Assembly (NCBI RefSeq): GCF_003932715.1
Contig: NZ_CP020700.1
Coordinates: 3,432,501-3,496,500 of the forward strand
Direction of reading: 5' to 3'
DNA: 64,000 nt
From: Streptomyces tsukubensis
Lineage (GTDB): Bacteria; Actinomycetota; Actinomycetes; Streptomycetales; Streptomycetaceae
This document shows, piece by piece, positions 1 to 64,000 of the stretch. Position numbers and translations under genes: made by a program. The notes below the pieces were generated by a model. The model was given only the letters and a program-made list of their open reading frames with translations. It did no database searches and was not told the DNA's origin. Numbering within the stretch: position 1 is the stretch's first letter; every line of letters starts with the position of its first letter.

Positions 1-2
1 TC

Positions 3-533
3 GCCCCGGCCGAACTCAACCGGAAGATGGCCTTCGCGGCGTTCGCGCGGGGCGAGGTGGGGATGCTGAACGGGCATCCGTCGCTGCTGCGGATCGCCCG
101 GAAGGCGGGAGTCGACCTGGGTACGGTGCCGATACCGGGGCCCAAGGGCACTCCGTACAACGCCATGGGTGTCGCCGACTGGATCATGGCGTTCAAGGAG
201 AACGGCAACCGCGTCCAGGCCGGGAAGTTCCTCGACTTCGTCTTCAGCGACGAGAACGTACTCGCCTTCGCCGGGCAGAACAATCTGCTGCCGGTGACGG
301 TGTCCGCGTCCCAGGCCATGGAGGACGATCCGAAGTACGGGGATCTGAAGAACTTCCTGGAGCCGCTGCCGAAGTCCGTCCTGCCGCCGGTCGGCAAGAC
401 GTCGTGGGCGGCGGTCAGCGCCGAGATCAAGCAGTCCATCGGGAAGGCGGTCGCCCCGGGCGGCAATCCGAAGGCGGTGCTGGACGCGATCGACCGGGTG
501 GCGGAGCAGGCGGACATCAAGAGCGGCGAGTAG
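3..533 (+). CDS. Extracellular sugar-binding protein of an ABC importer (C-terminal part)
   Basis: The window cuts the 5' end; 176 C-terminal residues remain, with the reading frame open to base 3. The text resembles family-1 extracellular solute-binding proteins: a late lobe with GVADWIMAFKENGN, then an FLDFVF helix and an 'NNLLPVT' segment, as in the second lobe of sugar-binding proteins. Such lipoproteins deliver oligosaccharides to a membrane permease pair; in Streptomyces the shared ATPase MsiK usually energises them, and an MsiK-type gene lies at the far end of this window. Signal peptide and lipobox would lie outside the window. No permease gene follows, so the permeases, if linked, are upstream. 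Substrate unknown. Family is fairly sure; partner assignment is inference. Confidence 0.8.
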   Translation, partial: APAELNRKMAFAAFARGEVGMLNGHPSLLRIARKAGVDLGTVPIPGPKGTPYNAMGVADWIMAFKENGNRVQAGKFLDFVFSDENVLAFAGQNNLLPVTVSASQAMEDDPKYGDLKNFLEPLPKSVLPPVGKTSWAAVSAEIKQSIGKAVAPGGNPKAVLDAIDRVAEQADIKSGE

Positions 534-658
534 GCGAGGGAAGGCGAGCAGAAGACGGGGAGGGGAGGGCGGGGCGTGCTCCCGCAGGCCGGAAGGCCGG
601 GGTCCGCTCCCGCAGGCCGGGATGCCGGGTGTCGGACCCGGGGCCTATGTTGGATCGT

Positions 659-931
659 ATGAACGACCCCGCCGCTCCCCCTCCGGACGCCGCAGGCTCC
701 CCGGCTCCCGGCCTCCCGGACCGCGACCGGGCCGTCCTCGCCATGGAGCGGCGGTCCTGGAGCGGGCCCGGTGCCAAGGAGCGGGCCGTGCGGGAGCAGC
801 TCGGGATGTCGCCCGTCCGCTACTACCAGTTGCTGAACGCCCTGCTCGACGACCCCCGGGCGCTGGCCCACGACCCGGTGACCGTCAACCGGCTCCGACG
901 TGTCAGAGACGAGAAACGCACACGCCGATAG
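659..931 (+). CDS. DUF3263 domain protein
   Basis: A 90-residue protein. After a Pro/Ala-rich N-terminus of about 25 residues it carries the conserved DUF3263 block: D-R-AVLA-ERRSW, GAKERAVREQLG, RYYQLLNALLDDPRAL, ending in an Arg/Lys tail. The block looks like a helix-turn-helix-sized all-alpha domain, but no function is established for the family and I do not assign one. I chose ATG 659; an in-frame ATG at 647 would add four residues (MLDR) and cannot be excluded. The 3' end lies 10 bases before the likely otsB start, so the two genes are probably co-transcribed. Confidence 0.75.
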   Translation: MNDPAAPPPDAAGSPAPGLPDRDRAVLAMERRSWSGPGAKERAVREQLGMSPVRYYQLLNALLDDPRALAHDPVTVNRLRRVRDEKRTRR

Positions 932-941
932 GGTCTGTCGC

Positions 942-1826
942 ATGGGTAGCTCTCCGCACTTCCCGGATGCTTCACCGTCACCCGGCCACGGTCTGCCGCG
1001 GCCGTCGACCCCGGCCGGCCGGGACGGGCTCGCCGCGCTGCTGGCCCGGCCCGAGAAGGCCGTGATCGCCCTCGACTTCGACGGCACCCTCGCCGAGATC
1101 GTCCCCGATCCGGAGCAGGCCCGGGCCCATCCGGGCGCGGCGCCCGCGCTCGCCCGGCTGGCGCCCCTGGTCGGCGATGTCGCCGTGGTGACCGGCCGTC
1201 CGGCCGGTGTCGCGGTGCGGTACGGCGGCTTCGCCGGGGTCGACGGGCTCGCGCATCTCGTCGTACTCGGGCACTACGGCTCCGAACGCTGGGACGCGGT
1301 CAGCGGTACGGTCAACACCCCGGCCCCGCATCCCGGTGTGGCGGCGGTCCGCGCCGAACTCCCCGGCTATCTCGACCGGTTCGGCGCCTGGCACGGCACG
1401 TGGATCGAAGAGAAGGGGCAGGCGGTCGCGGTCCACACCCGGCGGGCCGAGGACCCCGCGGCCGCGTTCGAGGCCCTGCGGGAGCCCCTCGCGACCCTCG
1501 CGGCCCGGCACGGACTGGTCCTGGAGCCGGGCCGGATGGTCCTGGAGCTGCGGCCGCCCGGGATGGACAAGGGCGTCGCGCTCGCGGAGTACGTCCACGA
1601 GGTCGGCGCGGAGTCCGTGCTGTACGCGGGGGACGATCTGGGCGACCTGCCCGCCTACGCGGCGGTGGAGAAGCTCCGCTCGGACGGTCTCGCGGGTGTG
1701 CTGGTGTGCAGCGGGAGTACGGAGGTCACCGAGCTGGCGGACCGCGCCGACCTGCTGCTGGCGGGTCCGGCGGCGGTCGTCTCCTTCCTGTCGTCCCTGG
1801 CGGACGCGCTGGGACCTCAGGGCTGA
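942..1826 (+). CDS. otsB: Trehalose-6-phosphate phosphatase
   Basis: Removes phosphate from trehalose 6-phosphate, the last step of the OtsA-OtsB pathway. The 294-residue protein is a HAD-superfamily phosphatase: DFDGT at residues 45-49 gives the nucleophile Asp45 and acid/base Asp47, 'VVTGRP' supplies motif II, and GDDLGD (Asp231, Asp232, Asp235) the Mg-binding motif IV. ATG 942 (MGSSPHF) is preferred to ATG 900, which would overlap the DUF3263 gene by 32 bases. It converges on otsA with only 10 bases between the two stop codons, so pathway partners are transcribed tail to tail. Cytoplasmic. Family and role are secure. Confidence 0.92.
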   Translation: MGSSPHFPDASPSPGHGLPRPSTPAGRDGLAALLARPEKAVIALDFDGTLAEIVPDPEQARAHPGAAPALARLAPLVGDVAVVTGRPAGVAVRYGGFAGVDGLAHLVVLGHYGSERWDAVSGTVNTPAPHPGVAAVRAELPGYLDRFGAWHGTWIEEKGQAVAVHTRRAEDPAAAFEALREPLATLAARHGLVLEPGRMVLELRPPGMDKGVALAEYVHEVGAESVLYAGDDLGDLPAYAAVEKLRSDGLAGVLVCSGSTEVTELADRADLLLAGPAAVVSFLSSLADALGPQG

Positions 1827-1836
1827 GCCCCCGGGG

Positions 1837-3291
1837 CTATGCCTCCGGGGCCAGCGCCTCCAGCTGGTCCAGGAACCACCGCTGCGGCGGGAGGGCCGTC
1901 GCGGCGGCGGCGAGGCGGGCGGTGCGGTCCGCCCGTACCTGCGCGGGAAGGGTCAGCGCCTCGTGGAGCGCCGCCGCCGTCGCGATCACGTCGTACGGGT
2001 TCACCACCAGCGCGTCCGCGCCCAGTTCCTCGTACGCCCCGGCCTCCCGCGACAGCACCAGCGCACAGCCCGCGTCCGAGACGACGGGGATCTCCTTCGC
2101 GACGAGGTTCATACCGTCGCGGATCGGGTTGACCAGGGCCACGTCCGCGAGCCGGTAGGCGGCCAGCGAACGGGCGAAGTCGTCCTTCACATGGAGCACG
2201 ACCGGGGTCCAGCCGGGCGTCCCGTACTCGTCGTTGACCGCGTCGGCGAGGCGCTGCACCTCCGCCGTGTAGTCGCGGTAGACGGCGAGGTCCTGGCGGG
2301 ACGGGTAGGCGAAGGCGACATGGACGACCCGTTCGTGCCATTCGGGGCGGGTCGCCAGCAGATGCCGGTAGGCCAGCAGACCCCGGACGATGTTCTTCGA
2401 CAGCTCCGTACGATCCACCCGGACGATCGTCTTCCGGTCGGGGCCGCCGATCTGCTCGCGCAGGGCCGTCATCCGTTCCTCGACGTCGGGGCGGTGGGCC
2501 CGCTCGCGGAGGAAACCGGCGTCGGCGCCGAGGCCGTGGACCCCGATCCGGGTGCCCTTGAGCGCGTCGGGGCCCAGCACCTCCGTACAGCAGGCGGTGA
2601 AGGCGTCGGCCCAGCGGCGGGTGAGGAAGCAGGTGCGGTCGGCGCCGAGGAGTCCGCGCAGCAGCTGCTCCGCGATGTCGTCGGGGAGCAGCCGGAAGTA
2701 GTCCGGGGGTGCCCACGGGGTGTGGGAGAAGTGGCCGATGCGCAGGTCGGGGCGGAGTTCCCGGAGCATTCCGGGGACCAGCGCGAGGTGGTAGTCCTGG
2801 ACGAGGATGGCCGCGCCGTCGGCGGCCCGGTCCGCGAGCGCTCGGGCGAAGGCGCGGTTGTACGTCTCGTACGACCGCCACTGGCGGCGGAACCCGTCGT
2901 CGAAGACGGGCTCCAGCGGGGTCTGGTACAGCAGATGGTGGATGAACCACAGCACCGAGTTGGCGATTCCGTTGTACGCGTCGGAGTGGACGTCCGGGTC
3001 GATGTCGAGCATCAGGACGCCGTCCTCGCCCCGGCCGATGCCGCGCCGGACGGCTTCGCGGTCGCCGTCGCCGAGGGCGCAGCAGACCCAGAGGGCGTCG
3101 TCGCGGGCTCCGATGGCGGAGAGTCCGGAGACGACGCCCCCGCCGCCGCGTTTCGCGTCCAGCGTGCCGTCGTCGCGCAGGGTGTAGGAGACGGGTCCGC
3201 GGTTGGACGCCACGAGCACCCGGGCGGAACCGGGGGCGGGTGAGCGGTCGCGGGCAGCGTCGGCCGGGGCGGCGGGGGGCTCGGGGACCAT
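1837..3291 (-). CDS. otsA: Trehalose-6-phosphate synthase (GT20)
   Basis: Transfers glucose from a nucleotide sugar to glucose 6-phosphate to give trehalose 6-phosphate. The 484-residue length fits GT20. Visible landmarks are 'ASNRGP' (residues 28-33), the glycine-rich loop around residues 48-55 (KRGGGGVVSG), VQDYHL, HTPWAPPDYF and, near the C-terminus, 'NPIRDGMNLVAKE' for donor binding. Residues 1-23 are a Pro/Ala-rich leader. It is the last gene of a minus-strand unit gpgS - LAPTG protein - otsA, 30 bases behind the latter. The neighbouring gpgS makes another compatible-solute precursor, which suggests coordinated osmolyte synthesis. Confidence 0.93.
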   Translation of the reverse strand: MVPEPPAAPADAARDRSPAPGSARVLVASNRGPVSYTLRDDGTLDAKRGGGGVVSGLSAIGARDDALWVCCALGDGDREAVRRGIGRGEDGVLMLDIDPDVHSDAYNGIANSVLWFIHHLLYQTPLEPVFDDGFRRQWRSYETYNRAFARALADRAADGAAILVQDYHLALVPGMLRELRPDLRIGHFSHTPWAPPDYFRLLPDDIAEQLLRGLLGADRTCFLTRRWADAFTACCTEVLGPDALKGTRIGVHGLGADAGFLRERAHRPDVEERMTALREQIGGPDRKTIVRVDRTELSKNIVRGLLAYRHLLATRPEWHERVVHVAFAYPSRQDLAVYRDYTAEVQRLADAVNDEYGTPGWTPVVLHVKDDFARSLAAYRLADVALVNPIRDGMNLVAKEIPVVSDAGCALVLSREAGAYEELGADALVVNPYDVIATAAALHEALTLPAQVRADRTARLAAAATALPPQRWFLDQLEALAPEA

Positions 3292-3321
3292 GTCGCAACA
3301 CCTAGCCTTCCGGGCGCCGGC

Positions 3322-4080
3322 TCAAACGTCCGTTCGCCCGTCGTGGCGCGGTTCACGCCGTCCGCGCGCCGCGACGACGGCGATCGCCCCGGCCGCGGCG
3401 AGGGCGGTGGCGAGGCCGCCGAGCAGCCAGATCCGCTCGCCGTCGCGGCTGCGGCCGGTGGGTGCGAGGACCGGTGCCCCGGGGGCGCCGACGGCCGGAA
3501 CCGCTCCCGCGACGGTGATCCGGGGGACCGGGGTCACGGCGCGGGGCGCCCGGTGGACCGGGACGGGCCGTCCGCCGGGGGCGGTCCCCGCGGCGGGGGC
3601 GCGGGTGGGATAGAAGGCGGGGCGAAGCTCGGCGGCGGGGCCGGGTGCCGCGGCGGGCGCCGGAACCGTCTCGGCCCGGGCGGCGGGACCGGGCGCCGCT
3701 ACGGGTCGGGCGGCCGGGCGGGGCGCCGTCCCGGCCTGTCCCTCCCGGCCGGACACCGCGTCCGTGACACCGGCGGGACCGGGCGCGACGGCGCGGCCCG
3801 GGTCCGGAAGGACCCGTACCGCTTCGGTCCCGGCGGCCGGGCCCGGCGTGTCCGCGCGGGCGATCGGGGCCGCCGGGACCACCAGGACCACCAGGGCCAG
3901 CAGTCCGGCCAGCTTCACCGCGCGGCCCCGGACCCGTCCGGGGCCGCGCCTGCGGCCCGGGCGCCGTGCGGGCGGTCTGCGGTACGGGGCACGGCCGCGT
4001 GGGATGTGCGGACGTACGGAGACGGGCGCCGCCGCCGGGGCCGAGGGACGCCGGGGCTGCGCAATACGGGTATAAGTCAT
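3322..4080 (-). CDS. Pro/Ala-rich protein with a C-terminal LAPTG sorting signal
   Basis: I do not recognise a named family. The 252-residue frame has an Arg-rich cytoplasmic leader (1-53), a hydrophobic stretch (55-75) ending in ARA before Asp77, which reads as a signal peptide, a long Pro/Ala/Gly-rich low-complexity region, and a complete cell-wall sorting signal: LAPTG at 205-209, a hydrophobic helix (about 218-238) and a basic tail RGRRE. Class E sortases of Streptomyces use LAXTG, as in the long chaplins, so attachment to peptidoglycan is likely. A GTG at 3918 would give a conventional short signal peptide; the ATG at 4080 is the longest option. The gene sits between gpgS and otsA with gaps of 38 and 30 bases. 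Real protein likely; role unknown. Confidence 0.65.
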   Translation of the reverse strand: MTYTRIAQPRRPSAPAAAPVSVRPHIPRGRAPYRRPPARRPGRRRGPGRVRGRAVKLAGLLALVVLVVPAAPIARADTPGPAAGTEAVRVLPDPGRAVAPGPAGVTDAVSGREGQAGTAPRPAARPVAAPGPAARAETVPAPAAAPGPAAELRPAFYPTRAPAAGTAPGGRPVPVHRAPRAVTPVPRITVAGAVPAVGAPGAPVLAPTGRSRDGERIWLLGGLATALAAAGAIAVVAARGRREPRHDGRTDV

Positions 4081-4118
4081 ACATAAGATATTCAGCCCTT
4101 TGACTGGGAAACCGGCGC

Positions 4119-5069
4119 TTATGCCGCGCGACGCGCCGCATACTCACCGATCTCGCGCATCGGCGGCCGCTCCTCCGTGTCCACCGCATGGGTCCGCGGT
4201 ACGAACCCGTCCGCCCCCCGCTCGAACTGCGTCAGCACCGGCCGCACCAACTGCCCCCGGGACAGCCGCAGTTGCGCCGTCCGGTAGATCGCCGCCGCCA
4301 TCCGGCCCAGCGCCCGTCCGTCCTGGTGACGGTGCTTGCGGGAACCCACGTCCACCTGGGCCAGCGCATCCAGACCCACCGTGTGCAGCGCGTCGACGAG
4401 CAGCGCCAGCTCCACCCCGTAGCCCACGGGGAAGGGCAGCCGCTCCAGCAGGGAGCGGCGGGCCGCGTACTCACCGCCGAGCGGCTGCACCACCCCCGCC
4501 AGCTGCGGCCAGTGCAGATTGAGCAGCGGCCGCGCCACCAGCTCGGTAACCCGGCCACCCTGGCCTGCGGCTTCACCCAGCGGCCTGTCGTACATCGCCT
4601 TGACGAACTGCACCTCGGGGTCGGTCAGCAGCGGGCCGACGATCCCGGAGACGAAATCCGCCGAGAAGTCCCGCAGATCGGCGTCGACGAAGCAGACGAT
4701 GTCACCGCGGGTGACCATCAGGGAGCGCCACAGCACCTCCCCCTTGCCCGGCAGCGCGGGTATCCGCGGCAGGATCGCGTCCCGGTGGACCACCCGCGCC
4801 CCGGCCGCCGCGGCGACCTCCGCGGTCCGGTCGGTGGAGCCCGAGTCGATCACCACCAGCTCGTCGACCAGCGGAACCTTCTCCATCAGCTCCCGGCGGA
4901 TCACGGTGACGATGTCACCGACCGTCGCCTCCTCATCGAGCGCGGGCAGCACGACGCTCACCGTCGGTGAGGGCGCGGCCGCCCGTTTGGCCGCGAGCAG
5001 CGCCGGAAGCGGGCGGTCCGCCGCCGACCAGGAACGCGTCGCCAGCCAGCGCTCTACCTCTTCGAGCAC
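4119..5069 (-). CDS. gpgS: Glucosyl-3-phosphoglycerate synthase (GT81)
   Basis: Transfers glucose from a nucleotide sugar to 3-phosphoglycerate, the first step towards glucosylglycerate and, in some actinobacteria, methylglucose lipopolysaccharides. The 316-residue protein opens with a GTG and has a GT-A fold signature: 'VVLPALDEE' (39-47), 'IDSGSTDRT' (74-82), the metal-binding DADLRD (129-134), and 'QPLGGEYAARR' followed by PFPVGYGVE, both typical of GpgS. First gene of the unit with the LAPTG protein and otsA. The matching phosphatase gene (gpgP) is not in the window. Shared transcription with otsA hints at a common osmotic or nitrogen-stress role, which is inference. Confidence 0.88.
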   Translation of the reverse strand: MLEEVERWLATRSWSAADRPLPALLAAKRAAAPSPTVSVVLPALDEEATVGDIVTVIRRELMEKVPLVDELVVIDSGSTDRTAEVAAAAGARVVHRDAILPRIPALPGKGEVLWRSLMVTRGDIVCFVDADLRDFSADFVSGIVGPLLTDPEVQFVKAMYDRPLGEAAGQGGRVTELVARPLLNLHWPQLAGVVQPLGGEYAARRSLLERLPFPVGYGVELALLVDALHTVGLDALAQVDVGSRKHRHQDGRALGRMAAAIYRTAQLRLSRGQLVRPVLTQFERGADGFVPRTHAVDTEERPPMREIGEYAARRAA

Positions 5070-5292
5070 GTGCTCTACTCCTCAACCGTCGGGATGCCTC
5101 CCACGTCCTTCCGGGCGTACGGGAGGGGGGGTCCGGGTGCCTTCCGTGCGCGTCCGGACGCGCCCGTGTGATCCATCTCGCGGTACGGACGACTATCTCA
5201 ACCGTCCGGACCTTCAGTTACAGTCTTGAACAACGCGGATGACCGTCGCATGTCGGGGTCCGGCGTTCAACTTGCTCAACAATCAAATACCG

Positions 5293-5468
5293 CTCATCCA
5301 GAGGGGCAGAGGGAAACGGCCCGTTGAAGCCCCGGCAACCCTCCAGCCGGTCTCCGTCGTGACAGTGCGATCCGCAGCAGCGGACAGCGCCCGTCCACGC
5401 CGCGAGGCTCCCGGCTAGGGAAGGTGCCAAATCCGTCTCATGGCGAGATGCGCCATGAGGAAGATGAG
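5293..5468 (+). promoter_or_regulatory. SAM-I (S-box) riboswitch upstream of thrC
   Basis: The conserved SAM-I core can be read directly. P1 is CTCATC (5293-5298) closing with GATGAG (5463-5468). After it come CAGAGGGGCAGAGGGAAACG, the 'GCCCCGGCAACC' block, a variable P3 region, 'GGAAGGTGCCAAATCC', and a P4 hairpin TCATGGCG/CGCCATGA (5438-5445/5451-5458). The 3' strand of P1 runs into GAGGAGAAAGGG, the thrC ribosome-binding region, so ligand-stabilised P1 could hide the Shine-Dalgarno sequence; I see no intrinsic terminator. Control is therefore probably translational, with SAM turning thrC off. Confidence 0.93.
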
Positions 5469-5487
5469 GAGAAAGGGCCTCGCCTCC

Positions 5488-6801
5488 ATGGCTGCGCAGA
5501 CCGTCGCAAGCACCACCGACACCACCACCGCCCCCGCCGCCCCCTCAGTGGATCTCGGTCCCGCCGTCGCGCTCTCCTGTCGCGAGTGCGGAGAGCGCAC
5601 CCCGCTCAGTCCGAGCTTCGCCTGTGCCTCCTGTTTCGGTCCCCTGGAAGCCGCCTACGAGCTGCCCACCGGAGACCCGGAGGCGCTGCGCAAGGCCATC
5701 GAGGCCGGCCCGGAGAGCATCTGGCGTTACGCGCCCCTGCTGCCCGTCCCCGCCGACGTGGCCGACAAGCCCAATCTCAACCCCGGTTTCACCCGGCTCG
5801 TGAAGGCCGACCGGCTCGCCGCCGAGCTGGGCGTCACCGGTGAGCTGTATGTGAAGGACGACTCCGGCAACCCGACCCACTCCTTCAAGGACCGGGTCGT
5901 GGCCATCGCCGTCGAGGCCGCCCGCGCCTTCGGCTTCACCACCCTCTCCTGCTCCTCCACCGGCAACCTCGCGGGCGCCGTGGGCGCCGCCGCCGCCCGC
6001 GCCGGGCTGCGGTCCTGCGTCTTCATCCCGCACGACCTGGAGCAGGGCAAGGTCGTCATGGCTGCCGTCTACGGCGGCGACGTCGTCGCCATCGAGGGCA
6101 CCTATGACGACGTGAACCGTTTCTGCTCCGAGCTGATCGGCGACCCGATCGGCGAGGGCTGGGGCTTCACCAACGTCAATCTGCGGCCGTACTACGCGGA
6201 GGGCTCCAAGACCCTGGCGTACGAGATCTGCGAGCAGCTCGGCTGGCGGATCCCGGACCAGATCGTCGTCCCGGTGGCCTCCGGCTCCCAGCTCACCAAG
6301 ATCGACAAGGGGCTCCAGGAGCTCATCAAGGTCGGTCTGGTCGAGGAGAAGCCGTACCGGATCATCGCCGCGCAGGCCGAGGGCTGCTCGCCGGTCTCCG
6401 CCGCCTACAAGGCGGGCCACGACGTGGTCCGGCCGGTGAAGCCGGACACCATCGTCAAGTCGCTCGCCATCGGCAACCCGGCGGACGGTCCCTATGTCCT
6501 GGACATCGCCCGGCGCACCGGCGGTGCGGTGGAGGACGTCACGGACGAGCAGGTCGTCGAGGGCATCAAGCTGCTCGCCAGGACCGAGGGGATCTTCGCG
6601 GAGACCGCGGGCGGCGTGACGGTCGGGGTGGCGAAGAAGCTGCTGGAGTCGGGGGTGCTGGACCCCGCCGCGACCACCGTCGTCATCAACACGGGCGACG
6701 GGCTCAAGACGCTGGACGCGGTCGCCGCGACCAGCGGCCCCACCGCCACCATCCGGCCGAGCCTGGACGCGTTCCGCGCGGCGGGTCTCGCCACCCACTG
6801 A
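5488..6801 (+). CDS. thrC: Threonine synthase
   Basis: PLP enzyme converting O-phosphohomoserine to threonine. The 437-residue protein has an N-terminal CxxC...CxxC pair (Cys31/34, Cys46/49), then the PLP segment GNPTHSFKDR with Lys134 as the Schiff-base lysine, 'SSTGNLAGA' and a late 'INTGDG' phosphate-binding loop. ATG 5488 is preferred to the upstream in-frame ATG 5440, because 5440 lies inside the riboswitch P4 stem and GAGGAGAAAGGG (5466-5477) precedes 5488 at a usable distance. cysO follows 125 bases downstream. The SAM riboswitch puts a threonine-branch enzyme under methionine-cycle control. Confidence 0.94.
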   Translation: MAAQTVASTTDTTTAPAAPSVDLGPAVALSCRECGERTPLSPSFACASCFGPLEAAYELPTGDPEALRKAIEAGPESIWRYAPLLPVPADVADKPNLNPGFTRLVKADRLAAELGVTGELYVKDDSGNPTHSFKDRVVAIAVEAARAFGFTTLSCSSTGNLAGAVGAAAARAGLRSCVFIPHDLEQGKVVMAAVYGGDVVAIEGTYDDVNRFCSELIGDPIGEGWGFTNVNLRPYYAEGSKTLAYEICEQLGWRIPDQIVVPVASGSQLTKIDKGLQELIKVGLVEEKPYRIIAAQAEGCSPVSAAYKAGHDVVRPVKPDTIVKSLAIGNPADGPYVLDIARRTGGAVEDVTDEQVVEGIKLLARTEGIFAETAGGVTVGVAKKLLESGVLDPAATTVVINTGDGLKTLDAVAATSGPTATIRPSLDAFRAAGLATH

Positions 6802-6926
6802 CCGGCCGCAGTCCCGGCAGCGCCCCGGCCGCTGACCCGCCGGGGCCGTCCGGGACCTCCCGCCGCCGCTTCCGACCGCCGAGCCGTCCACCGAGCCCGG
6901 GCCACCGCCCGAGGAAGGCACCACCC

Positions 6927-7202
6927 ATGAGCGTCAACGTTCGCATCCCGACCATCCTGCGCACCTACACCGGCGGACAGGCCGAGGTGGCCGCCGAGGG
7001 CGCGACCCTCGCCGAGGTCATCGCCGATCTGGAGAAGAACCACGCGGGGATCTCCGCCCGGGTCCTGGACGACCAGGGGAAGCTGCGCCGCTTCGTCAAT
7101 GTGTACGTCAACGACGACGACGTCCGGTTCGAGCAGGGGCTGGAGACCGCGACCCCCGACGGCGCCGGAATCTCGATCATCCCGGCAGTCGCCGGCGGCT
7201 GA
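6927..7202 (+). CDS. cysO: CysO-type sulfur carrier protein (MoaD/ThiS family)
   Basis: A 91-residue beta-grasp protein ending in the Gly-Gly needed for C-terminal thiocarboxylation. It closely follows mycobacterial CysO in motif order: RIPTILR-YTGGQ, 'LEKNHAGIS', 'GKLRRFVNVYVNDDDVRF' and the terminal 'IIPAVAGG'. CysO-thiocarboxylate donates sulfur to O-phosphoserine through CysM, a PLP cysteine synthase, and Mec releases the cysteine. Neither cysM nor mec is nearby here; the gene follows thrC instead, and a strong hairpin closes the unit at 7285. It could serve other thiocarboxylate pathways, but sequence favours CysO. Confidence 0.82.
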   Translation: MSVNVRIPTILRTYTGGQAEVAAEGATLAEVIADLEKNHAGISARVLDDQGKLRRFVNVYVNDDDVRFEQGLETATPDGAGISIIPAVAGG

Positions 7203-7284
7203 CCGCCCGGCTCCGCACGCGGGCGTACGCCCCCGCCGGCGGCCCCGGGCCCCGCGGTCCGCGGCGCTGACCCTCGGTCATCGA

Positions 7285-7321
7285 AATGGCCCCCTCCGTA
7301 AGACAAACGGAGGGGGCCATT
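7285..7321. terminator. Strong hairpin terminator after cysO
   Basis: Fifteen-base perfect arms AATGGCCCCCTCCGT (7285-7299) and ACGGAGGGGGCCATT (7307-7321) enclose a 7-base loop. It closes the thrC-cysO unit; no long U-tract follows, as is usual in Streptomyces. Confidence 0.85.
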
Positions 7322-7672
7322 CTGCATGGTTGAACACGCTAGAGTTGGGGAAGGCCCGGTGATCATCCACCCATGGCCAGGTATGAGAATGCGCCCGGGC
7401 TCGATAAGAAGCAGCCAATGTGCAGGCGCACTCTGTCTCATAGATTCCTTTTGTCCGGTCGGACTTGCCCCGGAATTTCCTGAATTCAGGAGAATTACCC
7501 GATAGTAGCCTTCCGGATTTCCCGCCCGATTGCCCTGTTGCAGAGGGCAGTTGTGCAGATACATTCAGCCGCGGTCGACGCGTTCCGGCGCACACCTGTG
7601 AGGTCGGGTGAGCTCAGACCCGGGTCCGCGAGGTGCGGTCCTGTGCAAGGGCCAGTAATAGGGGAGTTAGGC
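7322..7672 (+). other. 351-bp gene-free leader region of the cold-shock gene
   Basis: No credible coding frame. The G+C content is lower than in its surroundings, which suits a promoter and a structured leader. It contains a perfect 14-bp palindrome TCCTGAATTCAGGA (7478-7491) and a short hairpin GTCC/GGAC (7453-7464). A GGGGAG ribosome-binding site (7661-7666) precedes the csp start. Long 5' leaders are common for CspA-type genes, but no mapped promoter can be claimed. Confidence 0.5.
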
Positions 7673-7876
7673 ATGGCTCAGGGCACCGTCAAGTGGTTCA
7701 ACGCGGAGAAGGGGTACGGCTTCATCGCGGTCGACGGTGGTGCGGATGTTTTCGTCCACTACAGCGCGATTCAGATGGACGGCTACCGCACCCTGGAAGA
7801 GGGGCAGCGGGTCGAGTTCGAGATCTCGCAGGGCCAGAAGGGCCCGCAGGCCGATATGGTCAAGCTCTCGGCCTGA
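7673..7876 (+). CDS. CspA-family cold-shock protein
   Basis: A 67-residue single cold-shock domain that binds single-stranded RNA or DNA and melts structure. RNP1 is KGYGFI and RNP2 is VFVHYSAI, with WFNAEKG before RNP1. Many streptomycetes carry a cold-shock gene just before groEL2, as here. ATG 7673 is preceded by GGGGAG; the longer upstream frame has no support. A hairpin follows at 7943. Streptomyces has several paralogues and the exact one cannot be named from sequence alone. Confidence 0.93.
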
Positions 7877-7942
7877 CCGACTCTTCCTTCCGCGCGCTTG
7901 CGCGTCGACGCACGCATACGCTCGCACGCAGACGCATTCAAT

Positions 7943-7977
7943 AGGGTCCGCATCCCGCTCACCGGGGTGCGGGCCCT
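7943..7977. terminator. Hairpin terminator after csp
   Basis: Arms AGGGTCCGCATCCC (7943-7956) and GGGGTGCGGGCCCT (7964-7977) pair over 14 positions with two G-U pairs. It separates csp from the groEL2 promoter region. Confidence 0.65.
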
Positions 7978-8099
7978 GCGCGTTTCCCGCGACTGGAGCG
8001 CCGTTCCGCCCGCCGCCGGACCCCGCCGCCGGAGCCTCGCCCGCACCCGCCCCGGACCCCGTCCGCACCCGCCCCCTCGGGCGGTACACCAGGAGCGGC

Positions 8100-8126
8100 C
8101 TTGCACTCTCGGGTGCCGAGTGCTAA
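8100..8126 (+). promoter_or_regulatory. Upstream CIRCE operator (HrcA site 1) of groEL2
   Basis: CTTGCACTC-N9-GAGTGCTAA. The right half-site matches the CIRCE consensus (TTAGCACTC-N9-GAGTGCTAA) exactly and the left matches 7 of 9. TTGCAC at 8101-8106 could also serve as a -35 element with TAATCA at 8124-8129 as a weak -10, so HrcA bound here would block the promoter. Confidence 0.7.
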
Positions 8127-8135
8127 TCATTGGCG

Positions 8136-8162
8136 TTAGCACTCTCCCAGTGAGAGTGATAA
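8136..8162 (+). promoter_or_regulatory. Downstream CIRCE operator (HrcA site 2) of groEL2
   Basis: TTAGCACTC-N9-GAGTGATAA. The left half-site is perfect and the right has one mismatch. It begins 9 bases after site 1, so all four half-sites repeat at an exact 18-base spacing. HrcA is the known CIRCE repressor of groE genes. Confidence 0.88.
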
Positions 8163-9914
<1,752 letters not shown>

Positions 9915-9948
9915 TCCCGGGATCTCCCAGGATCGGCAAGGCCGAGTC

Positions 9949-10072
9949 GGCGAGTGAGCCGAAGGGGCGCGTCGTGGTCTGGAAGGAGAACGCGCGCAGG
10001 CCGCGAGGAACGAGTGGCCGAGCACGATCGACTGAAGAACACGGCTGAAGCGCCCCGGAGGCGAACCGAGCC
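9949..10072. repeat. Dispersed 124-bp repeat, intact copy
   Basis: Starts GGCGAGTGAGCCGAAGGGGC and ends GCCCCGGAGGCGAACCGAGCC. A second copy of exactly the same length (124 bp once the IS and one target duplication are removed) spans 32674-33660. The central hairpin GGCCGC/GTGGCC here is GGCCGC/GCGGCC in the other copy, so pairing is kept through a G-U. Both copies lie between convergent genes. No coding frame is shared. Function unknown; a structured 3'-end element is possible. Confidence 0.8.
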
Positions 10073-10082
10073 GTAAAAGCGG

Positions 10083-10118
10083 AGGGCGGTACCCCCACTC
10101 CCAGGGGGGTACCGCCCT
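10083..10118. terminator. Terminator between groEL2 and a convergent gene
   Basis: Fourteen-base arms AGGGCGGTACCCCC (10083-10096) and GGGGGTACCGCCCT (10105-10118) pair perfectly around an 8-base loop, followed by T and C residues. It can act in both directions. Confidence 0.85.
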
Positions 10119-10177
10119 TCGGCGTTGCTGCTGTGCTCCGGGGCCGGTCCGGGTGGTGCCCGGACCGGCCTGCCGGT

Positions 10178-11845
10178 TCAGCGGACGTCGACGTAGTCCG
10201 AGGCGCCCGCGGCGTCGTAGTGCCGGGAGCTGCCGGTGTAGGTGAAGCGCCAGTAGCCGTCGGCCCCGGCGCGGACCTTCATGACGGCCTTGCCCTTGGC
10301 GTCCGCCCGGACGTGTCCGGCGATGGACCACTTGGTGCTGCCCTTCGGGAGGAAGGACAGCGTCGCCCAGTGCTGGGCCAGGGGCCGCCAGGTGCTGCCG
10401 CTGCGCTCGGTGAGCGTGGCGGCGACGGTGAGGGTCGCGCCCTTCTTCACCGGCTCGGGGGTGGCGTTGGCGGTGGTCAGCCGGGTGGAGATCCGGGACA
10501 GCGGTACCGGGGACGTCGCTGTGCCGACGAACTCGGCACTGGTCGATGTGGCCAGCCGGTAGTAGCCGTTGCCGCCGCGTGCGGTGAAGTTGAAGGTGTT
10601 CCACTGCGAGGAGCTGATGGAGACCTCGCGGCTGGCGAGGGTCTTCCAGGTCCGCTTGTCCGCCGAGTGCTCCAGCCGCAGGATCTGCGAACCGTAGGCG
10701 TGCTCGCCGGTGATGTAGGTGGTGCGGAGCGTGCCCTTCGCCGTCACCGTGCCGTTGCTCGCCAGCGAGAGGCCCGGCCGGATGGTGACCTCCTGCGGCA
10801 CCTCCAGGTTCCCTCGGGTGGAGCCGTTCTCGTAGACCCCGTCCCCGTAGACGGACCAGGGCGAGTTGTACTCGGCGCCGGGCGCCGGGGTGAGGGTGAC
10901 GCTGAAGTTGCCCTGGGCATCCGTGGTCATGGGGGCCCGGTTCCCGGTGACGGTCGCCTGGAGGTCGATCCCTCCGGCGGGCCGTCCCTCGTGGGTCGCC
11001 CGGCCGGTGAGGGTGACCTTCTGCCCGGGCAGGACCCGCTTCTTGTCCGGGGCGGCGGTGATGTCGATGGTGCGCCAGTCCGGGGAGATGAATCCGCTCT
11101 CCGCGGTGAGGGTGTCGTCGACCCCGTTCTCCCGCATGGTGTGCCGCAGGTTCACCACCCTGTTGTACCGGGCGATCGGGAGGAGGGTGCTGAAGGTTCC
11201 GTCGGCACCGGTGGTAACGGTGCCCGCCGGGTCCGGAGTGGTGTCGCCCGAGTAGTCCCCCAGGGACAGGCCGATCTCCCGGCCGGGGAGCGGAACCTGG
11301 TCGTTGGAGCCGGGCTGCACGGCGACCAGGGTGCCCTTGACCGTGGTGCCGCGGGTCTCCCAGGTGGGCCGGGCGCTGCTCAGCCCGGCGGCGTGAAGCC
11401 GCATGGTGAAGTCGAGGGTGCCCGCGTTCTGCCGGGTCGACCGGGTGCCGGTGCTCTCCTCGGCCGTGACGTCGATGGCGTACCGGCCGAGTTGCGGGAT
11501 GGTGCCGTCGTCCTCGGTGAGCTTCAGCAGCCCGGCGGCGGGGACCTGGTAGCGGCCGGAGCCGGGGGCGGTCTCCGCCAGGTCGGGGACCTCCGCGACG
11601 ACGGTGCTGCCGTCGCGGACGACCGCCGACACCTTGGTGATGGTGGCACCGGGGGTGTCCGTCCAGGCGCCGACGGTGAACGAGCCGCGCTGCTGCGGGT
11701 CCGTGACGGCACTCCCGATGCCGGGAGCGGCGGCCGCCTGGGCGGCCACGGCCGGGGCGGCGCCCGCCGCCAGGGCGAGCGCGGCGGCGGAGGCGACGAG
11801 GGAGAGCGCCATGGGCCGGCGCGTGATCAGATCAGCGCGCGTCAA
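10178..11845 (-). CDS. Secreted Ig-like repeat protein A
   Basis: A 555-residue secreted protein of unknown function. After a twin-Arg-containing basic start (MTRADLITRRPM) comes a signal peptide (ALSLVASAAALALAAG...AVAAQ). The mature part is rich in beta-strand text, with segments such as 'PGQKVTLTGRATHEGRPAG' and 'KKGATLTVAATLTERSG' that resemble bacterial Ig-like or fibronectin-like modules. No catalytic motif is visible. It is a distant paralogue of the gene just upstream: both share a late 'GYYR' strand and end in a short YVDVR/YIDAR-type tail. The TTG start at 11845 overlaps that gene's stop by 14 bases, suggesting coupled translation; ATG 11812 is an alternative. Confidence 0.75.
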   Translation of the reverse strand: MTRADLITRRPMALSLVASAAALALAAGAAPAVAAQAAAAPGIGSAVTDPQQRGSFTVGAWTDTPGATITKVSAVVRDGSTVVAEVPDLAETAPGSGRYQVPAAGLLKLTEDDGTIPQLGRYAIDVTAEESTGTRSTRQNAGTLDFTMRLHAAGLSSARPTWETRGTTVKGTLVAVQPGSNDQVPLPGREIGLSLGDYSGDTTPDPAGTVTTGADGTFSTLLPIARYNRVVNLRHTMRENGVDDTLTAESGFISPDWRTIDITAAPDKKRVLPGQKVTLTGRATHEGRPAGGIDLQATVTGNRAPMTTDAQGNFSVTLTPAPGAEYNSPWSVYGDGVYENGSTRGNLEVPQEVTIRPGLSLASNGTVTAKGTLRTTYITGEHAYGSQILRLEHSADKRTWKTLASREVSISSSQWNTFNFTARGGNGYYRLATSTSAEFVGTATSPVPLSRISTRLTTANATPEPVKKGATLTVAATLTERSGSTWRPLAQHWATLSFLPKGSTKWSIAGHVRADAKGKAVMKVRAGADGYWRFTYTGSSRHYDAAGASDYVDVR

Positions 11846-13508
11846 TGTAGGTGTCCTTGGTCTCGGAGTAGAAGTAGCCGTTCATGGGCTCGGTGACGGC
11901 GGCCCAGGTCCCGTCGCTGTAGACCGGCGCCTTCAGGCTGTAGACGCCCTTGCTGTTGGTCTTGCCCTTGACGGACCAGTACCACTGGTCCTGGCCCTTG
12001 GGCTTGACGAGGACCATCACCTTGGCGCCGGGGTGCGCGATCCACTTGCCGTTGACCTGGCGCTGGACCGTACCCGAGACCGTCATGCTGCCGTTGATCT
12101 TGGGGCGGGTGGTCGAGTACTTGTGGCCCACGAACCGGGTGAGGTAGCGGCTGAGGAACTTGGGTGCCGCCGAAGCCGCGACGAACCGGTCGGACTCGAT
12201 GTGGAAGAAGCGGTAGTAGCCGCGGACGTAGCCCTCGGTCTGGAGGCTCACCCGGCACTCGTTGGTGGTGTAGTGACCGGCGGTGACGCCGGTCATGTTG
12301 TACCAGGTGCGGCCGTCGGGCGAGTACTGGAAGGCCACGCTCTCGCCGCTGCAGTCGGCGCCGTAGACCCTGGCGCTGGCCGTCACCGTGCCGAACGCGT
12401 CGATGCTGTACGCGGGAGAGCCCAGGGTGATCTTCTCGGGTACGGCGATCGCGCCGGTGTCCGCGGCGTCGGACGGCACATGCGCCGACGGCCTGACATA
12501 GGTGTAGAGCTCACCGGAGAAAGTGGCCTTCGCGGTGTACGAGAAGGAGCCGTCGGCAGCGGACTTCCCTGTGCCGAGCGGTGTCTTGGCGTACGAGTCC
12601 CAGTACCAGGGCGCCGACAGCGACGACAGCACGGGGGCGTCGGCGTAGGGCTTCCAGCCCTCGTTGGTGAGCTTCTCGACCCGGCCCTTGACCGTGAACG
12701 CCTGGCCCTTGTGGACCCGCCGCTTGTCACTGTCCGCCTGGATACGGACCTTGGTCTTCTCGGCCCAGACGGAGGGCAGGGCGGCGGCGGGATGGGCGAC
12801 GGTGTCGGTGACGCCCGTCTCCAGGTACGCCTCGCCGCCGGTGATCCGGCCCTCGGGCGCGACGTTGACGGAGAACTTCCCCTGGGCGTCGACTTCCGGG
12901 CGGTACTCCAGAGTCACGGGCTTGGTCGGCCACTCGCGATCCACCTTGACCCGCACCTGCACCGGCATGCCCTGGCGGGCGGGCCCGGTGGTACCGGTGG
13001 ACGGGTCGAAGGTGGTGGCGGTGCCGGACAGCACGGTGACCGGGTTGTTGAGGTCCGTGCTGGTGCGGTCGAAGGCGACCGTGGCGACCTTGGCACGCTT
13101 CAGATAGGCGAAGGTGCCGATGGTCTGCTGCTGGAGCGTGCCGCCGGGCAGCCGGTAGTCCACCCGGACCGGGTAGTTCCCGAAGGCGGTGCCGTCCGGG
13201 AGCTTGAGCGCCTCCCGGCTGGTCCAGGTGTTGCTGCCGTCGTCCGCGAGCTGCTCGTCCTCCAGCAGGACGGCCGCGTCGGGCTGCGTGGACGCGAGGA
13301 CGGACGCCTTCACCCAGATCGCGTTGGACGGCAGTCCGACGGCGAGCTTTCCGTCGACCGTGGTGGTGACGGAGGACACCGCCGCATGGGCGGCAGGTGC
13401 CGTGACGACGACGGGCACGGCGACGCCCGTCGAGAGTGCGATGACGGCTGCCGTACGTACGAAAGCACGCGGCAGCTTGCGCGTTGAGCGCGACAAGGGA
13501 CCCCCCAC
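11832..13508 (-). CDS. Secreted Ig-like repeat protein B
   Basis: A 558-residue secreted protein with an Arg/Lys-rich start, a hydrophobic core 'VIALSTGVAVPVVV' and an AHA-A cleavage region near residue 42. The mature part repeats 'TVTASARVYG', 'KGQAFTVKGRVEKLTNEGW' and 'GSMTVSGTVQRQVNGKW', each like an Ig-type strand pair, with aromatic 'GRTWYNMT' and 'GYYRFF' text that recalls the paralogue downstream. No enzyme motif is seen. The pair forms a minus-strand operon ending at the groEL2 terminator. It could be a surface or matrix protein; function unassigned. Confidence 0.78.
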   Translation of the reverse strand: MGGPLSRSTRKLPRAFVRTAAVIALSTGVAVPVVVTAPAAHAAVSSVTTTVDGKLAVGLPSNAIWVKASVLASTQPDAAVLLEDEQLADDGSNTWTSREALKLPDGTAFGNYPVRVDYRLPGGTLQQQTIGTFAYLKRAKVATVAFDRTSTDLNNPVTVLSGTATTFDPSTGTTGPARQGMPVQVRVKVDREWPTKPVTLEYRPEVDAQGKFSVNVAPEGRITGGEAYLETGVTDTVAHPAAALPSVWAEKTKVRIQADSDKRRVHKGQAFTVKGRVEKLTNEGWKPYADAPVLSSLSAPWYWDSYAKTPLGTGKSAADGSFSYTAKATFSGELYTYVRPSAHVPSDAADTGAIAVPEKITLGSPAYSIDAFGTVTASARVYGADCSGESVAFQYSPDGRTWYNMTGVTAGHYTTNECRVSLQTEGYVRGYYRFFHIESDRFVAASAAPKFLSRYLTRFVGHKYSTTRPKINGSMTVSGTVQRQVNGKWIAHPGAKVMVLVKPKGQDQWYWSVKGKTNSKGVYSLKAPVYSDGTWAAVTEPMNGYFYSETKDTYIDAR

Positions 13509-13821
13509 AGGTCAGCAAGAGGCGGCGGGCCGCCGGGGGCCGGCCGCGGGGCGACCGCGCGAGAGTGCTGCGGATCGCTAGGAAGCACGATAACGGTGTG
13601 CTGAAAGTGTTTTACCGGCAAGGGTGCCCCGGTGACCAGCCCTTAAGGCCGGTAATGGGCCCCTGAGACCGGCCGGTTTCCGCTGCATCCGGAGAATGAC
13701 GGCCGGTACGGGGCCATGAGACCGCAGACAGACACAGGGTCGGCTCCCCGGATGATTCGCAGTCATCACCGGGTCGGGCAGGGTCGTTCGTGTCCCGAAC
13801 CCCTGCGGAAGGAACCTTTCC
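13509..13821. other. Divergent promoter region (313 bp)
   Basis: No gene. It separates the minus-strand Ig-like operon from the plus-strand peptidase cluster, so it must hold both promoters. AGGAACC (13810-13816) before GTG 13822 is the ribosome-binding site of the peptidase. No clear operator is recognised. Confidence 0.5.
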
Positions 13822-15381
13822 GTGAAGGCAAGACGCCTGGCCCCCGCCGTGGCGGCGGCGAGCGCGCTGGTGACCCTGGCCCCGGCTGCGGCCGTCGCCG
13901 CCCCGGGCGGCGCCCGCCCCTCCCCGGCGGCCGCGCCCCTGTCCGTACCGGTGTCGTGGCAGCGCTGCGGCCCCGACAGCCCGGCCGACTTCGAGTGCGG
14001 CACCGTACGGGTGCCCCTGGACTACCGGAATCCGGCCGGGAAGAGGATCGACATCGCGGTCTCCCGGATCCGGGCAGCCGACCCGGAGAAGCGGCGCGGG
14101 GTGCTCCTCATCAACCCCGGCGGCCCGGGCGGCGAGGGTCTGCAGATGCCCGTGCAGTTCCGGCGCGCGCTGCCGCGGTCCGTCCTCGACTCCTACGACC
14201 TCGTCGGCTTCGACCCGAGGGGCATTGGGCGGAGCACACCCGTCGCCTGCGGTCTGAACGAGGAGGAGACCCACTGGCCCCGCCCGTACGGTACGAAGAC
14301 CTTCGCCGCGGACACGGCGCGTTCGCGCGGCACCGCCGACAAGTGCCGGGCGGGGTACGGCACGGACCTGAAGCACTTCACCACCCGGAACACCGCCCGC
14401 GACATGGACGCCGTCCGGGCCGCGCTCGGCGAGCGGAAGATCTCCTACCTCGGCTACTCGTACGGCACCTATCTGGGCTCCGTCTACACCCAGTTGTTCC
14501 CGCGGCGCGCCGACCGGTTCGTGCTGGACAGCGCGGTCGACCCGGGGCTCGCCTGGCGGGAGAACTTCCGCAACTGGGGTGCCGCGGTCGGTCCCGCGTT
14601 CGAGCGGTGGACCCGCTGGACGGCCGCCCGGGACGGCCGTTACGGGCTCGGCGCCACCCCGGAGGCGGTCTCCCGCACCTTCTGGGACCTCGTCCGCGGG
14701 GCCGAACGGAAGCCGATCAGGATCGGGGACGACCTCTTCGGCGGCGACGCGATACGCGACGAGATGCGCGGCCTGTTCTTCGGTGTCGAGGATGCGGCCG
14801 AGACGGTCGTCATGCTGAAGGACGCGGCGGCCGGAAAGCCGGTGCCGCCCCTCCCGGAGGAGCCGCCGCCCTCCGACAACGAGGCGTCCAGCCAGTTCGC
14901 GATCCTCTGCGGGGACGCTGCCTGGCCGCGGAATCCGGGGACGTACGCCCGGGATTCCGTACGCGACGGGAAGCGGTATCCGCTCTACGGCGACTTCGCC
15001 TCCAACATCACCCCATGCGCCTTCTGGGACCGGCCCGTCGAGCCGCCGACGAAGGTGGACAACCGGGTCCCGGCGCTGATCCTGCAGAACGAGTGGGACT
15101 CCCAGACCCCGCTGAACACCGCACGCGGCATGCACCGGGCCCTGAAGGGCTCCCGCATGGTCACCGTCGACGAGGGCGAGGGCCACGGGGTCTACCTCTT
15201 CGGCGGGGCGTGCGCGAACACCGTGGCCACGGAGTATCTGACGAGTGGTCGGCTGCCGGCCGGCGATGTGATCTGCCGGGCCGAACCGGCGCCGCGGCAG
15301 CGCTCCGGCGCGGTCGCGCCACCGGCGCCGAAGGGACCGCCGGGAGCGGCCTCGCCCGGCCGCTTCGGCGCCCGCCCGTAA
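13822..15381 (+). CDS. Secreted Tap-like serine peptidase 1 (alpha/beta hydrolase, S33)
   Basis: Exported 519-residue hydrolase of the tripeptidyl-aminopeptidase (Tap/SlpD/SlpE) type, which removes short peptides from the N-termini of extracellular proteins. A GTG start follows GGAAGGAAC. The signal peptide covers about residues 1-27 (KARR...AVAAP). The mature domain shows the oxyanion text NPGGPGGEG, 'GFDPRG', the nucleophile elbow G-Y-S213-Y-G, and the acid and His in 'EWDSQTP' (Asp426) and EGHGVY (His455). It is the first of three tandem paralogues. Substrate specificity cannot be deduced. Confidence 0.9.
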   Translation: MKARRLAPAVAAASALVTLAPAAAVAAPGGARPSPAAAPLSVPVSWQRCGPDSPADFECGTVRVPLDYRNPAGKRIDIAVSRIRAADPEKRRGVLLINPGGPGGEGLQMPVQFRRALPRSVLDSYDLVGFDPRGIGRSTPVACGLNEEETHWPRPYGTKTFAADTARSRGTADKCRAGYGTDLKHFTTRNTARDMDAVRAALGERKISYLGYSYGTYLGSVYTQLFPRRADRFVLDSAVDPGLAWRENFRNWGAAVGPAFERWTRWTAARDGRYGLGATPEAVSRTFWDLVRGAERKPIRIGDDLFGGDAIRDEMRGLFFGVEDAAETVVMLKDAAAGKPVPPLPEEPPPSDNEASSQFAILCGDAAWPRNPGTYARDSVRDGKRYPLYGDFASNITPCAFWDRPVEPPTKVDNRVPALILQNEWDSQTPLNTARGMHRALKGSRMVTVDEGEGHGVYLFGGACANTVATEYLTSGRLPAGDVICRAEPAPRQRSGAVAPPAPKGPPGAASPGRFGARP

Positions 15382-15493
15382 CACAGGAGCCTGTGAATCA
15401 CCCCATCACCGGGTGATGAGCCCGGCCGCCTCCCCCGCCTCCCGCCGCACCGGCCGACCCCCGGCGCGTACGACGAACGGAAGGAACGACCCC

Positions 15494-17041
15494 GTGCAGG
15501 CAAGAAGACGTACGGTCCCGCTGCTCGCGGTGAGCGTGCTGGCGACGCTCGCCCCCGCCCTGGCCACGGCCCCTGCCGCCGCCTCACCTGCGCCTCCGGC
15601 CGCGCAGCGGCCCGTATGGCGCGACTGCCCGACCGAGCGGGCACCCGATCTGCGGTGCGCAACCCTGAAGGTACCGCTGGACCACGCACGGCCCGCGGGC
15701 GAGAAAATCGACTTGGAGATCTCACGGCTGCGGGCCGCCGACCCCGGAAAGCGGCGCGGAGTTCTCCTGGTGAATCCCGGCGGGCCGGGCGGACCGGGAC
15801 TGACCCTGCCCGGGGCGTTCCGTGACGCGCTTCCCGCGGGTGTCGTGGACGCCTACGACCTGATCGGATTCGACCCGCGGGGAGTTGGCGCGAGCACGCA
15901 GATACGATGCGGCCTGACCCCCGGGGAGATCGCCTTCGAGCGTCCGTACAAGAAGGCGTCGTTCGCCCGTGACACCGCGCTGACGCGGTCCTTCGCGGAG
16001 AAGTGCCGGGCGAAGTACGGCGACGGGCTCAAGCACTTCAACACCCGTAACACCGCGCGCGATATGGACGCGATCCGGGCCGCGCTCGGGGAACGGAAGA
16101 TCAACTACTTCGGCATTTCGTACGGCACCTATCTGGGCGCGGTCTACACCCAGCTGTTCCCGCACCGCTCCGACCGGTTCGTGCTCGACAGCGGGGTCGA
16201 TCCCGCACGGGTCTGGAAGGAGGACTTCCGGCTCTGGGCGCAGGAGACGGAGAAGGCGTTCGACCGCTGGGCGGAGTGGACGGCCGGGCGGAATGCGCAG
16301 TACGGGCTCGGTGCCACGCCCGAGGCGGTCTCCGCTGCGTTCTGGAAGATCATCGCCCGGGCGGACCGCAAACCGCTGAAGCTCGGTGACCGGCTGTACG
16401 ACGGCGCCATGATCCGCGCCGGGATGCGCTCCGCGTTCTTCACCCGCTCCCTCGCCGCCGAGTACATGACCCAGCTCAGGGACGCGGTGGCCGGGAAGCC
16501 CGTCCCCGGCCCGCCGGTCTATGACTTCGGTGAGGACTTCGTCTCCAGCATGTGGGCCGTGACCTGCGGCGACGAGAACTGGCCGCGGGATCCGAAGGTG
16601 TACGCCCGTCAGGCCGCCCGCGACGCGGCCCGCTATCCGCTCTACGGGGACTACGTCTCCAACATCACCCCGTGCGCCTTCTGGGACGACACCGCCGAGC
16701 CGACGACCACGGTCGACAACGAGGTCGGGGCGCTGATCCTGCACAACGAGTGGGACTCGCAGACCCCGCTCCCGGACGGTCTCGGGCTGCGCAAGGCCAT
16801 GAAGGGCGCCCGGCTCGCCCTGGTGAAGGACGGAGAGGGCCACGGGGTCTACCCGGGCGGGGCCAGTTCCTGCGCCAACCGGCTGGCCGACACCTATCTG
16901 CTGACGGGGCGGCTGCCCGCGCGGGACGTGCGCTGTGCGCCGGACCCGGTGACGGCCGGACAGCAGAAGAAGCCGGCCGAAGTGCCGTTGGTGACACCGG
17001 GCGCCCGCGGCGGGGCTACGGCCCGCGCGTTGATCCAGTAG
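15494..17041 (+). CDS. Secreted Tap-like serine peptidase 2 (alpha/beta hydrolase, S33)
   Basis: Second member of the array, 515 residues from GTG 15494, which follows GGAAGGAAC; the longer frame from 15413 lacks a ribosome-binding site. The signal peptide QARRRTVPLLAVSVLATLAP...AAA leads into a mature domain with NPGGPGGPG, 'GFDPRGVG', the nucleophile G-I-S209-Y-G, NEWDSQTPL and 'EGHGVY', so the triad is complete. The intergenic stretch from copy 1 (112 bp) has a hairpin CACAGG/CCTGTG (15382-15395) and a palindrome CATCACCGGGTGATG (15404-15418). Like copy 1, it probably acts outside the cell on peptides. Confidence 0.9.
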   Translation: MQARRRTVPLLAVSVLATLAPALATAPAAASPAPPAAQRPVWRDCPTERAPDLRCATLKVPLDHARPAGEKIDLEISRLRAADPGKRRGVLLVNPGGPGGPGLTLPGAFRDALPAGVVDAYDLIGFDPRGVGASTQIRCGLTPGEIAFERPYKKASFARDTALTRSFAEKCRAKYGDGLKHFNTRNTARDMDAIRAALGERKINYFGISYGTYLGAVYTQLFPHRSDRFVLDSGVDPARVWKEDFRLWAQETEKAFDRWAEWTAGRNAQYGLGATPEAVSAAFWKIIARADRKPLKLGDRLYDGAMIRAGMRSAFFTRSLAAEYMTQLRDAVAGKPVPGPPVYDFGEDFVSSMWAVTCGDENWPRDPKVYARQAARDAARYPLYGDYVSNITPCAFWDDTAEPTTTVDNEVGALILHNEWDSQTPLPDGLGLRKAMKGARLALVKDGEGHGVYPGGASSCANRLADTYLLTGRLPARDVRCAPDPVTAGQQKKPAEVPLVTPGARGGATARALIQ

Positions 17042-17120
17042 CTTCCGTACAACCGTCGTTCGCACAACCGTCCCAACTCCCGTTCAGAGAAACGTTTTTA
17101 CGCTTCGAGAAAGGACTCCC

Positions 17121-18659
17121 GTGCAGTCAGCACGACGCTTCGCACCCATGGCCGCGGTCAGCGCTCTGGCGACCCTGGCGCCCCTGGTCGCCGTCGCCGC
17201 ACCGGCCGCCGCAACGCCCACCGCACAGCAGTCGCAGACGCAGACGCAGCAGCCGACCTGGCAGCGGTGCAGCCCCGACCAGCCCGCCGCGTACGAATGC
17301 ACCACGCTGAAGGTGCCGCTCGACTACCGCGCCCCCGGCGGCAAGAAGATCGACGTCGCCGTCTCCCGGGTCAAGGCGGCCGATCCGCAGCAGCGGCGCG
17401 GGGTGCTCCTGTTCAACCCCGGCGGCCCCGGCGGCTCCGGACTGGGCGATCCGCTGGACTGGGGCGGCCGACTGCCGCAGTCGGTGCTCGACCGCTACGA
17501 CCTGATCGGCTTCGACCCGCGCGGGGTGAACAAGAGCACTCCCGTCGAGTGCGGTACGGCCCCGGCGGAGCGGACGGTGCTGCGCCCGTTCAAGCCGGGA
17601 AACTTCGCCTCCGACGTGGCCTGGGCGAAGGGCATCGCGGACAAGTGCCGGGCCAAGTACGGCGCGGATCTGCAGCACTTCACCACCCGCAACACGGCCC
17701 GTGACATGGACGCCATCCGGGCCGCACTCGGCGAGCAGAAGATCAACTACGTCGGGGTGTCGTACGGCACCTACCTCGGCGCGGTCTACACCCAGATGTT
17801 CCCGCACCGCTCCGACCGGATGATCCTGGACAGCGCCGTCGACCCGAAGCTCGCCTGGCGCGGCATGCTCCAGTCCTGGGCGAAGGCGGCCGAGCCCGCG
17901 TTCGCGCGGTTCACCGAGTGGGCAGCCGCGCGGAACGACGAGTACGGGCACGGCGCCACCCCGCAGGCGGTCGCGAAGGGCTTCCGGGACCTCGTCGCCC
18001 AGGCCGACCGCAAGCCGGTCAGGATCGGGGAGACGTACTACAACGGCGCCGCGATCCGGTCGGTGATGCGCCCGCTGTTCTTCTACCGCACGGAGGGGGC
18101 CTACTTCCTCGGCATCTTCAAGGACGCGGCGGCGGGCAAGCCGGTGCCGGACTTCCCGAGCTGGTACCCCGGCGACAACGACATATCCCTGTTCAACGCC
18201 GTCGCCTGCGGTGACACCGGGAACTGGCCGCGGAATCCGCAGCGGTACGCCGTCGAGGCGGCCGTCGACTCCGTGCGGTTGCCGGTGTTCGGGGACCACG
18301 CCTCCAACATCACCCCCTGCGCCTTCTGGGACCGGCCCGTCGAGCCCGCGACGAACGTCGACAACCGGGTCCCGTCGCTGATCCTGCAGGCGGAGTGGGA
18401 CTCCCAGACCCCGCTGTTCACCGCGCAGGGCATGCACCGGGCGCTGAAGGGCTCCCGGATGGTGACCGTGGACGAGGGCGAGACCCACGGTGTCTACCGG
18501 TACGGGATCAGCTCCTGCGCCGACGATGTGGCGACCGGCTATCTGGTGACCGGGAAGCTGCCCGCGAAGGACGTGACGTGCGCGGCGGACCGGCCCTCGG
18601 GCGCGGCGGCGACGGAGCGGGGCGAGCGGAAACTGCCGGCGCTCCCGAACCGCTTCTGA
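17121..18659 (+). CDS. Secreted Tap-like serine peptidase 3 (alpha/beta hydrolase, S33)
   Basis: Third tandem paralogue, 512 residues from GTG 17121 with AAAGGA upstream. The signal peptide QSARRFAPMAAVSALATLAP is followed by a Gln/Thr-rich linker and the catalytic domain: NPGGPGGSG, 'GFDPRGVNK', nucleophile G-V-S214-Y-G, 'AEWDSQTPL' and 'EGETHGVY' with the His kept. Copies 1 and 3 share long runs near the C-terminus ('MHRALKGSRMVTVDEGE'), more than either shares with copy 2. A 10-bp tandem repeat (ACCGCTTCTG) runs across the stop codon at 18650-18677. Confidence 0.9.
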   Translation: MQSARRFAPMAAVSALATLAPLVAVAAPAAATPTAQQSQTQTQQPTWQRCSPDQPAAYECTTLKVPLDYRAPGGKKIDVAVSRVKAADPQQRRGVLLFNPGGPGGSGLGDPLDWGGRLPQSVLDRYDLIGFDPRGVNKSTPVECGTAPAERTVLRPFKPGNFASDVAWAKGIADKCRAKYGADLQHFTTRNTARDMDAIRAALGEQKINYVGVSYGTYLGAVYTQMFPHRSDRMILDSAVDPKLAWRGMLQSWAKAAEPAFARFTEWAAARNDEYGHGATPQAVAKGFRDLVAQADRKPVRIGETYYNGAAIRSVMRPLFFYRTEGAYFLGIFKDAAAGKPVPDFPSWYPGDNDISLFNAVACGDTGNWPRNPQRYAVEAAVDSVRLPVFGDHASNITPCAFWDRPVEPATNVDNRVPSLILQAEWDSQTPLFTAQGMHRALKGSRMVTVDEGETHGVYRYGISSCADDVATGYLVTGKLPAKDVTCAADRPSGAAATERGERKLPALPNRF

Positions 18660-18690
18660 CCGCTTCTGACCGCTTCAGCAGCCTGACCCG

Positions 18691-18723
18691 AGTGCCCTCC
18701 CGCCCCCGCGGCGGGAGGGCACT
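18691..18723. terminator. Terminator of the peptidase cluster
   Basis: Perfect 14-base arms AGTGCCCTCCCGCC (18691-18704) and GGCGGGAGGGCACT (18710-18723) with a 5-base loop. Confidence 0.85.
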
Positions 18724-18805
18724 CCCGTATCCGCCCGCCTCCCGCCCACGGCTGCCCGGCGAAAACGGAGTGCGTAATTCCCGCCGGAATCGCAGACTCG
18801 TTCCC

Positions 18806-19255
18806 ATGACGGACAAGCACGAGACCACGACCGAGACCGAGCACGAGACCGCAGGCATCGACCGCATCAACCCCGAAGGGCTCCACGCCACCCCCGGCTA
18901 CCACCACATCACCGTCGTCGAGGCGGGCCGTACGGCCTATCTCTCCGGACAGTGCCCCCTCGACCTCTCCGGCGAGGTCGTCGGCAAGGGCGATCTCGAC
19001 GCCCAGATCGACCAGGTCGCGGCCAATGCCCTGACCGCCCTGAACGCCGTGGGCGCGGGCCCCGAGCATGTCGTCCGCTCCCTGATCCACGTGGTCAGCT
19101 CGGACGAGAAGGTGCTGGCCCGGGCCTGGGACCGGCTGAACGAATCCGTCATCGCGTCCGCGTTCTCCACCGCCAGCACCCTGATCGGTGTGGCCCAGCT
19201 CGGCTACCCCGGGCAGCTCGTCGAGGTCGACCTGACGGCGGCGCTCCCGCGCTGA
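18806..19255 (+). CDS. RidA family protein
   Basis: A 149-residue Rid/YjgF protein; the best-known members hydrolyse reactive enamines and imines from PLP enzymes. A polar N-terminal extension rich in Glu and Thr (1-20) precedes the domain. Domain text includes 'AYLSGQCPLD' and 'QVAANALTALNAVGAG'. The canonical active-site Arg near the C-terminus is not evident: the segment reads 'STLIGVAQLGYPGQLVEVDL', with Leu-Ile where archetypal RidA has an Arg. It may therefore belong to a Rid subgroup without standard deaminase activity. Monocistronic between the peptidase terminator and the Clp-N gene. Confidence 0.85.
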   Translation: MTDKHETTTETEHETAGIDRINPEGLHATPGYHHITVVEAGRTAYLSGQCPLDLSGEVVGKGDLDAQIDQVAANALTALNAVGAGPEHVVRSLIHVVSSDEKVLARAWDRLNESVIASAFSTASTLIGVAQLGYPGQLVEVDLTAALPR

Positions 19256-19393
19256 CCCCACCGGCCGCCGTCCGGCGGGCGGGTCACGACCTTCGTCGTC
19301 GCGACCGGCGACGAACGGTGGACGCGGCGCCCGTCCGCCACCGGGAAGTCTGTACTCCGGAGACGACAGGACGCCGGACGACGGGAACCCCCC

Positions 19394-20479
19394 ATGGCAC
19401 AGCCACAGCCACAGGCACAGGTCGACATCGGCTGGAAGGTGATCGGGATCCTGGGCGCCGCCTGGGGGGCCACCGACACGAACGCCATCGGCAGCGAACA
19501 CCTGCTGGCCGCGATCACCGACACCAAGGGCCCGGCCAGGGAGGCGCTCGCCGCCGAGGGCGTCACCCGGACCGGAGTGCTGGCGATCCTCCGGGACCGG
19601 CAGGGCCGCCCGGACGCGGTGCCGTGGGCCGGTGACGACGACGTCGCGCACAGCGTCTCGTCGCGGTCCGTCCTCGGCGACGACGGGGACGAGCGGCGGC
19701 TGCTGACGGGCAACGCCCGGTGGGCCTTCGAAGCAGCGCTCCACCTGGCCGAGACGGAGGCTCGCGGCGAGAAGACGGGCATCGCCCGGCTGCGGCCGGA
19801 GCATCTGCTGCGGGGGCTGCTCCAGGAGGAGGAGACCCGCTGCGCCGAGCTGCTGGCGATCTGCGGGACGACCGCCGCGGCGGTACTGGCCCGGCTCGAC
19901 GGCGAGGAGCCGTCGGCCGGCGGGGACGGGGCGGGCTCACCGGGTACGGGGGTCCCGGAGAGCCTGCTCGACCCGCTGCTGCACCGGACCAGGGACCTGC
20001 TGCTGGGCAACCGCCACTACCCGATGGCGTTCTGGAAGCGGTGGCTGGTCAGCGGGGTGAACTGGGCGACGCGGCCCGGGTTCTGGGTGTTCTGGGAGAC
20101 ACACGAGCAGGCCCGTGGACTCGGGCACCGGCGACTCGGCACCGAGCACATCCTGCTGGCGGTGCTCGCCACGCACGAGGTCGCCATGGCCCACCCCCAT
20201 CTGGCACGGGAGGGGCTGTCCGGTACGGGCGCACGCTTCCGGGGCGGGGAGCGTCTGGCGGCCATGGGCCTGGACTACGCAGGCGTACGGCGGGCCCTGG
20301 CGTCCGCCCCGGATCTCGGCGCCGATCCCACTCCCGTTGAGCAGATCTTGACGGCCGCCCGGGCGGACGACGGAACCGGCCCCCTGGTGGAAACCCTCCT
20401 GCAGGACGGAACGCGCGCCGGGCGGCTGATCCGGCATATCCGGGGCGCGGACCCGCGGCAGCCGACCACTGCCGAGTAG
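19394..20479 (+). CDS. Double Clp-N domain protein without ATPase
   Basis: A 361-residue cytoplasmic protein with two Clp_N (R-domain) units: 'IGSEHLLAAITD' at about residue 31 with 'LRPEHLLRGLLQ' at about 136, and 'LGTEHILLAVLA' at about 250. No Walker A or B motif or AAA+ module follows. In ClpA/ClpC the N domain binds adaptors and substrates; free-standing versions are thought to be regulators or adaptors, but this one has no known role. The middle contains a tryptophan-rich segment around WKRW (residue 215). AroQ starts 25 bases after the stop, so they may be co-transcribed. Confidence 0.75.
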   Translation: MAQPQPQAQVDIGWKVIGILGAAWGATDTNAIGSEHLLAAITDTKGPAREALAAEGVTRTGVLAILRDRQGRPDAVPWAGDDDVAHSVSSRSVLGDDGDERRLLTGNARWAFEAALHLAETEARGEKTGIARLRPEHLLRGLLQEEETRCAELLAICGTTAAAVLARLDGEEPSAGGDGAGSPGTGVPESLLDPLLHRTRDLLLGNRHYPMAFWKRWLVSGVNWATRPGFWVFWETHEQARGLGHRRLGTEHILLAVLATHEVAMAHPHLAREGLSGTGARFRGGERLAAMGLDYAGVRRALASAPDLGADPTPVEQILTAARADDGTGPLVETLLQDGTRAGRLIRHIRGADPRQPTTAE

Positions 20480-20504
20480 ACGTCACATCCCCAGGGGAAG
20501 CTCC

Positions 20505-21131
20505 TTGTCCAGCCACGGCACCGCCCGCTCGCACCCCCGTTCCGCCCGGCTCGTACTGACCGCCGCCGTCACCGCCGGGGTGCTGGCCGCCGGGGTCGCC
20601 CCGGCGAGCGCCCACAGCACCTCCGCGCCCCCGGCCCCCTCCTCGTACTCCCAGCTCCTCCCGCTCACCACGCTCTCCGCCGAACGGCTCGCCACGGCCG
20701 ATCTCGTCGCGGCGGCGAAATGGGGCACGGACAGCCCGATCGACGATCCCGCGCGGGAGCAGATCGTCCTCGAATCCGTCCGCCGGCTGGCGCTGGAGGC
20801 GGGCACCGACCCGAAGACGACCGTCGCGATCTTCCGCGACCAGATCGAAGCGAACAAGCTCGTCCAGCGGGGGCTGCACGCGCTGTGGACCGCGGACCCG
20901 TCGAAGGCACCGGCCGAACGCCCCGACCTGACGGAGGTCCGCAAGGAGATCAACCGCATCAACGCCGAACTGGTGCGGGCCGTCGCGGGCTCTGAGCGGG
21001 CGCGGGCCGCCTGGTCGTGCCGCGGGGTGCTGGCCGTGACCGCCGTGCACGTACGCCACGAGAAGCAGCTCGACCAGCTGCACACGAGGGCGCTGGTGCG
21101 GGCGGTCCCGTCGGTGTGCCCGGCGCGCTGA
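20505..21131 (+). CDS. Secreted chorismate mutase (AroQ-gamma type)
   Basis: Converts chorismate to prephenate, with the unusual feature of export. The 208-residue protein starts at TTG 20505 behind AGGGGAAGC. Its signal peptide is MSSHGTARSHPRSARLVLTA to ASAHS (about 1-37). The all-helical mutase follows with 'ERLATADLVAAAKWGT', 'DPAREQIVLESV', 'IFRDQIEANKLVQRGLHALW' and two cysteines (in WSCRG and VCPAR) that could form the C-terminal disulfide of the gamma class. Secreted mutases occur in mycobacteria and streptomycetes, but their extracellular role is unsettled. Confidence 0.87.
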   Translation: MSSHGTARSHPRSARLVLTAAVTAGVLAAGVAPASAHSTSAPPAPSSYSQLLPLTTLSAERLATADLVAAAKWGTDSPIDDPAREQIVLESVRRLALEAGTDPKTTVAIFRDQIEANKLVQRGLHALWTADPSKAPAERPDLTEVRKEINRINAELVRAVAGSERARAAWSCRGVLAVTAVHVRHEKQLDQLHTRALVRAVPSVCPAR

Positions 21132-21330
21132 CCGCTCCCCGTACCGGATCCGGGGGCCGTGTCGTCCGCTCTGCCGCCGGGACCTGTTGTCAGTGGCCCC
21201 GTCTACGGTGGCATGCACCAACACCGGCCGGACGGAGATCGTGAGGGACTCGCGGCCATGGGGGGTGGGTGTGTCCCCGGCAGCCTGCCCGGGACCGATG
21301 GATTCCGTGCCCCACCCCCCACTTCCGCCC

Positions 21331-22704
21331 TCAGGCGACGGCCTCCTGTCCCCTCCCCCGGTCGTGTTCGGCGAGCATGGTCCGGGTGAAGCCGAACCAG
21401 TAGGTGGCGGCGAACCCGACCGCGTACCCGGTGAGCAGCCCGCCCCCGTAGACGGCGGCTGCGGCGGCGGGCCCCTGGTTGCCGTGGAGCAGGGGGAAGA
21501 GGGCCCAGCCGGAGGGGCCGATGGCGGTGGCGCCGACCCGGTCGCCGAGCATCGAGAACAGCCCGACGAAGCCGCCGCCGAACGCGCCGCCGACGCACGC
21601 GGTCACGAAGGGCCGCCCCAGCGGCAGCGATACGCCGTAGATGAGCGGCTCCCCGACGCCCAGCAGCCCGGCGGGGAGGGCGGAGCGGACGGTCGTGCGG
21701 ATCGCCGGATTGCGGGGCAGCCGGGCGTAGACGGCCATCGCCGCGCCGACCTGCCCGGCGCCCGCCATGGCGAGCATCGGCAGCAGCACGGTCGCGCCCT
21801 GCTGCTCGATGAGGGTGGCGTGGATGGGGATCAGGGCCTGGTGCAGCCCGAGCATCACGAGCGGCAGGAACAGCCCGCCGAGCAGGAAGCCCGCGCCCGC
21901 GCCGCCGCTCTCCAGCAGCCGGTCGGCGGCGGTGCCGATGGCGGCGGCGACCTTCCCGGCGGCGTACATCAGCCCGTACAGGGTGATCAGCCCGGCGACG
22001 AGCACGGTGACGGCGGGCGTGACGAGGACGTCGAGCGCGGCGGGCACGCGTCCCCGTACCCACCGCTCGGTGTACGTCGCAACGAGCGCGGCGGCGAGCG
22101 CGCCCAGGACACCGCCCTGCCCCGGGTGGAGCGGCTGCCCGAGGACTTCGACGCGCTCGACCCCGGGAAAGACGATCACGGCGGCGACGGCGCCGCCGAG
22201 GACGGGCGTACCGCCGAACTCCTTGGCGGTGTTCCAGCCGACGAAGACGGCGATGAGCGCCATGAAGCCGCCCGCGACGGCGGCGAGCGCGGGGGTGACA
22301 CCGGGCGCGACCCCGAGATTGGTGAGCACCCCGGCGAGCCCGGCGACGACGCCGCAGCCGACGAGGGCGGGAATGAGCGGCACGAAGACATTGGCGACGC
22401 GCCGCAGCCCGCCTTTGACCCCTCCGCGCTCGGGCTTCTCCCTCAGCTGCGCTTCGAACGCGGCGGCCACGAGGTTGACCGTGCCGGGCCCGAGGACGAT
22501 CTGGTACGAGTCCCCTTCCTCGACCACCCCGAGCACGGCGGGATCCGCGCGCAGCTCCTCGTCCCGCACGGCCCCCCGGTCGGCGAGCCGCAGCCGCAGC
22601 CGGGTCATGCAGTGCGCAACGTCCAGCACGTTCCCGGCACCGCCGACATGGCCGAGGAGGGTGCGGGCGATCGCCCCGGCGCCGGTGGTCTTCTGTCCCG
22701 TCAT
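21331..22704 (-). CDS. PTS sugar permease EIIBC (glucose/sucrose superfamily)
   Basis: A 457-residue fused phosphotransferase permease. The N-terminal EIIB domain has the phosphorylatable Cys32 in AHCMTRLRL. The EIIC domain from about residue 95 has around ten hydrophobic segments, a 'FLPLVMLGLHQALIPI' stretch and the substrate-site signature GVGEPLIYGVSLPLGRPF. B-before-C order is usual for sucrose, beta-glucoside, trehalose and N-acetylmuramate permeases, so glucose or GlcNAc is less likely. No EIIA, kinase or hydrolase gene adjoins it; EIIA-Crr must come from elsewhere. No DasR-type site is seen upstream. Substrate unknown. Confidence 0.85.
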   Translation of the reverse strand: MTGQKTTGAGAIARTLLGHVGGAGNVLDVAHCMTRLRLRLADRGAVRDEELRADPAVLGVVEEGDSYQIVLGPGTVNLVAAAFEAQLREKPERGGVKGGLRRVANVFVPLIPALVGCGVVAGLAGVLTNLGVAPGVTPALAAVAGGFMALIAVFVGWNTAKEFGGTPVLGGAVAAVIVFPGVERVEVLGQPLHPGQGGVLGALAAALVATYTERWVRGRVPAALDVLVTPAVTVLVAGLITLYGLMYAAGKVAAAIGTAADRLLESGGAGAGFLLGGLFLPLVMLGLHQALIPIHATLIEQQGATVLLPMLAMAGAGQVGAAMAVYARLPRNPAIRTTVRSALPAGLLGVGEPLIYGVSLPLGRPFVTACVGGAFGGGFVGLFSMLGDRVGATAIGPSGWALFPLLHGNQGPAAAAAVYGGGLLTGYAVGFAATYWFGFTRTMLAEHDRGRGQEAVA

Positions 22705-22750
22705 GCCCGGATGTGTACCCCGGGGATGTCCGGGGGCCGCACAAGGTCGG

Positions 22751-22954
22751 TCATCCGGGGGACGGCGACGGGACGCCTTCGTGGGCGACCGGCCCGGGGG
22801 CGACCGTGGTGGCGTGCTCGGGGCAGGCGTACAGCGTCGTATCGGGCGGGATGTGCCGGACCTCGACGGGTGCGGTGGTCGGCCGGCCGCAGAGGCAGCA
22901 AGGGGCGGTGAGGCAGCCCGGGGGCCGTTCGGCGAGCAGGCTCTCCGGGGTCAT
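22751..22954 (-). CDS. Small cysteine-containing protein (67 aa)
   Basis: Unrecognised 67-residue protein. MTPESLLAERPPG leads to TAPCCLCGRPT, then 'VEVRHIPPDTTLYACPEHA', so Cys-Cys-x-Cys and Cys-x-x-His could form a treble-clef or zinc-ribbon site. Its ATG overlaps the stop of the preceding gene by four bases (ATGA), indicating coupled translation, and it ends 46 bases before the EIIBC start. Similar small zinc-ribbon proteins are common in Streptomyces accessory DNA, with no known function. Confidence 0.55.
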   Translation of the reverse strand: MTPESLLAERPPGCLTAPCCLCGRPTTAPVEVRHIPPDTTLYACPEHATTVAPGPVAHEGVPSPSPG

Positions 22955-23166
22955 GAGGGGAGCCGGGGCGGAAGGTGCATCCCATGGCTGATGACGTAGA
23001 GCCGCCTGCGCCGCCTGCGCAGGATTGCCTGCGCCTCTTCCTTGGAGGGGCTGGTCCAGGGCCGCGCCCAGGGGTCGACGGCCGCCACCGGATGCCGTAC
23101 GGCAACGGCCGGAGCCCTGCGGGGAAGCAGCGCGAGAAGGAGTTGTACGAGGTGGTGCATGCGCAC
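22951..23166 (-). CDS. Small basic protein (71 aa)
   Basis: A 71-residue protein from GTG 23166 (ATG 23160 possible). It has a leucine-rich start, a 'DPWARPW' segment, 'SKEEAQAILRRRRRRLYVISHGM' and a short Pro-rich end; the six-Arg run suggests nucleic-acid or membrane contact, though composition alone is weak evidence. It overlaps the next gene by ATGA. I do not recognise the family. A real gene is supported by the overlap and by the third-position G/C pattern. Confidence 0.5.
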   Translation of the reverse strand: MRMHHLVQLLLALLPRRAPAVAVRHPVAAVDPWARPWTSPSKEEAQAILRRRRRRLYVISHGMHLPPRLPS

Positions 23167-23229
23167 TCCAGGGGGCCGGTGCCCCGGCCCGCCGCGGGGG
23201 GTCCGGCGGGCCGGGGCGGTCTCGTGGGG

Positions 23230-23550
23230 TCAGCGCCGGACGGCGGACCCGCAGTCGGGGTGCGCGTAGAGCGCGGGACGGGCGCCGGAGGCGGAGAAAC
23301 CGTCGAAGACCTCGGTCTCGGGGGTGGCTTCGACAGGGCGCCCGCAGCGGACGCACTCTTCCGCGCGGGGGCCGTCCGGGCAGATGTCCGCCCCGCACTT
23401 GCACGGCGGCCAGTGGAGAGCCGAGCGGACGACCGGCGCACCCTCTGCCGGCACGAATGCATCTGCGGCACCCGGTTCGGCACCGTTGCCGATCAGAGGT
23501 AGTGACCCCTGATACGCCCGCTTGATGCGGCTCCGTGCTTCGAGGTCCAT
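23230..23550 (-). CDS. Cysteine-rich zinc-ribbon-like protein (106 aa)
   Basis: First gene of the small minus-strand set. The N-terminus is polar (MDLEARSRIKRAYQGSLPLI); the centre has CKCGADIC and ECVRCGRP, with a further HPDCG at the end, together enough ligands for one or two zinc sites. No catalytic motif. It is divergent from the XRE regulator, with 127 bases between starts, so that regulator may control it. Function unknown. Confidence 0.55.
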   Translation of the reverse strand: MDLEARSRIKRAYQGSLPLIGNGAEPGAADAFVPAEGAPVVRSALHWPPCKCGADICPDGPRAEECVRCGRPVEATPETEVFDGFSASGARPALYAHPDCGSAVRR

Positions 23551-23677
23551 GGCATCCCCATTCCCGCTACGCTGAGTTGAATTGCTGTTACGCAAAGACC
23601 CTAGGAATCGGTGGTCGGCGCCAGAAGGGACCAGCAGTACGGGTACACCCGGGGGCAGCAGCGGCACAGAGGACACC

Positions 23678-24787
23678 ATGAGCAGAACAAGCCCAACCGC
23701 CCTGACCGGCGGTAAGGGATGTGCCCGTCATCGCGGCGGGATCATCTCCGGCTACGTATTTCGCCTCTTGCGCGAACAGTTGGGACACACCCAAGAGAGT
23801 CTGGCCACTTGCCTCGGCCTCTCGTCCGACACGATTGCCGGTTGGGAAGCCGGACGCCGCCCGCTGACCGCAGTACCGGTCGCACACATGGTCGAATACC
23901 GGTATCGGTTCCTTCAACTCGGCACCGTGCCTGCACTGCTCTCGGTTCTGGAACGGGCCCTGGAAGCAGACGTACTGCTCTGCCGTCTGCTGGAGCCCGA
24001 CCCATCGCCGCCGAACCACCCGCTGGGTTCCTGGGTACTCCAACGTGACCTCGTCGAAGTGCTCTCCTGGCCGCTCAGTAAGACACCACCAACCCCTCTC
24101 AGAGGCCTGCCGCCGTCTCCGCGCCCCCGCAGAGGCCCAGTCCCTCAGGCACCTGAACTCGCACGAGAGGACCAGCTGCGCTTCTTCGCCGTCATGCGGC
24201 GCACCGCTGAAGAGGCGAACGGCCGTGAGAACTTCCTCCTTCGCCGCCAAGCGCTCTACTTGTCGGGGTACGACAACACTGCCGACACAGCGGACTGGCT
24301 TGTCGCCCAGCAGAGAACCGCGCGAGGCAAGGACTGGTTGACCCAGTGGCTCGGCGCTCGGTCCCTCGCAGCCGTTGCGGCCCGGCAAGGGGATCGCGAC
24401 CGCATGGAGCACTTTGTCGCGATAACGCTCGTTGACGATGACGCGGGAGAAGCCGCCAACCTCAACTACTGGGCCAATTGGGTCGGTGAGACAGATCGCG
24501 AGTTGTCGGACGACTTCATCGCCTCAGGTATGGGCATCTGGCCGGGGAACCGGCTGATGCAGCACCTGGTTCAGGGGCTCGACCCAGTCCACGGATTCTT
24601 CGAGCTGAACGTCCATACGCTCTGGGCCCTCCTCACCGCCCGGAAAGACCTCCTCATCCGCGGTGTCCCATCAGTAGACGTCCTGCGGGAACGCATCCCC
24701 GTGCTGTTGGATTACCCAGGGCTCTCGGCACGAGCACGTCGCGAGCTGGAGGACCTCCGATACGCGATCCGCCTCGCCGAGGCGTGA
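23678..24787 (+). CDS. XRE-family transcriptional regulator
   Basis: A 369-residue protein with an N-terminal helix-turn-helix (about residues 24-60: [20 protein letters not shown] and [14 protein letters not shown]). A long alpha-helical C-terminal half follows, of the kind seen in large Streptomyces XRE regulators. Base usage is noticeably less GC-biased at third positions than in flanking core genes, a sign of more recent acquisition. The HD-domain gene starts 17 bases after the stop, so the two form an operon. Ligand and targets unknown; the divergent zinc-ribbon gene is an obvious candidate target. Confidence 0.8.
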
Positions 24788-24803
24788 AAGGAGACAGCAC
24801 CCC

Positions 24804-25382
24804 GTGGCTGAAGACCTGTCCGCCGTAGCGCGCTTCCTGTACGAGTCGGGGACGCTCAAGCACGCCCGCCGTACCGGCTGGTGGATGGCCGGGGTGCGCG
24901 ACCCCGAGAGCGTGGCCGAACACTCGTGGCGGACATCGCTGATCGCCTCCGTGATCGCGAAACTGGAAGGGGCCGACCCGGCGCGGGCCGCGTTCCTCGC
25001 GGTCTGGCACGACTCGCAGGAGACGCGGACCGGGGACGTGAACCACCTGGGGAAGAAGTACGCGGACGGTGCCGACCCGCTTGCGGTGACGGCGGACCAG
25101 ACCGCCGGGATGCCCCAGACCCTCGCGGACACCGTGCGCGAGCTGGTGGCGGAGTACGAGGCCAACGAGTCACGCGAGGCGGTCTGCGCCAGGGACGCCG
25201 ACAAGCTGGAGTGCATGCTCCAGGGCATCGAGTACCAAGCGCAGGGCTACCGGGGCACTCAGCGGTGGATCGACAACAGCCGCAAACGATTGGTGACCGA
25301 GTCGGGACAGCGGCTGGCCGACGAGCTTCTGACACAGGACCCGCTCGACTGGCTCAACACAGCGATGCGCCGTCCGAACTGA
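24804..25382 (+). CDS. HD-domain phosphohydrolase (YfbR/HDDC2-like)
   Basis: A 192-residue protein with the HD metal site: His40 in VAEHSW, His69-Asp70 in AVWHDSQET and a late Asp (131 or 133) in ARDADKLEC. The layout matches 5'-deoxynucleotidases of the YfbR/HDDC2 group, which remove phosphate from deoxynucleoside monophosphates. The GTG start has AAAGGAG upstream. It follows the XRE gene closely. A nucleotide-depleting enzyme beside a large regulator would be compatible with a stress or defence function, but a housekeeping role is equally possible. Confidence 0.82.
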   Translation: MAEDLSAVARFLYESGTLKHARRTGWWMAGVRDPESVAEHSWRTSLIASVIAKLEGADPARAAFLAVWHDSQETRTGDVNHLGKKYADGADPLAVTADQTAGMPQTLADTVRELVAEYEANESREAVCARDADKLECMLQGIEYQAQGYRGTQRWIDNSRKRLVTESGQRLADELLTQDPLDWLNTAMRRPN

Positions 25383-25475
25383 CCTGGCGGCGCTCCCCCG
25401 GACCGGGAACGAGGAAGCCGTCGAGATCGCCGTTTTTTCGCCGTAGGCACGTCCTGACCGAGCTGGAGGCCCTGT

Positions 25476-26072
25476 ATGGACCCAAGTCGTGATCGAAGCC
25501 CTGTGACGGAGCCGGAGCGGGTGCCAGAATTCGTGGACGGGGCCGGCTTCCGCCGTCTCTTCGAAACCTTCAAGCACACCGCCTGGCGGCTGGAAACACG
25601 GCGCGGCTACGCGTCCGACCGTGAGGATCCCGACTTCCAGGCGTTCCTGGCCACCGGGTCCTCGCCCTGCGATCCCGACGAGCCCTGGTTCATCAACATC
25701 AAGGCCCAGACCGAGGCGGGCAAGACGGTCGGCCGGGTGCGCGTCGCGGACAGCCCGCCCACCACAGAGCAGCGGTTCCTCCTCGACTACGCCCGGCACA
25801 ACGCGGCCGTGGGCGAGGACATCCGCTACCTATGGCGTGCGGACGCCGACCGCGCAGAGCTGCCCGCCGAAGATTTTTGGCTCTTCGACTCGCGCTTGGT
25901 GGCGCTGCTGCACTTCGACGATGCCGACAACCTCGTCAACATCGAACTGATCACCGAACCGGCCAAGGTCGTCCGCTACTGCATGGTGCGTGACGCTGCG
26001 ATGCACAACGCATTCTCGTGGGACGAATTCGCCGCGCAGGTAGCCGGGGCGGACAGTGTGCGGAACGGGTGA
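25476..26072 (+). CDS. DUF6879 family protein
   Basis: A 198-residue protein. Recognisable text includes 'FRRLFETFKHTAWRLETRRGY', 'VGRVRVADSPPTTEQRFLLDY', 'GEDIRYL' and 'EDFWLFDSRLVALLHFD'. In streptomycetes this family normally sits directly upstream of an XRE regulator starting (V/M)SSDYQ; here that partner is reduced to a few codons (see 26070-26190). ATG 25476 has GGAGG 8 bases upstream. Biochemical role unknown; it lies in an accessory region together with the XRE and HD genes. Confidence 0.78.
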   Translation: MDPSRDRSPVTEPERVPEFVDGAGFRRLFETFKHTAWRLETRRGYASDREDPDFQAFLATGSSPCDPDEPWFINIKAQTEAGKTVGRVRVADSPPTTEQRFLLDYARHNAAVGEDIRYLWRADADRAELPAEDFWLFDSRLVALLHFDDADNLVNIELITEPAKVVRYCMVRDAAMHNAFSWDEFAAQVAGADSVRNG

Positions 26073-26190
26073 GCAGCGACTACCAGTAAGCCCGGGCTCC
26101 GGGCCCGCACGATCGTGGCCGACGAGATCCGCAAGCACGGCGCCTTCACCATCACCTGCCTCGGTGGGCTGCTGATCTGCCGCCGCTAGT
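26070..26190 (+). pseudogene. Relic of the XRE partner gene behind DUF6879
   Basis: GTGAGCAGCGACTACCAGTAA overlaps the DUF6879 stop and reads V-S-S-D-Y-Q-stop, the usual N-terminus of the DUF6879-linked XRE regulator, with TAA where intact genes carry CAA (from memory of the family). After it, another frame reads 'TIVADEIRKHGAFTITCLGG' and ends in LLICRR at TAG 26190, which looks like the tail of a different gene. The rest of any regulator is missing. A nonsense change followed by deletion would explain it. Confidence 0.4.
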
Positions 26191-26203
26191 CACCGCACGG
26201 GGG

Positions 26204-27322
26204 TCAGCCCACCACCCGCTCCTCCCGGTCCAGCCACACCCGCTCGCCGTCCTCCGAGACCGTGATGCCGAAGCGGGCGCGCTCCGGGGTGCCCCAGCCT
26301 TCCCACTGCCGGAAGGCTTCTTCGGCCGTCTCCCAGAGCCGCTCGGGGCCGTACTGCTCCACCAGATACTCCCGTTGGCCGGGTAGATAGTCGACGGACG
26401 CCCAGGACGCGCGGTCGTCCGCGAGCAGCCACAGGGTCGCCTCACCGCTGCCGTCCTCCGCCCGGACCCAGTGGTACCAGGCGCGGGGCAGCGCCAGGCC
26501 GACGGCGAACAGCGCGTCCGGGGTCCGCAGGAGGCGGCGGGGGTCGAGGGTCGTCGCCGTTGCCTCGGCTTCGGTGGTGTGGTGGAGGAAGTCCCCGAGC
26601 CGGCCGCGGTACGGGCGGTTGTTGCGGGTCCGCATGAACGACGGGTGGCCGTGGAACCTGCCCCGGCCCACTCCGTCCGCGACATCCAGCACGGCGAAGC
26701 TCGCGTGGAAGAAACTGCCGCCCCAGGGGGCGACGATCCGGCCGTGCGGGGTCTGTTCGATCCACGCGTACGGGATGCGGGGCACGGTGTACGTGGCGAT
26801 CAGGCGGTCGTACGGAGCATCCTCCGGCCGGCCCCGGTCCGCGTCGCCGCACACGATCCGGGGGCTCGTTCCGGCCGCCGCGGCGTTCCGCGCGGCTTGT
26901 TCCGCCAGCAGCGGGTCGATATCGACGGAGACGACGTTCCCGCCCCCGAGCCGATGCGCCAGCCAGGCCGCGTTGTAGCCGGTGCCCGCCCCGGCCTCCA
27001 GCACCCGGTGGCCCTCTTCGGCCCGCAGCAGCGACAGCATCTCCAGCATCACCGACGGCATCGAGCTGGACGAGGTGGGGAGCCGGTAGGCGCCCTCGGG
27101 GGCGGCGCGGCCGTCGTCGAGCTGGGTGGTGAGCGCGAGGTCCCCGTAGACGCACTCCAGCCAGCGCTCCGGCTCCCGGTCGCGGGAGACCGTCCGGCCC
27201 CCGGTCTCGAAACTGTCCGGCAGGAACAGCTCCCGCCGGACAGCAGCGACGGTCTCCTCCCAGCCCGGGGGAATCGCCCCCTTCCGGGTCAGGATCTCGA
27301 CCAGGCCTTCCGGTGTGCCCAC
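26204..27322 (-). CDS. PIMT-like (isoaspartyl) O-methyltransferase, long form
   Basis: SAM-dependent methyltransferase resembling protein-L-isoaspartate O-methyltransferases. The SAM loop is VLEAGAGTGYN (108-117), preceded by the PIMT signature TSSSSMPSVM (83-92); 'VVSVDIDPLLAEQA' and 'YDRLIATYTVPRIP' follow. At 372 residues it is far longer than repair PIMTs (about 210-230), with about 35 extra N-terminal residues and a C-terminal extension of some 150. That long form is typical of PIMTs in RiPP pathways (graspetide, lanthipeptide and imiditide types). GTG 27322 lies one base after the stop of a 38-residue peptide gene, so the two are translationally coupled. Substrate is inferred, not shown. 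Confidence 0.82.
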   Translation of the reverse strand: MGTPEGLVEILTRKGAIPPGWEETVAAVRRELFLPDSFETGGRTVSRDREPERWLECVYGDLALTTQLDDGRAAPEGAYRLPTSSSSMPSVMLEMLSLLRAEEGHRVLEAGAGTGYNAAWLAHRLGGGNVVSVDIDPLLAEQAARNAAAAGTSPRIVCGDADRGRPEDAPYDRLIATYTVPRIPYAWIEQTPHGRIVAPWGGSFFHASFAVLDVADGVGRGRFHGHPSFMRTRNNRPYRGRLGDFLHHTTEAEATATTLDPRRLLRTPDALFAVGLALPRAWYHWVRAEDGSGEATLWLLADDRASWASVDYLPGQREYLVEQYGPERLWETAEEAFRQWEGWGTPERARFGITVSEDGERVWLDREERVVG

Positions 27323-27323
27323 C

Positions 27324-27440
27324 TCAGTCCTCGTCGGGATCCGCCGGAGGGATCGGCCGGTCCCACTGCCCGTCGGCCTCCCTCGGCGGCTGCTGCTGAT
27401 CGCCCTCGGCGCCGCCCTTGCCGTCCCCGTGCTTCCCCAT
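27324..27440 (-). CDS. 38-residue charged peptide, possible RiPP precursor
   Basis: A short gene with a strong ribosome-binding region (GGAAGGAAGGGGCGGAGG) directly before its ATG. The peptide is 38 residues: basic and glycine-rich at the start (MGKHGDGKGG), Gln/Pro-rich in the middle, ending acidic in ADPDED. It contains two Asp-Gly pairs (Asp6-Gly7 and Asp23-Gly24), the sequence most prone to aspartimide formation, and one Trp (26). Stop and methyltransferase start are one base apart. As a PIMT partner it fits an imiditide-like precursor; it could also be a small acidic regulator. Confidence 0.55.
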   Translation of the reverse strand: MGKHGDGKGGAEGDQQQPPREADGQWDRPIPPADPDED

Positions 27441-27626
27441 GGCCTCCGCCCCTTCCTTCCGGTACGCATGCGGTCCGTATCCGCAGTGTGGCGGTCCGGG
27501 GACAGGCCTGTGAGGGCGCTTTCCGGCCCCCGCCGACCCGGTCGGTGCACGGCGCCGATGGTGCGCCCGGGGCGCGCGTTCGTCAGCGGTGACGGGCTCG
27601 GGCGCACGGCGGCGGGCGGCCCGGGC

Positions 27627-28058
27627 TCACGCCCGGCCCAGCACCATCCACTTCCCCGGCTCCTCCAGCGGTGCGAAGCCCGCCCTCGCATAGACCTCGT
27701 GCGCGTCCGCCGTGGCCAGCATGATCCGGTACACGCCCAGCGCGGCGACCTCGTCGCGGACCGCCGCCACCAACCCGTTGCCGAGACCACGTCCGCGCAG
27801 CTCCGGAGCGACGTACACATCGCACAGCCACGCGAACGTGGCCCGGTCCGTCACCACCCGGGCATAGCCGACCTGGGAGCCGGTCGCCGTCTCGTACACC
27901 CCGAAGTTCAGCGAGCCCTCGATGGCCGCCTCCTGCAGCTCCCGCGGGCGGCCCACGGCCCAGTACGCGTCCGTGGACAGCCACCGGTGGATCAGCGCAC
28001 GGTCGAGGCGGTCGGGGGAGGACGAGATCTCGTAGCCCTGCGGGAGCGAAGGTTTCAT
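27627..28058 (-). CDS. GNAT-family N-acetyltransferase
   Basis: A 143-residue acetyltransferase. The acetyl-CoA site reads VYVAPELRGRGLGNGL (motif A, R/Q-x-x-G-x-G/A as RGRGLG), preceded by 'GYARVVTDRATFAWL'. 'VYARAGFAPLEEPGKWM' closes the fold. Cytoplasmic; substrate unknown. It is transcribed away from nagK; its start is 353 bases from the nagK start. Confidence 0.88.
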   Translation of the reverse strand: MKPSLPQGYEISSSPDRLDRALIHRWLSTDAYWAVGRPRELQEAAIEGSLNFGVYETATGSQVGYARVVTDRATFAWLCDVYVAPELRGRGLGNGLVAAVRDEVAALGVYRIMLATADAHEVYARAGFAPLEEPGKWMVLGRA

Positions 28059-28411
28059 GCGCGCATCGAACCAGCCGGGGGCGGGGCCGGCCACCGAGTT
28101 CCCGTGGAGGAACAGACGGAGGAACGGACGGGGGGACAGACGGGGGGACAGACGGGGGTGCCGGACCGCGCGGGCGGGCCCCCAAGCACCCTCCCGCACC
28201 CGCCCCACGGGGAAAGCGCTTGCTGGAATCGCACCACCTGTGGCCGGAGGGCGACCCTCCCGTGGTGCTCTCCAGAAGGAACAGGGAGGCGAATCGCACC
28301 GGCGAAGCGGCATATATCCCGGCCAACCACCCGCCTCTAATTTGTATGACTCCGCAACAATTAGATGTAGTGGACTAGACCTATCCCCCGGTCGACCGCC
28401 AAACTGTCGGG
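28059..28411. other. Divergent regulatory region upstream of nagK (353 bp)
   Basis: No gene. Contains imperfect tandem repeats of GGGACAGACGGG (about 28113-28156), a LacI-type core AAGCGCTT at 28214-28221 within GAAAGCGCTTGC, an AT-richer segment (28335-28370) likely to hold the nagK promoter, and the DasR site listed separately. Confidence 0.55.
28369..28384 (+). promoter_or_regulatory. DasR-responsive element (dre) of nagKA
   Basis: AGTGGACTAGACCTAT matches the dre consensus A(G/C)TGGTCTAGACCA(G/C)T at 13 of 16 positions. It lies 27 bases before the nagK GTG, where DasR bound without glucosamine 6-phosphate would block transcription. DasR control of nagKA is known in Streptomyces. Confidence 0.82.
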
Positions 28412-29350
28412 GTGAGACACGTCATCGCCCTCGATGTGGGCGGCACCGGCATGAAAGCCGCCCTCGTCGGGGTGGACGGCACGCTCCTTTACGAGGACCG
28501 GCGGGCGACGGGGCGCGAGCGCGGAGCCGATGCCGTCGTGCAGTCGATCCTCGACTTCGCGGAGGAGCTCCTGGACTACGGGGTGGCCCAGTTCGGGCGG
28601 AGCGCCCTCGCCGCCGGGGTCGCGATCCCCGGGATCGTCGACTCCGCGCAGGGGATCGCGGTCTACGCCGCCAACCTGGGCTGGCGCGACGTCCCCATGC
28701 GCGATCTGCTCAGCCGCAGACTGCGCGGGATCCCCGTCGCCCTCGGGCACGACGTCCGCACCGGCGGATTCGCCGAGGGGCGGATCGGTGCCGGGCGCGG
28801 CATCGACCGGTTCCTGTTCGTCCCGCTCGGCACCGGCATCGCGGGCGCCATCGGGATCGCCGGCACCATCGAGGCCGGGGCGCACGGCTACGCGGGCGAG
28901 ATCGGGCACGTCGTGGTCCGCCCCGACGGACCCGACTGCGGCTGCGGTCAGCGCGGCTGTCTGGAGACCCTCGCCTCCGCCTCCGCGGTGACACGTGCCT
29001 GGGCGGAGGCCAGCGGCGATCCGTACGCCGACGCCGCCGACTGCGCCAAGGCCGTCGAGTCCGGCGACCCGAAGGCGACCGCCGTCTGGCAGGACGCGGT
29101 GGACGCCCTCGCCGCCGGTCTCGTCACGGCGCTCACCCTGCTGGACCCCCGCACGCTGATCATCGGTGGCGGGCTCGCCGAGGCGGGGGAAACGTTGTTC
29201 ACACCGCTGCGGGCGGCCGTCGAGGAGCGCGTCACGTTCCAGAAACTGCCCGCCATCGTCCCGGCCGCCCTCGGGGACACCGCAGCGTGCCTGGGTGCCG
29301 GGCTGCTCGCCTGGGATCTGATCGCCACCGACTCGGAGGTAACCGCCTAA
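28412..29350 (+). CDS. nagK: N-acetylglucosamine kinase (ROK family)
   Basis: Phosphorylates GlcNAc (or a similar hexose) at the 6-position for catabolism by NagA and NagB. The 312-residue ROK protein has the ATP motif ALDVGGTGMKAA at the start, the substrate motif 'YAGEIGHVVV' and the zinc-binding CGCGQRGCLE. A GTG start follows the dre site by 27 bases. Its TAA overlaps the nagA ATG (TAATG), so the two are translationally coupled. Role follows from family and context. Confidence 0.9.
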   Translation: MRHVIALDVGGTGMKAALVGVDGTLLYEDRRATGRERGADAVVQSILDFAEELLDYGVAQFGRSALAAGVAIPGIVDSAQGIAVYAANLGWRDVPMRDLLSRRLRGIPVALGHDVRTGGFAEGRIGAGRGIDRFLFVPLGTGIAGAIGIAGTIEAGAHGYAGEIGHVVVRPDGPDCGCGQRGCLETLASASAVTRAWAEASGDPYADAADCAKAVESGDPKATAVWQDAVDALAAGLVTALTLLDPRTLIIGGGLAEAGETLFTPLRAAVEERVTFQKLPAIVPAALGDTAACLGAGLLAWDLIATDSEVTA

Positions 29351-30546
29351 TGGCCGCACGCGCCGTACTCGCCCACAGCGCAGCGGGCGCCGCTCGCGCC
29401 GACAGCACGATCCTCACCGGAGCCCGGGTCGTCCTGCCGAACGGGGCCGTCGAGAACGGGACGGTCACCGTCGAGGGCACGAAGATCACCGCGGCGGAGG
29501 CGGGCCCGGCGCCCGCCGGCGCACCCGTCCGCGATCTGACCGGGCACTGGATCGTTCCGGGCTTCGTCGATCTCCACAACCACGGAGGCGGCGGCGCCTC
29601 CTTCACCGGCGGCACCGCCGACGAGGTGCTCCAGGGCGTCCGTACCCACCGCGAGCACGGCACCACGACGCTCGTCGCCTCCCTGGTCACCGCCGACACG
29701 GACTTCCTGGCCAGACGGGCCGCCGAACTCGCCGAGATCGTCCAGCAGGGCGACCTCGCGGGCGTCCACTTCGAGGGCCCCTTCATCTCCCCCTGCCGCA
29801 AGGGCGCGCACAGCGAGGAGCTGCTGCGCGACCCCGACCCGGCCGAGGTGCGCAAGCTGATCGACGCCGCCCGCGGTACGGCGAAGATGGTCACCCTCGC
29901 CACCGAGCTGCCCGGCGGGCTGGACTCCGTACGCCTCCTCGCCGACCACGGCGTGATCGCCGCGATCGGCCACACCGACGCCACGTACGAGCAGACCGTC
30001 GAGGCCATCGACGCGGGCGCCACCGTCGCCACCCACCTCTTCAACGCCATGCCGCCGCTGGGCCACCGCGCCCCCGGGCCGATCGTGGCGCTGCTGGAGG
30101 ACGAGCGGGTCACCGTCGAGCTGATCAACGACGGTACGCACCTCCACCCCGCGGCCCTGGAGCTGGCCTTCCACCGGGCGGGCGCGGGCCGGGTCGCCTT
30201 CATCACCGACGCGATGGACGCGGCCGGCTTCCGGGACGGCATCTACCAGCTCGGCCCGCTGGCGGTCGATGTCACCGACGGCGTCGCCCGGCTGGTCGAA
30301 GGCGGTTCCATCGCCGGTTCGACGCTGACCCTGGACACCGCCTTCCGGCGGGCCGCGACCGTGGACCTGCTCCCCGTCGAGGACATCGTCCAGGCCATCT
30401 CGGTGAACCCGGCGAAGCTGCTGGGCCTGTACGACCGGATCGGGTCGCTGGAGCCGGGCAAGGACGCGGACCTGGTGGTCCTCGATGCCGAGTTCGCGCT
30501 CAAGGGCGTGATGCGGCGCGGCGAGTGGATCGTCGAGCCCAAGTAG
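29350..30546 (+). CDS. nagA: N-acetylglucosamine-6-phosphate deacetylase
   Basis: Metal-dependent amidohydrolase producing glucosamine 6-phosphate, the signal that releases DasR, plus acetate. The 398-residue protein has the DLHNHGG metal motif (His76, His78), the metal ligand Glu in VHFEGPFIS, 'IGHTDA', 'THLFNAMPPLGHR' and the catalytic Asp in 'FITDAMDAAG'. All expected ligands are present. It is coupled to nagK by the TAATG overlap, and a strong hairpin follows at 30616. The longer upstream frame overlapping nagK is spurious. Confidence 0.94.
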   Translation: MAARAVLAHSAAGAARADSTILTGARVVLPNGAVENGTVTVEGTKITAAEAGPAPAGAPVRDLTGHWIVPGFVDLHNHGGGGASFTGGTADEVLQGVRTHREHGTTTLVASLVTADTDFLARRAAELAEIVQQGDLAGVHFEGPFISPCRKGAHSEELLRDPDPAEVRKLIDAARGTAKMVTLATELPGGLDSVRLLADHGVIAAIGHTDATYEQTVEAIDAGATVATHLFNAMPPLGHRAPGPIVALLEDERVTVELINDGTHLHPAALELAFHRAGAGRVAFITDAMDAAGFRDGIYQLGPLAVDVTDGVARLVEGGSIAGSTLTLDTAFRRAATVDLLPVEDIVQAISVNPAKLLGLYDRIGSLEPGKDADLVVLDAEFALKGVMRRGEWIVEPK

Positions 30547-30615
30547 CCGTACGAGGTCGTCGCACCGGCACCGGACCGGGTCCGAACAGGGCGTTTTCCG
30601 GCTCGAACAGCGCAA

Positions 30616-30654
30616 GGCGGTTGGCCCGGGGGGTGGGCCAACCGCCGACCTTTT
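30616..30654 (+). terminator. Terminator of nagKA
   Basis: Perfect 12-base arms GGCGGTTGGCCC (30616-30627) and GGGCCAACCGCC (30635-30646) with a 7-base loop, followed by GACCTTTT. It suggests the downstream kinase-aldolase pair has its own promoter. Confidence 0.82.
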
Positions 30655-30710
30655 GGCATGATCAGGACCGTACCCGGACGACGACCGAGGCCGAAGGGGC
30701 GGTGCCCGCC

Positions 30711-31640
30711 ATGGTGATGCTGACCGTCACCCTCAACGCCGCCCTCGATGTGACCTACCGGGTCCCCGCCCTCGCCCCGCACACCACGCACCGCGTCTCC
30801 GACGTCCGCGAGCGCCCCGGCGGCAAGGGCGTCAACGTCGCCAGGGTGCTGGCCGCCCTCGGCCACGAGACCGTGGTCACCGGCTTCGCCGGAGGCCCGG
30901 CGGGAACGGTTCTGCGCGAGCTGCTCGCACCCCTCGCCCCGCACGACGCGCTGGTGCCCGTCGACGGCGCGACCCGGCGGACGGTCGCCGTCGTGGACGC
31001 CGCGAGCGGCAGCACCACCCAGTTCAACGAGCCCGGACCGGCCGTCTCGCCCGCCGAGTGGGCCCGTTTCCTCGATGCGTACGACGCCCTGCTCAGGGAC
31101 GCCCGCGCGGTCGCCCTCTGCGGCAGTCTGCCGCCCGGTATCCATGTCGGCGCCTATGCCGAGCTGGTCCGCCGGGCCCGGGCCGCCGAGGTGCCCGTCC
31201 TGCTGGACAGCGACGGCGAACCCCTGCGGCGCGGTATCGCCGCCCGCCCCGATCTGGTCAAGCCCAATGCGGACGAGCTGGCCCGGCTGACCGGCGCCCG
31301 CGATCCGGTGCGCGCCGTGCTGGGCGCCCGGCGCCGCGGTGCCCGTGCGGTGGCCGCGTCCTTCGGCCCCGACGGGCTGCTCGCCGCCACGCCCGACGGC
31401 GTCTGGCAGGCCACGCCGCCCGCGCCGGTCCGCGGCAACCCGACCGGTGCCGGTGACTCCGCGGTCGCCGCGCTGCTGGCGGGGCTGGTCGAGGGGCTGC
31501 CGTGGCCGGAGACGCTGGCGCGGGCCGTGGCCCTGTCGGCGGCGACCGTGCTGGCTCCGGCCGCGGGCGAGTTCGACGCGGCCGCGTACGAGCGGCTCCT
31601 CCCCGACGTCTCCGTCACCGAACGCACGGAGCACAGCTAG
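30711..31640 (+). CDS. PfkB-family hexose-phosphate kinase (1-phosphofructokinase/LacC type)
   Basis: A 309-residue ribokinase-fold enzyme that probably phosphorylates a ketohexose phosphate such as tagatose 6-phosphate or fructose 1-phosphate. 'LTVTLNAALD' and 'RPGGKGVNVARVL' (substrate loop, Gly37-Asn42) are PfkB signature 1; 'GNPTGAGDS' with catalytic Asp249 is signature 2. A class II aldolase gene starts 21 bases downstream, the usual pairing for a ketose 6-phosphate to bisphosphate to triose route. Position behind nagKA suggests amino-sugar or galactosamine-type catabolism. ATG 30717 is an alternative start. Confidence 0.85.
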   Translation: MVMLTVTLNAALDVTYRVPALAPHTTHRVSDVRERPGGKGVNVARVLAALGHETVVTGFAGGPAGTVLRELLAPLAPHDALVPVDGATRRTVAVVDAASGSTTQFNEPGPAVSPAEWARFLDAYDALLRDARAVALCGSLPPGIHVGAYAELVRRARAAEVPVLLDSDGEPLRRGIAARPDLVKPNADELARLTGARDPVRAVLGARRRGARAVAASFGPDGLLAATPDGVWQATPPAPVRGNPTGAGDSAVAALLAGLVEGLPWPETLARAVALSAATVLAPAAGEFDAAAYERLLPDVSVTERTEHS

Positions 31641-31661
31641 CGCAGAAGCTCAGGGGGAACC

Positions 31662-32516
31662 ATGCCGATCGTTCATACGCGGGAGCTCGTCGAGGCGGCC
31701 GTCGCGGCCGGGACCGGTGTCGCCGCGTTCAATGTGATCACGCTGGAGCATGCCGAGGCGGTCGCCGCGGGGGCGGAGCGCGCGGGGCGGCCCGCGATCC
31801 TCCAGATCTCCGAGAACGCCGTACGGTTCCACGGCGGCCTGCTCTCCCCCATCGCCGCCGCCACGGCGGCCGTCGCCCGTGCGTCCACGGCGCCGCTGGG
31901 GCTCCATCTGGACCATGTGGTGACGCCCGGGCTGCTGGAGGCGGCGCCCGGTGAGGGCTTCGGCTCCGTGATGTTCGACGCGTCGGTGCTGCCGTACGAC
32001 GAGAACGTCGCCCTGACCGCCAAGATGACCGCCTACGGGCATCGGCACGGTATCTGGGTGGAGGCCGAGCTGGGCCGGGTCGGCGGCAAGGAGGGCGAGC
32101 CCGCGCTGGACGCCCATGCTCCGGGGGTACGGACCGATCCGGACGAGGCGACCGGCTATGTCGCGCAGACCGGGGTGGACGCGCTGGCGGTCGCGGTCGG
32201 CTCTTCGCATGCGATGACGGAGCGGACGGCGGCTCTGGACCACGGGCTGATCCGGCGGCTGCGGGAGGCGGTACCGGTGCCGCTGGTGCTGCACGGCTCC
32301 TCGGGGGTGCCGGATGCCGAGATCCGGGCCGCGATCGCCGCCGGGATGGTGAAGATCAACGTGGGGACGGCGCTGAACACCGCGTTCACGGCGGCGGTAC
32401 GGGAGTCCTTGGCAGCCCGCCCGGACACGGTCGACCCCAGGAAGCACCTCGTCCCGGCTCGCGAGGCGATGGCCGGGACGGTGGCGGACTTCCTGGGGCT
32501 GCTGCCGGTGGTGTAA
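31662..32516 (+). CDS. Class II ketose-bisphosphate aldolase (GatY/KbaY-like)
   Basis: Zinc aldolase of 284 residues, probably cleaving tagatose or fructose 1,6-bisphosphate to triose phosphates. Catalytic Asp84 and zinc ligand His85 are in LHLDHVV, 'GSSHAM' holds a second ligand and 'VLHGSSGVPD' the third; 'VKINVGTALN' is the phosphate-binding segment. It is shorter than housekeeping class II FBP aldolases of about 340 residues and closer to GatY/AgaY. AGGGGGA precedes the ATG. Forms an operon with the kinase upstream. Substrate stereochemistry cannot be read from sequence. Confidence 0.85.
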   Translation: MPIVHTRELVEAAVAAGTGVAAFNVITLEHAEAVAAGAERAGRPAILQISENAVRFHGGLLSPIAAATAAVARASTAPLGLHLDHVVTPGLLEAAPGEGFGSVMFDASVLPYDENVALTAKMTAYGHRHGIWVEAELGRVGGKEGEPALDAHAPGVRTDPDEATGYVAQTGVDALAVAVGSSHAMTERTAALDHGLIRRLREAVPVPLVLHGSSGVPDAEIRAAIAAGMVKINVGTALNTAFTAAVRESLAARPDTVDPRKHLVPAREAMAGTVADFLGLLPVV

Positions 32517-32673
32517 GCCGGGAGACAAAGGCCGCGCGTCGTGATCCGGCGCGCCAGCCGGGGCACTGGTTCACTGCTCACGAATTCCCCGGCCCGTGGG
32601 ACCGGCAAGTGAGCCGGGCTCACCCCAGGGGCCCACTGGCCCACTGCTCACGACCCGCCCGCCCCCAGGACCC
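32517..32673. repeat. Imperfect tandem repeat before the dispersed element
   Basis: Two related blocks: CACTGGTTCACTGCTCACGA...GGCAAGTGAGCCG (about 32567-32614) and CACTGGCCCACTGCTCACGA...GGCGAGTGAGCCG (about 32635-32685). Each has inverted ends GCTCAC/GTGAGC able to form a hairpin. The second block runs into the 124-bp dispersed repeat. No gene. Confidence 0.5.
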
Positions 32674-32773
32674 GGCGAGTGAGCCGAAGGGGCGCGCGGA
32701 TTTCTGGAAGGAGAACGCGCGCAGGCCGCGAGGAACGAGCGGCCGAGCACGATCGACTGAAGAAATCTGCTAA

Positions 32774-33633
32774 GACGCCATTTCACTTGGTGAGTCTGCG
32801 ATGACATATGAGGGTCGCGGCGATGGCAGTGAAGGCGAGGAAGTGTTCCGGCTTGCGCTCATAGCGGCGGTGGAGGCGTCGGCATCCGGACAGCCACGAC
32901 ACGGTCCGCTCCACGACCCAGCGATGACGGCCCAGGCGCCGGGATGACTCGACGCCCTTACGGGCAAGACGGTGCCGGATGCCTCGGGAGGCGAGCCATC
33001 GCCGCAGGTGGCGGTAGTCGTATCCCTTGTCGCCATGCAGCTTGCCGGGTCGGCGACGTCGCGGGCCGCGACGTGAGCGGATGGGCGGGATGCCGCAGAC
33101 CAGCGGGATGAGGGCCTGGCTGTCGTGGAGGTTGGCGGCCGAGATGCCGACCGAAAGGGGCAGGCCCCGGCGGTCGACGATGAGGTGGATTTTCGATCCG
33201 TTCTTGCCACGGTCGGTCGGATTCGGTCCTGTCAGCCGCCCCCTTTGAGAGCCCGGACGCTGACGGAGTCGATCGCGCACCGCGACCAGTCCAGGTCGCC
33301 TCGGGAGCCGAGTTCGTCCAGGACCAGGCGGTGGAGCTTGGCCCACACCCTGGCCTCGGTCCACTCGGCGAACCGGCGGAAGGCCGTCACCCCTGACAGC
33401 CCGAAGCCCGGCGGGAGCTGGTTCCAGGTACAGCCCGAGGTGGCCACGAAGATGATCGCGGCCAGCACCTCACGATCCCCCCGACGACGATGCCCACCAC
33501 CCTGCGGACGTTGCGGGGCCGGCGGCACCACCCGCTGGAACAACTCCCACAAGTCCTCAGGCGCCAACCGTTCGACAAGCGCAGCAGCCATCACCCCAGA
33601 CTGCCGCAAGATCACGCCAACTGAAATGGCGTC
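32774..33633 (-). mobile_element. IS5-family insertion sequence, complete, 860 bp
   Basis: Terminal inverted repeats GACGCCATTTCACTTGGTGAG and, at the other end, GACGCCATTTCAGTTGGCGTG (read inward) agree at 18 of 21 positions. A TAA direct repeat flanks the element at 32771-32773 and 33634-33636, fitting the TNA target duplications of the IS1031-type branch of IS5; the two-frame transposase recalls the IS427 branch. Both ends, both transposase frames and the target duplication are intact, so it may be active and recent. Confidence 0.9.
32783..33591 (-). CDS. IS5-family transposase in two frames joined by -1 frameshift
   Basis: DDE transposase split into orfA (33591 or GTG 33615 down to a stop at 33232) and orfB (open from 33364, ending at 32783). 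The slip site AAAGGGGGC (about 33238-33246) lies just before the orfA stop; a -1 shift changes the reading from 'RALKGGG'-stop to a product continuing LTGPNPTDRGKNGSKIH. orfA carries 'WNQLPPGFG' and the first catalytic Asp in CAIDSVSV; orfB carries the second Asp in HGDKGYD and the Glu in RWVVERTVSWL. The full triad is therefore present. The stop codon lies within the left terminal repeat. Confidence 0.88.
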
Positions 33634-33669
33634 TAAAGCGCCCCGGAGGCGAACCGAGCCCTCAAAAAA

Positions 33670-34716
33670 TCAGCCTCGGCGGACCTCAAGCCAGTCGAGG
33701 GTCACATCGCACTGGTTTCCGGTCTCGCAGGAGATCTTGATTTCGTTCTGGCCCTTCTGGAGGTTCATCTGGGTCCAGGTGGTCTGCCAGTTGTTCTCCA
33801 GCGCCGGGTCCGTCGAGCCCCGGAAGTTGTGCAGCCGGATCGCGTTGGAGTTGGGCTTGCCGTTGATCGAGAGGGTGGCGTTGGCGTCCTTCATGGGGAT
33901 CGTGTAGCGGATGTACAGCTTGTACGTGCCCGCTTCCTTGATGCCCGCCTTCCAGGTCACCGAGGCGCCGACCTGGTTGAAGTTGGTGACGTAGGCGCCG
34001 CCGGTGCCTTCCGCGCCCTTGATTCCGGTGCCGGATTCCGCCGCGCCGCCCAGCTTCAGGGTGACCGCGTCCTGTTTGGGCAGTTTGTCGGAGTCTTCGC
34101 CGTCCTCGCCCTCCTTGGGCTCGGTCGGCTTGTTGTCCGGGTCCTCCGCGGAGGGGCTGGGACCGGTGTTGTTGGTGTTCTGGCTGTCGGTCGTGTTGTT
34201 CTTCTTGTCGTTCTCGTTGGAGAGAACGGCGACGGTGATTCCGGCCACCACGACCGCGACCACGGCGAGGGCGCCGATCAGCAGGCCCTTGTTGTTGGGG
34301 CCGCGGCCCCGCCCTCGGCCGCCGCCCGAGGCGACGGTGTCGGGACCGCTGCCGGGGTGGCCGGGTGCTCCGCCGCCGGGGTAGGTCTCCGGTGCCGCGT
34401 ACTGCGGGTTCGGCTGGGCGTAGGGCTGCTGCTGGTGCTGGGTGTACTGCTGCTGTCCGTAGCCGGGGTGCGGGGCGCCCTGGTGGTGACCGTACTGGCG
34501 CTCTCCGACCGCGCGCACCTGGTTGTACGACGTCCTCGGGACGCCCGGCTGTGCCGGTCCCGGGTAGCCGTAGCCTCCGCGCCCCTGGCCGCCGCCGGGC
34601 CGGGTCGCACCCGCGGCCTGCCCGTCCTCGTACAGGTAACCGAACGGGTCGTCGTCCTCGGGCGTGCTGCCGTTCGGCGCGCTACCGCCGTTGTTCGCGG
34701 CCGTCATCCCTGTCAC
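33670..34716 (-). CDS. Membrane-anchored carbohydrate-binding (CBM35/CBM6-like) protein
   Basis: A 348-residue type II membrane protein. Residues 1-142 are cytoplasmic and rich in Gly, Pro, Gln and Tyr (GYGQQQYTQHQQQPYAQPNP); a transmembrane helix covers 144-165 (GLLIGALAVVAVVVAGITVAVL); an Asn/Glu/Lys/Pro-rich linker leads to an outer beta-sandwich from about 215. That domain reads 'GGAYVTNFNQVGASVTWKAG', 'GTYKLYIRYTIP' and 'CDVTLDWLEV', typical of CBM6/CBM35. No hydrolase domain is attached, so a glycan-sensing or wall-tethering role is possible. It is the next gene after cdgB on the minus strand. Confidence 0.8.
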   Translation of the reverse strand: MTGMTAANNGGSAPNGSTPEDDDPFGYLYEDGQAAGATRPGGGQGRGGYGYPGPAQPGVPRTSYNQVRAVGERQYGHHQGAPHPGYGQQQYTQHQQQPYAQPNPQYAAPETYPGGGAPGHPGSGPDTVASGGGRGRGRGPNNKGLLIGALAVVAVVVAGITVAVLSNENDKKNNTTDSQNTNNTGPSPSAEDPDNKPTEPKEGEDGEDSDKLPKQDAVTLKLGGAAESGTGIKGAEGTGGAYVTNFNQVGASVTWKAGIKEAGTYKLYIRYTIPMKDANATLSINGKPNSNAIRLHNFRGSTDPALENNWQTTWTQMNLQKGQNEIKISCETGNQCDVTLDWLEVRRG

Positions 34717-34992
34717 TCCTCACCATGTCGCCGGCGGTACGCCGACGCGGGCGAGCCTACCCGGTTCGAATGAACCGATCCGTCGGTGTTGACCGTGATC
34801 GTACGGACCGGGGGGCGCCCGGCCGGGGCCCGCGTACCCGCTTCTCCCTCAGAGCGTACGGCTGTTGGATACCGGGTCAATGAGGGGTTGGGCACAGGAG
34901 TGATACAGACGCGGCGCAAGTGGCATACGGAGCGCGCCGGATGGTATGGGCCGTCCCCGAGGCCGTCCCCCGGGCCGCGGGTGTCCGCCGGG

Positions 34993-36684
34993 TCAGCCCG
35001 CACGCCGGTGCACCTTCGAACGGGACCGCTTCTCCACGTACATCCTCTCGTCGGCCGAGGTCAGCACCGCGTCCACGGTCATTCCGCAGCTCGCCCAGCC
35101 GATGCCGAAGCTGGCGCCGACCCGGACCGCGCGGCCGCCCGTCCGGATCGGCAGGATGATCGCGTTCCGCAGGCGGGCGGCGAGGTCGGCCGCGTCCGCG
35201 ACGCCGAGCCCGTCCGCCAGGACCACGAACTCGTCTCCGCCGAGCCGGGCGACGGTGTCGCCCTCGCGGACCCCGGTCGTCAGCCGCCGGGCGACTTCGA
35301 TCAGCACCTCGTCGCCCGCCTGGTGACCGAACCGGTCGTTGATCGACTTGAAACCGTCGAGATCGCAGAAGAGGACCGCGAGGCCCTTGGTGCCGTCGTC
35401 GTCGCTCTCGGGCGCCACGACGTGGACGTGGTGGTCGTAGGGGTTGCCCGAGTGGCCGAAGGAGTAGCCCTCGGAGTTGAAGATCGCCTCGGTGTCGGCC
35501 TCGTAGTCGTATTCGTACTCGTAGGAGCCGTCGAACTCGTAGTCGTACGGGCCGGGGCCGGTGCCCGGCGGGGGTCCGGCCGACGGGACCCGGACCGTCC
35601 CGGGCCGTTCGCAGAGCTTGGCGCTCAGCCGGGACCGCAGCTCGGCGCTGTTCGGCAGGCCGGTGAGGGCGTCGTGGGAGGCGCGGTGCGCGAGGGCCAG
35701 CTCATGGCGTTTGCGGTCCTCGATGTCCTCGACATGGGTGAGGAGGAAGCGCGGGCCGTCGGCGGTGTCGGCGACGACGGAGTTGCGGAGGGAGACCCAG
35801 ACGTAGGTGCTGTCGCGGCGGCCGAGGCGTATCTCGGCCCGGCCGCCCTCGGCCGAGGTGCGCAGCAGGGTTCCGACGTCCTCGGGGTGGACGAGGTCGG
35901 CGAAGGAGTAGCGGCGCAGTACGGAAGCGGGGCGGCCGAGGAGGCGGCAGAGCGCGTCGTTGGTGCGCAGCAGCCTGCCGTGCTGGTCGCCGCCCATCTC
36001 GGCGATGGCCATACCGCTGGGCGCGTACTCGAAGGCCTGGCGGAAGGACTCCTCGCTGGAGCGGAGCGCCTGCTGCTCGCGCTCCAGCCGGACCAGCGCC
36101 CTTTGCATATTTGCTCGGAGCCGGGCGTTGCTGATCGCGATGGCCGCCTGGGAGGCGTACATCTGGAGGGCTTCCTGGCCCCAGGGACCGGGGCGGCGGC
36201 CGTTGCGGGGGCGGTCGACGGAGATCACACCGAGGAGTTCCCGGCCGCCGCCGGAGCCGTACATGGGCGCGTAGAGGCGGTCGCGGGGGTGCCATTCGTC
36301 CTCGAACCGGGGCTCGGGGCCCTCGGTGTGCCACTGGGGGACGTCGTCCTCGATGAGGACCCAGCCCTCGGTGTGCGGGATGAACCGCAGTTCGCCCCAG
36401 GCCTCGCCCATGGAGAGCCGGCGGTCCCAGGAGGCGCGGGGGCCGACCCGGCCGGTGATGAGGGCCTCGGCGGCCGCGCTGCCCGCGAAGGCGGCGACGA
36501 CGAGATCGCCGTCGGAGCGGACGAGGTTGACGCAGGCGAGCTCGTAGCCGAGGCCGGTCACCACGCCGTCGGCCACGTTCTGGAGCGTGTCGGCGAGGCT
36601 GCCGGCTCCGTTGAGCTCGGCCACCACCTTGTGCAACTGCCGCAAGGTCGCAAGGCGGACGTAGGGCTCCGACTCGGTCTCCAT
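34993..36684 (-). CDS. cdgB: Diguanylate cyclase CdgB (GAF-PAS-GGDEF)
   Basis: Makes c-di-GMP, the ligand that switches on the developmental repressor BldD. The 563-residue protein has an N-terminal GAF-like domain (about 20-190), a short coiled region, a PAS/PAC unit (about 215-325) and a GGDEF domain. The active site is intact: GGDEF at 482-486 with 'CDLDGFKSINDRFGH' upstream, and REGD (473-476) five residues before it is a complete inhibitory I-site. An unusual Tyr/Glu/Asp-rich insert (PYDYEFDGSYEYEYDYEADT) lies in the first part of the GGDEF domain. No transmembrane segment. It strongly resembles S. coelicolor CdgB in layout. A perfect CRP-type site lies 165 bases upstream. Confidence 0.92.
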   Translation of the reverse strand: METESEPYVRLATLRQLHKVVAELNGAGSLADTLQNVADGVVTGLGYELACVNLVRSDGDLVVAAFAGSAAAEALITGRVGPRASWDRRLSMGEAWGELRFIPHTEGWVLIEDDVPQWHTEGPEPRFEDEWHPRDRLYAPMYGSGGGRELLGVISVDRPRNGRRPGPWGQEALQMYASQAAIAISNARLRANMQRALVRLEREQQALRSSEESFRQAFEYAPSGMAIAEMGGDQHGRLLRTNDALCRLLGRPASVLRRYSFADLVHPEDVGTLLRTSAEGGRAEIRLGRRDSTYVWVSLRNSVVADTADGPRFLLTHVEDIEDRKRHELALAHRASHDALTGLPNSAELRSRLSAKLCERPGTVRVPSAGPPPGTGPGPYDYEFDGSYEYEYDYEADTEAIFNSEGYSFGHSGNPYDHHVHVVAPESDDDGTKGLAVLFCDLDGFKSINDRFGHQAGDEVLIEVARRLTTGVREGDTVARLGGDEFVVLADGLGVADAADLAARLRNAIILPIRTGGRAVRVGASFGIGWASCGMTVDAVLTSADERMYVEKRSRSKVHRRAG

Positions 36685-36848
36685 GCTCGCTCTCCCCGAG
36701 ACCTCGACAGCAGACTCCAGGTATCTCTTCGGCCTTCGTATAGCGGTGTGCGTACGGTCGTCCGCGCCCGGTCCTTGGCACGGTTTCCCGGCCACTGAAT
36801 CACAGCGAGCTGTCCACTCGGTACACAGGGTCAACAAATACCGCCCTC

Positions 36849-36864
36849 TGTGACTCAAGTCACA
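36849..36864. promoter_or_regulatory. CRP-type operator upstream of cdgB
   Basis: TGTGACTCAAGTCACA is a perfect TGTGA-N6-TCACA site and also satisfies the GTG-N6-G-N-CAC pattern described for Streptomyces Crp. It lies 165 bases before the cdgB ATG. A BldD box was considered, but the half-site spacing is one base too short. Confidence 0.7.
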
Positions 36865-37403
36865 TTGTCGGTTGAGAGTATCCGGCTTGTGCGGGGATGT
36901 GCTTTTGGCTCTTACCAGCGTTTTCAGAACGCAAATCAGCCAACTGTGCGGAGGGTGAGAAGGGGGTACGGGAGCGTGCCCGAGGGCGCGGCGGGGGCGC
37001 GTGGACCACGGTCGTACCGGCGGTGCACCGCTGGTACAGAGGGGGTTCTGGGGGCGTTTGGAGGGGGTTCGGGGCCGGCCGGCGGGGCGGTCCGGCGGAC
37101 GGGCCCGGAGCGGTCGGCGGGCAGCCGGGTGCGGTTGGGGAGCGGTCGGGAGCGTACGGTTTCCGGACGCCGGGGCGGTGGGCCGGGCGGACCGGCGACG
37201 GGCCGGGCGAGTGGTTCCGATCGGTCGGGGGAGGGTCCGCGGACGGCACTGCGGAGGGCGGCGGACGGTCTGCGGCGTCCGGGGACGGACTGGAGACGGA
37301 CTGGAGACGGCCCGGGGACCCCTGATGGCGGTGTACGGATGGGGCCGGAGGGCCGCGCGGGTCTGCCGTGACCCCTGGTTCAGGCCGCTGAGCTGCGGCG
37401 GGA

Positions 37404-37423
37404 CCTTGGTCCTAGGACCAAGG
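37404..37423. promoter_or_regulatory. Perfect 20-bp palindrome before the flavin reductase gene
   Basis: CCTTGGTCCTAGGACCAAGG is fully self-complementary over 20 bases, 53 bases before the GTG of the flavin reductase. It looks like a dimeric repressor operator; the regulator is unknown and none is adjacent. Confidence 0.6.
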
Positions 37424-37476
37424 CAGCCCCCGGGGGCCGATGCGGGGCACCGGGGTGGCCGGTTAGCGTTCCGTGT

Positions 37477-38058
37477 GTGCTGCAGACAAACCCCGCGACT
37501 GCCGCGGCCTCCGCTTCCGGGCCCGTTCCCGCCCCCGGCATCCCGCATGCTGAGGGGGTGAGCAACGACGACTTCCGCGCCGCCATGGCCAAGCTGGCCG
37601 CGGGCGTGGTCCTGGTGACCGCGTTCGACGAGGACGCCGGGCCGCACGGCGAGGACGCCGGAATGACGGCCACCGCGTTCGTCTCGGTATCGCTGGACCC
37701 GCCGCTGGTGATGGTGAGCCTGCGCAACGGCTCCCGGATGGACGATCTGCTGGCCGAACAGCCGCTCTGGGCCGTCTCGGTCCTCTCCGAGAGCCAGCGG
37801 CACATCGCGGGCCGGTTCGCCATGAAGGGCCGGCTCAGCGACCGGCTGCTCTTCGAGGACATCCCGTACCGGCGGGGCACCGTCAGCGGCGCCCCGCTGG
37901 TCGGCGGCGCCCTGGCGACCCTGGAGTGCCGCACCGAGCAGCGCGTGCTCGCCGGGGACCACACGCTGGTGATCGGCCGGGTCCTGGAGGTCGGCGTGCC
38001 GAGCGCGGAGGGCGGCCCGCTGATGTACTTCCGGGGCCGCTACCGGCACCTGGGCTGA
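37477..38058 (+). CDS. Flavin reductase domain protein
   Basis: A 193-residue FMN-binding split-barrel protein of the flavin-reductase family, which supplies reduced flavin to monooxygenases or reduces small substrates. Domain text: 'DDFRAAMAKLAAGVVLVTA', 'GMTATAFVSVSLDPPLVMVSL', 'FEDIPYRRGTVSGAPLVGGA' and a final YFRGRYRHLG. Residues 1-27 are a Pro/Ala-rich extension; GTG 37558 (VSNDDF) is a plausible later start. TAGCGT about 9 bases before GTG 37477 could be a -10, giving a leaderless message. No partner oxygenase is nearby. Confidence 0.82.
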   Translation: MLQTNPATAAASASGPVPAPGIPHAEGVSNDDFRAAMAKLAAGVVLVTAFDEDAGPHGEDAGMTATAFVSVSLDPPLVMVSLRNGSRMDDLLAEQPLWAVSVLSESQRHIAGRFAMKGRLSDRLLFEDIPYRRGTVSGAPLVGGALATLECRTEQRVLAGDHTLVIGRVLEVGVPSAEGGPLMYFRGRYRHLG

Positions 38059-38176
38059 CCCCGCCGGGTGCGGCGGCGGCACGGCCGGAGCCGTACCGGC
38101 CGGTCCCTTGCCGCCGGGTGCCGCGTCGGCCGGAGCCGTACCGTCAGGGCAGCTCGTGGTCCTGGCCGGACCGCAC

Positions 38177-38605
38177 TCAGGACCAGTCCCGGCCCGTACG
38201 GCCGCGTTTGGTCTCGGCGCGCTGCTTCTTCTCCCGCAGCCGCCGCTCGTTGATACCGCGCGGAATGCGCGTCGCCCGGCGCGGCTTCGGCGGCGGGGCC
38301 GTCGCCTCCGCCAGCAGCGCGGCCAGCCGCACGGCCGCCGTCTCGCGGTTGCGCCACTGGGAACGGTGCTCGGACGCGCGGACGGAGATCACCCCGCCGA
38401 CGAGCCGCCCCGCGAGCCGCTCCAGCGCCCGGTCCTTCCAGACCTGCGGCAGCGCGTCCGTGGCCGCCAGGTCGAAGCGCAGCTCCACCTGGGAGTCGCT
38501 GGTGTTGACGTGCTGGCCGCCCGGGCCCGACGATCTGGAGAAACGCCACATCAGCTCGGCCTCCGGCAGGGAGACCGAACCGCGGATGACATAGGGCCCG
38601 GACAT
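38177..38605 (-). CDS. arfB: Peptidyl-tRNA hydrolase ArfB (ribosome rescue)
   Basis: Rescues ribosomes stalled on non-stop mRNAs by hydrolysing peptidyl-tRNA. The 142-residue protein is a minimal class I release-factor-like domain with GPGGQHVN (GGQ at 29-31), 'SDSQVELRFDL' and a long Lys/Arg-rich C-terminal tail (REKKQRAETKRGRTGRD) that enters the empty mRNA channel. All features are intact. It converges on the flavin reductase gene and is divergent from terD. Confidence 0.92.
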   Translation of the reverse strand: MSGPYVIRGSVSLPEAELMWRFSRSSGPGGQHVNTSDSQVELRFDLAATDALPQVWKDRALERLAGRLVGGVISVRASEHRSQWRNRETAAVRLAALLAEATAPPPKPRRATRIPRGINERRLREKKQRAETKRGRTGRDWS

Positions 38606-38883
38606 GACCCCATGGTCTCCCGCGCACCGGGTCCCCGTCACCCCGGTTTCCCGCCCGCGCCCGGTCGCGTACCGCCGCTCCCACTGCTCCCACCGACTCC
38701 GCCGCTTCGGTCCCCGGGGCCCCGCGCCCCCGGAAACCCGGGCGGGCACGGAACCCGGCACCGGTCTCCCGGCGTTATGGGGGTTGGGGGTAGCTTCGGG
38801 CACGAGGCTCAGCCCAAGCGGCCCGGACCCGGCGGTCTGGGACCCGAGACTCGGCAACGACGCGAAACAAAGGGGATGTCCCA

Positions 38884-39459
38884 ATGGCAGTAAGCCTGAC
38901 CAAGGGCGGCAACGTCTCGCTCACCAAGGAGGCGCCGGGCCTGACCGCCGTCACCGTCGGCCTCGGCTGGGACGTCCGCACCACCACCGGCACGGACTTC
39001 GACCTCGACGCCTCCGCGATCGGGGTCAACGCGGCGGGCAAGGTCGCATCCGACGCCCACTTCGTCTTCTTCAACAACCGCTCGACGCCGGACCAGACCA
39101 TCGTCCACACCGGCGACAACCGCACGGGTGAGGGCGGCGGGGACGACGAGCAGATCAACGTCAACCTCGCGGGCCTGCCCGCCGATGTCGACAAGATCGT
39201 CTTCCCGGTCTCCATCTACGACGCCGTCACCCGCACCCAGAACTTCGGCCAGGTGCGGAACGCCTACATCCGGATCATCAACCAGGCGGGTGGCGCCGAG
39301 ATCGCCCGGTACGACCTCAGCGAGGACGCCGCCGTGGAGACCGCCATGGTCTTCGGCGAGCTGTACCGCAACGGCGCGGAGTGGAAGTTCCGTGCGGTGG
39401 GCCAGGGTTATGCCGCCGGTCTGGAGGGCATCGCCCGCGACTTCGGCGTCAACCTCTGA
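38884..39459 (+). CDS. TerD family protein
   Basis: A 191-residue calcium-binding TerD-type protein, associated with tellurite and other stress responses. '[13 protein letters not shown]', '[21 protein letters not shown]', '[19 protein letters not shown]' with several Asp/Glu ligands, and '[20 protein letters not shown]' are diagnostic. No other ter genes are nearby, so it acts alone or with dispersed partners. Cytoplasmic, 2 x calcium sites expected. ATG 38884 follows AAAGGGGATGTCCC. Confidence 0.92.
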
Positions 39460-39532
39460 TCCGAGCGGTGTCCGCCGGGGCCGGGCCCCGGTGAAACGTT
39501 TGGCCCCGGCAGTGGTTCCGGTCCTCGGACGG

Positions 39533-39553
39533 GAACGGCCGCCGGGGCCGTTC
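39533..39553. terminator. Hairpin between terD and the M1 peptidase gene
   Basis: GAACGGCC (39533-39540) pairs with GGCCGTTC (39546-39553). It lies next to a 17-bp tandem repeat (CGGGGCCGTTC-G/A-CTGCC). Confidence 0.5.
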
Positions 39554-39603
39554 GCTGCCCGGGGCCGTTCACTGCCCGGGGCGGGGGGTGCACGGCGGGA
39601 GCC

Positions 39604-41016
39604 TCAGGGCCGGGCCGGGCGCTTCTTCCCGTACAGCCAGACGTCCCAGATCGCGTCCAGGTCCTTCCCCGTCACCGCCTCCGCATAGGCGGTGAAGTCG
39701 GCGGTCGAGGCGTTGCCGTGCCGGTACTTCTCCGGCCAGCCCCGCAGCAGCGCGAAGAACGCCCGGTCACCGGCCGCCTGCCGCACCTGGTGGAGCACCA
39801 TCGCGCCCCGCCCGTACACCGGGGCGTCCGAGATCCGGGCCGGGCCGGGCGGATCGGCGGGCGGGAAGGCCCAGTTGTCGTCGGAGGCGAAGGCCTCGTC
39901 GAAGGCCCGCCCGGCGGGGACCTTCTCCCGGTCCTCCGCCCACAGCCACTCCGCGTAGGTCGCGAAGCCCTCGTTGAGCCACATGTCGCGCCAGGCGGCA
40001 GGGGAGACGGAGTTGCCGTACCACTGGTGGGCGAGTTCATGGACGACGGTGGGGACGTCGTACATCCCGGCCGGGACGACCGGGCGGCTCTGCGTCTCCA
40101 GGGCGTAGCCCGCGTCCCCGTCCCGTACCGCGATCGTCCCCGCGGAGGAGAAGGGGTACGGGCCGAAGCGGCCCGCCGCCCAGGCGAGGAACTCCGGGAT
40201 CCGGTCGGTGACCGCGCGGGTCGGCCCCGCCACGGCCGGATCGGCGGCGGAGACGACGGGCAGTCCGTCGGGGGTGCGGGTGCGGATCAGCTCGTACGGC
40301 CCGATCGCGACGGTCGCCAGATAGGACGCCATCGGCTCGGCGGACCGCCAGACGAAGGTGGTCGCGCCGCGGGCGGTCGTGGTCTCCCGGACGAGTTCGC
40401 CGTTGGAGACAGCCTTCAGCCCCCGCGGGACGGTGATCGCGAGGTCGTAGCCGGCCTTGTCGGAGGGGTGGTGGTTGCCGGGGAACCAGGCGGCCGAGCC
40501 CGCGGGCTCCCCCAGCGCGAGCGCCCCGCCGCGGGCGGGCAGCCAGCCCTCTTCGGAGCCGTCGGCGTCGGTGACGGTGCGCGGGGTGCCGGAGTAGCGG
40601 ACGGCGGTACGGAAGAGGGCACCCCGGCGGATGCCGTCGCGGGGCCGGATCGTCAGTTCGTCACCGCTCCGGTTCACGGCGGCGGCCGTCCTGCCGTCGA
40701 CGGTCACCTCGTCGACGTCGAGCCCGTGCAGGTCGAGATTGAAGGCGCTCAGCTCCTGCCCGGCGCGGGCGAGGATCTCGGCGGTCCCGGAGAGCCGCCG
40801 GGCGGCGGGGTCGTAGTCGAGGGTGAGGGTGTAGTGCCGTACGTCGTAGCCGCCGTTGCCGAGCCGCGGAAAGAGGGCGTCCCCCAGCCCGGCGGCCCCG
40901 GGCCGCCCGGTCCCCTGCGGGGTGCCGGTGCAGGCGGTGAGGGCGAGCGCGCCCGTCACGGCACAGACCAGGGCGGACCGTCGGAGCGCGGACACGGGCC
41001 GGGGCAACCGGGGCAT
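39604..41016 (-). CDS. M1-family metallopeptidase lipoprotein
   Basis: Exported zinc aminopeptidase-like protein of 470 residues. A lipoprotein signal peptide ends in the lipobox LTAC (Cys29). The M1 beta-sandwich is followed by the zinc site HELAH (326-330) with the third ligand Glu349 in WLNEGFATYAEW. The GAMEN-type exopeptidase motif appears as GYALETQSRP (303-312). It lacks the large C-terminal helical domain of cytosolic PepN, as usual for these short secreted M1 enzymes. Substrate peptides unknown. A MITE-like end sequence (CTAGGTCGTGTCGTC) sits just upstream of the start. Confidence 0.88.
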   Translation of the reverse strand: MPRLPRPVSALRRSALVCAVTGALALTACTGTPQGTGRPGAAGLGDALFPRLGNGGYDVRHYTLTLDYDPAARRLSGTAEILARAGQELSAFNLDLHGLDVDEVTVDGRTAAAVNRSGDELTIRPRDGIRRGALFRTAVRYSGTPRTVTDADGSEEGWLPARGGALALGEPAGSAAWFPGNHHPSDKAGYDLAITVPRGLKAVSNGELVRETTTARGATTFVWRSAEPMASYLATVAIGPYELIRTRTPDGLPVVSAADPAVAGPTRAVTDRIPEFLAWAAGRFGPYPFSSAGTIAVRDGDAGYALETQSRPVVPAGMYDVPTVVHELAHQWYGNSVSPAAWRDMWLNEGFATYAEWLWAEDREKVPAGRAFDEAFASDDNWAFPPADPPGPARISDAPVYGRGAMVLHQVRQAAGDRAFFALLRGWPEKYRHGNASTADFTAYAEAVTGKDLDAIWDVWLYGKKRPARP

Positions 41017-41155
41017 GGGCCGATCCTAGGTCGTGTCGTCGCGGGCCGGGCAGGACTTTCCGGTCGCAGCACCGGGGTCCGCGCACCTCACGGCCGAGCC
41101 ACCGGCCGCGAGCCCGAGGTGTCAGGGCGCTCCCCTCGGCCGAGGGGCCGGGGGA

Positions 41156-41386
41156 TCATCTGTTGCGCTTCTCCGACTCGTGCCGGCGTTCCGCGTGTTC
41201 GATCGCGCCCCATGTCCGCGCGCGCTCGAAGTGGCAGCCGCTGCGGTCCGCGCCTTCCCGTCGGCCGACATGGCTGATGTAGCTGACAAGGGCGAGCTGA
41301 ACTGCTTCGCTCTCCGTCCTGACCTTCGACAGGGTCAGGGCACGGGCAAGAACCTCGGCGTCGATGTCGATGCGGATCACGGTCAT
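41156..41386 (-). CDS. Orphan VapB-type antitoxin
   Basis: A 76-residue protein beginning MTVIRIDIDAEVLARALTLS and continuing KVRTESEAVQLALVSYI, which matches the short ribbon/helix unit of VapB antitoxins; the basic C-terminal half would wrap a toxin. No PIN-domain gene lies downstream, where VapC normally sits (41155-41017 has no frame), so it is an orphan. A MITE target site begins only 11 bases before the ATG, and no Shine-Dalgarno sequence is visible, so expression may be compromised. Confidence 0.6.
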   Translation of the reverse strand: MTVIRIDIDAEVLARALTLSKVRTESEAVQLALVSYISHVGRREGADRSGCHFERARTWGAIEHAERRHESEKRNR

Positions 41387-41400
41387 GACGCCGACCCTAG

Positions 41401-41631
41401 GCCGTGTCGTCAAAATAGCGTCGTCCGCCCGTAGGGCGGGGCCTGCGGCGGTCGGTGCGTGCAATCGCAAGGCGGTGGGGCCCCCCGGCGAAGCCAGGGG
41501 GCGGTTTCCCTCGTACTGGACGTACTCGGGAAATCCCGACAACGCTGGGGGCACCTCCCGTGCCCGAAGGGCACAGGGGGAGAGTGTGCGTGCCGGGCGT
41601 CGCGGGCCAGGCGGGATTTTGACGACACGGC
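41401..41631. mobile_element. MITE, 231 bp, with perfect terminal inverted repeats
   Basis: Ends GCCGTGTCGTCAAAAT (41401-41416) and ATTTTGACGACACGGC (41616-41631) are perfect 16-bp inverted repeats flanked by CTAG duplications (41397-41400, 41632-41635), matching the YTAR target of IS5-group transposases. No transposase. The interior is built of hairpins, e.g. GTGCCC/GGGCAC and TTTCCC...GGGAAA, so the element could fold as RNA. Mobilisation would need a transposase in trans. Confidence 0.82.
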
Positions 41632-41708
41632 CTAGGGACCTGCGGCAGCAGCCATCCGGTCCCGCCCCCGGGGAAGGGCGGGACCGGATGACGGGCGGTT
41701 GGGGTGCG

Positions 41709-42266
41709 TCAGCGGCCCAGGGCTGCGATGCCCGCCTTTGCGAACTCCTCGTCCTGGGCGCCGGACGGGGCGCCCGCGACGCCGATGCCCGCAATGGGGG
41801 CGCCCTTGGCCTGGACCGGTGCGCCGCCGCCCAGGAAGAGGGTGCCGGGGATGTCCTTCAGGTTCGGGGTGCTCTCCAGCCGCTTGACCAGCTCGGAGGT
41901 CGGGGCGTTCCAGGAGACCGCGGTGAACGCCTTCTTCTCGGCCGACTCGTAGGACTGCGGGCCCGCGCCGTCGCCGCGGAGGGTGACGATCGTGTTGCCG
42001 TTGCGGTCCACAACGGCGACCGTGACCCGCTGCCCGGCGCGCTCGGCGGCGTCCAGCGACGCCTGCGCGGCCTTGGTCGCGGCGTCGATCGTCAGGTGCG
42101 TGGTCTGCTGAAGGTTGCGGTTGTGGGTGTCGGCCTTGACCGCGGCGCGGGATTCGGCGGCGGGGGCCGAGGCGCTCGCGGACACCGCGCCGAACGTCCC
42201 GGCGCTGACCGCGACGGCGGCGACGGTACCGGCGACGACACGGGCGCGGATCGACATCTTCTTCAT
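41709..42266 (-). CDS. hbpS: Secreted haem-binding protein HbpS-like (GlcG family)
   Basis: A 185-residue secreted protein. The signal peptide runs KKMSIRARVVAGTVAAVAVS to the ASASA region (about 1-33). The GlcG/HbpS domain reads 'LTIDAATKAAQASLDAAERAG', 'VAVVDRNGNTIVTLRGDGAG', 'SYESAEKKAFTAVSWN' and 'GGGAPVQAKGAPIAGIGVAG'. In S. reticuli, HbpS binds haem and iron outside the cell and modulates the SenS sensor kinase. Here it is divergent from senS-senR, 240 bases between starts, which supports the same redox/iron-sensing role. Confidence 0.88.
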   Translation of the reverse strand: MKKMSIRARVVAGTVAAVAVSAGTFGAVSASASAPAAESRAAVKADTHNRNLQQTTHLTIDAATKAAQASLDAAERAGQRVTVAVVDRNGNTIVTLRGDGAGPQSYESAEKKAFTAVSWNAPTSELVKRLESTPNLKDIPGTLFLGGGAPVQAKGAPIAGIGVAGAPSGAQDEEFAKAGIAALGR

Positions 42267-42505
42267 GGTCGTAGCTCCTGGCTGCGGTGGGGTTCCTGCG
42301 GTTCCCGGGTCGGCTCGACCCGTCTGCATTCGATCCTGGTGCCGGTCACGGGCCGCGACCGTCGGCATACCGGCTCGTCACCGCGTGCATGATGGATGAC
42401 GGGAGGGTCGGCCGATCGGCTGATGCGGGGCGTCCCCGCGCGGGTCACGATGCGGGGACAGGGACCGGTTCACCCCCGGCACGTACGTAAGGACGACCGA
42501 ACAGC

Positions 42506-43837
42506 ATGAAGCGCGACGCCGCCGCGGAACCGGCCCCGCCGACAGCGTCCGGGGCCGCCGGACCCGGGAACCGGGCCGATGCGGAGCGCGGCGCCCGCCG
42601 GGACGACCGGTGGCTCGACACCCTGATGAACGTCGCCTTCCTCACCCTGCTGTGCGGCGCGCTGCTCCGCTTCCTGATCAACCACCCCGACAGCCCGCGG
42701 CTGCCCTGGGTGATCGGGTTGAGCGCCGCGCTCGCCGTGCTCCAGCTCGCCGGGCCCCGGCTCACGCCCCGGCTGAGCCGTACCGGGCCGCGCCGGGCCG
42801 AGCTGCTGCGGTTCGGGCTGAGCGTCGGCTGCTGGGTGGTGGTGGTCCTGCTGGCGCCCAGTTTCGCCTGGTGCGCCGTCCCGCTGATCTACACCGGGCT
42901 GCGGGCCCTGCCCGAGCGCGGCGCGCTCGCGCTCGTCGCCGTACTGAGCACCCTCGTCGTCTACGCGGAGTGGCAGCTGCGCACCGGTATCGACCCCAAT
43001 CTGTTCCTGCTGCCGCCGACGGTGGCCGCGCTGGCGACCGGGGTCTTCCTCTATATGCGCCGCCAGGCCGACCGGCTGCGGGCCCTGGTCGACGATCTGA
43101 TCAGGACCCGGCGCGAGCTGGCCGCGACCGAGCGGCGCGAGGGCACCCTCGCGGAGCGCCAGCGGCTGTCGATGGAGATCCACGACACCCTCGCGCAGGG
43201 CCTGTCCAGCCAGCAGATGCTGCTGCAGGCGGCGGAGCGGACCTGGGACAGCGATCCGGCGACCGCGCGCGGCCATGTCCGTACCGCCGAGTCCATCGCC
43301 GAACGGAGTCTCGCCGAGGCCCGCCGCTTCGTCCACGATCTGGCCCCGGCGGACCTGGCGGAGGGCGGCGGTCTCGCGCAGGCCCTGCGGGCGCTCGCGG
43401 GGCGCGAATCCGACGGGGCGCTGCGGGTCCGGGTGCTGGTCGACGGGGCTCCGGCGGCGCCGCTGCCGGCCCGGGTCCAGTCGGAGCTGCTGCGGATCGC
43501 GCAGGGCGCGCTGGCGAACGTACGCGAGCATGCGGCGGCGTCCCTGGCCACGATCACCCTGACCCATCTGGGTGATCAGGTCCTTCTGGACGTCGCGGAC
43601 GACGGCCGGGGCTTTCCGGCCGCGGAGCTGCCCGCCGCCACGCCCGGTCCTGCGCCCGCCGCCGGGTCCGGCCCCGTGCCCGTCACCGCCACGCCCGGTG
43701 CCCCGCCCGGGCACCGCGGCCACGGCATCGCCGCGATGCGGGCCCGGGCCGGCCGGCTCGGCGGGGTCCTGACCGTCGAGTCCACCCCCGGCGAAGGCAC
43801 GGTCGTGTCCGCCGCGATCCCCCTGGAGCGGAAGTGA
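42506..43837 (+). CDS. senS: Sensor histidine kinase SenS-like
   Basis: A 443-residue NarL-class kinase. Five hydrophobic segments lie between residues 38 and 190 with little extracellular domain, matching SenS of S. reticuli. The dimerisation and phosphoacceptor motif is RLSMEIHDTLAQGLSSQQ (His226); the HATPase_c domain has 'GALANVREHA', DDGRGF and HGIAAMRARAGRLGG. A Pro/Ala-rich insert (PAATPGPAPAAGSGPVPVTA) interrupts the ATP lid. The stop overlaps the senR start (GTGA). With HbpS it is expected to sense haem, iron and redox stress. Confidence 0.9.
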   Translation: MKRDAAAEPAPPTASGAAGPGNRADAERGARRDDRWLDTLMNVAFLTLLCGALLRFLINHPDSPRLPWVIGLSAALAVLQLAGPRLTPRLSRTGPRRAELLRFGLSVGCWVVVVLLAPSFAWCAVPLIYTGLRALPERGALALVAVLSTLVVYAEWQLRTGIDPNLFLLPPTVAALATGVFLYMRRQADRLRALVDDLIRTRRELAATERREGTLAERQRLSMEIHDTLAQGLSSQQMLLQAAERTWDSDPATARGHVRTAESIAERSLAEARRFVHDLAPADLAEGGGLAQALRALAGRESDGALRVRVLVDGAPAAPLPARVQSELLRIAQGALANVREHAAASLATITLTHLGDQVLLDVADDGRGFPAAELPAATPGPAPAAGSGPVPVTATPGAPPGHRGHGIAAMRARAGRLGGVLTVESTPGEGTVVSAAIPLERK

Positions 43838-44469
43838 CCCCTGTACGGATCCTGCTGTGCGACGACCACGCCGTGGTCCGCGCCGGACTGCTCGCCCTGC
43901 TCGGCAGCACTCCGGACATCGAAGTCGTCGGGGAGGCGGGCAGCGGCGAGGAGGCCGTCGCGATGGCGGCGAAACTGCTTCCGGACGTCGTCCTGATGGA
44001 CCTCCAGCTCGGCGCGGGCATCGACGGTGTCGAGGCGACCCGGCGGATCGCGTCCGCGCCGTCGATGCCCGGGGTGCATGTCCTGGTGCTGACGACGTAC
44101 GACACGGACGCGGACATCACCCGTGCCATCGAGGCGGGCGCGACGGGCTATCTGCTGAAGGCGGAGCGTCCGGAGGAGCTGTTCACCGCGATCCACTCGG
44201 CGGCCCGGGGCCGTACGACGCTCTCCGCACCGGTCGCCACCCGGGTCATGGACCAGCTGCGCGGCGCGGGCCGCCCCTCGCTGACGGACCGCGAGACGGA
44301 CATCCTGGGCCAGCTGGCGCGGGGGCTCGGCAACCGGGACATCGCGCGGGCGCTGTTCATCAGCGAGGCGACGGTGAAAACCCATCTGGGCCGGATCTAC
44401 GCGAAGCTGGGCGTCGACACCCGGGCGGGCGCGGTGGCGGTGGCGAAGGAGCGGCGGCTGCTGCCGTAG
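43834..44469 (+). CDS. senR: Response regulator SenR-like (NarL/LuxR type)
   Basis: A 211-residue regulator with a receiver domain (acidic pair Asp10-Asp11, phosphoacceptor Asp56 in VVLMDLQLG, Lys in 'GYLLKAE') and a C-terminal LuxR helix-turn-helix ('LTDRETDILGQLARGLGNRDIARALFISEATVKTHLGRIYAKLGV'). GTG start overlapping the senS stop. In S. reticuli SenR activates furS-cpeB (catalase-peroxidase) and hbpS. Its own targets here probably include the hbpS-senS interval. Confidence 0.92.
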   Translation: MTPVRILLCDDHAVVRAGLLALLGSTPDIEVVGEAGSGEEAVAMAAKLLPDVVLMDLQLGAGIDGVEATRRIASAPSMPGVHVLVLTTYDTDADITRAIEAGATGYLLKAERPEELFTAIHSAARGRTTLSAPVATRVMDQLRGAGRPSLTDRETDILGQLARGLGNRDIARALFISEATVKTHLGRIYAKLGVDTRAGAVAVAKERRLLP

Positions 44470-44548
44470 CGCGCGGGGCGCGGGCGGTACGGACCGGCTC
44501 GTGCTGTGACCGCCCCCGGGGCAGGTCGCCCCGCCCCGGGACCGGCCG

Positions 44549-45022
44549 TCAGCCGAACTGGCCGACCACGTAGCCGCCCGCGGGCTGCTGCGTCATCACC
44601 TGCATCCGGTTCGCCGCGTTGATCATCGCGATCAGGGTCACCAGACCGCTGAGCTGTTCCTCGTCGTAGTGCTTGGCGGCGTCCGCCCAGACCTCGTCCG
44701 GCACTCCGCCGGCCGCGTCGGCGATCCGGGTGCCCTGCTCGGCCAGTTCCAGGGCCGCGCGTTCGGCGTCGGTGTAGACCGTCGCCTCCCGCCAGACCGC
44801 GACCAGGTGGAGGCGCTGGGCCGTCTCCCCCTCCGCGGTCGCGTCCTTGGTGTGCATGTCGACGCAGAAGCCGCAGCCGTTGATCTGGCTGGCGCGGATC
44901 AGCACCAGTTCCTGCGTCGCACGCGGCAGGCCCGAGGCCGAGATCGTCTTCGAGATCGCGCCGAAGGTCTTCGACAGCTGGCGGGCGACCGGGCTTTCGG
45001 CCATGTTCACGCGGGGATTCAT
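44549..45022 (-). CDS. AhpD-like carboxymuconolactone decarboxylase family protein
   Basis: A 157-residue all-helical protein with the peroxidatic CxxC-x3-H motif (Cys50, Cys53, His57 in GCGFCVDMH), typical of AhpD-like alkylhydroperoxidases rather than true decarboxylases. 'ASGLPRATQELVLIRASQIN' precedes it and 'NAANRMQVMTQ' follows. It probably reduces peroxides with a thiol donor. Convergent with senR, divergent from the second RidA gene. A position next to the redox two-component system fits an oxidative-stress role. Confidence 0.88.
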   Translation of the reverse strand: MNPRVNMAESPVARQLSKTFGAISKTISASGLPRATQELVLIRASQINGCGFCVDMHTKDATAEGETAQRLHLVAVWREATVYTDAERAALELAEQGTRIADAAGGVPDEVWADAAKHYDEEQLSGLVTLIAMINAANRMQVMTQQPAGGYVVGQFG

Positions 45023-45176
45023 GGGTGGGTCCTCCGTCTTGGGTCCGGCGTTGTGCCCATAGGACGGCTGCCGCGCCTGCCGGTGTGACAGCTCCGGCCT
45101 GTGACGGCCGTCTCTCTCCCCCCGTTACCGGGCCGTACGGGTTTCGGCGCTGCCTCGCGCAGGGGATCTTGGACTG

Positions 45177-45581
45177 ATGGGAACTCAACGGCAGGCAGTG
45201 TCTTCGGGCTCGCCCTTCGAAGCGGAGATCGGATTCTCGCGTGCGGTCCGCAAGGGCGACTACGTCGTGGTGGCCGGTACGGCTCCGATCGCGGCCGACG
45301 GGACGACGGCGGCCCCGGGCGACGTGTATGCGCAGACCGTGCGCTGTCTCGATATCGCCGAGGCCGCACTGGAGGCGGCGGGTGCGTCCACGGCCGATGT
45401 CGTACGGACGCGGATCATGCTCACGGATGTGACGCGCTGGCGGGAGGCCGCGCGGGCGCACGGGGAGCGGTTCTCGGAGATCCGCCCGGCGTGCACCTTC
45501 GTGGAGGTGTCGCGGTTCATCGAGCCGGACTGGCTGGTGGAGATCGAGGTCGACGCGGTCCTCGGCGGAGCCGGGGGCTGA
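45177..45581 (+). CDS. RidA family protein (second copy)
   Basis: A 134-residue Rid/YjgF protein. It has 'FSRAVRKGDYVVVAGTAPIA', 'VYAQTVRCLDIAEAALEAAGAS' and the segment 'RPACTFVEVSRFIEPDWLVEIEV', where archetypal RidA has R-x-A-V. An Arg (Arg104 region, 'IRPAC') is in the right place for carboxylate binding. Likely removes reactive imines or acts on a related carbonyl compound. Monocistronic; divergent from the AhpD-like gene with 154 bases between. Confidence 0.88.
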   Translation: MGTQRQAVSSGSPFEAEIGFSRAVRKGDYVVVAGTAPIAADGTTAAPGDVYAQTVRCLDIAEAALEAAGASTADVVRTRIMLTDVTRWREAARAHGERFSEIRPACTFVEVSRFIEPDWLVEIEVDAVLGGAGG

Positions 45582-45800
45582 CCCGCCCCGGCGCTGCCCG
45601 CTCGGAGCCCGGGAACGGACTGCTGGGGCCGGGCTCCGGATGGACCGTTCGGGCCCGGAAAGCCGGAACGGACCACGCCGGGCCCGGCACTCACCGGTCT
45701 GCGACGGCGGTCCCCCACCGGCCGGAACCGCCCGCACCCCGGCCCGTCCCGCGCCCCAACTCCCCTATCTCCACCCCGCCCGAGCTGCGAAAAAAGCCGG

Positions 45801-46424
45801 ATGCAGAATGCATCTATGGCAATCGAGCACATGCCGCAGTCGGCCACCGCCGACGACGCGGCGGCGATCAGTGTTTCCCTGGCCCGCGCCTTCGACACCG
45901 ACCCGATGATGCGCTGGTTCTTCCCCGAGGACGCCTCCCGCGAGGAGACCCTCGGCCGCTACTTCAGCACGATCTTCACCCGCCAGTACGCCGTGAACGC
46001 CGTCTGCGAGCGGACCGCGGACGCCGCCGCCTTCTGGGTGCCGCCGGAGGCGCAGGACAAGGCGGTGCCGGACGGTGAGACCATCCGGCAGCTGACGGAG
46101 CTGCTCGGCGACCGCGCCGGGCTGTTCAAGGATGCCGTCGAGACGGCCGCGCAGCACACCCCGCAGGAGCCGCACTGGTATCTGGCGCTGATCGGCGCCG
46201 ATCCGGCCGCCCAGGGCACCGGTCAGGGCGGCGCGCTGATGCGCTCGGGTCTGGCGAAGGCCGACGCGGCGGGTCTGCCCGTGTATCTGGAGTCGTCGAA
46301 GCCCGAGAACCTGCCCGTCTACGAGCACTTCGGCTTCTCCGTCCGCCATGAGCTGGAACTGCCGGGCGGCGGGCCGAAGCTGTGGGCGATGCGGCGCGAG
46401 CCGCAGGGCGCGTCCGGCGTCTGA
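45801..46424 (+). CDS. GNAT-family N-acetyltransferase
   Basis: A 207-residue acetyltransferase. Motif A reads LALIGADPAAQGTGQGGALM (Q-x-x-G-Q-G-G), with 'LESSKPENLPVYEHFGF' as the closing helix and a pair of fold-typical 'MMRWFFP' and 'FWVPPEA' segments common to a Streptomyces GNAT subgroup. ATG 45801 (MQNAS) or 45816 (MAIEH) may be used. Substrate unknown. It ends at a 36-bp perfect palindrome. Confidence 0.88.
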   Translation: MQNASMAIEHMPQSATADDAAAISVSLARAFDTDPMMRWFFPEDASREETLGRYFSTIFTRQYAVNAVCERTADAAAFWVPPEAQDKAVPDGETIRQLTELLGDRAGLFKDAVETAAQHTPQEPHWYLALIGADPAAQGTGQGGALMRSGLAKADAAGLPVYLESSKPENLPVYEHFGFSVRHELELPGGGPKLWAMRREPQGASGV

Positions 46425-46437
46425 CCGTCGTGCGGAC

Positions 46438-46473
46438 GGCCGTACCGGTGGGGGCGCCCCCACCGGTACGGCC
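46438..46473. terminator. Bidirectional terminator, 36-bp perfect palindrome
   Basis: GGCCGTACCGGTGGGGGC (46438-46455) is followed at once by its reverse complement to 46473. It lies between the convergent GNAT and lipase genes. Confidence 0.85.
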
Positions 46474-46503
46474 TCACTCACCTCACGGCAGGCTCCTCGG
46501 CAA

Positions 46504-47772
46504 CTACCTCAGGCCGAGCTGCCGTTCGAGCCACGGCGTGGTCTCCGCATCGGACTGTTCGAGCACGGTGAAATGATCCGCCGTCGGATACTCGCGGTAG
46601 ATCACCTTCGAACCCGCCTTCTTCACGTCCGCGGCATAGGCGGCGGTGACGGGTGCCTGCACGATCTCGTCCTTGGCACCCTGAACGATCATGACCGGCC
46701 GGTCCAGCTTCACGACCGGGGTGTCCACATGCTCACGCATGGCGTTCATCAGGGCCGGTACGGTCTCGGGGCGCTGCTTCCAGAAGGTGCGGTCGTTCAG
46801 CCCCAACTGCACTATCTGCGCCACGATGGCGTCCGAGCACTCGTTGCGGGCCGTCGGGATCAGTTGGCGCGCCCGGTCGGAGTAGAGGTGCGTGAAGTCG
46901 AGGTCGGGGTCGATCGCCAGCAGGCCGTCCACCACCAGCGGGTAGAGGGACGTCCGGCTGATCCGCTCCTCCGAGGGGGAGTCCGAGCGGTCCCGCACCA
47001 GGCTCGACATCTTCGTCGGCGGCGCGGTGGCCAGGGCGCCGCGGAAGTCCAGTCCGGGTGCGTAGCGGGTGGCGTACACGGCCGTGTTGACCGCCGCGTG
47101 CCCGCCCTGGGAGTGGCCCATCACGGCCCAGGTCCGCGACAGGCCCACCTTGGCCTGCCGGGCGGCGTGCACGATGTCGATGGAGCCGTAGGCGGCGCTG
47201 CGGGCGTGGAGGTAGGGGTGCGGTCCCGGGGTGCCGAGGCCCTCGTAGTCGGTGGCCACGATCGCCACTCCGCGGTCCAGCCACCTCCGTATCTCCGGGT
47301 CGTTGACGAAGGTCGACGCCTCCGTGCGGCTGGGCGCGCACTGGTCCGCGTTGCCCACGGTCCCGTGGGAGAGGGAGATCGTCGGCCAGCCGCCCTTGGG
47401 CGGTTTCCCGGCCGGGGCGAACATCATCCCGGACACGGTCACCAGGCTGCCGTTCGCGCCGGTGGACGTGTACTCGATGACCTTCCCGGGCCCGCCGTGC
47501 GGCCGTGCCGAGGCCGGCAGGTCCACCGCTTTGGTGAGCCGGCCGCTGCCGGGCGCGGGGCGGACCGCGGTGTCGTGGCGCTCGGCCCCGGCGGAGGTGT
47601 TCCGCGGCTTGTCGCGGTCCGGTCCCGACGCGGCGGCCCTGTCCGTGTCCGTGTCCGTGTCCGTGAAGGCGGTGAGGGTCGCCGTGAGCGCGGTGACGGT
47701 CGCGGCGGTGACGGCGATGGCAGCAGCCCGGCGTGCAGTTCGGCGTTTGCGGACTGGTCGTGCTGTGGTCAC
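46504..47772 (-). CDS. Secreted lipase-like alpha/beta hydrolase
   Basis: A 422-residue exported hydrolase from GTG 47772 with AAAGGGA upstream. An Arg-rich start and hydrophobic core (RKRRTARRAAAIAVTAATVT) form the signal segment, followed by a TDTDTDTD run encoded by a GTGTCC microsatellite (about 47639-47664). The nucleophile elbow is GHSQGG; 'ATDYEGLGTPGPHPYL' precedes it, and the late 'VQGAKDEIVQ' and 'TADHF' supply Asp and His. The layout matches secretory lipases acting on short acyl esters or triglycerides. Substrate not determinable. Confidence 0.82.
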   Translation of the reverse strand: MTTARPVRKRRTARRAAAIAVTAATVTALTATLTAFTDTDTDTDRAAASGPDRDKPRNTSAGAERHDTAVRPAPGSGRLTKAVDLPASARPHGGPGKVIEYTSTGANGSLVTVSGMMFAPAGKPPKGGWPTISLSHGTVGNADQCAPSRTEASTFVNDPEIRRWLDRGVAIVATDYEGLGTPGPHPYLHARSAAYGSIDIVHAARQAKVGLSRTWAVMGHSQGGHAAVNTAVYATRYAPGLDFRGALATAPPTKMSSLVRDRSDSPSEERISRTSLYPLVVDGLLAIDPDLDFTHLYSDRARQLIPTARNECSDAIVAQIVQLGLNDRTFWKQRPETVPALMNAMREHVDTPVVKLDRPVMIVQGAKDEIVQAPVTAAYAADVKKAGSKVIYREYPTADHFTVLEQSDAETTPWLERQLGLR

Positions 47773-48115
47773 AGGGGTCCCTTTCACAAGGAGACGTACG
47801 AGTTCCCCGGCAGACGTGCCGTCCACGGGCGTACGACCCGGTGCGGACGGCGGGCGCGGGGAGTGATCTTCGCGCGATGTACCGAAAGGTAACCGGCGGA
47901 CGGGGTACGGCTGAAGGCACCCGGAGACCGATTCGGAGGCTACTTCCCGACGATGAGAAAACCGCTCTTCTCGTCCTTCGGGCGCACAACCGGAACCCCT
48001 GGATTCCCCTCCCCGCGCCCGCCCGCGCGGGGCCCGTCATCGCTTCAACTGCCCCCGGAGTAGCCTGCGTCGGGAGCGGGCCCGGTCCGCCCGGGCCCCG
48101 GGGAAGGGCGAGCGC
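47773..48115. other. Divergent promoter region (343 bp)
   Basis: No gene seen. It separates the lipase and SRPBCC genes. It contains an imperfect hairpin GATGAGAAAACCGCTCTTCTC (about 47951) and GC-rich inverted blocks near 48075-48100. No recognised operator. Confidence 0.45.
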
Positions 48116-48631
48116 ATGGCGGTACGGAACGTCCACGAACGCCGGATCGCGGCACCGCCGGAGCTGATCGGCGCGCTTCTGGACGGTCTTGCTTCGGAGG
48201 ACGACCCGCTGTGGCCCGTGGCGGACTGGCCGGGGATGCGGCTGGAGCCCGGGCTCGCGGTCGGTGCCGCAGGCGGGCACGGACCGGTCCGGTACACCGT
48301 CGTCGCCTACGAGCCGGGCCGTGAGGTGCGGTTCCGGTTCACCGGCCCTTCGGGCTTCGACGGCCACCACGAGTTCACCGTCCACCCGGCGGGCGACGGG
48401 ACGACGCTGCTCCGCCATACCCTGCTGCTGGTCCCGCACGGACCGGCCCGTCTGACCTGGCCGCTGTTCTTCCGCCCGCTCCACGACGCCGTACTGGAGG
48501 ACGCCCTCGACCGGGCCGAGCGGGCGGGTACGGGAACGGTCGCGCGGCCCGCCCGGTGGAGCCCGTACGTCCGGCTGCTGCGGACGGCGGCCCGCAAGGC
48601 CCGGCGACGCCCGGCCGAGCACGGCTCCTGA
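48116..48631 (+). CDS. SRPBCC family protein
   Basis: A 171-residue START-like protein whose cavity binds hydrophobic ligands. It reads 'NVHERRIAAPPELIGALLDGL', 'LAVGAAGGHGPVRYTVVAYEPGREVRFRF' and 'GHHEFTVHPAGDGTTLLRHTLLL', a standard helix-grip order. A basic C-terminus (RTAARKARRRPAEHGS) follows. No enzymatic residues can be assigned. Strong terminator downstream at 48732. Confidence 0.8.
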   Translation: MAVRNVHERRIAAPPELIGALLDGLASEDDPLWPVADWPGMRLEPGLAVGAAGGHGPVRYTVVAYEPGREVRFRFTGPSGFDGHHEFTVHPAGDGTTLLRHTLLLVPHGPARLTWPLFFRPLHDAVLEDALDRAERAGTGTVARPARWSPYVRLLRTAARKARRRPAEHGS

Positions 48632-48731
48632 CCGCCCGGGCGTACAGCTCCTGACCGGGCAGGCCTCCTGACCGGTCGGGCACGGCTCCCGACCGGCGGC
48701 GGAACGCACTGAGTGCGGGAGATGGTGCCCT

Positions 48732-48777
48732 GTGCGCCGGGGCCGCCCGTACCCCCGTATCGGGCGGACCCGGCGCA
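48732..48777. terminator. Strong bidirectional terminator
   Basis: GTGCGCCGGGGCCGCCCG (48732-48749) pairs with CGGGCGGACCCGGCGCAC (48761-48777 plus one base), one mismatch only. It separates the SRPBCC gene from the convergent propeller-peptidase gene. Confidence 0.8.
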
Positions 48778-48805
48778 CGCGCGGTCTCTCCGGGACCGCG
48801 GTCCT

Positions 48806-50374
48806 TCACGCCGCCAGCAGGCCGCCCAGCTCCGCGTCCGGGTCCTGGGCCAGGGTGCCGCCCATGTCCACCCACGACCCGTGCCAGGCATGGCCGTTCC
48901 GGGGGCCCGTCTGCCAGGTGTGGGTGGTGCGGCCCTCCGGGTCGCGGCCGAAGACCGAGAGGTCGCCGCCCGGTCCCAGGACCACCGACGGGTCGGCGCT
49001 GAGCCGGCCGCCGAGGGGGCTCCAGTCCGACCACGGGCCGCCGGTGCCGGTCTGCCAACGGTGGTGCAGGCCCCCGTCCGTACCCCGCGCGAACAACACC
49101 ATCCCGCCGTCCCGCCCCACCAACACCACCGGACGCCCCACCACCGCGCCGCCCATATCCACCCACGACCCGTGCCACGCGTGGCCGTGCTCCGCACCCC
49201 GCTGCCACGTATGCGTCACCCGGCCACCCGGATCCCGCGCGAACACCGACAGCGCACCGTTCGGGCTCAGGACGGCAGCAGGGTCACCGGCCTGGCGGCC
49301 ACCAAGGGGACCCCACCCCGACCACGGGCCCCCGGTGCCCGTCTGCCAACGGTGGTGCAGGCCCCCGTCCGTACCCCGCGCGAACAACACCATCCCGCCG
49401 TCCCGCCCCACCAACACCACCGGACGCCCCACCACCGCGCCCTCCAGGTCCACCCACGACCCGTGCCACGCGTGGCCGTGCTCCGGACCCCGCTGCCACG
49501 TATGCGTCACCCGGCCACCCGGATCCCGTGCGAACACCGACAGCGCACCGTTCGGACTCAGGACCACCGACGGGTCGCTCGCCAGCCTGCCGCCCATCGG
49601 CACCCAGTCCGCCGCCCAGGCGCCCGATTCCGACTGCCAGGTGTGCCAGAGCGCGCCGTCCGTACCGCGGACGAACGCCGCGAGCCTGCCGTACCGGCCG
49701 ACCAGGACGTACGGCCTGCCGTACGCGCCCGGCCCCGGACGCCCCAGGCCCGTCCAGGCGAACCACGGGCCGCCGGGCGCGTTCTGCCACCGGTGGGCGA
49801 CGGCCCCGGTGGGCTCGGTCGCGCAGACGACCATCCCCGAACCGTGGTCGACCACGGTCGGGACCCCGGCGCTGACGCGCGGCACCGGCCGCGCCCCGCC
49901 CCGCCGGGTCCACCACGTCGTCTCCCGGCGCGCCCCCGCCCAGCCGAAGCTGAAGTGGACGTGGTCGGTGTGGGGGTTGGGGCCGGTGTAGGCGGTCCAG
50001 CCGCGGTCCGCCCGATACGCCTCCCAGATGCGGCGGTTCCAGATGATGTACATGATCCCGAGGCGCCGGGCCAGCGCATGCGGGTTGCCGTGCCGGTCGG
50101 TGCCGAGCAGCAGGCCGATCATCTCGTCCGCGAGGTGTGCCTGCCCGTGCAGGCTCACTCCCCAGTCCCAGGCCCGGCCCTCCTTGTGCTCGCTGCGGCC
50201 GCCGCTGCCGCACTCGCGGCCGATGCCCATGTTGGTGGTGCCGGGGTACGCGGCGAGGACGAGGTCCTTGAACTCGGCAACGCCCGGCTTCGCCGCCGGG
50301 TCGCACCGGCCCTGCCCCTCGTAGGGCGCGTAGTCGTCGATCTCGGGACCGAAGTCCGGGGTGGTGGGTGGCAC
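48806..50374 (-). CDS. M15-like peptidase domain fused to a seven-bladed propeller
   Basis: A 522-residue protein. Residues 1-150 resemble D-Ala-D-Ala carboxypeptidase-like (M15-type, ARB_07466-like) domains: GRSEHKEGRAWDWG gives His63 and Asp70, and HTDHVHFSFGW gives His138 and His140 for zinc. Seven repeats of about 46-50 residues follow, each with an 'F(A/V)R-x-DGxLxHxWQ' strand as in PLL-like lectin propellers. Despite the wall-directed domain no signal peptide is visible from GTG 50374, which follows AAGGAG. Blades 3-6 derive from a 291-bp duplication. Divergent from the HTH/STAND gene. Glycan-guided peptidoglycan cleavage is an inference. Confidence 0.8.
   Translation of the reverse strand: MPPTTPDFGPEIDDYAPYEGQGRCDPAAKPGVAEFKDLVLAAYPGTTNMGIGRECGSGGRSEHKEGRAWDWGVSLHGQAHLADEMIGLLLGTDRHGNPHALARRLGIMYIIWNRRIWEAYRADRGWTAYTGPNPHTDHVHFSFGWAGARRETTWWTRRGGARPVPRVSAGVPTVVDHGSGMVVCATEPTGAVAHRWQNAPGGPWFAWTGLGRPGPGAYGRPYVLVGRYGRLAAFVRGTDGALWHTWQSESGAWAADWVPMGGRLASDPSVVLSPNGALSVFARDPGGRVTHTWQRGPEHGHAWHGSWVDLEGAVVGRPVVLVGRDGGMVLFARGTDGGLHHRWQTGTGGPWSGWGPLGGRQAGDPAAVLSPNGALSVFARDPGGRVTHTWQRGAEHGHAWHGSWVDMGGAVVGRPVVLVGRDGGMVLFARGTDGGLHHRWQTGTGGPWSDWSPLGGRLSADPSVVLGPGGDLSVFGRDPEGRTTHTWQTGPRNGHAWHGSWVDMGGTLAQDPDAELGGLLAA
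49051..49559. repeat. Near-identical 291-bp direct repeat inside the propeller gene
   Basis: Bases 49051-49268 recur at 49342-49559 with only a few differences, period 291 bp (97 codons, two blades). The difference from the other, more diverged blades points to recent duplication or gene conversion. Confidence 0.8.
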
Positions 50375-50578
50375 AGCGCCGCTCCTTCGTCTGGTGGTGT
50401 CGGTTGCCGTCCGGTGCGGATCCGCCGTTACGTCAAGGGGTCCGTCACTCCTTGGGGTTGGGCCCGGCCGCGCCCGCCCCGCCCGCCGCCTCCGTTCCGT
50501 AGCGTCACGGCACGGAGCACGGCGTCGCACCCAGGGTTTCGGCCCCGGGGGCGAGGGGTGAAGGAGGTGACTGTCGCC

Positions 50579-53500
50579 TTGTCCGAAGGCAACCGGGAAA
50601 CAGCGGCCGACCTGCACGGACTGCCCGGGCAACAGCGCGCGGGGGACGAGTCCTTCGGGGAGCGGCTGCGGCGGCTGCGCACCGAGCGCGGTCTCTCCCT
50701 GGCGGATCTCGCCGGGCGCGCGCACTACAGCCGCGGCTACATCAGCAAGGTCGAGAACGGCCGGAAGCCCGCCACCTACGATTTCGCGCGCTGCTGCGAC
50801 GAGGCGCTGGAGGCGGACGGACTGCTGCTCGCGCTCGCCCCGGGGGCCGGGGGGAAGGGGGCGCCGTCGCCCTGCCCGTATCCGGGGCTGGCCGCTTTCC
50901 GTACGGAGGAGGCGGCCTGGTTCTTCGGGCGGGAGCGGGTGACGGCCGAACTGGTGGCCCGGCTGGCGGAGAAGGCGCGGGAGGGCGGCGCCGGAACGGG
51001 AGCGGTGCACGCGCCGGCCCGGGGGACAACGCCCGTACCCGCGCCCGCACCCGCCCCGGGGACCGCACCCTTCGCGGAAGCCGCGCCCGCCCCGCAGACC
51101 GTGACCGGCACAGGGGCCCCGGCCCCGGGGACCGCGCCCGCCCCGCAACCCGGGCCCGGGCCCGGGCCCGTGATCGTCGTCGGGCCCTCCGGCGCCGGGA
51201 AGTCGTCCCTGCTCCACGCCGGGCTGCGGCCCGCCGTCGCCCGCGGCGCCCTGCCCGTACCGGGCTCGGCCGACTGGCCCGTCGCCGCCCTCACCCCCAC
51301 CGCCCGCCCCCTGCACGCCCTCGCCCACGCCGTCGCCCGCGCGCTCCCGGCCGCTACCGGCGCCCGCCGACGGCCGCCGGCCGACCCCGATGCCGTACTG
51401 CGTGCACTGCACGACGGCACGTTCCCCGACGCCGTACGGAACACCGCGCCCGCCGGAATCCTCGTCGTCGCCGACCAGTTCGAGGAGGTCTTCACCCTCT
51501 GCCCCGACCCCGCCGAACGCCGCCGCTTCATCGCCGCACTCTGCGCACTGCCCCCTCCCGCCCTCGTCGTCCTCGGCGTCCGCGCCGACTTCTACGGCCG
51601 CTGCCTGGAACACCCCGAACTGGTCGACGCCCTGCGCCGGTCCCAGCTCCCGCTCGGCCCGATGAGCCCCGCCGAACTGCGCGCCGCCATCACCGGCCCC
51701 GCCGAACAGGCCTCCCTCACCCTCGAACCCGGGCTCGTCGACGTCCTGCTGTACGACGCCGGGGTCGACGACGCCGGCCCCGGGCCCGGCGGCGCCCACG
51801 CCCTGCCCCTGATGGCCCACGCCCTGCTCACCACCTGGCAGCAGCGCGAGGACGACCGGATGACGGTGGCCGCGTACCGCCGGACCGGCGGCATCCGCGG
51901 CGCCGTCGCTGCCAGCGCCGAGCGGGTGTACGAGGGCCTCGACGCGCCCGGCCGGGCGGCCGCCCGCCACCTGCTGCTCCGCCTGGTCCGGGTCGGGGAC
52001 GCGGCGATGGAGCCGGGGACCGGCGGCGACGGCGGCCACCACGACACCCGCCGCCGCGTCGGCCACGACCGGCTGCGCCTCCTGCTGCCCGATCCGGACC
52101 GTGCGGAGGACGTCATCGCCGCCTTCGCCGGTGCCCGGCTGCTGTCGCTCGGCGCGGACGGGGTGGAGATCACGCACGAGGCGCTGCTGTACGCCTGGCC
52201 GCGGCTGCGGCAGTGGATCGACGCGGACCGGGCCGGACTGCGCGGCCGGCAGCGGCTGGTGGAGGCGGCGGACGCCTGGGAGAAGGCGGACCGGGATCCG
52301 GCGCTCCTCTACCGGGGCGCCCAGCTCGAACTGGCCCTGGACTGGCTGGACATCCGCCGCGGGGAGAGGGTGGAGAGTGAGGACCACGGGATGCACGGAA
52401 CGCACAGGACGCACGGGACGCACAGGGTGCACAGGGCGGAAGGGGCACACGGGGGCCGCGGGAACCACCAGGGCCGCCAGGACCGCCAGGGCCGCGGGGA
52501 ACAAGAGGATCTCCGGGAGAAGGGCCGGTCCGGAGCCCGGGACCGGAGCAACGACAGAAAGCAGAACCGGGACGGAGCCAACGGCGGAGCCCCCGGCGGG
52601 CAGCCTCCCGCCGCCACCCCCGAACGCCGCTTCCTCGACGCCTCCGTGGCGCACCAGCAGGCCGAGGCGGCGGCCGCCCGCCGCCGTACCCGACGGCTGC
52701 GCCGGCTGGTCTCCGCCCTCTCCGCACTCTCCCTCCTCACCGGCGCGGCCACCGCGTTCGCCCTGTTCCAGCGCTCGGCCGCGCTCGCCGAACGCGATGT
52801 GTCGGCGGCCCAGGTCGCGGTCGACCACGCGGAGCGGCTGCGCCAGGCGGACCCGTCCCAGGCGATGAAGCTCAGCCTGGCCGCGTACCGGCTGGTGCGG
52901 ACCCCGGCCACCCGCGGCGCCCTGCTCGCCTCCTCCGGCAGCGTGTTCTCGACCCCCGCCGGGGGCCACCGCTGGTCCGTCAACCGGCTCGCGTTCACCG
53001 CCCGCCCCGGGCGGACCTCGGGCGACGAACTCCTCGTCAGCGCGGGCGACGAGGGCACGGTCCATACGACCGACGTCCGCGATCCGGCCCGCCCGCTCCG
53101 CACCGCCGTGATCACGGAGCCGCAGCCCGGTACCCGCTCCGCCGTCACCCCGGACGGACGGCTCCTCGCCACCGGCGGCGACGACGCCACCGTCCGGGTC
53201 CGCGATCTGCGGTCCGGGCACGCCCTCCTCCTCACCCTGCCGACCGGGACCCCGGTGACCGCCCTCGCCCTCAGCCCCGACGGCCGCGGACTGGCCGCGG
53301 GCGGCAAGGACGGATCCGTGCGGACCTGGCGGCTCGACGGCGCCCGTACCCGCCCGGCGGCCCGCGCGGACCGCGGCCACACGGCGCCCGTGACCGCGCT
53401 CGCCTACCGGCCGGACGGCGCCGTCCTCGCTTCCGCGAGCGACGACTGCACGGTTCGGCTGTGGCGTACGGCGCCCGGCGGCGGTGCGCCCCGCCCGGCC

Positions 53501-54925
53501 GCCGTACTCGAAGGCCATCGCGCCCAGGTCCGTACCGTCGCCTTCTCACCGGATGGAAAGCTGCTGGCCAGCGGCAGTTTCGACCGTACGGTACGCCTCA
53601 CCCCGGTCGCCGATCCCGGCGATCCGAGCTGGGGCCGGGAGCTGACGGGGCACCAGGGTCTGGTCAACAGCGTGGCGTTCCGCGGTGACGGACGGCAGCT
53701 CGCGAGCGCCGCCGACGACCAGACGACCCGGCTGTGGGACGTGCCGTCGGGCCGGGCGGTGCTGACGCTGCCGCAGCCGAATCCGGTGCGCTCGGTGGCG
53801 TACGGAAACGGCGGACGGACCCTGGCGACCGGCGACGACGAGGGGCGCAGGCTGCTGTGGCATCTGCCGCCGCCGGTCCTCCTCGGGCCGCCGGGCGGGG
53901 CCCCCGCGGTCCACACCGTCCCCGGCGGGCGGCTGCTGGCGGCGACCGGCGGCGACGGATCCGTCCCGCTGTGGCGTACGGCCGCCGGGGGTCCCGGCGG
54001 CGAGACCCCGGTGGCCGTACTGCGCGGCCACACCGGCGCGGTCACCGGTCTGGACAGCGACGCATCGGGGCGGCTGCTGGCGACCGGCGGCGACGACGGG
54101 ACGGTCTGCCTCTGGGATCTGCGGGATCCGCGCCGCCCGGCCCGGCTCGCCCGTATCGACCGGCACCGGAACATGGTGTACGCGGTGGCGCTCGGCGCGG
54201 ACGGGCGGCTGCTGGTGACGGCGGGCGAGGACCGCCGGGCCCGGGTGTGGGACGTCTCCGATCCGCGCCGCCCGGTCCTTCTGTCGACGCTGACCCGCCA
54301 CACGGACCGGATCAACGGGGTGGCGCTGGGCGGCCCCGGTGACCGGACCCTGGTCACCGCGGGCGGCGACTACCAGGCACGCGTCTGGGATCTGCGCGAT
54401 CCGCGGCGGCCCGTGCTGCGGGCCACCCTGCCGCATCCGAACCAGGTCAACCGGGTCGCGCTGGCGCCCGGCGGCCGGTTCCTCGCGACGACCAACGACG
54501 ACCGGCGGGTCCGCCTCTGGGACCTGGCCCGGATCGGCGGCGGGGCACCCGCCCCGGTGACCCGGCCCGTGGCGGTGCTCGTCGGGCACCGGGAGGCGGC
54601 GCGGGAAGTGGCGTTCTCACCGGACGGCGGCACGCTGGTGACCACCGGCGACGACCGGACCGCCCAGCTGTGGAGCCTGGCCGATATCCGGCGCCCGGTG
54701 GTGCTGACGGCCCTGCCGGGCCATACGGGACCGGTGACCGGTGCGGCGTTCAGCCCGGACGGCCGCACGCTGGTGACGGCGGGCACGGAGGGCACGGTCC
54801 GGTTCTGGAGCCATGACACGGCGGCCGTCGTACGCCGTATCTGCGCCCTGGACGGGCCGGGCTTCGACCGGGCGGAGTGGGCGGAACACTTCCCCGGCCA
54901 GCGATACCGGCGCTCCTGCCCCTGA
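50579..54925 (+). CDS. HTH - STAND NTPase - WD40 protein, 1448 residues
   Basis: Multidomain signalling protein. An XRE helix-turn-helix (about 27-80: FGERLRRLRTERGLSLADLA) is followed by an nSTAND1-type NTPase opening with 'CPYPGLAAFRTEEAAWFFGRE' and carrying Walker A GPSGAGKSS (from residue 202) and the Walker-B-like 'ILVVADQFEE'. A His/Gly-rich spacer (MHGTHRTHGTHRVHRAEG) and one hydrophobic segment (about 708-728) precede 14 WD40 repeats, enough for two seven-bladed propellers. STAND proteins oligomerise after ligand sensing; roles include secondary metabolism control and phage defence. TTG 50579 is chosen because AAGGAGG ends at 50567; GTG 50567 overlaps that sequence. Confidence 0.85.
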   Translation: MSEGNRETAADLHGLPGQQRAGDESFGERLRRLRTERGLSLADLAGRAHYSRGYISKVENGRKPATYDFARCCDEALEADGLLLALAPGAGGKGAPSPCPYPGLAAFRTEEAAWFFGRERVTAELVARLAEKAREGGAGTGAVHAPARGTTPVPAPAPAPGTAPFAEAAPAPQTVTGTGAPAPGTAPAPQPGPGPGPVIVVGPSGAGKSSLLHAGLRPAVARGALPVPGSADWPVAALTPTARPLHALAHAVARALPAATGARRRPPADPDAVLRALHDGTFPDAVRNTAPAGILVVADQFEEVFTLCPDPAERRRFIAALCALPPPALVVLGVRADFYGRCLEHPELVDALRRSQLPLGPMSPAELRAAITGPAEQASLTLEPGLVDVLLYDAGVDDAGPGPGGAHALPLMAHALLTTWQQREDDRMTVAAYRRTGGIRGAVAASAERVYEGLDAPGRAAARHLLLRLVRVGDAAMEPGTGGDGGHHDTRRRVGHDRLRLLLPDPDRAEDVIAAFAGARLLSLGADGVEITHEALLYAWPRLRQWIDADRAGLRGRQRLVEAADAWEKADRDPALLYRGAQLELALDWLDIRRGERVESEDHGMHGTHRTHGTHRVHRAEGAHGGRGNHQGRQDRQGRGEQEDLREKGRSGARDRSNDRKQNRDGANGGAPGGQPPAATPERRFLDASVAHQQAEAAAARRRTRRLRRLVSALSALSLLTGAATAFALFQRSAALAERDVSAAQVAVDHAERLRQADPSQAMKLSLAAYRLVRTPATRGALLASSGSVFSTPAGGHRWSVNRLAFTARPGRTSGDELLVSAGDEGTVHTTDVRDPARPLRTAVITEPQPGTRSAVTPDGRLLATGGDDATVRVRDLRSGHALLLTLPTGTPVTALALSPDGRGLAAGGKDGSVRTWRLDGARTRPAARADRGHTAPVTALAYRPDGAVLASASDDCTVRLWRTAPGGGAPRPAAVLEGHRAQVRTVAFSPDGKLLASGSFDRTVRLTPVADPGDPSWGRELTGHQGLVNSVAFRGDGRQLASAADDQTTRLWDVPSGRAVLTLPQPNPVRSVAYGNGGRTLATGDDEGRRLLWHLPPPVLLGPPGGAPAVHTVPGGRLLAATGGDGSVPLWRTAAGGPGGETPVAVLRGHTGAVTGLDSDASGRLLATGGDDGTVCLWDLRDPRRPARLARIDRHRNMVYAVALGADGRLLVTAGEDRRARVWDVSDPRRPVLLSTLTRHTDRINGVALGGPGDRTLVTAGGDYQARVWDLRDPRRPVLRATLPHPNQVNRVALAPGGRFLATTNDDRRVRLWDLARIGGGAPAPVTRPVAVLVGHREAAREVAFSPDGGTLVTTGDDRTAQLWSLADIRRPVVLTALPGHTGPVTGAAFSPDGRTLVTAGTEGTVRFWSHDTAAVVRRICALDGPGFDRAEWAEHFPGQRYRRSCP

Positions 54926-54935
54926 GGCGCTGTGT

Positions 54936-55940
54936 TCAGAAGCCCTCCGCCGCATACGCCGCGAACGACTCCGGCGGGGCCGTGTCCGCCTGGCAGGGCG
55001 CGCCCCGGCGCAGCGGCCACTGGGTCAGGAACAGCACCTCCCGGTCCGCGTCCCGCATCGCGCGCCGGATCCCGGCGGCGGCTTCCGGATCGTCGTACCA
55101 GACCTCCCCGACGATCCACGGCTGCCGGTAGCCGATCGCGTCCATCGCGGCGTCGGTGTCCATGAACTGCCGGTACTCGTCGCCGTCGCCGGGCTTTCCG
55201 TAGAAGTGGACCTCGTGCACGGGCGGCGGGCGGTCCCCGTAGACCTCGGGGAGCTGCGGCACCCGGCCCGCCGACCAGACCGTGAGGGAGAAGCCGACGG
55301 TGTCGGCAGTGCCGTGGTCGCGGGTGTAGTCGGCCCAGAGCCTGCGGTCGTAGGCGAGCAGTGCCGCGTACTCCGGCCCGGGCGGCGGGGCGCCCTCGTT
55401 GACCAGGTCGACGACGTACGGAAGACCCGAACGGACGACGATGTCCCGCACCTGCCGGACGACGGACAGATTCTCGGCGTACAGGGATTCGTCGACGGCG
55501 GTCCAGAGCATGGGGTCGTTGGCGTCCTTGGGGAAGAACGCGATCTCGACGGCCGCGAACCCGGCGTCCCGTACCGCCTCCAGCAGATCGGTGAGGTTGC
55601 GGGTGTTCTGCTCGGAGAGGGTGCCGCCGGTGGAGTCCATGACGGTGCCGGAGTCGGGGCCCCGGTGGTGGAAGACGGGGATCCGGAGCCGCTGCTGGCC
55701 CGCGCGGGCCATCGCGGCGAGCTGCCCGGCGATCAGGGCGGGGGCCCGGTCGTAGCTGTTGACCACGCCGTACGGCTCCCGGTGGCAGCCTTCGAGGTGG
55801 TAGACGAAGTAGTTGGAACCGCCGCGCGCGGGGCCTGCGGCGGCGGGGGCCGCGGGCGGCGCGGCGAAGGCGAGGGTCATGGTCAAGGTCAGGGGGAGGG
55901 CGAGCACGACGGCTCGCGTCCGCAGGTGCATGCCGTCCAT
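54936..55940 (-). CDS. Secreted glycosidase-like (TIM-barrel) protein
   Basis: A 334-residue exported protein with signal peptide MDGMHLRTRAVVLALPLTLT to APAAA (start may be ATG 55931). The mature part reads as an (alpha/beta)8 barrel: 'RLRIPVFHHRGP', 'FAAVEIAFFPKDAND', 'YVVDLVNEGAPPPGPEYAALLAYDRRLW' and 'QPWIVGEVWYDD'. NEG and GEV sit where clan-A glycosidases carry acid/base and nucleophile Glu, but no family can be named. Convergent with the STAND gene (10 bases apart) and divergent from the next gene with only 14 bases between starts. Confidence 0.7.
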   Translation of the reverse strand: MDGMHLRTRAVVLALPLTLTMTLAFAAPPAAPAAAGPARGGSNYFVYHLEGCHREPYGVVNSYDRAPALIAGQLAAMARAGQQRLRIPVFHHRGPDSGTVMDSTGGTLSEQNTRNLTDLLEAVRDAGFAAVEIAFFPKDANDPMLWTAVDESLYAENLSVVRQVRDIVVRSGLPYVVDLVNEGAPPPGPEYAALLAYDRRLWADYTRDHGTADTVGFSLTVWSAGRVPQLPEVYGDRPPPVHEVHFYGKPGDGDEYRQFMDTDAAMDAIGYRQPWIVGEVWYDDPEAAAGIRRAMRDADREVLFLTQWPLRRGAPCQADTAPPESFAAYAAEGF

Positions 55941-55954
55941 GACACCATCGGCTG

Positions 55955-56458
55955 GTGCTCGACATCGGCTACTCCCTCTCCCGCCGCTTCCCCGATCCCC
56001 CGCAGACGGACTACCGTCGCGCGGAGGTGACGGCCCTGCGCCACGACCTCTTCTGCGGTGATGTCTACCTCGCCGACACCGAGGCCGACCGGGAACTGTC
56101 CACAGCCTGGGGATGGGTGCCGGTCCTCGACTTCGCCTGGGCGCTGTGCGATATCGCCGAACGGCTCGACCGGGATCCGCTGGGCAGCCGGGCCTCCCGC
56201 CCCCAGCACGCGGAGCTGGACTTCACCGAATCGGCGGACCGGATGCTCTTCGAGCGGCGGTTCGGCTGGGTGGATGTGGAGGCGGACTGGATGCCCGGGG
56301 ACGAGGCACCGCTCACCTTCGCCCACGGCGAGCTGCGGCGGGAGGCCCGGGACTTCCTGCACGATCTGATCGCGGACCTGTGCGAACTGCACGAGCCGCT
56401 CGCCGACAACCCGGTGATCTGGGACCTTCAGGCGCGCTTCCCCCGCGTCCCCTCCTGA
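55955..56458 (+). CDS. Uncharacterised acidic protein (167 aa)
   Basis: No named function recognised. The 167-residue protein is acidic and Trp-rich, with no signal peptide or membrane helix. Landmarks: 'DVYLADTEADRELSTAWGWVPVLDFAWALCDIAERLD', 'FTESADRMLFERRFGWVDVEADW' and 'LHDLIADLCELHEPLADNPVIWDL'. The size, acidity and helical layout resemble immunity-type or DUF proteins common in streptomycetes. GTG start; its promoter must overlap the start region of the divergent glycosidase-like gene. Confidence 0.72.
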   Translation: MLDIGYSLSRRFPDPPQTDYRRAEVTALRHDLFCGDVYLADTEADRELSTAWGWVPVLDFAWALCDIAERLDRDPLGSRASRPQHAELDFTESADRMLFERRFGWVDVEADWMPGDEAPLTFAHGELRREARDFLHDLIADLCELHEPLADNPVIWDLQARFPRVPS

Positions 56459-56575
56459 CGACCGCGGCCGCCCCGCCCGGAGAGCCGTGTCCCTGTCACA
56501 TTCCCGGGGGCTGTGCCGTCCCCTTTCCGACGGCGCCTCGACCGGACGCCGTCAGGACCGGGAAGGGACGGAACC

Positions 56576-57787
56576 ATGACGGACCACGCAGTCGGCCGCA
56601 GTCGGCGGGACGACCGGATCACCGTCGTCGGCGGCGGGCTCGCCGGGCTGACCGCCGCGATCTCCGCGGCCGAGGCCGGGGCGGAGGTCGTACTCCTCGA
56701 AGCCCACCGCACCCTCGGCGGCCGGGGCCGGACGGCCGACGGCCCGTACCGGACCAGCGACGGCCCCCATGTCTTCTACACCGGCCCCCTGTGGTCCTGG
56801 CTCCGTCAGCGGGGGCTGACCGGCCCCGAAGGGCGGGTTCCGGCGGCGGACGCGCTGCGGTTCCGCTTCCGGCTCGGGGGCGCCCTGCGTTCGCTGCCGC
56901 CGCGCGGGCTGCTGAAGCTGAGCCGGGTCCCCGTGGAGCGGGCCCCGGCCGATGTCCCCTTCTCCGACTGGGCCATGGGGATCGCCGGTGCGGACGCGGC
57001 CCGGGCGGCCGCGCACTTCTCGGGTGTGGCCCTGTTCCACCACGACCCCGGCTCACTGTCGGCGGCCTTCGTCCAGGAGCGGCTGCGCCGGGCGGCCGCG
57101 CTGCCGCCGCAGGCCCGCTTTCCGCTGGGGGGCTGGGGGCAGGTGCTGGACCTGATGGCGGACCGGGCCCGGGAGCTGGGCGTACGGGTCGAGACCTCGG
57201 CGCGGGTGGACGAGCTGCCGGCCGGGCGCGGGCCGGTGATCGTCGCCGTCTCCCTCGCGGCGGCGCGGAAGCTGCTCGGGGACGACACGCTGCACTGGAC
57301 CGGTGGCCGTACGGTCCTGGTGGATCTGGCGGTACGCCGCAGCCGCAAGGACGCGTTCGTCGTCTCCGACCTGGACGCGCCGGGCTGGGTGGAGCGCTTC
57401 TCGGCCCCGGCGCCCGGGCTGGCCCCGGCCGGGGTCTCGCTGGTCCAGGCCCAGTTCCCGATCGCCCCTGACGAAGGGAAGGCGGCCGGTTCGGCGCATG
57501 CCGAGGCTCTGTTCGACCTGGGGCTGCCTGGCTGGCGGGAGCGGGTGCTGTGGCGGCGCGACGCGCTGGCCGTGGACCGTACGGGGGCGCTCGACCTGCC
57601 GGGGACGACGTGGCGGGACCGGCCGGCGGTCGACCGGGGCGACGGAGTGTTCCTGGCAGGCGACCAGGTGGCGGCGCCGGGGCTGCTGGGCGAGGTGTCG
57701 TTCGCGAGCGCACTGACGGCGTCGACGCTGGCGCTGCGGGCGCTGCGGAAGGCTCGAACGGCGCGGACGGCGCGGACGGGAGGCTGA
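56576..57787 (+). CDS. FAD-dependent amine oxidase/phytoene-desaturase-like oxidoreductase
   Basis: A 403-residue flavoprotein. The dinucleotide fold is VVGGGLAGLTAAISAAEAGAEVV (Gly19-21, Gly24), followed by LEAHRTLGGRGRT, the signature of flavin amine oxidases and carotenoid desaturases; the C-terminal FAD contact is GVFLAGDQVAAPGLLGE. No carotenoid genes surround it, so the substrate is open. ATG 56576 follows GGAAGGG. Confidence 0.82.
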   Translation: MTDHAVGRSRRDDRITVVGGGLAGLTAAISAAEAGAEVVLLEAHRTLGGRGRTADGPYRTSDGPHVFYTGPLWSWLRQRGLTGPEGRVPAADALRFRFRLGGALRSLPPRGLLKLSRVPVERAPADVPFSDWAMGIAGADAARAAAHFSGVALFHHDPGSLSAAFVQERLRRAAALPPQARFPLGGWGQVLDLMADRARELGVRVETSARVDELPAGRGPVIVAVSLAAARKLLGDDTLHWTGGRTVLVDLAVRRSRKDAFVVSDLDAPGWVERFSAPAPGLAPAGVSLVQAQFPIAPDEGKAAGSAHAEALFDLGLPGWRERVLWRRDALAVDRTGALDLPGTTWRDRPAVDRGDGVFLAGDQVAAPGLLGEVSFASALTASTLALRALRKARTARTARTGG

Positions 57788-58116
57788 TCCCACCGCGGAG
57801 GACGCCGAACGGGACGGACGCCCGGACCTCTCCGGAGGGCATCCCCCGGGCGCCGCGCTCCCGCAGGGCCCGGCGTCTTTCGTCCTCCGTTCCAGCCGCC
57901 GCAGCAATCCGGGCGGCCCTCCGGTCGTCAGCACTGTCCCCGGGCCCGGCTACCGCAGCCTCCAGGCCCCGGCCGGCCTTGACCTCAACCTTGGTCGAGG
58001 TGTGAGGCTCGGGTGTGTCCGGCCCCGTACGGCTCCTGGTGCGCCCCAGCGCGCCACGGCCGCCGTCCGGGCCGTACGGACCACCGCGACCGCACACCGC
58101 CCAGGGGGATCCGCAG
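57788..58116 (+). other. Intergenic region with a MerR-type promoter (329 bp)
   Basis: No gene. It contains TTGACC (57979-57984) overlapping an inverted repeat (57982-58001) and an elongated spacer to GAGGCT (58004-58009); see the operator entry. The first 190 bases are GC-rich and show nothing else. Confidence 0.5.
57982..58001. promoter_or_regulatory. MerR-family-type operator before the quinone oxidoreductase gene
   Basis: ACCTCAACCTTGGTCGAGGT is a 20-bp inverted repeat with one mismatched pair. It starts inside a TTGACC -35 hexamer, leaving 19 bases to GAGGCT as -10, the stretched spacing typical of MerR/SoxR-type activated promoters. No MerR gene is adjacent. Confidence 0.6.
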
Positions 58117-59118
58117 ATGCACGCCGTCCGACTCCACGCCTTCGGGCCCGCCGAGAACCTGACCTACGAGGAGGTGCCCGACCCCGATCCCGGCCCCGGC
58201 CAGGTGCGGATCAGGGTCGCCGCCGCCGGGGTGCACCTCATCGACACCGCCCTGCGGGCGGGTGAGCGGGGCCCCTACCCGGAGCCGGTCGCGCTGCCCA
58301 CGATCCCCGGCCGGGAGGTCGCGGGCACCGTCGACGCGCTCGGCGAGGGCACCGACCCGGTGTGGCTCGGCCGCCGGGTCGTCGTCCACCTCGGGATGAA
58401 CCCCGGCGGCTACGCGGAGTCCGTCACCACCGGGGCGGAGCGGCTCCGGAGCCTCCCTGAGGGTCTCGGCGCGGCGGAGGCCGTCGCCATGATCGGCACG
58501 GGCCGTACCGCGCTGGGCATCCTCCACCATGCGCGGCTCGGCCCGGAGGCGATCGCGGTCGTCTCGGCCGCCGCGGGCGGCATCGGCACCCTTGCCGTGC
58601 AGTACGCCAAGAACGCCGGAGCCACCGTCATCGGGCTCGCGGGCGGACCGGCGAAGGTCGCCCGCACCCTGGCCAACGGCGCCGACCTGGCCGTCGACTA
58701 CACCGGTCCGGCCTGGCCGGACGAGGTCCGCGCCTACCTCGGCGAGCGGCGCGCCACCGTCTATCTGGACGCGGTCGGCGGCGCTGTCGGGCGCGCCGCC
58801 GTCGGTCTGCTCGGCAAGGGCGGCCGCCATCTCGTCTACGGCTGGGCGGGCGACGGCGGCCCGTACAGCGGCGAACCGCTGCTGCTCACCGAGGAGGAGC
58901 AGACCGCCCGGGGCATCGAGACCGTCCACCTCCTGGGCCCGCGCCTGCTGGAGCAGGTGGGCGGCGACGTACGGCTGCTGGAGGACCGGGCGCTCGAAGA
59001 GGCCGCGACGGGCCGGCTGGCCCCGGCCGTCCAGCGCTTCCCGCTCGCCCGCGCGGCCGACGCGCACCGGGCGCTGGAGACGCGGGCGTCGATGGGCAAG
59101 GTGGTCCTGGTGCCGTAG
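58117..59118 (+). CDS. Zinc-type quinone oxidoreductase (MDR family)
   Basis: A 333-residue NADPH-dependent oxidoreductase of the medium-chain family. N-terminal GroES-like domain: 'MHAVRLHAFGPAENLTYEEV', 'GVHLIDTALRAG', 'IPGREVAGTV'. Rossmann part: 'VVSAAAGGIGTLAVQYAKNAGATVIGLAG' with the NADP loop AAAGGIG. The catalytic-zinc Cys/His set is absent, as in quinone reductases of the QOR/zeta-crystallin type. ATG 58117 follows AGGGGGA; a GTG at 58015 would give a longer form. The MerR-type promoter suggests induction by redox-cycling compounds. Confidence 0.86.
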   Translation: MHAVRLHAFGPAENLTYEEVPDPDPGPGQVRIRVAAAGVHLIDTALRAGERGPYPEPVALPTIPGREVAGTVDALGEGTDPVWLGRRVVVHLGMNPGGYAESVTTGAERLRSLPEGLGAAEAVAMIGTGRTALGILHHARLGPEAIAVVSAAAGGIGTLAVQYAKNAGATVIGLAGGPAKVARTLANGADLAVDYTGPAWPDEVRAYLGERRATVYLDAVGGAVGRAAVGLLGKGGRHLVYGWAGDGGPYSGEPLLLTEEEQTARGIETVHLLGPRLLEQVGGDVRLLEDRALEEAATGRLAPAVQRFPLARAADAHRALETRASMGKVVLVP

Positions 59119-59129
59119 GGGCCGGACCT

Positions 59130-59609
59130 CTACTGTCCGTACGCCGCGAGCTCCTCCAGCTCCGCGTCCGTCAGCCGGAACACCTTGCTGTCCTCCAGCG
59201 GACGGGCGCCCAGGGAGCGGTAGAACGCGATCGTCGGCACCAGTTTGTCCAGTACCGACCACTCCAGGCGCTGGTAGCCGCGTTCGGTGCAGGTCCGGGC
59301 GAGCGCGGCGATCAGCGCCTTGCCGTGTCCGCCGCCGCGCCGGGCGGGGTCGACGTACAGGTCCTCCAGATAGATGCCGTGGACCCCGCGCCAGGTCGAG
59401 TAGGTGAGGAACCAGAGCGCGAAGCCGGCGAGCGCCCCGTCCTCGTCGACGGCGACGAAGGCGTGGACGGCCGGGGCGGCGCCGAACAGGGCCTCGCGCA
59501 ACTGCTCTTCGGTGGCGCGGACCTCGTGGCGGTAGCCCTGGTGTTCGGCGAGGGCGAGGATCATCCGGTGGACTTCGGGCACGTCGGCCGGCTGTGCGGT
59601 ACGGATCAT
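59130..59609 (-). CDS. GNAT-family N-acetyltransferase (diamine/aminoalkyl type)
   Basis: A 159-residue acetyltransferase. 'IYLEDLYVDPARRGGGHGKALIAAL' contains the CoA loop R-R-G-G-G-H-G; 'YQRLEWSVLDKLVPTIAFYRSLGARPL' closes the domain. 'WRGVHGIYLEDLYV' strongly resembles spermidine/diamine N-acetyltransferases, so a polyamine or aminoalkyl substrate is plausible. It converges on the quinone oxidoreductase gene (11 bases) and starts 43 bases after the kinase gene, likely its operon partner. Confidence 0.88.
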   Translation of the reverse strand: MIRTAQPADVPEVHRMILALAEHQGYRHEVRATEEQLREALFGAAPAVHAFVAVDEDGALAGFALWFLTYSTWRGVHGIYLEDLYVDPARRGGGHGKALIAALARTCTERGYQRLEWSVLDKLVPTIAFYRSLGARPLEDSKVFRLTDAELEELAAYGQ

Positions 59610-59652
59610 GCCGTCAGCATGCGGTCCGCGCACCCGCCCCCGCCACCGCGTT

Positions 59653-60549
59653 TCACCTTCCGAGCAGGGCGTTCGCGATCGTCACCGGAATCCCGTCCAG
59701 CACCTCGGCGCCGTCCTCGACGTCCCAGAGGCAGTACTGGAGCACCCGCCCCAGGGTCCAGGCCCGGGCCCGTTCGCGGTCGCCGTCCCGGCCGATCGCC
59801 TCCGTCAGCAGGTCGAAGCGGAGGCGGATCGCGGCCGGGTCCGGATCGAAGCGGTTGGTGAGCGCGGGCAGCAGCTCGAATCCCGGGTCCCCGGCGAGCG
59901 GTTTGGGGTCGATCGCCAGCCACGGTTCCCGTGCGGAGCCGAGGACGTTGTCGTAGTGCAGGTCCCAGTGGAGGAGCCGGTCCCCGGGCTCGCCCGCCAC
60001 TTCCCGTACCGCGGCCGCGCAGTCGAGCAGGAGCCGCCGCTCGCCGTCGTGGGCGAGGGCCGCGGCGGCCCGCGGCGCCCGCTCCAGCAGGCCCGCCGCG
60101 AGGTCACCGAGGCGCCGCAGCCCGGCGGGCGCGGGCCGGGCGCCCAGCCGGGCGAGGAGGGTGCCCAGGATGCGTACCGCCTCCACGGTGTCGGGGACGG
60201 CGGAGAGCGGGCGGGCCGCGTCGAGCCGCTCCAGCAGCAGGGTCCCGGTCGCCGGATCGTGGTCGAGGAGGCGGACGGCTCCGTCGCCGTCCCAGGCCCG
60301 CAGCGCGTCCGGTTCGCCCACCGTCTCGTCGTCCACAGGCTGGAGTTTGAGTACGGATTCCGTACCGTCCGAGCCGATCACGGGCAGGACGAGGGCGACG
60401 ACACCGTGCATCGGTTCCCCGGCGGGGGTCAGCTCCCAGCGCTCCAGGAACTCCTCGGCGCGGGCCGCGACCCCCGCGATGAAGGCCCGGGAGGCCTCCG
60501 TGCCATGGGCGCGGTGGGCGGCGGCCAGCGGCTCCGGAACCGTGATCAT
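59653..60549 (-). CDS. APH(6)/hydroxyurea-type small-molecule kinase
   Basis: A 298-residue aminoglycoside-phosphotransferase-like protein. Catalytic loop HWDLHYDNVL (Asp196, Asn201) and metal-binding Asp214 in 'LAIDPKPLAGDPGFELLPAL' match the streptomycin 6-phosphotransferase/hydroxyurea kinase family. Nearby 'LLLERLDAARPLSAVP' is also typical. Whether it confers drug tolerance or serves metabolism is unknown; no biosynthetic cluster surrounds it. First gene of a two-gene unit with the GNAT; a linked acetyltransferase and kinase is suggestive but not proof of resistance. Confidence 0.82.
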   Translation of the reverse strand: MITVPEPLAAAHRAHGTEASRAFIAGVAARAEEFLERWELTPAGEPMHGVVALVLPVIGSDGTESVLKLQPVDDETVGEPDALRAWDGDGAVRLLDHDPATGTLLLERLDAARPLSAVPDTVEAVRILGTLLARLGARPAPAGLRRLGDLAAGLLERAPRAAAALAHDGERRLLLDCAAAVREVAGEPGDRLLHWDLHYDNVLGSAREPWLAIDPKPLAGDPGFELLPALTNRFDPDPAAIRLRFDLLTEAIGRDGDRERARAWTLGRVLQYCLWDVEDGAEVLDGIPVTIANALLGR

Positions 60550-60663
60550 GCGGCCGATCGTACGTCCCGGCGGATCAACGGATTCCCCCATTTCCAGGCC
60601 CCCACCCGCGTGCATACAGTCGTACCGATCGCACCATCCCCGCGGAACGGCACCAGGGACGAC

Positions 60664-62073
60664 ATGAGCACGACGAGCAGCACCGGCACGGTCAACGGCG
60701 GTATCTCGTTCTGGTACGCGCAGGACGGGATCGCCGCGCCCCGCGAACCGCTGCCGGGCGATGCCACGGCGGACGTCTGCATCGTCGGCGGCGGCTATAC
60801 CGGGCTGTGGACGGCGTACTACCTGAAGAAGGCGGTGCCGTTCCTCAACATCACCGTCCTGGAGGCCGCGTTCTGCGGCTACGGCGCCTCCGGCCGCAAC
60901 GGCGGCTGGCTGTACAACGGCATCGCGGGCCGCGACCGCTATGCCCGCCGCCACGGCCACGAGCCCGCCGTCCGCCTCCAGCGGGCCATGAACGAATCCG
61001 TCACCGAGGTCATCGACGTCTGCGCGGCCGAGGGCATCGACGCGGACGTCCACCGGGGCGGCGTCCTCGAAGTCGCCCGCTCCCCCGCCCAGGCGGCGCG
61101 GCTGCGGGCCTACCACTCGGTGGAGGTCGCGTTCGGAGAGACCGACCGGGTGCTGCTGGGCGCCCGTGACACCGCGGACCGGATCCGGGTCGCCGGGGCG
61201 GTCGGCTCCACCTGGACCCCGCACGGCGCCCGGGTGCACCCGGTGAAGCTGGTGAAGGGCCTGGCGGCGGCCGTGGAGGCGCTCGGCGTGACCGTTCACG
61301 AGTCGACGCCGGTCACCGAGATCCGGCCCAAGCACGCGGTCACCCCGTACGGAACGGTCCGTGCGCCCTATGTACTGCGCTGTACGGAGGGGTTCACCGC
61401 GGGCATCAAGGGCCAGCGGCGCACCTGGCTGCCGATGAACTCGTCGATGATCGCCACCGAACCGCTGCCGGAGCGGGTGTGGGAGTCGATCGGCTGGTCG
61501 GGCCGGGAGATGCTCGGAGATATGGCGCACGCGTATGTGTACGCGCAGCGGACGGCCGACGACCGGATCGCGATCGGGGGGCGCGGGGTGCCGTACCGCT
61601 ACGGCTCGCGCACCGACAACGACGGCCGTACGCAGCCCGCGACGATCGCGGCGCTCCACGAGATCCTGCTCCAGTTCTTCCCGCAGGCGGCCCGGGCGCG
61701 GATCGACCACGCCTGGTCGGGGGTGCTGGGCGTACCGCGCGACTGGTGCGCGACGGTCACCCTGGACCGGGCCACCGGCCTCGGCTGGGCGGGCGGCTAC
61801 GTCGGCTCCGGTGTCACAACGGCCAATCTCGCCGCGCGGACGCTGCGGGACCTCGTACAGCAGGACTCGGGCCAGGGCGGGGCGACGGAGCTGACGTCCC
61901 TGCCGTGGGTGGGCCACCGGGTCCGCGCATGGGAGCCCGAACCGCTGCGGTGGCTGGGGGTGCAGGCGCTGTACGCGGCCTACCGGGGCGCGGACCGGCG
62001 CGAGGCGGCGGCGCGGTCGGCGGAGACGGACCGGGTGGCGAAGCTGGCGGACCGGATCTCGGGCCGCCACTGA
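60664..62073 (+). CDS. FAD-dependent oxidoreductase, DAO/PuuB type
   Basis: A 469-residue flavoprotein of the D-amino-acid/glycine oxidase superfamily. FAD fold 'VCIVGGGYTGLWTAYYL' (Gly42-44, Gly47) is followed by 'GYGASGRNGGWLY', the motif seen in gamma-glutamylputrescine oxidase (PuuB) and related polyamine or amine oxidases. 'RIDHAWSGVLGVPRDWC' and 'LGWAGGYVGSGVTTANLAARTL' form the C-terminal FAD site. Possible role in polyamine or amino-acid catabolism; specific substrate unknown. Divergent from the kinase gene. Confidence 0.85.
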   Translation: MSTTSSTGTVNGGISFWYAQDGIAAPREPLPGDATADVCIVGGGYTGLWTAYYLKKAVPFLNITVLEAAFCGYGASGRNGGWLYNGIAGRDRYARRHGHEPAVRLQRAMNESVTEVIDVCAAEGIDADVHRGGVLEVARSPAQAARLRAYHSVEVAFGETDRVLLGARDTADRIRVAGAVGSTWTPHGARVHPVKLVKGLAAAVEALGVTVHESTPVTEIRPKHAVTPYGTVRAPYVLRCTEGFTAGIKGQRRTWLPMNSSMIATEPLPERVWESIGWSGREMLGDMAHAYVYAQRTADDRIAIGGRGVPYRYGSRTDNDGRTQPATIAALHEILLQFFPQAARARIDHAWSGVLGVPRDWCATVTLDRATGLGWAGGYVGSGVTTANLAARTLRDLVQQDSGQGGATELTSLPWVGHRVRAWEPEPLRWLGVQALYAAYRGADRREAAARSAETDRVAKLADRISGRH

Positions 62074-62084
62074 GCAGCGGGGGC

Positions 62085-62111
62085 GCGCGCCGGCCTCCCC
62101 TTCCGGCGCGC
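62085..62111. terminator. Terminator after the PuuB-like gene
   Basis: GCGCGCCGG (62085-62093) pairs with CCGGCGCGC (62103-62111). A second short hairpin GCGCAGG/CCTGCGC (62130-62146) follows before the convergent gene. Confidence 0.6.
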
Positions 62112-62161
62112 ACCCCGGGGCCGTACCCCGCGCAGGCGACCTGCGCAGGCACCCCCGTTGA

Positions 62162-62884
62162 CTACCCCCCCTGCGAGGCGAGTTCCTTCGCCGCCTCCGT
62201 CAGGTCCTTCGCGGTGTCGATGGCACGCCAGTACGCGCCCTGCGGCAGCGGGAACCCGGCGAGGCGCCGTTCGCGCGCGAGCCCGGGGAAGGTGGTGCGC
62301 TCGTGGTCGCCGATGTCCGGCAGCAGATCGCGGAAGGCCGCGGAGAACACGTACACACCGGCGTTGATGAGGAACGGCGACGGCGGCGACTCGATGAAGT
62401 CCGTGATGTGCCCGAAGGCGTCGGTCTCGACGGCTCCCCAGGGGATCCGCGGCCGGGCCAGGGCGAGGGTCGCGGTGGCGTCGCGCTCGGTGTGGAACTC
62501 CGCCATGGCGCGGAGGGAGAACCGGGTCCAGATATCGCCGTTGGTGGCGTACCAGGGCTGGTCCGGGTGGGGCAGGTGCGCGGCCGCGTACTTGAGTCCG
62601 CCGCCGCGGCCCAGCGGCTCGGTCTCCACGACGGTGGTGACGGAGAGCGGGAGGTCGGTGCTCTCCAGCCACTTCTGGAGCACCTCGGCGAGATGACCGC
62701 AGGAGACGACGACGTCGGTCACGCCCTCGGCGGCCAGCCAGGCCAGCTGATGGCCGATGATCGGGGTCCCGGTGCCCGGGATCTCGACCATCGGCTTGGG
62801 ACGGTCGTCGGTGTACGGGCGCAGCCGCGAGCCCTGGCCACCGGCCAGGATGACGGCCTGCGTCGGATACGTGGGCATATGCAT
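62162..62884 (-). CDS. Sugar-phosphate nucleotidyltransferase
   Basis: Makes an NDP-sugar from a sugar 1-phosphate and NTP. The 240-residue protein is the catalytic domain alone: AVILAGGQGSRLRPYTDDRPKPM (signature loop 15-23, Lys30), 'VVETEPLGRGGGLKYAA', a metal Asp in 'NGDIWT', and 'FLINAGVYVFS'. It lacks the left-handed beta-helix found in longer GlmU/ManB-type enzymes. Closest in style to mannose- or glucose-1-phosphate nucleotidyltransferases. Substrate open. ATG 62884 or 62878 are both plausible. Confidence 0.86.
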   Translation of the reverse strand: MHMPTYPTQAVILAGGQGSRLRPYTDDRPKPMVEIPGTGTPIIGHQLAWLAAEGVTDVVVSCGHLAEVLQKWLESTDLPLSVTTVVETEPLGRGGGLKYAAAHLPHPDQPWYATNGDIWTRFSLRAMAEFHTERDATATLALARPRIPWGAVETDAFGHITDFIESPPSPFLINAGVYVFSAAFRDLLPDIGDHERTTFPGLARERRLAGFPLPQGAYWRAIDTAKDLTEAAKELASQGG

Positions 62885-62954
62885 GCCACGCACCCTATGC
62901 GGACCGGCGTGCGACGGACCCCGTGGGGAGCGGTCGGGACGCGGAGGACCGGAT

Positions 62955-63377
62955 TCAGCTCCCCTGGGAGCGCTGGGCGACCCCGGCGGCGAAGGACGTG
63001 TCGCAGACGGGCTTGGAGTACTGCTGGGCGCGCGTGGGGCCGAAGCGGTCGACGGCGGCACGGCCGAGGGCGCGGGCGATCGACATGCAGTGCCTGCCGA
63101 GCGACGGGCGGGCCTCCACCTCGCGCTGGAGCTGGGTGAGGACGGTGCCGGGGTCCTTCGCCCGGAGGTCGGCGAGGAGCCGGTCGCGCAGGACGTCCTG
63201 CGGTGTGCGGGTGACGGCGGGCACCGACACGTTCTGGGAGGAGGCGGTGAGCATGCGCGAGTCGCCGGCCCCGCCCGCCCAGGGGACGCTGGTGACCGCG
63301 AGGGTTCCGGAGAGCACCAGGACGACGGGCAGGACGAAGGCGAGGGAGCGGCCGATGCGGCGTACTGAGTGGGTCAC
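62955..63377 (-). CDS. Small secreted protein of unknown function
   Basis: A 140-residue exported protein. The signal peptide THSVRRIGRSLAFVLPVVLV to SVPWA (about 1-34) is followed by a mature region with 'TPQDVLRDRLLADLRAKDPGTVLTQLQREV', a helical pair, and two cysteines (Cys97 in RHCMS, Cys125 in PVCDTS) that may form a disulfide. No family recognised. It is separated from the nucleotidyltransferase by 70 bases and may share its transcript. Confidence 0.7.
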   Translation of the reverse strand: MTHSVRRIGRSLAFVLPVVLVLSGTLAVTSVPWAGGAGDSRMLTASSQNVSVPAVTRTPQDVLRDRLLADLRAKDPGTVLTQLQREVEARPSLGRHCMSIARALGRAAVDRFGPTRAQQYSKPVCDTSFAAGVAQRSQGS

Positions 63378-63503
63378 GGACGCGAGCGTAGCGGTCAGTG
63401 ATGATTTGGAGACATTTCGTCACCCCCTCGGGGGAAGCCCGGGAGAAGGTTCTAGGAAGTCTTTCGAATCCTGCGCGGTCCAAACCCCCTTCAGGGCACG
63501 GAA

Positions 63504-63530
63504 AACGGCCCCGGGGATCCCGGGGCCGTT
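63504..63530. terminator. Terminator of the MsiK-type gene
   Basis: Perfect 12-base arms AACGGCCCCGGG (63504-63515) and CCCGGGGCCGTT (63519-63530) with a 3-base loop, 26 bases after the stop codon of the minus-strand ATPase gene. Confidence 0.85.
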
Positions 63531-63556
63531 CTCGTCAAAGCGGTGGGGCCTGAGCG

Positions 63557-64000
63557 TCAGTCGGTGAGGCGCTCGCCCGTCGAGGTGGCGAAGACGTGGA
63601 TCTCGCCCGGCCGCGGCACGACGTGCAGCTCGGCGCCCTTCTCCGGGGCGGACCGGCCGCCGACGCGGACGACCAGGTCCTTGTGCTCGCCGCCGACGCG
63701 GGCGGAGCCGTAGACGAAGCTGTCGGAGCCCAGCTCCTCGACGACGTTGACGGAGATCGCGAGCCCGGCGGGGGCGTCGGCGCTCTCCTTGGAGAGAGAC
63801 TTGGCGGCGCCGCCGCCCAGCTCGACGACGTCGAAGTGCTCGGGGCGGACGCCCACGGTCACGGTGGTGTCACCGCGGTCGGCGGCGGCACCCAGGGCCT
63901 CGCGGGAGACGGGCACGACGCTGTTGCCGAACTTCACACCGCCGTCGGTGATCGGCACCTCGACGAGGTTCATCGCCGGGGAGCCGATGAAGCCGGCCAC
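63557..64000 (-). CDS. msiK: MsiK/UgpC-type ABC transporter ATPase (C-terminal part)
   Basis: The window edge removes the ATPase core; 147 C-terminal residues remain. 'GFIGSPAMNLVEV' is the diagnostic junction between the ATPase and its regulatory TOBE-type domain in MalK/UgpC/MsiK proteins, followed by 'TVTVGVRPEHFDVVEL' and 'VVEELGSDSFVYGSA'. In Streptomyces, MsiK is the shared ATPase for many sugar importers. The orphan binding protein at the other end of the window would be a natural client. Walker motifs cannot be checked here. The symbol is a best guess among MsiK-like paralogues. Confidence 0.82.
   Translation of the reverse strand: MAGFIGSPAMNLVEVPITDGGVKFGNSVVPVSREALGAAADRGDTTVTVGVRPEHFDVVELGGGAAKSLSKESADAPAGLAISVNVVEELGSDSFVYGSARVGGEHKDLVVRVGGRSAPEKGAELHVVPRPGEIHVFATSTGERLTD

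What the first reader, a model, noticed from the sequence alone, without database searches (positions are those of the whole stretch)
26204..27440. Coupled 38-residue acidic peptide and long PIMT-like methyltransferase: candidate imiditide-type RiPP locus
The peptide gene has a strong ribosome-binding site and stops one base before the GTG of a 372-residue PIMT homologue. Repair PIMTs are about 210-230 residues; the long form with TSSSSMPS and a ~150-residue C-terminal extension is characteristic of RiPP-associated PIMTs. Imiditides are a known class in which a PIMT homologue alone converts a precursor Asp to aspartimide. The peptide has two Asp-Gly pairs (6-7, 23-24), the likeliest aspartimide sites. 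No lanthionine, ATP-grasp or radical-SAM gene is present, so the methyltransferase would be the only tailoring enzyme.
Basis: partly seen in the sequence, partly recalled or inferred. Interest (0 to 1): 0.82.

Follow-up and report, generated by a model that had tools for sequence, protein, structure and literature searches.

The report
Imiditide (pamtide) peptide–methyltransferase gene pair
A Streptomyces gene pair encodes a 38-residue peptide and the enzyme predicted to turn one of its aspartates into a reactive ring; it is a member of a recently described peptide family, with an unusual acidic tail that could test how the enzyme recognises its peptide.

Summary
On the minus strand a 38-codon gene (27440-27324) ends one base before a 372-codon PIMT-like methyltransferase gene (27322-26204). 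The peptide is real: 41 of 47 distinct close methyltransferases have an intact relative of it within 14 bases upstream, and its codons show protein-level selection. The enzyme model (pLDDT 93) matches both domains of the Thermotoga PIMT and carries WxxxGxP, the motif reported for imiditide, graspetide and lasso methyltransferases. No LanC, radical-SAM or graspetide ATP-grasp match lies in the window. So the pair fits a known class: imiditides (type I pamtides). The likely target is Asp23, not Asp6: DG at 23-24 recurs in the sister precursor family, DG at 6-7 does not. What departs from published description is the tail. Most published precursors end basic; the window peptide ends PADPDED, and 12 of 77 distinct family precursors have a net negative tail, on at least two branches of the enzyme tree. 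I found no significant compensating charge on the enzyme, with little power. New member of a known kind; the acidic tail is its interesting feature. No chemistry was tested.

The parts
27324..27440 (-). Precursor peptide gene, 38 aa; predicted modified residue Asp23 in EADGQW; acidic tail DRPIPPADPDED
26204..27322 (-). PIMT-like peptide aspartyl O-methyltransferase (PAMT), 372 aa, GTG start; PIMT domain about 1-237, C-terminal domain to about 369, WEGWGTP at 340-346
27449..27456 (-). Candidate ribosome-binding site GGAAGGGG, 16-9 bases before the peptide ATG (a GGAGG at 27443-27447 is only 2 bases from the ATG)
   Evidence: Read from the sequence
27329..27332 (-). GAGG inside the end of the peptide gene, 10-7 bases before the GTG: likely ribosome-binding site of the methyltransferase, consistent with translational coupling
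   Evidence: Read from the sequence; inference

Best explanation
A two-gene imiditide (type I pamtide) locus. The 38-residue peptide is the substrate encoded beside the enzyme. The methyltransferase uses S-adenosylmethionine to methylate the side-chain carboxylate of one Asp, most likely Asp23. The backbone nitrogen of Gly24 then attacks the ester, methanol leaves and an aspartimide forms (-18 Da), which slowly opens to a mixture of isoaspartate and aspartate. Shown here: the gene pair, its conservation, the enzyme's predicted fold and motifs, absence of the three other RiPP enzyme types searched for. Inferred from characterised relatives: the chemistry, the site and the product. The role of the product is unknown, as it is for the whole class.
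Against: No chemistry tested. Best NCBIfam match is the graspetide-associated TIGR04188, below its cut-off (290 of 380 bits), and the tree does not place families A+B nearer to the SpaM-type enzymes than to the graspetide-context ones. Orphan enzymes exist: L021, L044 and L088 have no intact precursor upstream, nor has L122, whose enzyme runs to 363 codons; L028 and L079 have a precursor frame that looks broken near its start. Asp6 and Asp14 are 67 of 67 in family A, though the motif used to collect peptides required Asp6 in all and Asp14 in the locus set. The window's tail lacks the basic residues found in most published precursors.
Confidence: 0.86

Rival explanations
1. The enzyme is a graspetide tailoring methyltransferase that lost its ATP-grasp partner or works in trans on a graspetide made elsewhere; the small peptide is incidental.
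For: TIGR04188 is the top NCBIfam match (2.6e-86). The genome has one TIGR04187 ATP-grasp, at 240 kb, with no PIMT-like match below E 0.9 in the 11 kb taken around it. The tree does not resolve families A+B from graspetide-context enzymes at depth.
Against: TIGR04188 score is below cut-off. The window enzyme sits in a clade of 17 (SH-aLRT 99), each with a family A or B precursor beside it, and the two graspetide-context rows, assigned by eye from an ATP-grasp-like end upstream, lie outside it. The precursor is under selection.
Confidence: 0.05
2. An ordinary isoaspartate-repair methyltransferase preceded by a regulatory leader peptide.
For: PIMT fold, PF01135; a few relatives keep the enzyme without the peptide.
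Against: Extra C-terminal domain and WxxxGxP. Conservation lies in the peptide's amino acids with free synonymous change. The close form is sporadic: 22 of 392 genus genomes at E <= 1e-95, own genome included, unlike housekeeping repair.
Confidence: 0.03
3. Same system, but the modified residue is Asp6 or Asp14 rather than Asp23.
For: Asp6, Gly10, Gly13 and Asp14 are 67 of 67 in family A (with the selection caveat).
Against: Family B has no DG at 6-7 but keeps [S/G]DG at the place of 23-24. The C-type precursors shown also keep a DG in their C-terminal half.
Confidence: 0.12
4. The window pair is decaying: the acidic tail is drift after loss of function.
For: C-terminal residues are reported as needed in SpaA (last 5) and NmaA (last 10, though not last 5); several relatives have lost the precursor.
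Against: Both frames are intact; the core keeps pN 0.055-0.127 against pS 0.49-0.61 versus five near relatives. Acidic tails recur: 12 of 77 distinct precursors, on at least two branches of the enzyme tree.
Confidence: 0.08

Closest known systems
Type I pamtides / imiditides: SpaA-SpaM (S. sparsogenes) and NmaA-NmaM (Nonomuraea maritima)
   Same: Two genes, precursor then PIMT homologue with extra C-terminal domain; short Gly/Pro/Asp-rich precursor; conserved Asp near Gly or Pro; linear peptide without another modifying enzyme (as reported in PMC10787088 and PMC13001092, parts read).
   Different: Different precursor family (HGDGKGG..GD..QSPKESDGQW); acidic instead of basic C-terminal end; enzyme 37% identical to the one on S. 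sparsogenes contig L077, which I take to be the SpaM type but could not check against the published sequence.
Sister precursor family B (MGKKGGxHSGKPDTSxSDGHRDKPPGPTKPYEPPKK), this study's label
   Same: Enzymes about 46-55% identical, same gene order, DG[H/Q/R] then [R/W][D/N/T]KP.
   Different: No Asp-Gly at 6-7; basic or neutral end; a DUF6879-like gene lies near the pair in 7 of 13 loci compared (6 upstream, 1 downstream).
Graspimiditide methyltransferases (TIGR04188)
   Same: Best NCBIfam profile match, though below cut-off; reported to share the C-terminal domain and WxxxGxP.
   Different: They act on peptides already cross-linked by an ATP-grasp enzyme; no TIGR04187 match lies in the window.
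Thermotoga maritima PIMT (1dl5)
   Same: Two-domain fold matched over 3-369.
   Different: Not described as linked to a RiPP precursor in the passages read.

Membership tests
Imiditide / type I pamtide | Two-gene unit: short precursor next to a PIMT homologue, without primary enzymes of other RiPP classes | tested here: met
   no LANC_like, Radical_SAM or TIGR04187 match in the 64 kb. Lasso, YcaO and other RiPP enzymes were not searched for
Imiditide / type I pamtide | PIMT homologue over 300 aa with extra C-terminal domain | tested here: met
   372 aa; model pLDDT 93.3; 1dl5 aligned over 3-369
Imiditide / type I pamtide | WxxxGxP motif near the C-terminus (reported for imiditide, graspetide and lasso methyltransferases) | tested here: met
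   WEGWGTP 340-346; 43 of 47 close enzymes
Imiditide / type I pamtide | Short precursor (~45 aa) rich in Gly, Pro, Asp with a highly conserved Asp near Gly or Pro | tested here: met
   38 aa; Asp at 23 before Gly24 in 66 of 67 distinct family A cores (motif-selected)
Imiditide / type I pamtide | Basic C-terminal residues (stated for most precursors, not as a defining feature) | tested here: not met
   Window tail net -4; of 77 distinct family A tails 64 are positive, 12 negative, 1 zero
Imiditide / type I pamtide | Enzyme turns the conserved Asp into methyl ester and aspartimide on the linear peptide | not testable with these tools
   Needs co-expression and mass spectrometry
Cysimiditide / type II pamtide | Two CxxCxGxG motifs in the precursor | tested here: not met
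   No cysteine in the peptide
Graspimiditide | Graspetide ATP-grasp gene in the cluster | tested here: not met
   The only TIGR04187 match is at 240 kb, far from the window at 3.43-3.50 Mb
Lanthimiditide | Lanthionine synthesis genes and TxDGC core | tested here: not met
   No LANC_like match in the window; no Cys in the peptide

The most novel reading that the evidence does not exclude
The window belongs to a natural branch of imiditides in which the C-terminal tail has changed sign from basic to acidic, more than once, with the enzyme showing no detectable compensating change. Recognition in this family would then rest on the conserved N-terminal half (HGDGKGG..GD..Q) and not on tail electrostatics, and the products could not act as the positively charged, membrane-directed peptides proposed for the class.
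Probability: 0.42. Interest if true: 0.55.

Novelty: new member of a known kind. Interest (0 to 1): 0.42.

Why it matters
Imiditides have no known biological role, and how their methyltransferases pick one Asp in a linear peptide is an open point. Current models lean on charge: a mostly basic peptide end and an acidic enzyme loop. A family in which most precursors have basic tails and a minority, including this one, have acidic tails is a ready-made set of natural substrates for that model.

Tried and rejected
Compensation of tail charge by the enzyme: Spearman correlation of tail charge with net charge of the whole enzyme or of three parts of it over 35 family A pairs gave |rho| at most 0.15 and p of 0.37 or more; over 52 A and B pairs |rho| at most 0.13 and p of 0.35 or more. 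In that script the tail was cut wrongly in two rows (P0160, P0162) and the part boundaries were wrong in 14 rows without the exact string TSSS, so the part values are rough. Column by column, 3 columns of the alignment differ strongly between 4 acidic-tail and 29 basic-tail enzymes, two of them in the wrong direction. Sliding-window permutation: p 0.13, 0.058 and 0.54 for 10, 20 and 30 columns (L014 dropped because its enzyme sequence is aberrant, which left 28 basic-tail rows). The 20-column maximum lies at the extreme C-terminus, where P0052 has a basic extension. Four acidic pairs give little power, and permutation ignores kinship.

Q15 goes with negative tails: 8 of 12 against 4 of 64, Fisher p 1e-5, but kinship is not corrected for, so I do not lean on it.

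Joint loss of peptide and enzyme: I first read L122 and L131 as cases in which both are broken. Rechecked, the L122 enzyme runs to 363 codons, close to the 361-codon forms of several relatives, so it counts as an orphan enzyme and against tight coupling; only L131 (frameshift) remains.

Conserved third gene: none in family A by the ORF clustering used. Promoter: no sigma-70-like site. One terminator-like site lies inside the enzyme gene, not pursued. Rfam: nothing at gathering score in 25000-29000. The VIA listing covers mainly residues 1-237, so absence of other families there means nothing.

appears to have drawn the same 392 genus genomes as (all matching handles recur) and added nothing.

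Pairs built from protein records (10 of the 52 rows) rest on equal contig lengths or organism name, not on read gene order. The enzyme tree is FastTree, midpoint-rooted, with support values not printed.

Full report
What is there. On the minus strand a 38-codon ORF (27440-27324) is followed after one base by a 372-codon ORF with a GTG start (27322-26204). The peptide is MGKHGDGKGGAEGDQQQPPREADGQWDRPIPPADPDED. The second protein matches PF01135 (PCMT; 5.1e-22) and NCBIfam TIGR04188, the ATP-grasp-system methyltransferase, at 2.6e-86 but under its cut-off. Its closest named relatives are Streptomyces proteins: 94% in S. tsukubensis, 87% in S. qinzhouensis.

The peptide is a gene. Among the 106 loci held, 47 distinct methyltransferases scored over 250 tblastn bits. 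Of these, 41 have an intact precursor that ends between 14 bases before and 4 bases inside the enzyme start: 25 of family A (HGDGKGGxxGDxxQSPKESDGQW plus a tail, which includes the window) and 16 of family B (GKPDTSxSDGHRDKPPGPTKPYEPPKK type) (recounted by script). Of the other 6, two (L028, L079) show the family B motif in a frame that looks broken near its start, one (L042, Nocardiopsis) has a different short peptide, and three (L021, L044, L088) have none intact; L044 and L088 keep what looks like the end of a decayed one.

In the 15 further loci, 10 show family A and/or B precursors by motif (some share their core with loci already held). L134 and L135 repeat L125 and L124, L129 has the B-like variant of L041, and L122 and L131 have none. 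L122 keeps a 363-codon enzyme, so it is a further orphan; L131 is frameshifted. In 30 distinct core DNA sequences, mean pN is 0.128 and pS 0.471 over 435 pairs; the two shifted frames give ratios of 2.2 and 1.7. The sequences were gathered by a motif, so conservation at motif positions is overstated; the synonymous freedom is not.

Neighbours. The window holds none of the genome's LANC_like (6), Radical_SAM (25) or TIGR04187 (1) matches. Flanking genes are an HTH protein, an HD-domain protein, DUF6879, a GNAT acetyltransferase and a ROK protein. Across 16 family A loci with longer flanks, no further predicted gene family is shared by more than five. So the unit is two genes.

Mechanism. Lee et al. 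2023 (PMC10787088; I read the outline, parts 1-2, sections 2.3 and 2.5 and found passages) report for SpaA/SpaM that a PIMT homologue alone gives +14 and -18 Da at the conserved Asp of a linear peptide. By homology the window enzyme should methylate one Asp of its peptide, with spontaneous aspartimide formation and hydrolysis. Asp23 is the best candidate: DG at 23-24 is the pair kept across families A and B, and the C-type precursors shown (output partly cut) also keep a DG in their C-terminal half, while the DG at 6-7 is missing in B. In family A, position 23 is Asp in 66 of 67 distinct cores and Glu in one, P0170. Asp6 and Asp14 are also conserved in family A, so they are not excluded.

What is unusual. 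The papers state that most type I precursors have conserved basic C-terminal residues. They report that replacing the last 5 residues of SpaA abolished modification, that removing the last 10 residues of NmaA hurt it but removing the last 5 did not, and that replacing an acidic loop of NmaM hurt it. The window tail DRPIPPADPDED is net -4. Among 77 distinct family A precursors (61 protein records plus loci), 64 tails are net positive, 12 negative, one zero. Enzymes paired with negative tails sit on two separate branches of the enzyme tree: window and L013 on one, P0133 and P0180 on the other (the latter two are paired by equal contig length only, and support values were not printed). I looked for a matching change in the enzyme and found none that is significant, with only four acidic pairs to compare. 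Either the tail is not the recognition element in this family, or the compensation is subtle.

In print. I saw no mention of acidic-tailed imiditides in what I read. The searches were 'imiditide', aspartimide + methyltransferase + RiPP, 'pamtide' and 'Nonomuraea maritima' or aspartimide. Supplements were not available, and the founding JACS paper is not held, so the precursor families and tail types may already be listed there.

Verdict. It is a new member of a known kind. Its acidic tail is the one feature worth a specialist's time, because it makes the electrostatic recognition model testable with natural substrates. On checking I lowered two numbers: the main confidence from 0.87 to 0.86 because L122 proved an orphan enzyme, and the novel case from 0.45 to 0.42 because NmaA tolerates loss of its last five residues, which makes a changed tail less surprising.

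Noticed in passing
Own genome, loci L107, L109, L110, L112, L114, L116, L117 (G000:C1): The genome has 15 PIMT-like matches, the window's included. By neighbouring ORFs read by eye and LANC_like positions they include two more pamtide-like pairs (L107, L109), lanthipeptide contexts (L112, L114, L116), a radical-SAM neighbour (L117) and an FHA-like context (L110).
   Followed up: partly
L124/L135 (G714) and L125/L134 (G720): Tandem array: a family B precursor-enzyme pair followed directly by a family A pair, in two genomes.
   Followed up: no
L021, L044, L088, L122, L131: Relatives in which the precursor is missing or decayed; the enzyme frame is open in the first four (L122 stops at 363 codons) and frameshifted in L131.
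   Followed up: partly
P0170: A family A precursor with Glu in place of Asp23 (KEKEGQW), which should not form an aspartimide there.
   Followed up: no
L137 (G000:C1:235500-246500): A graspetide-type ATP-grasp (TIGR04187 over cut-off) with a precursor-like frame upstream (read by eye) but no PIMT-like match below E 0.9 in the 11 kb.
   Followed up: partly
window 25476-26072 (+): A DUF6879 gene lies downstream of the pair. Relatives of it lie near the pair in 7 of 13 family B loci compared, 6 upstream and 1 downstream.
   Followed up: partly
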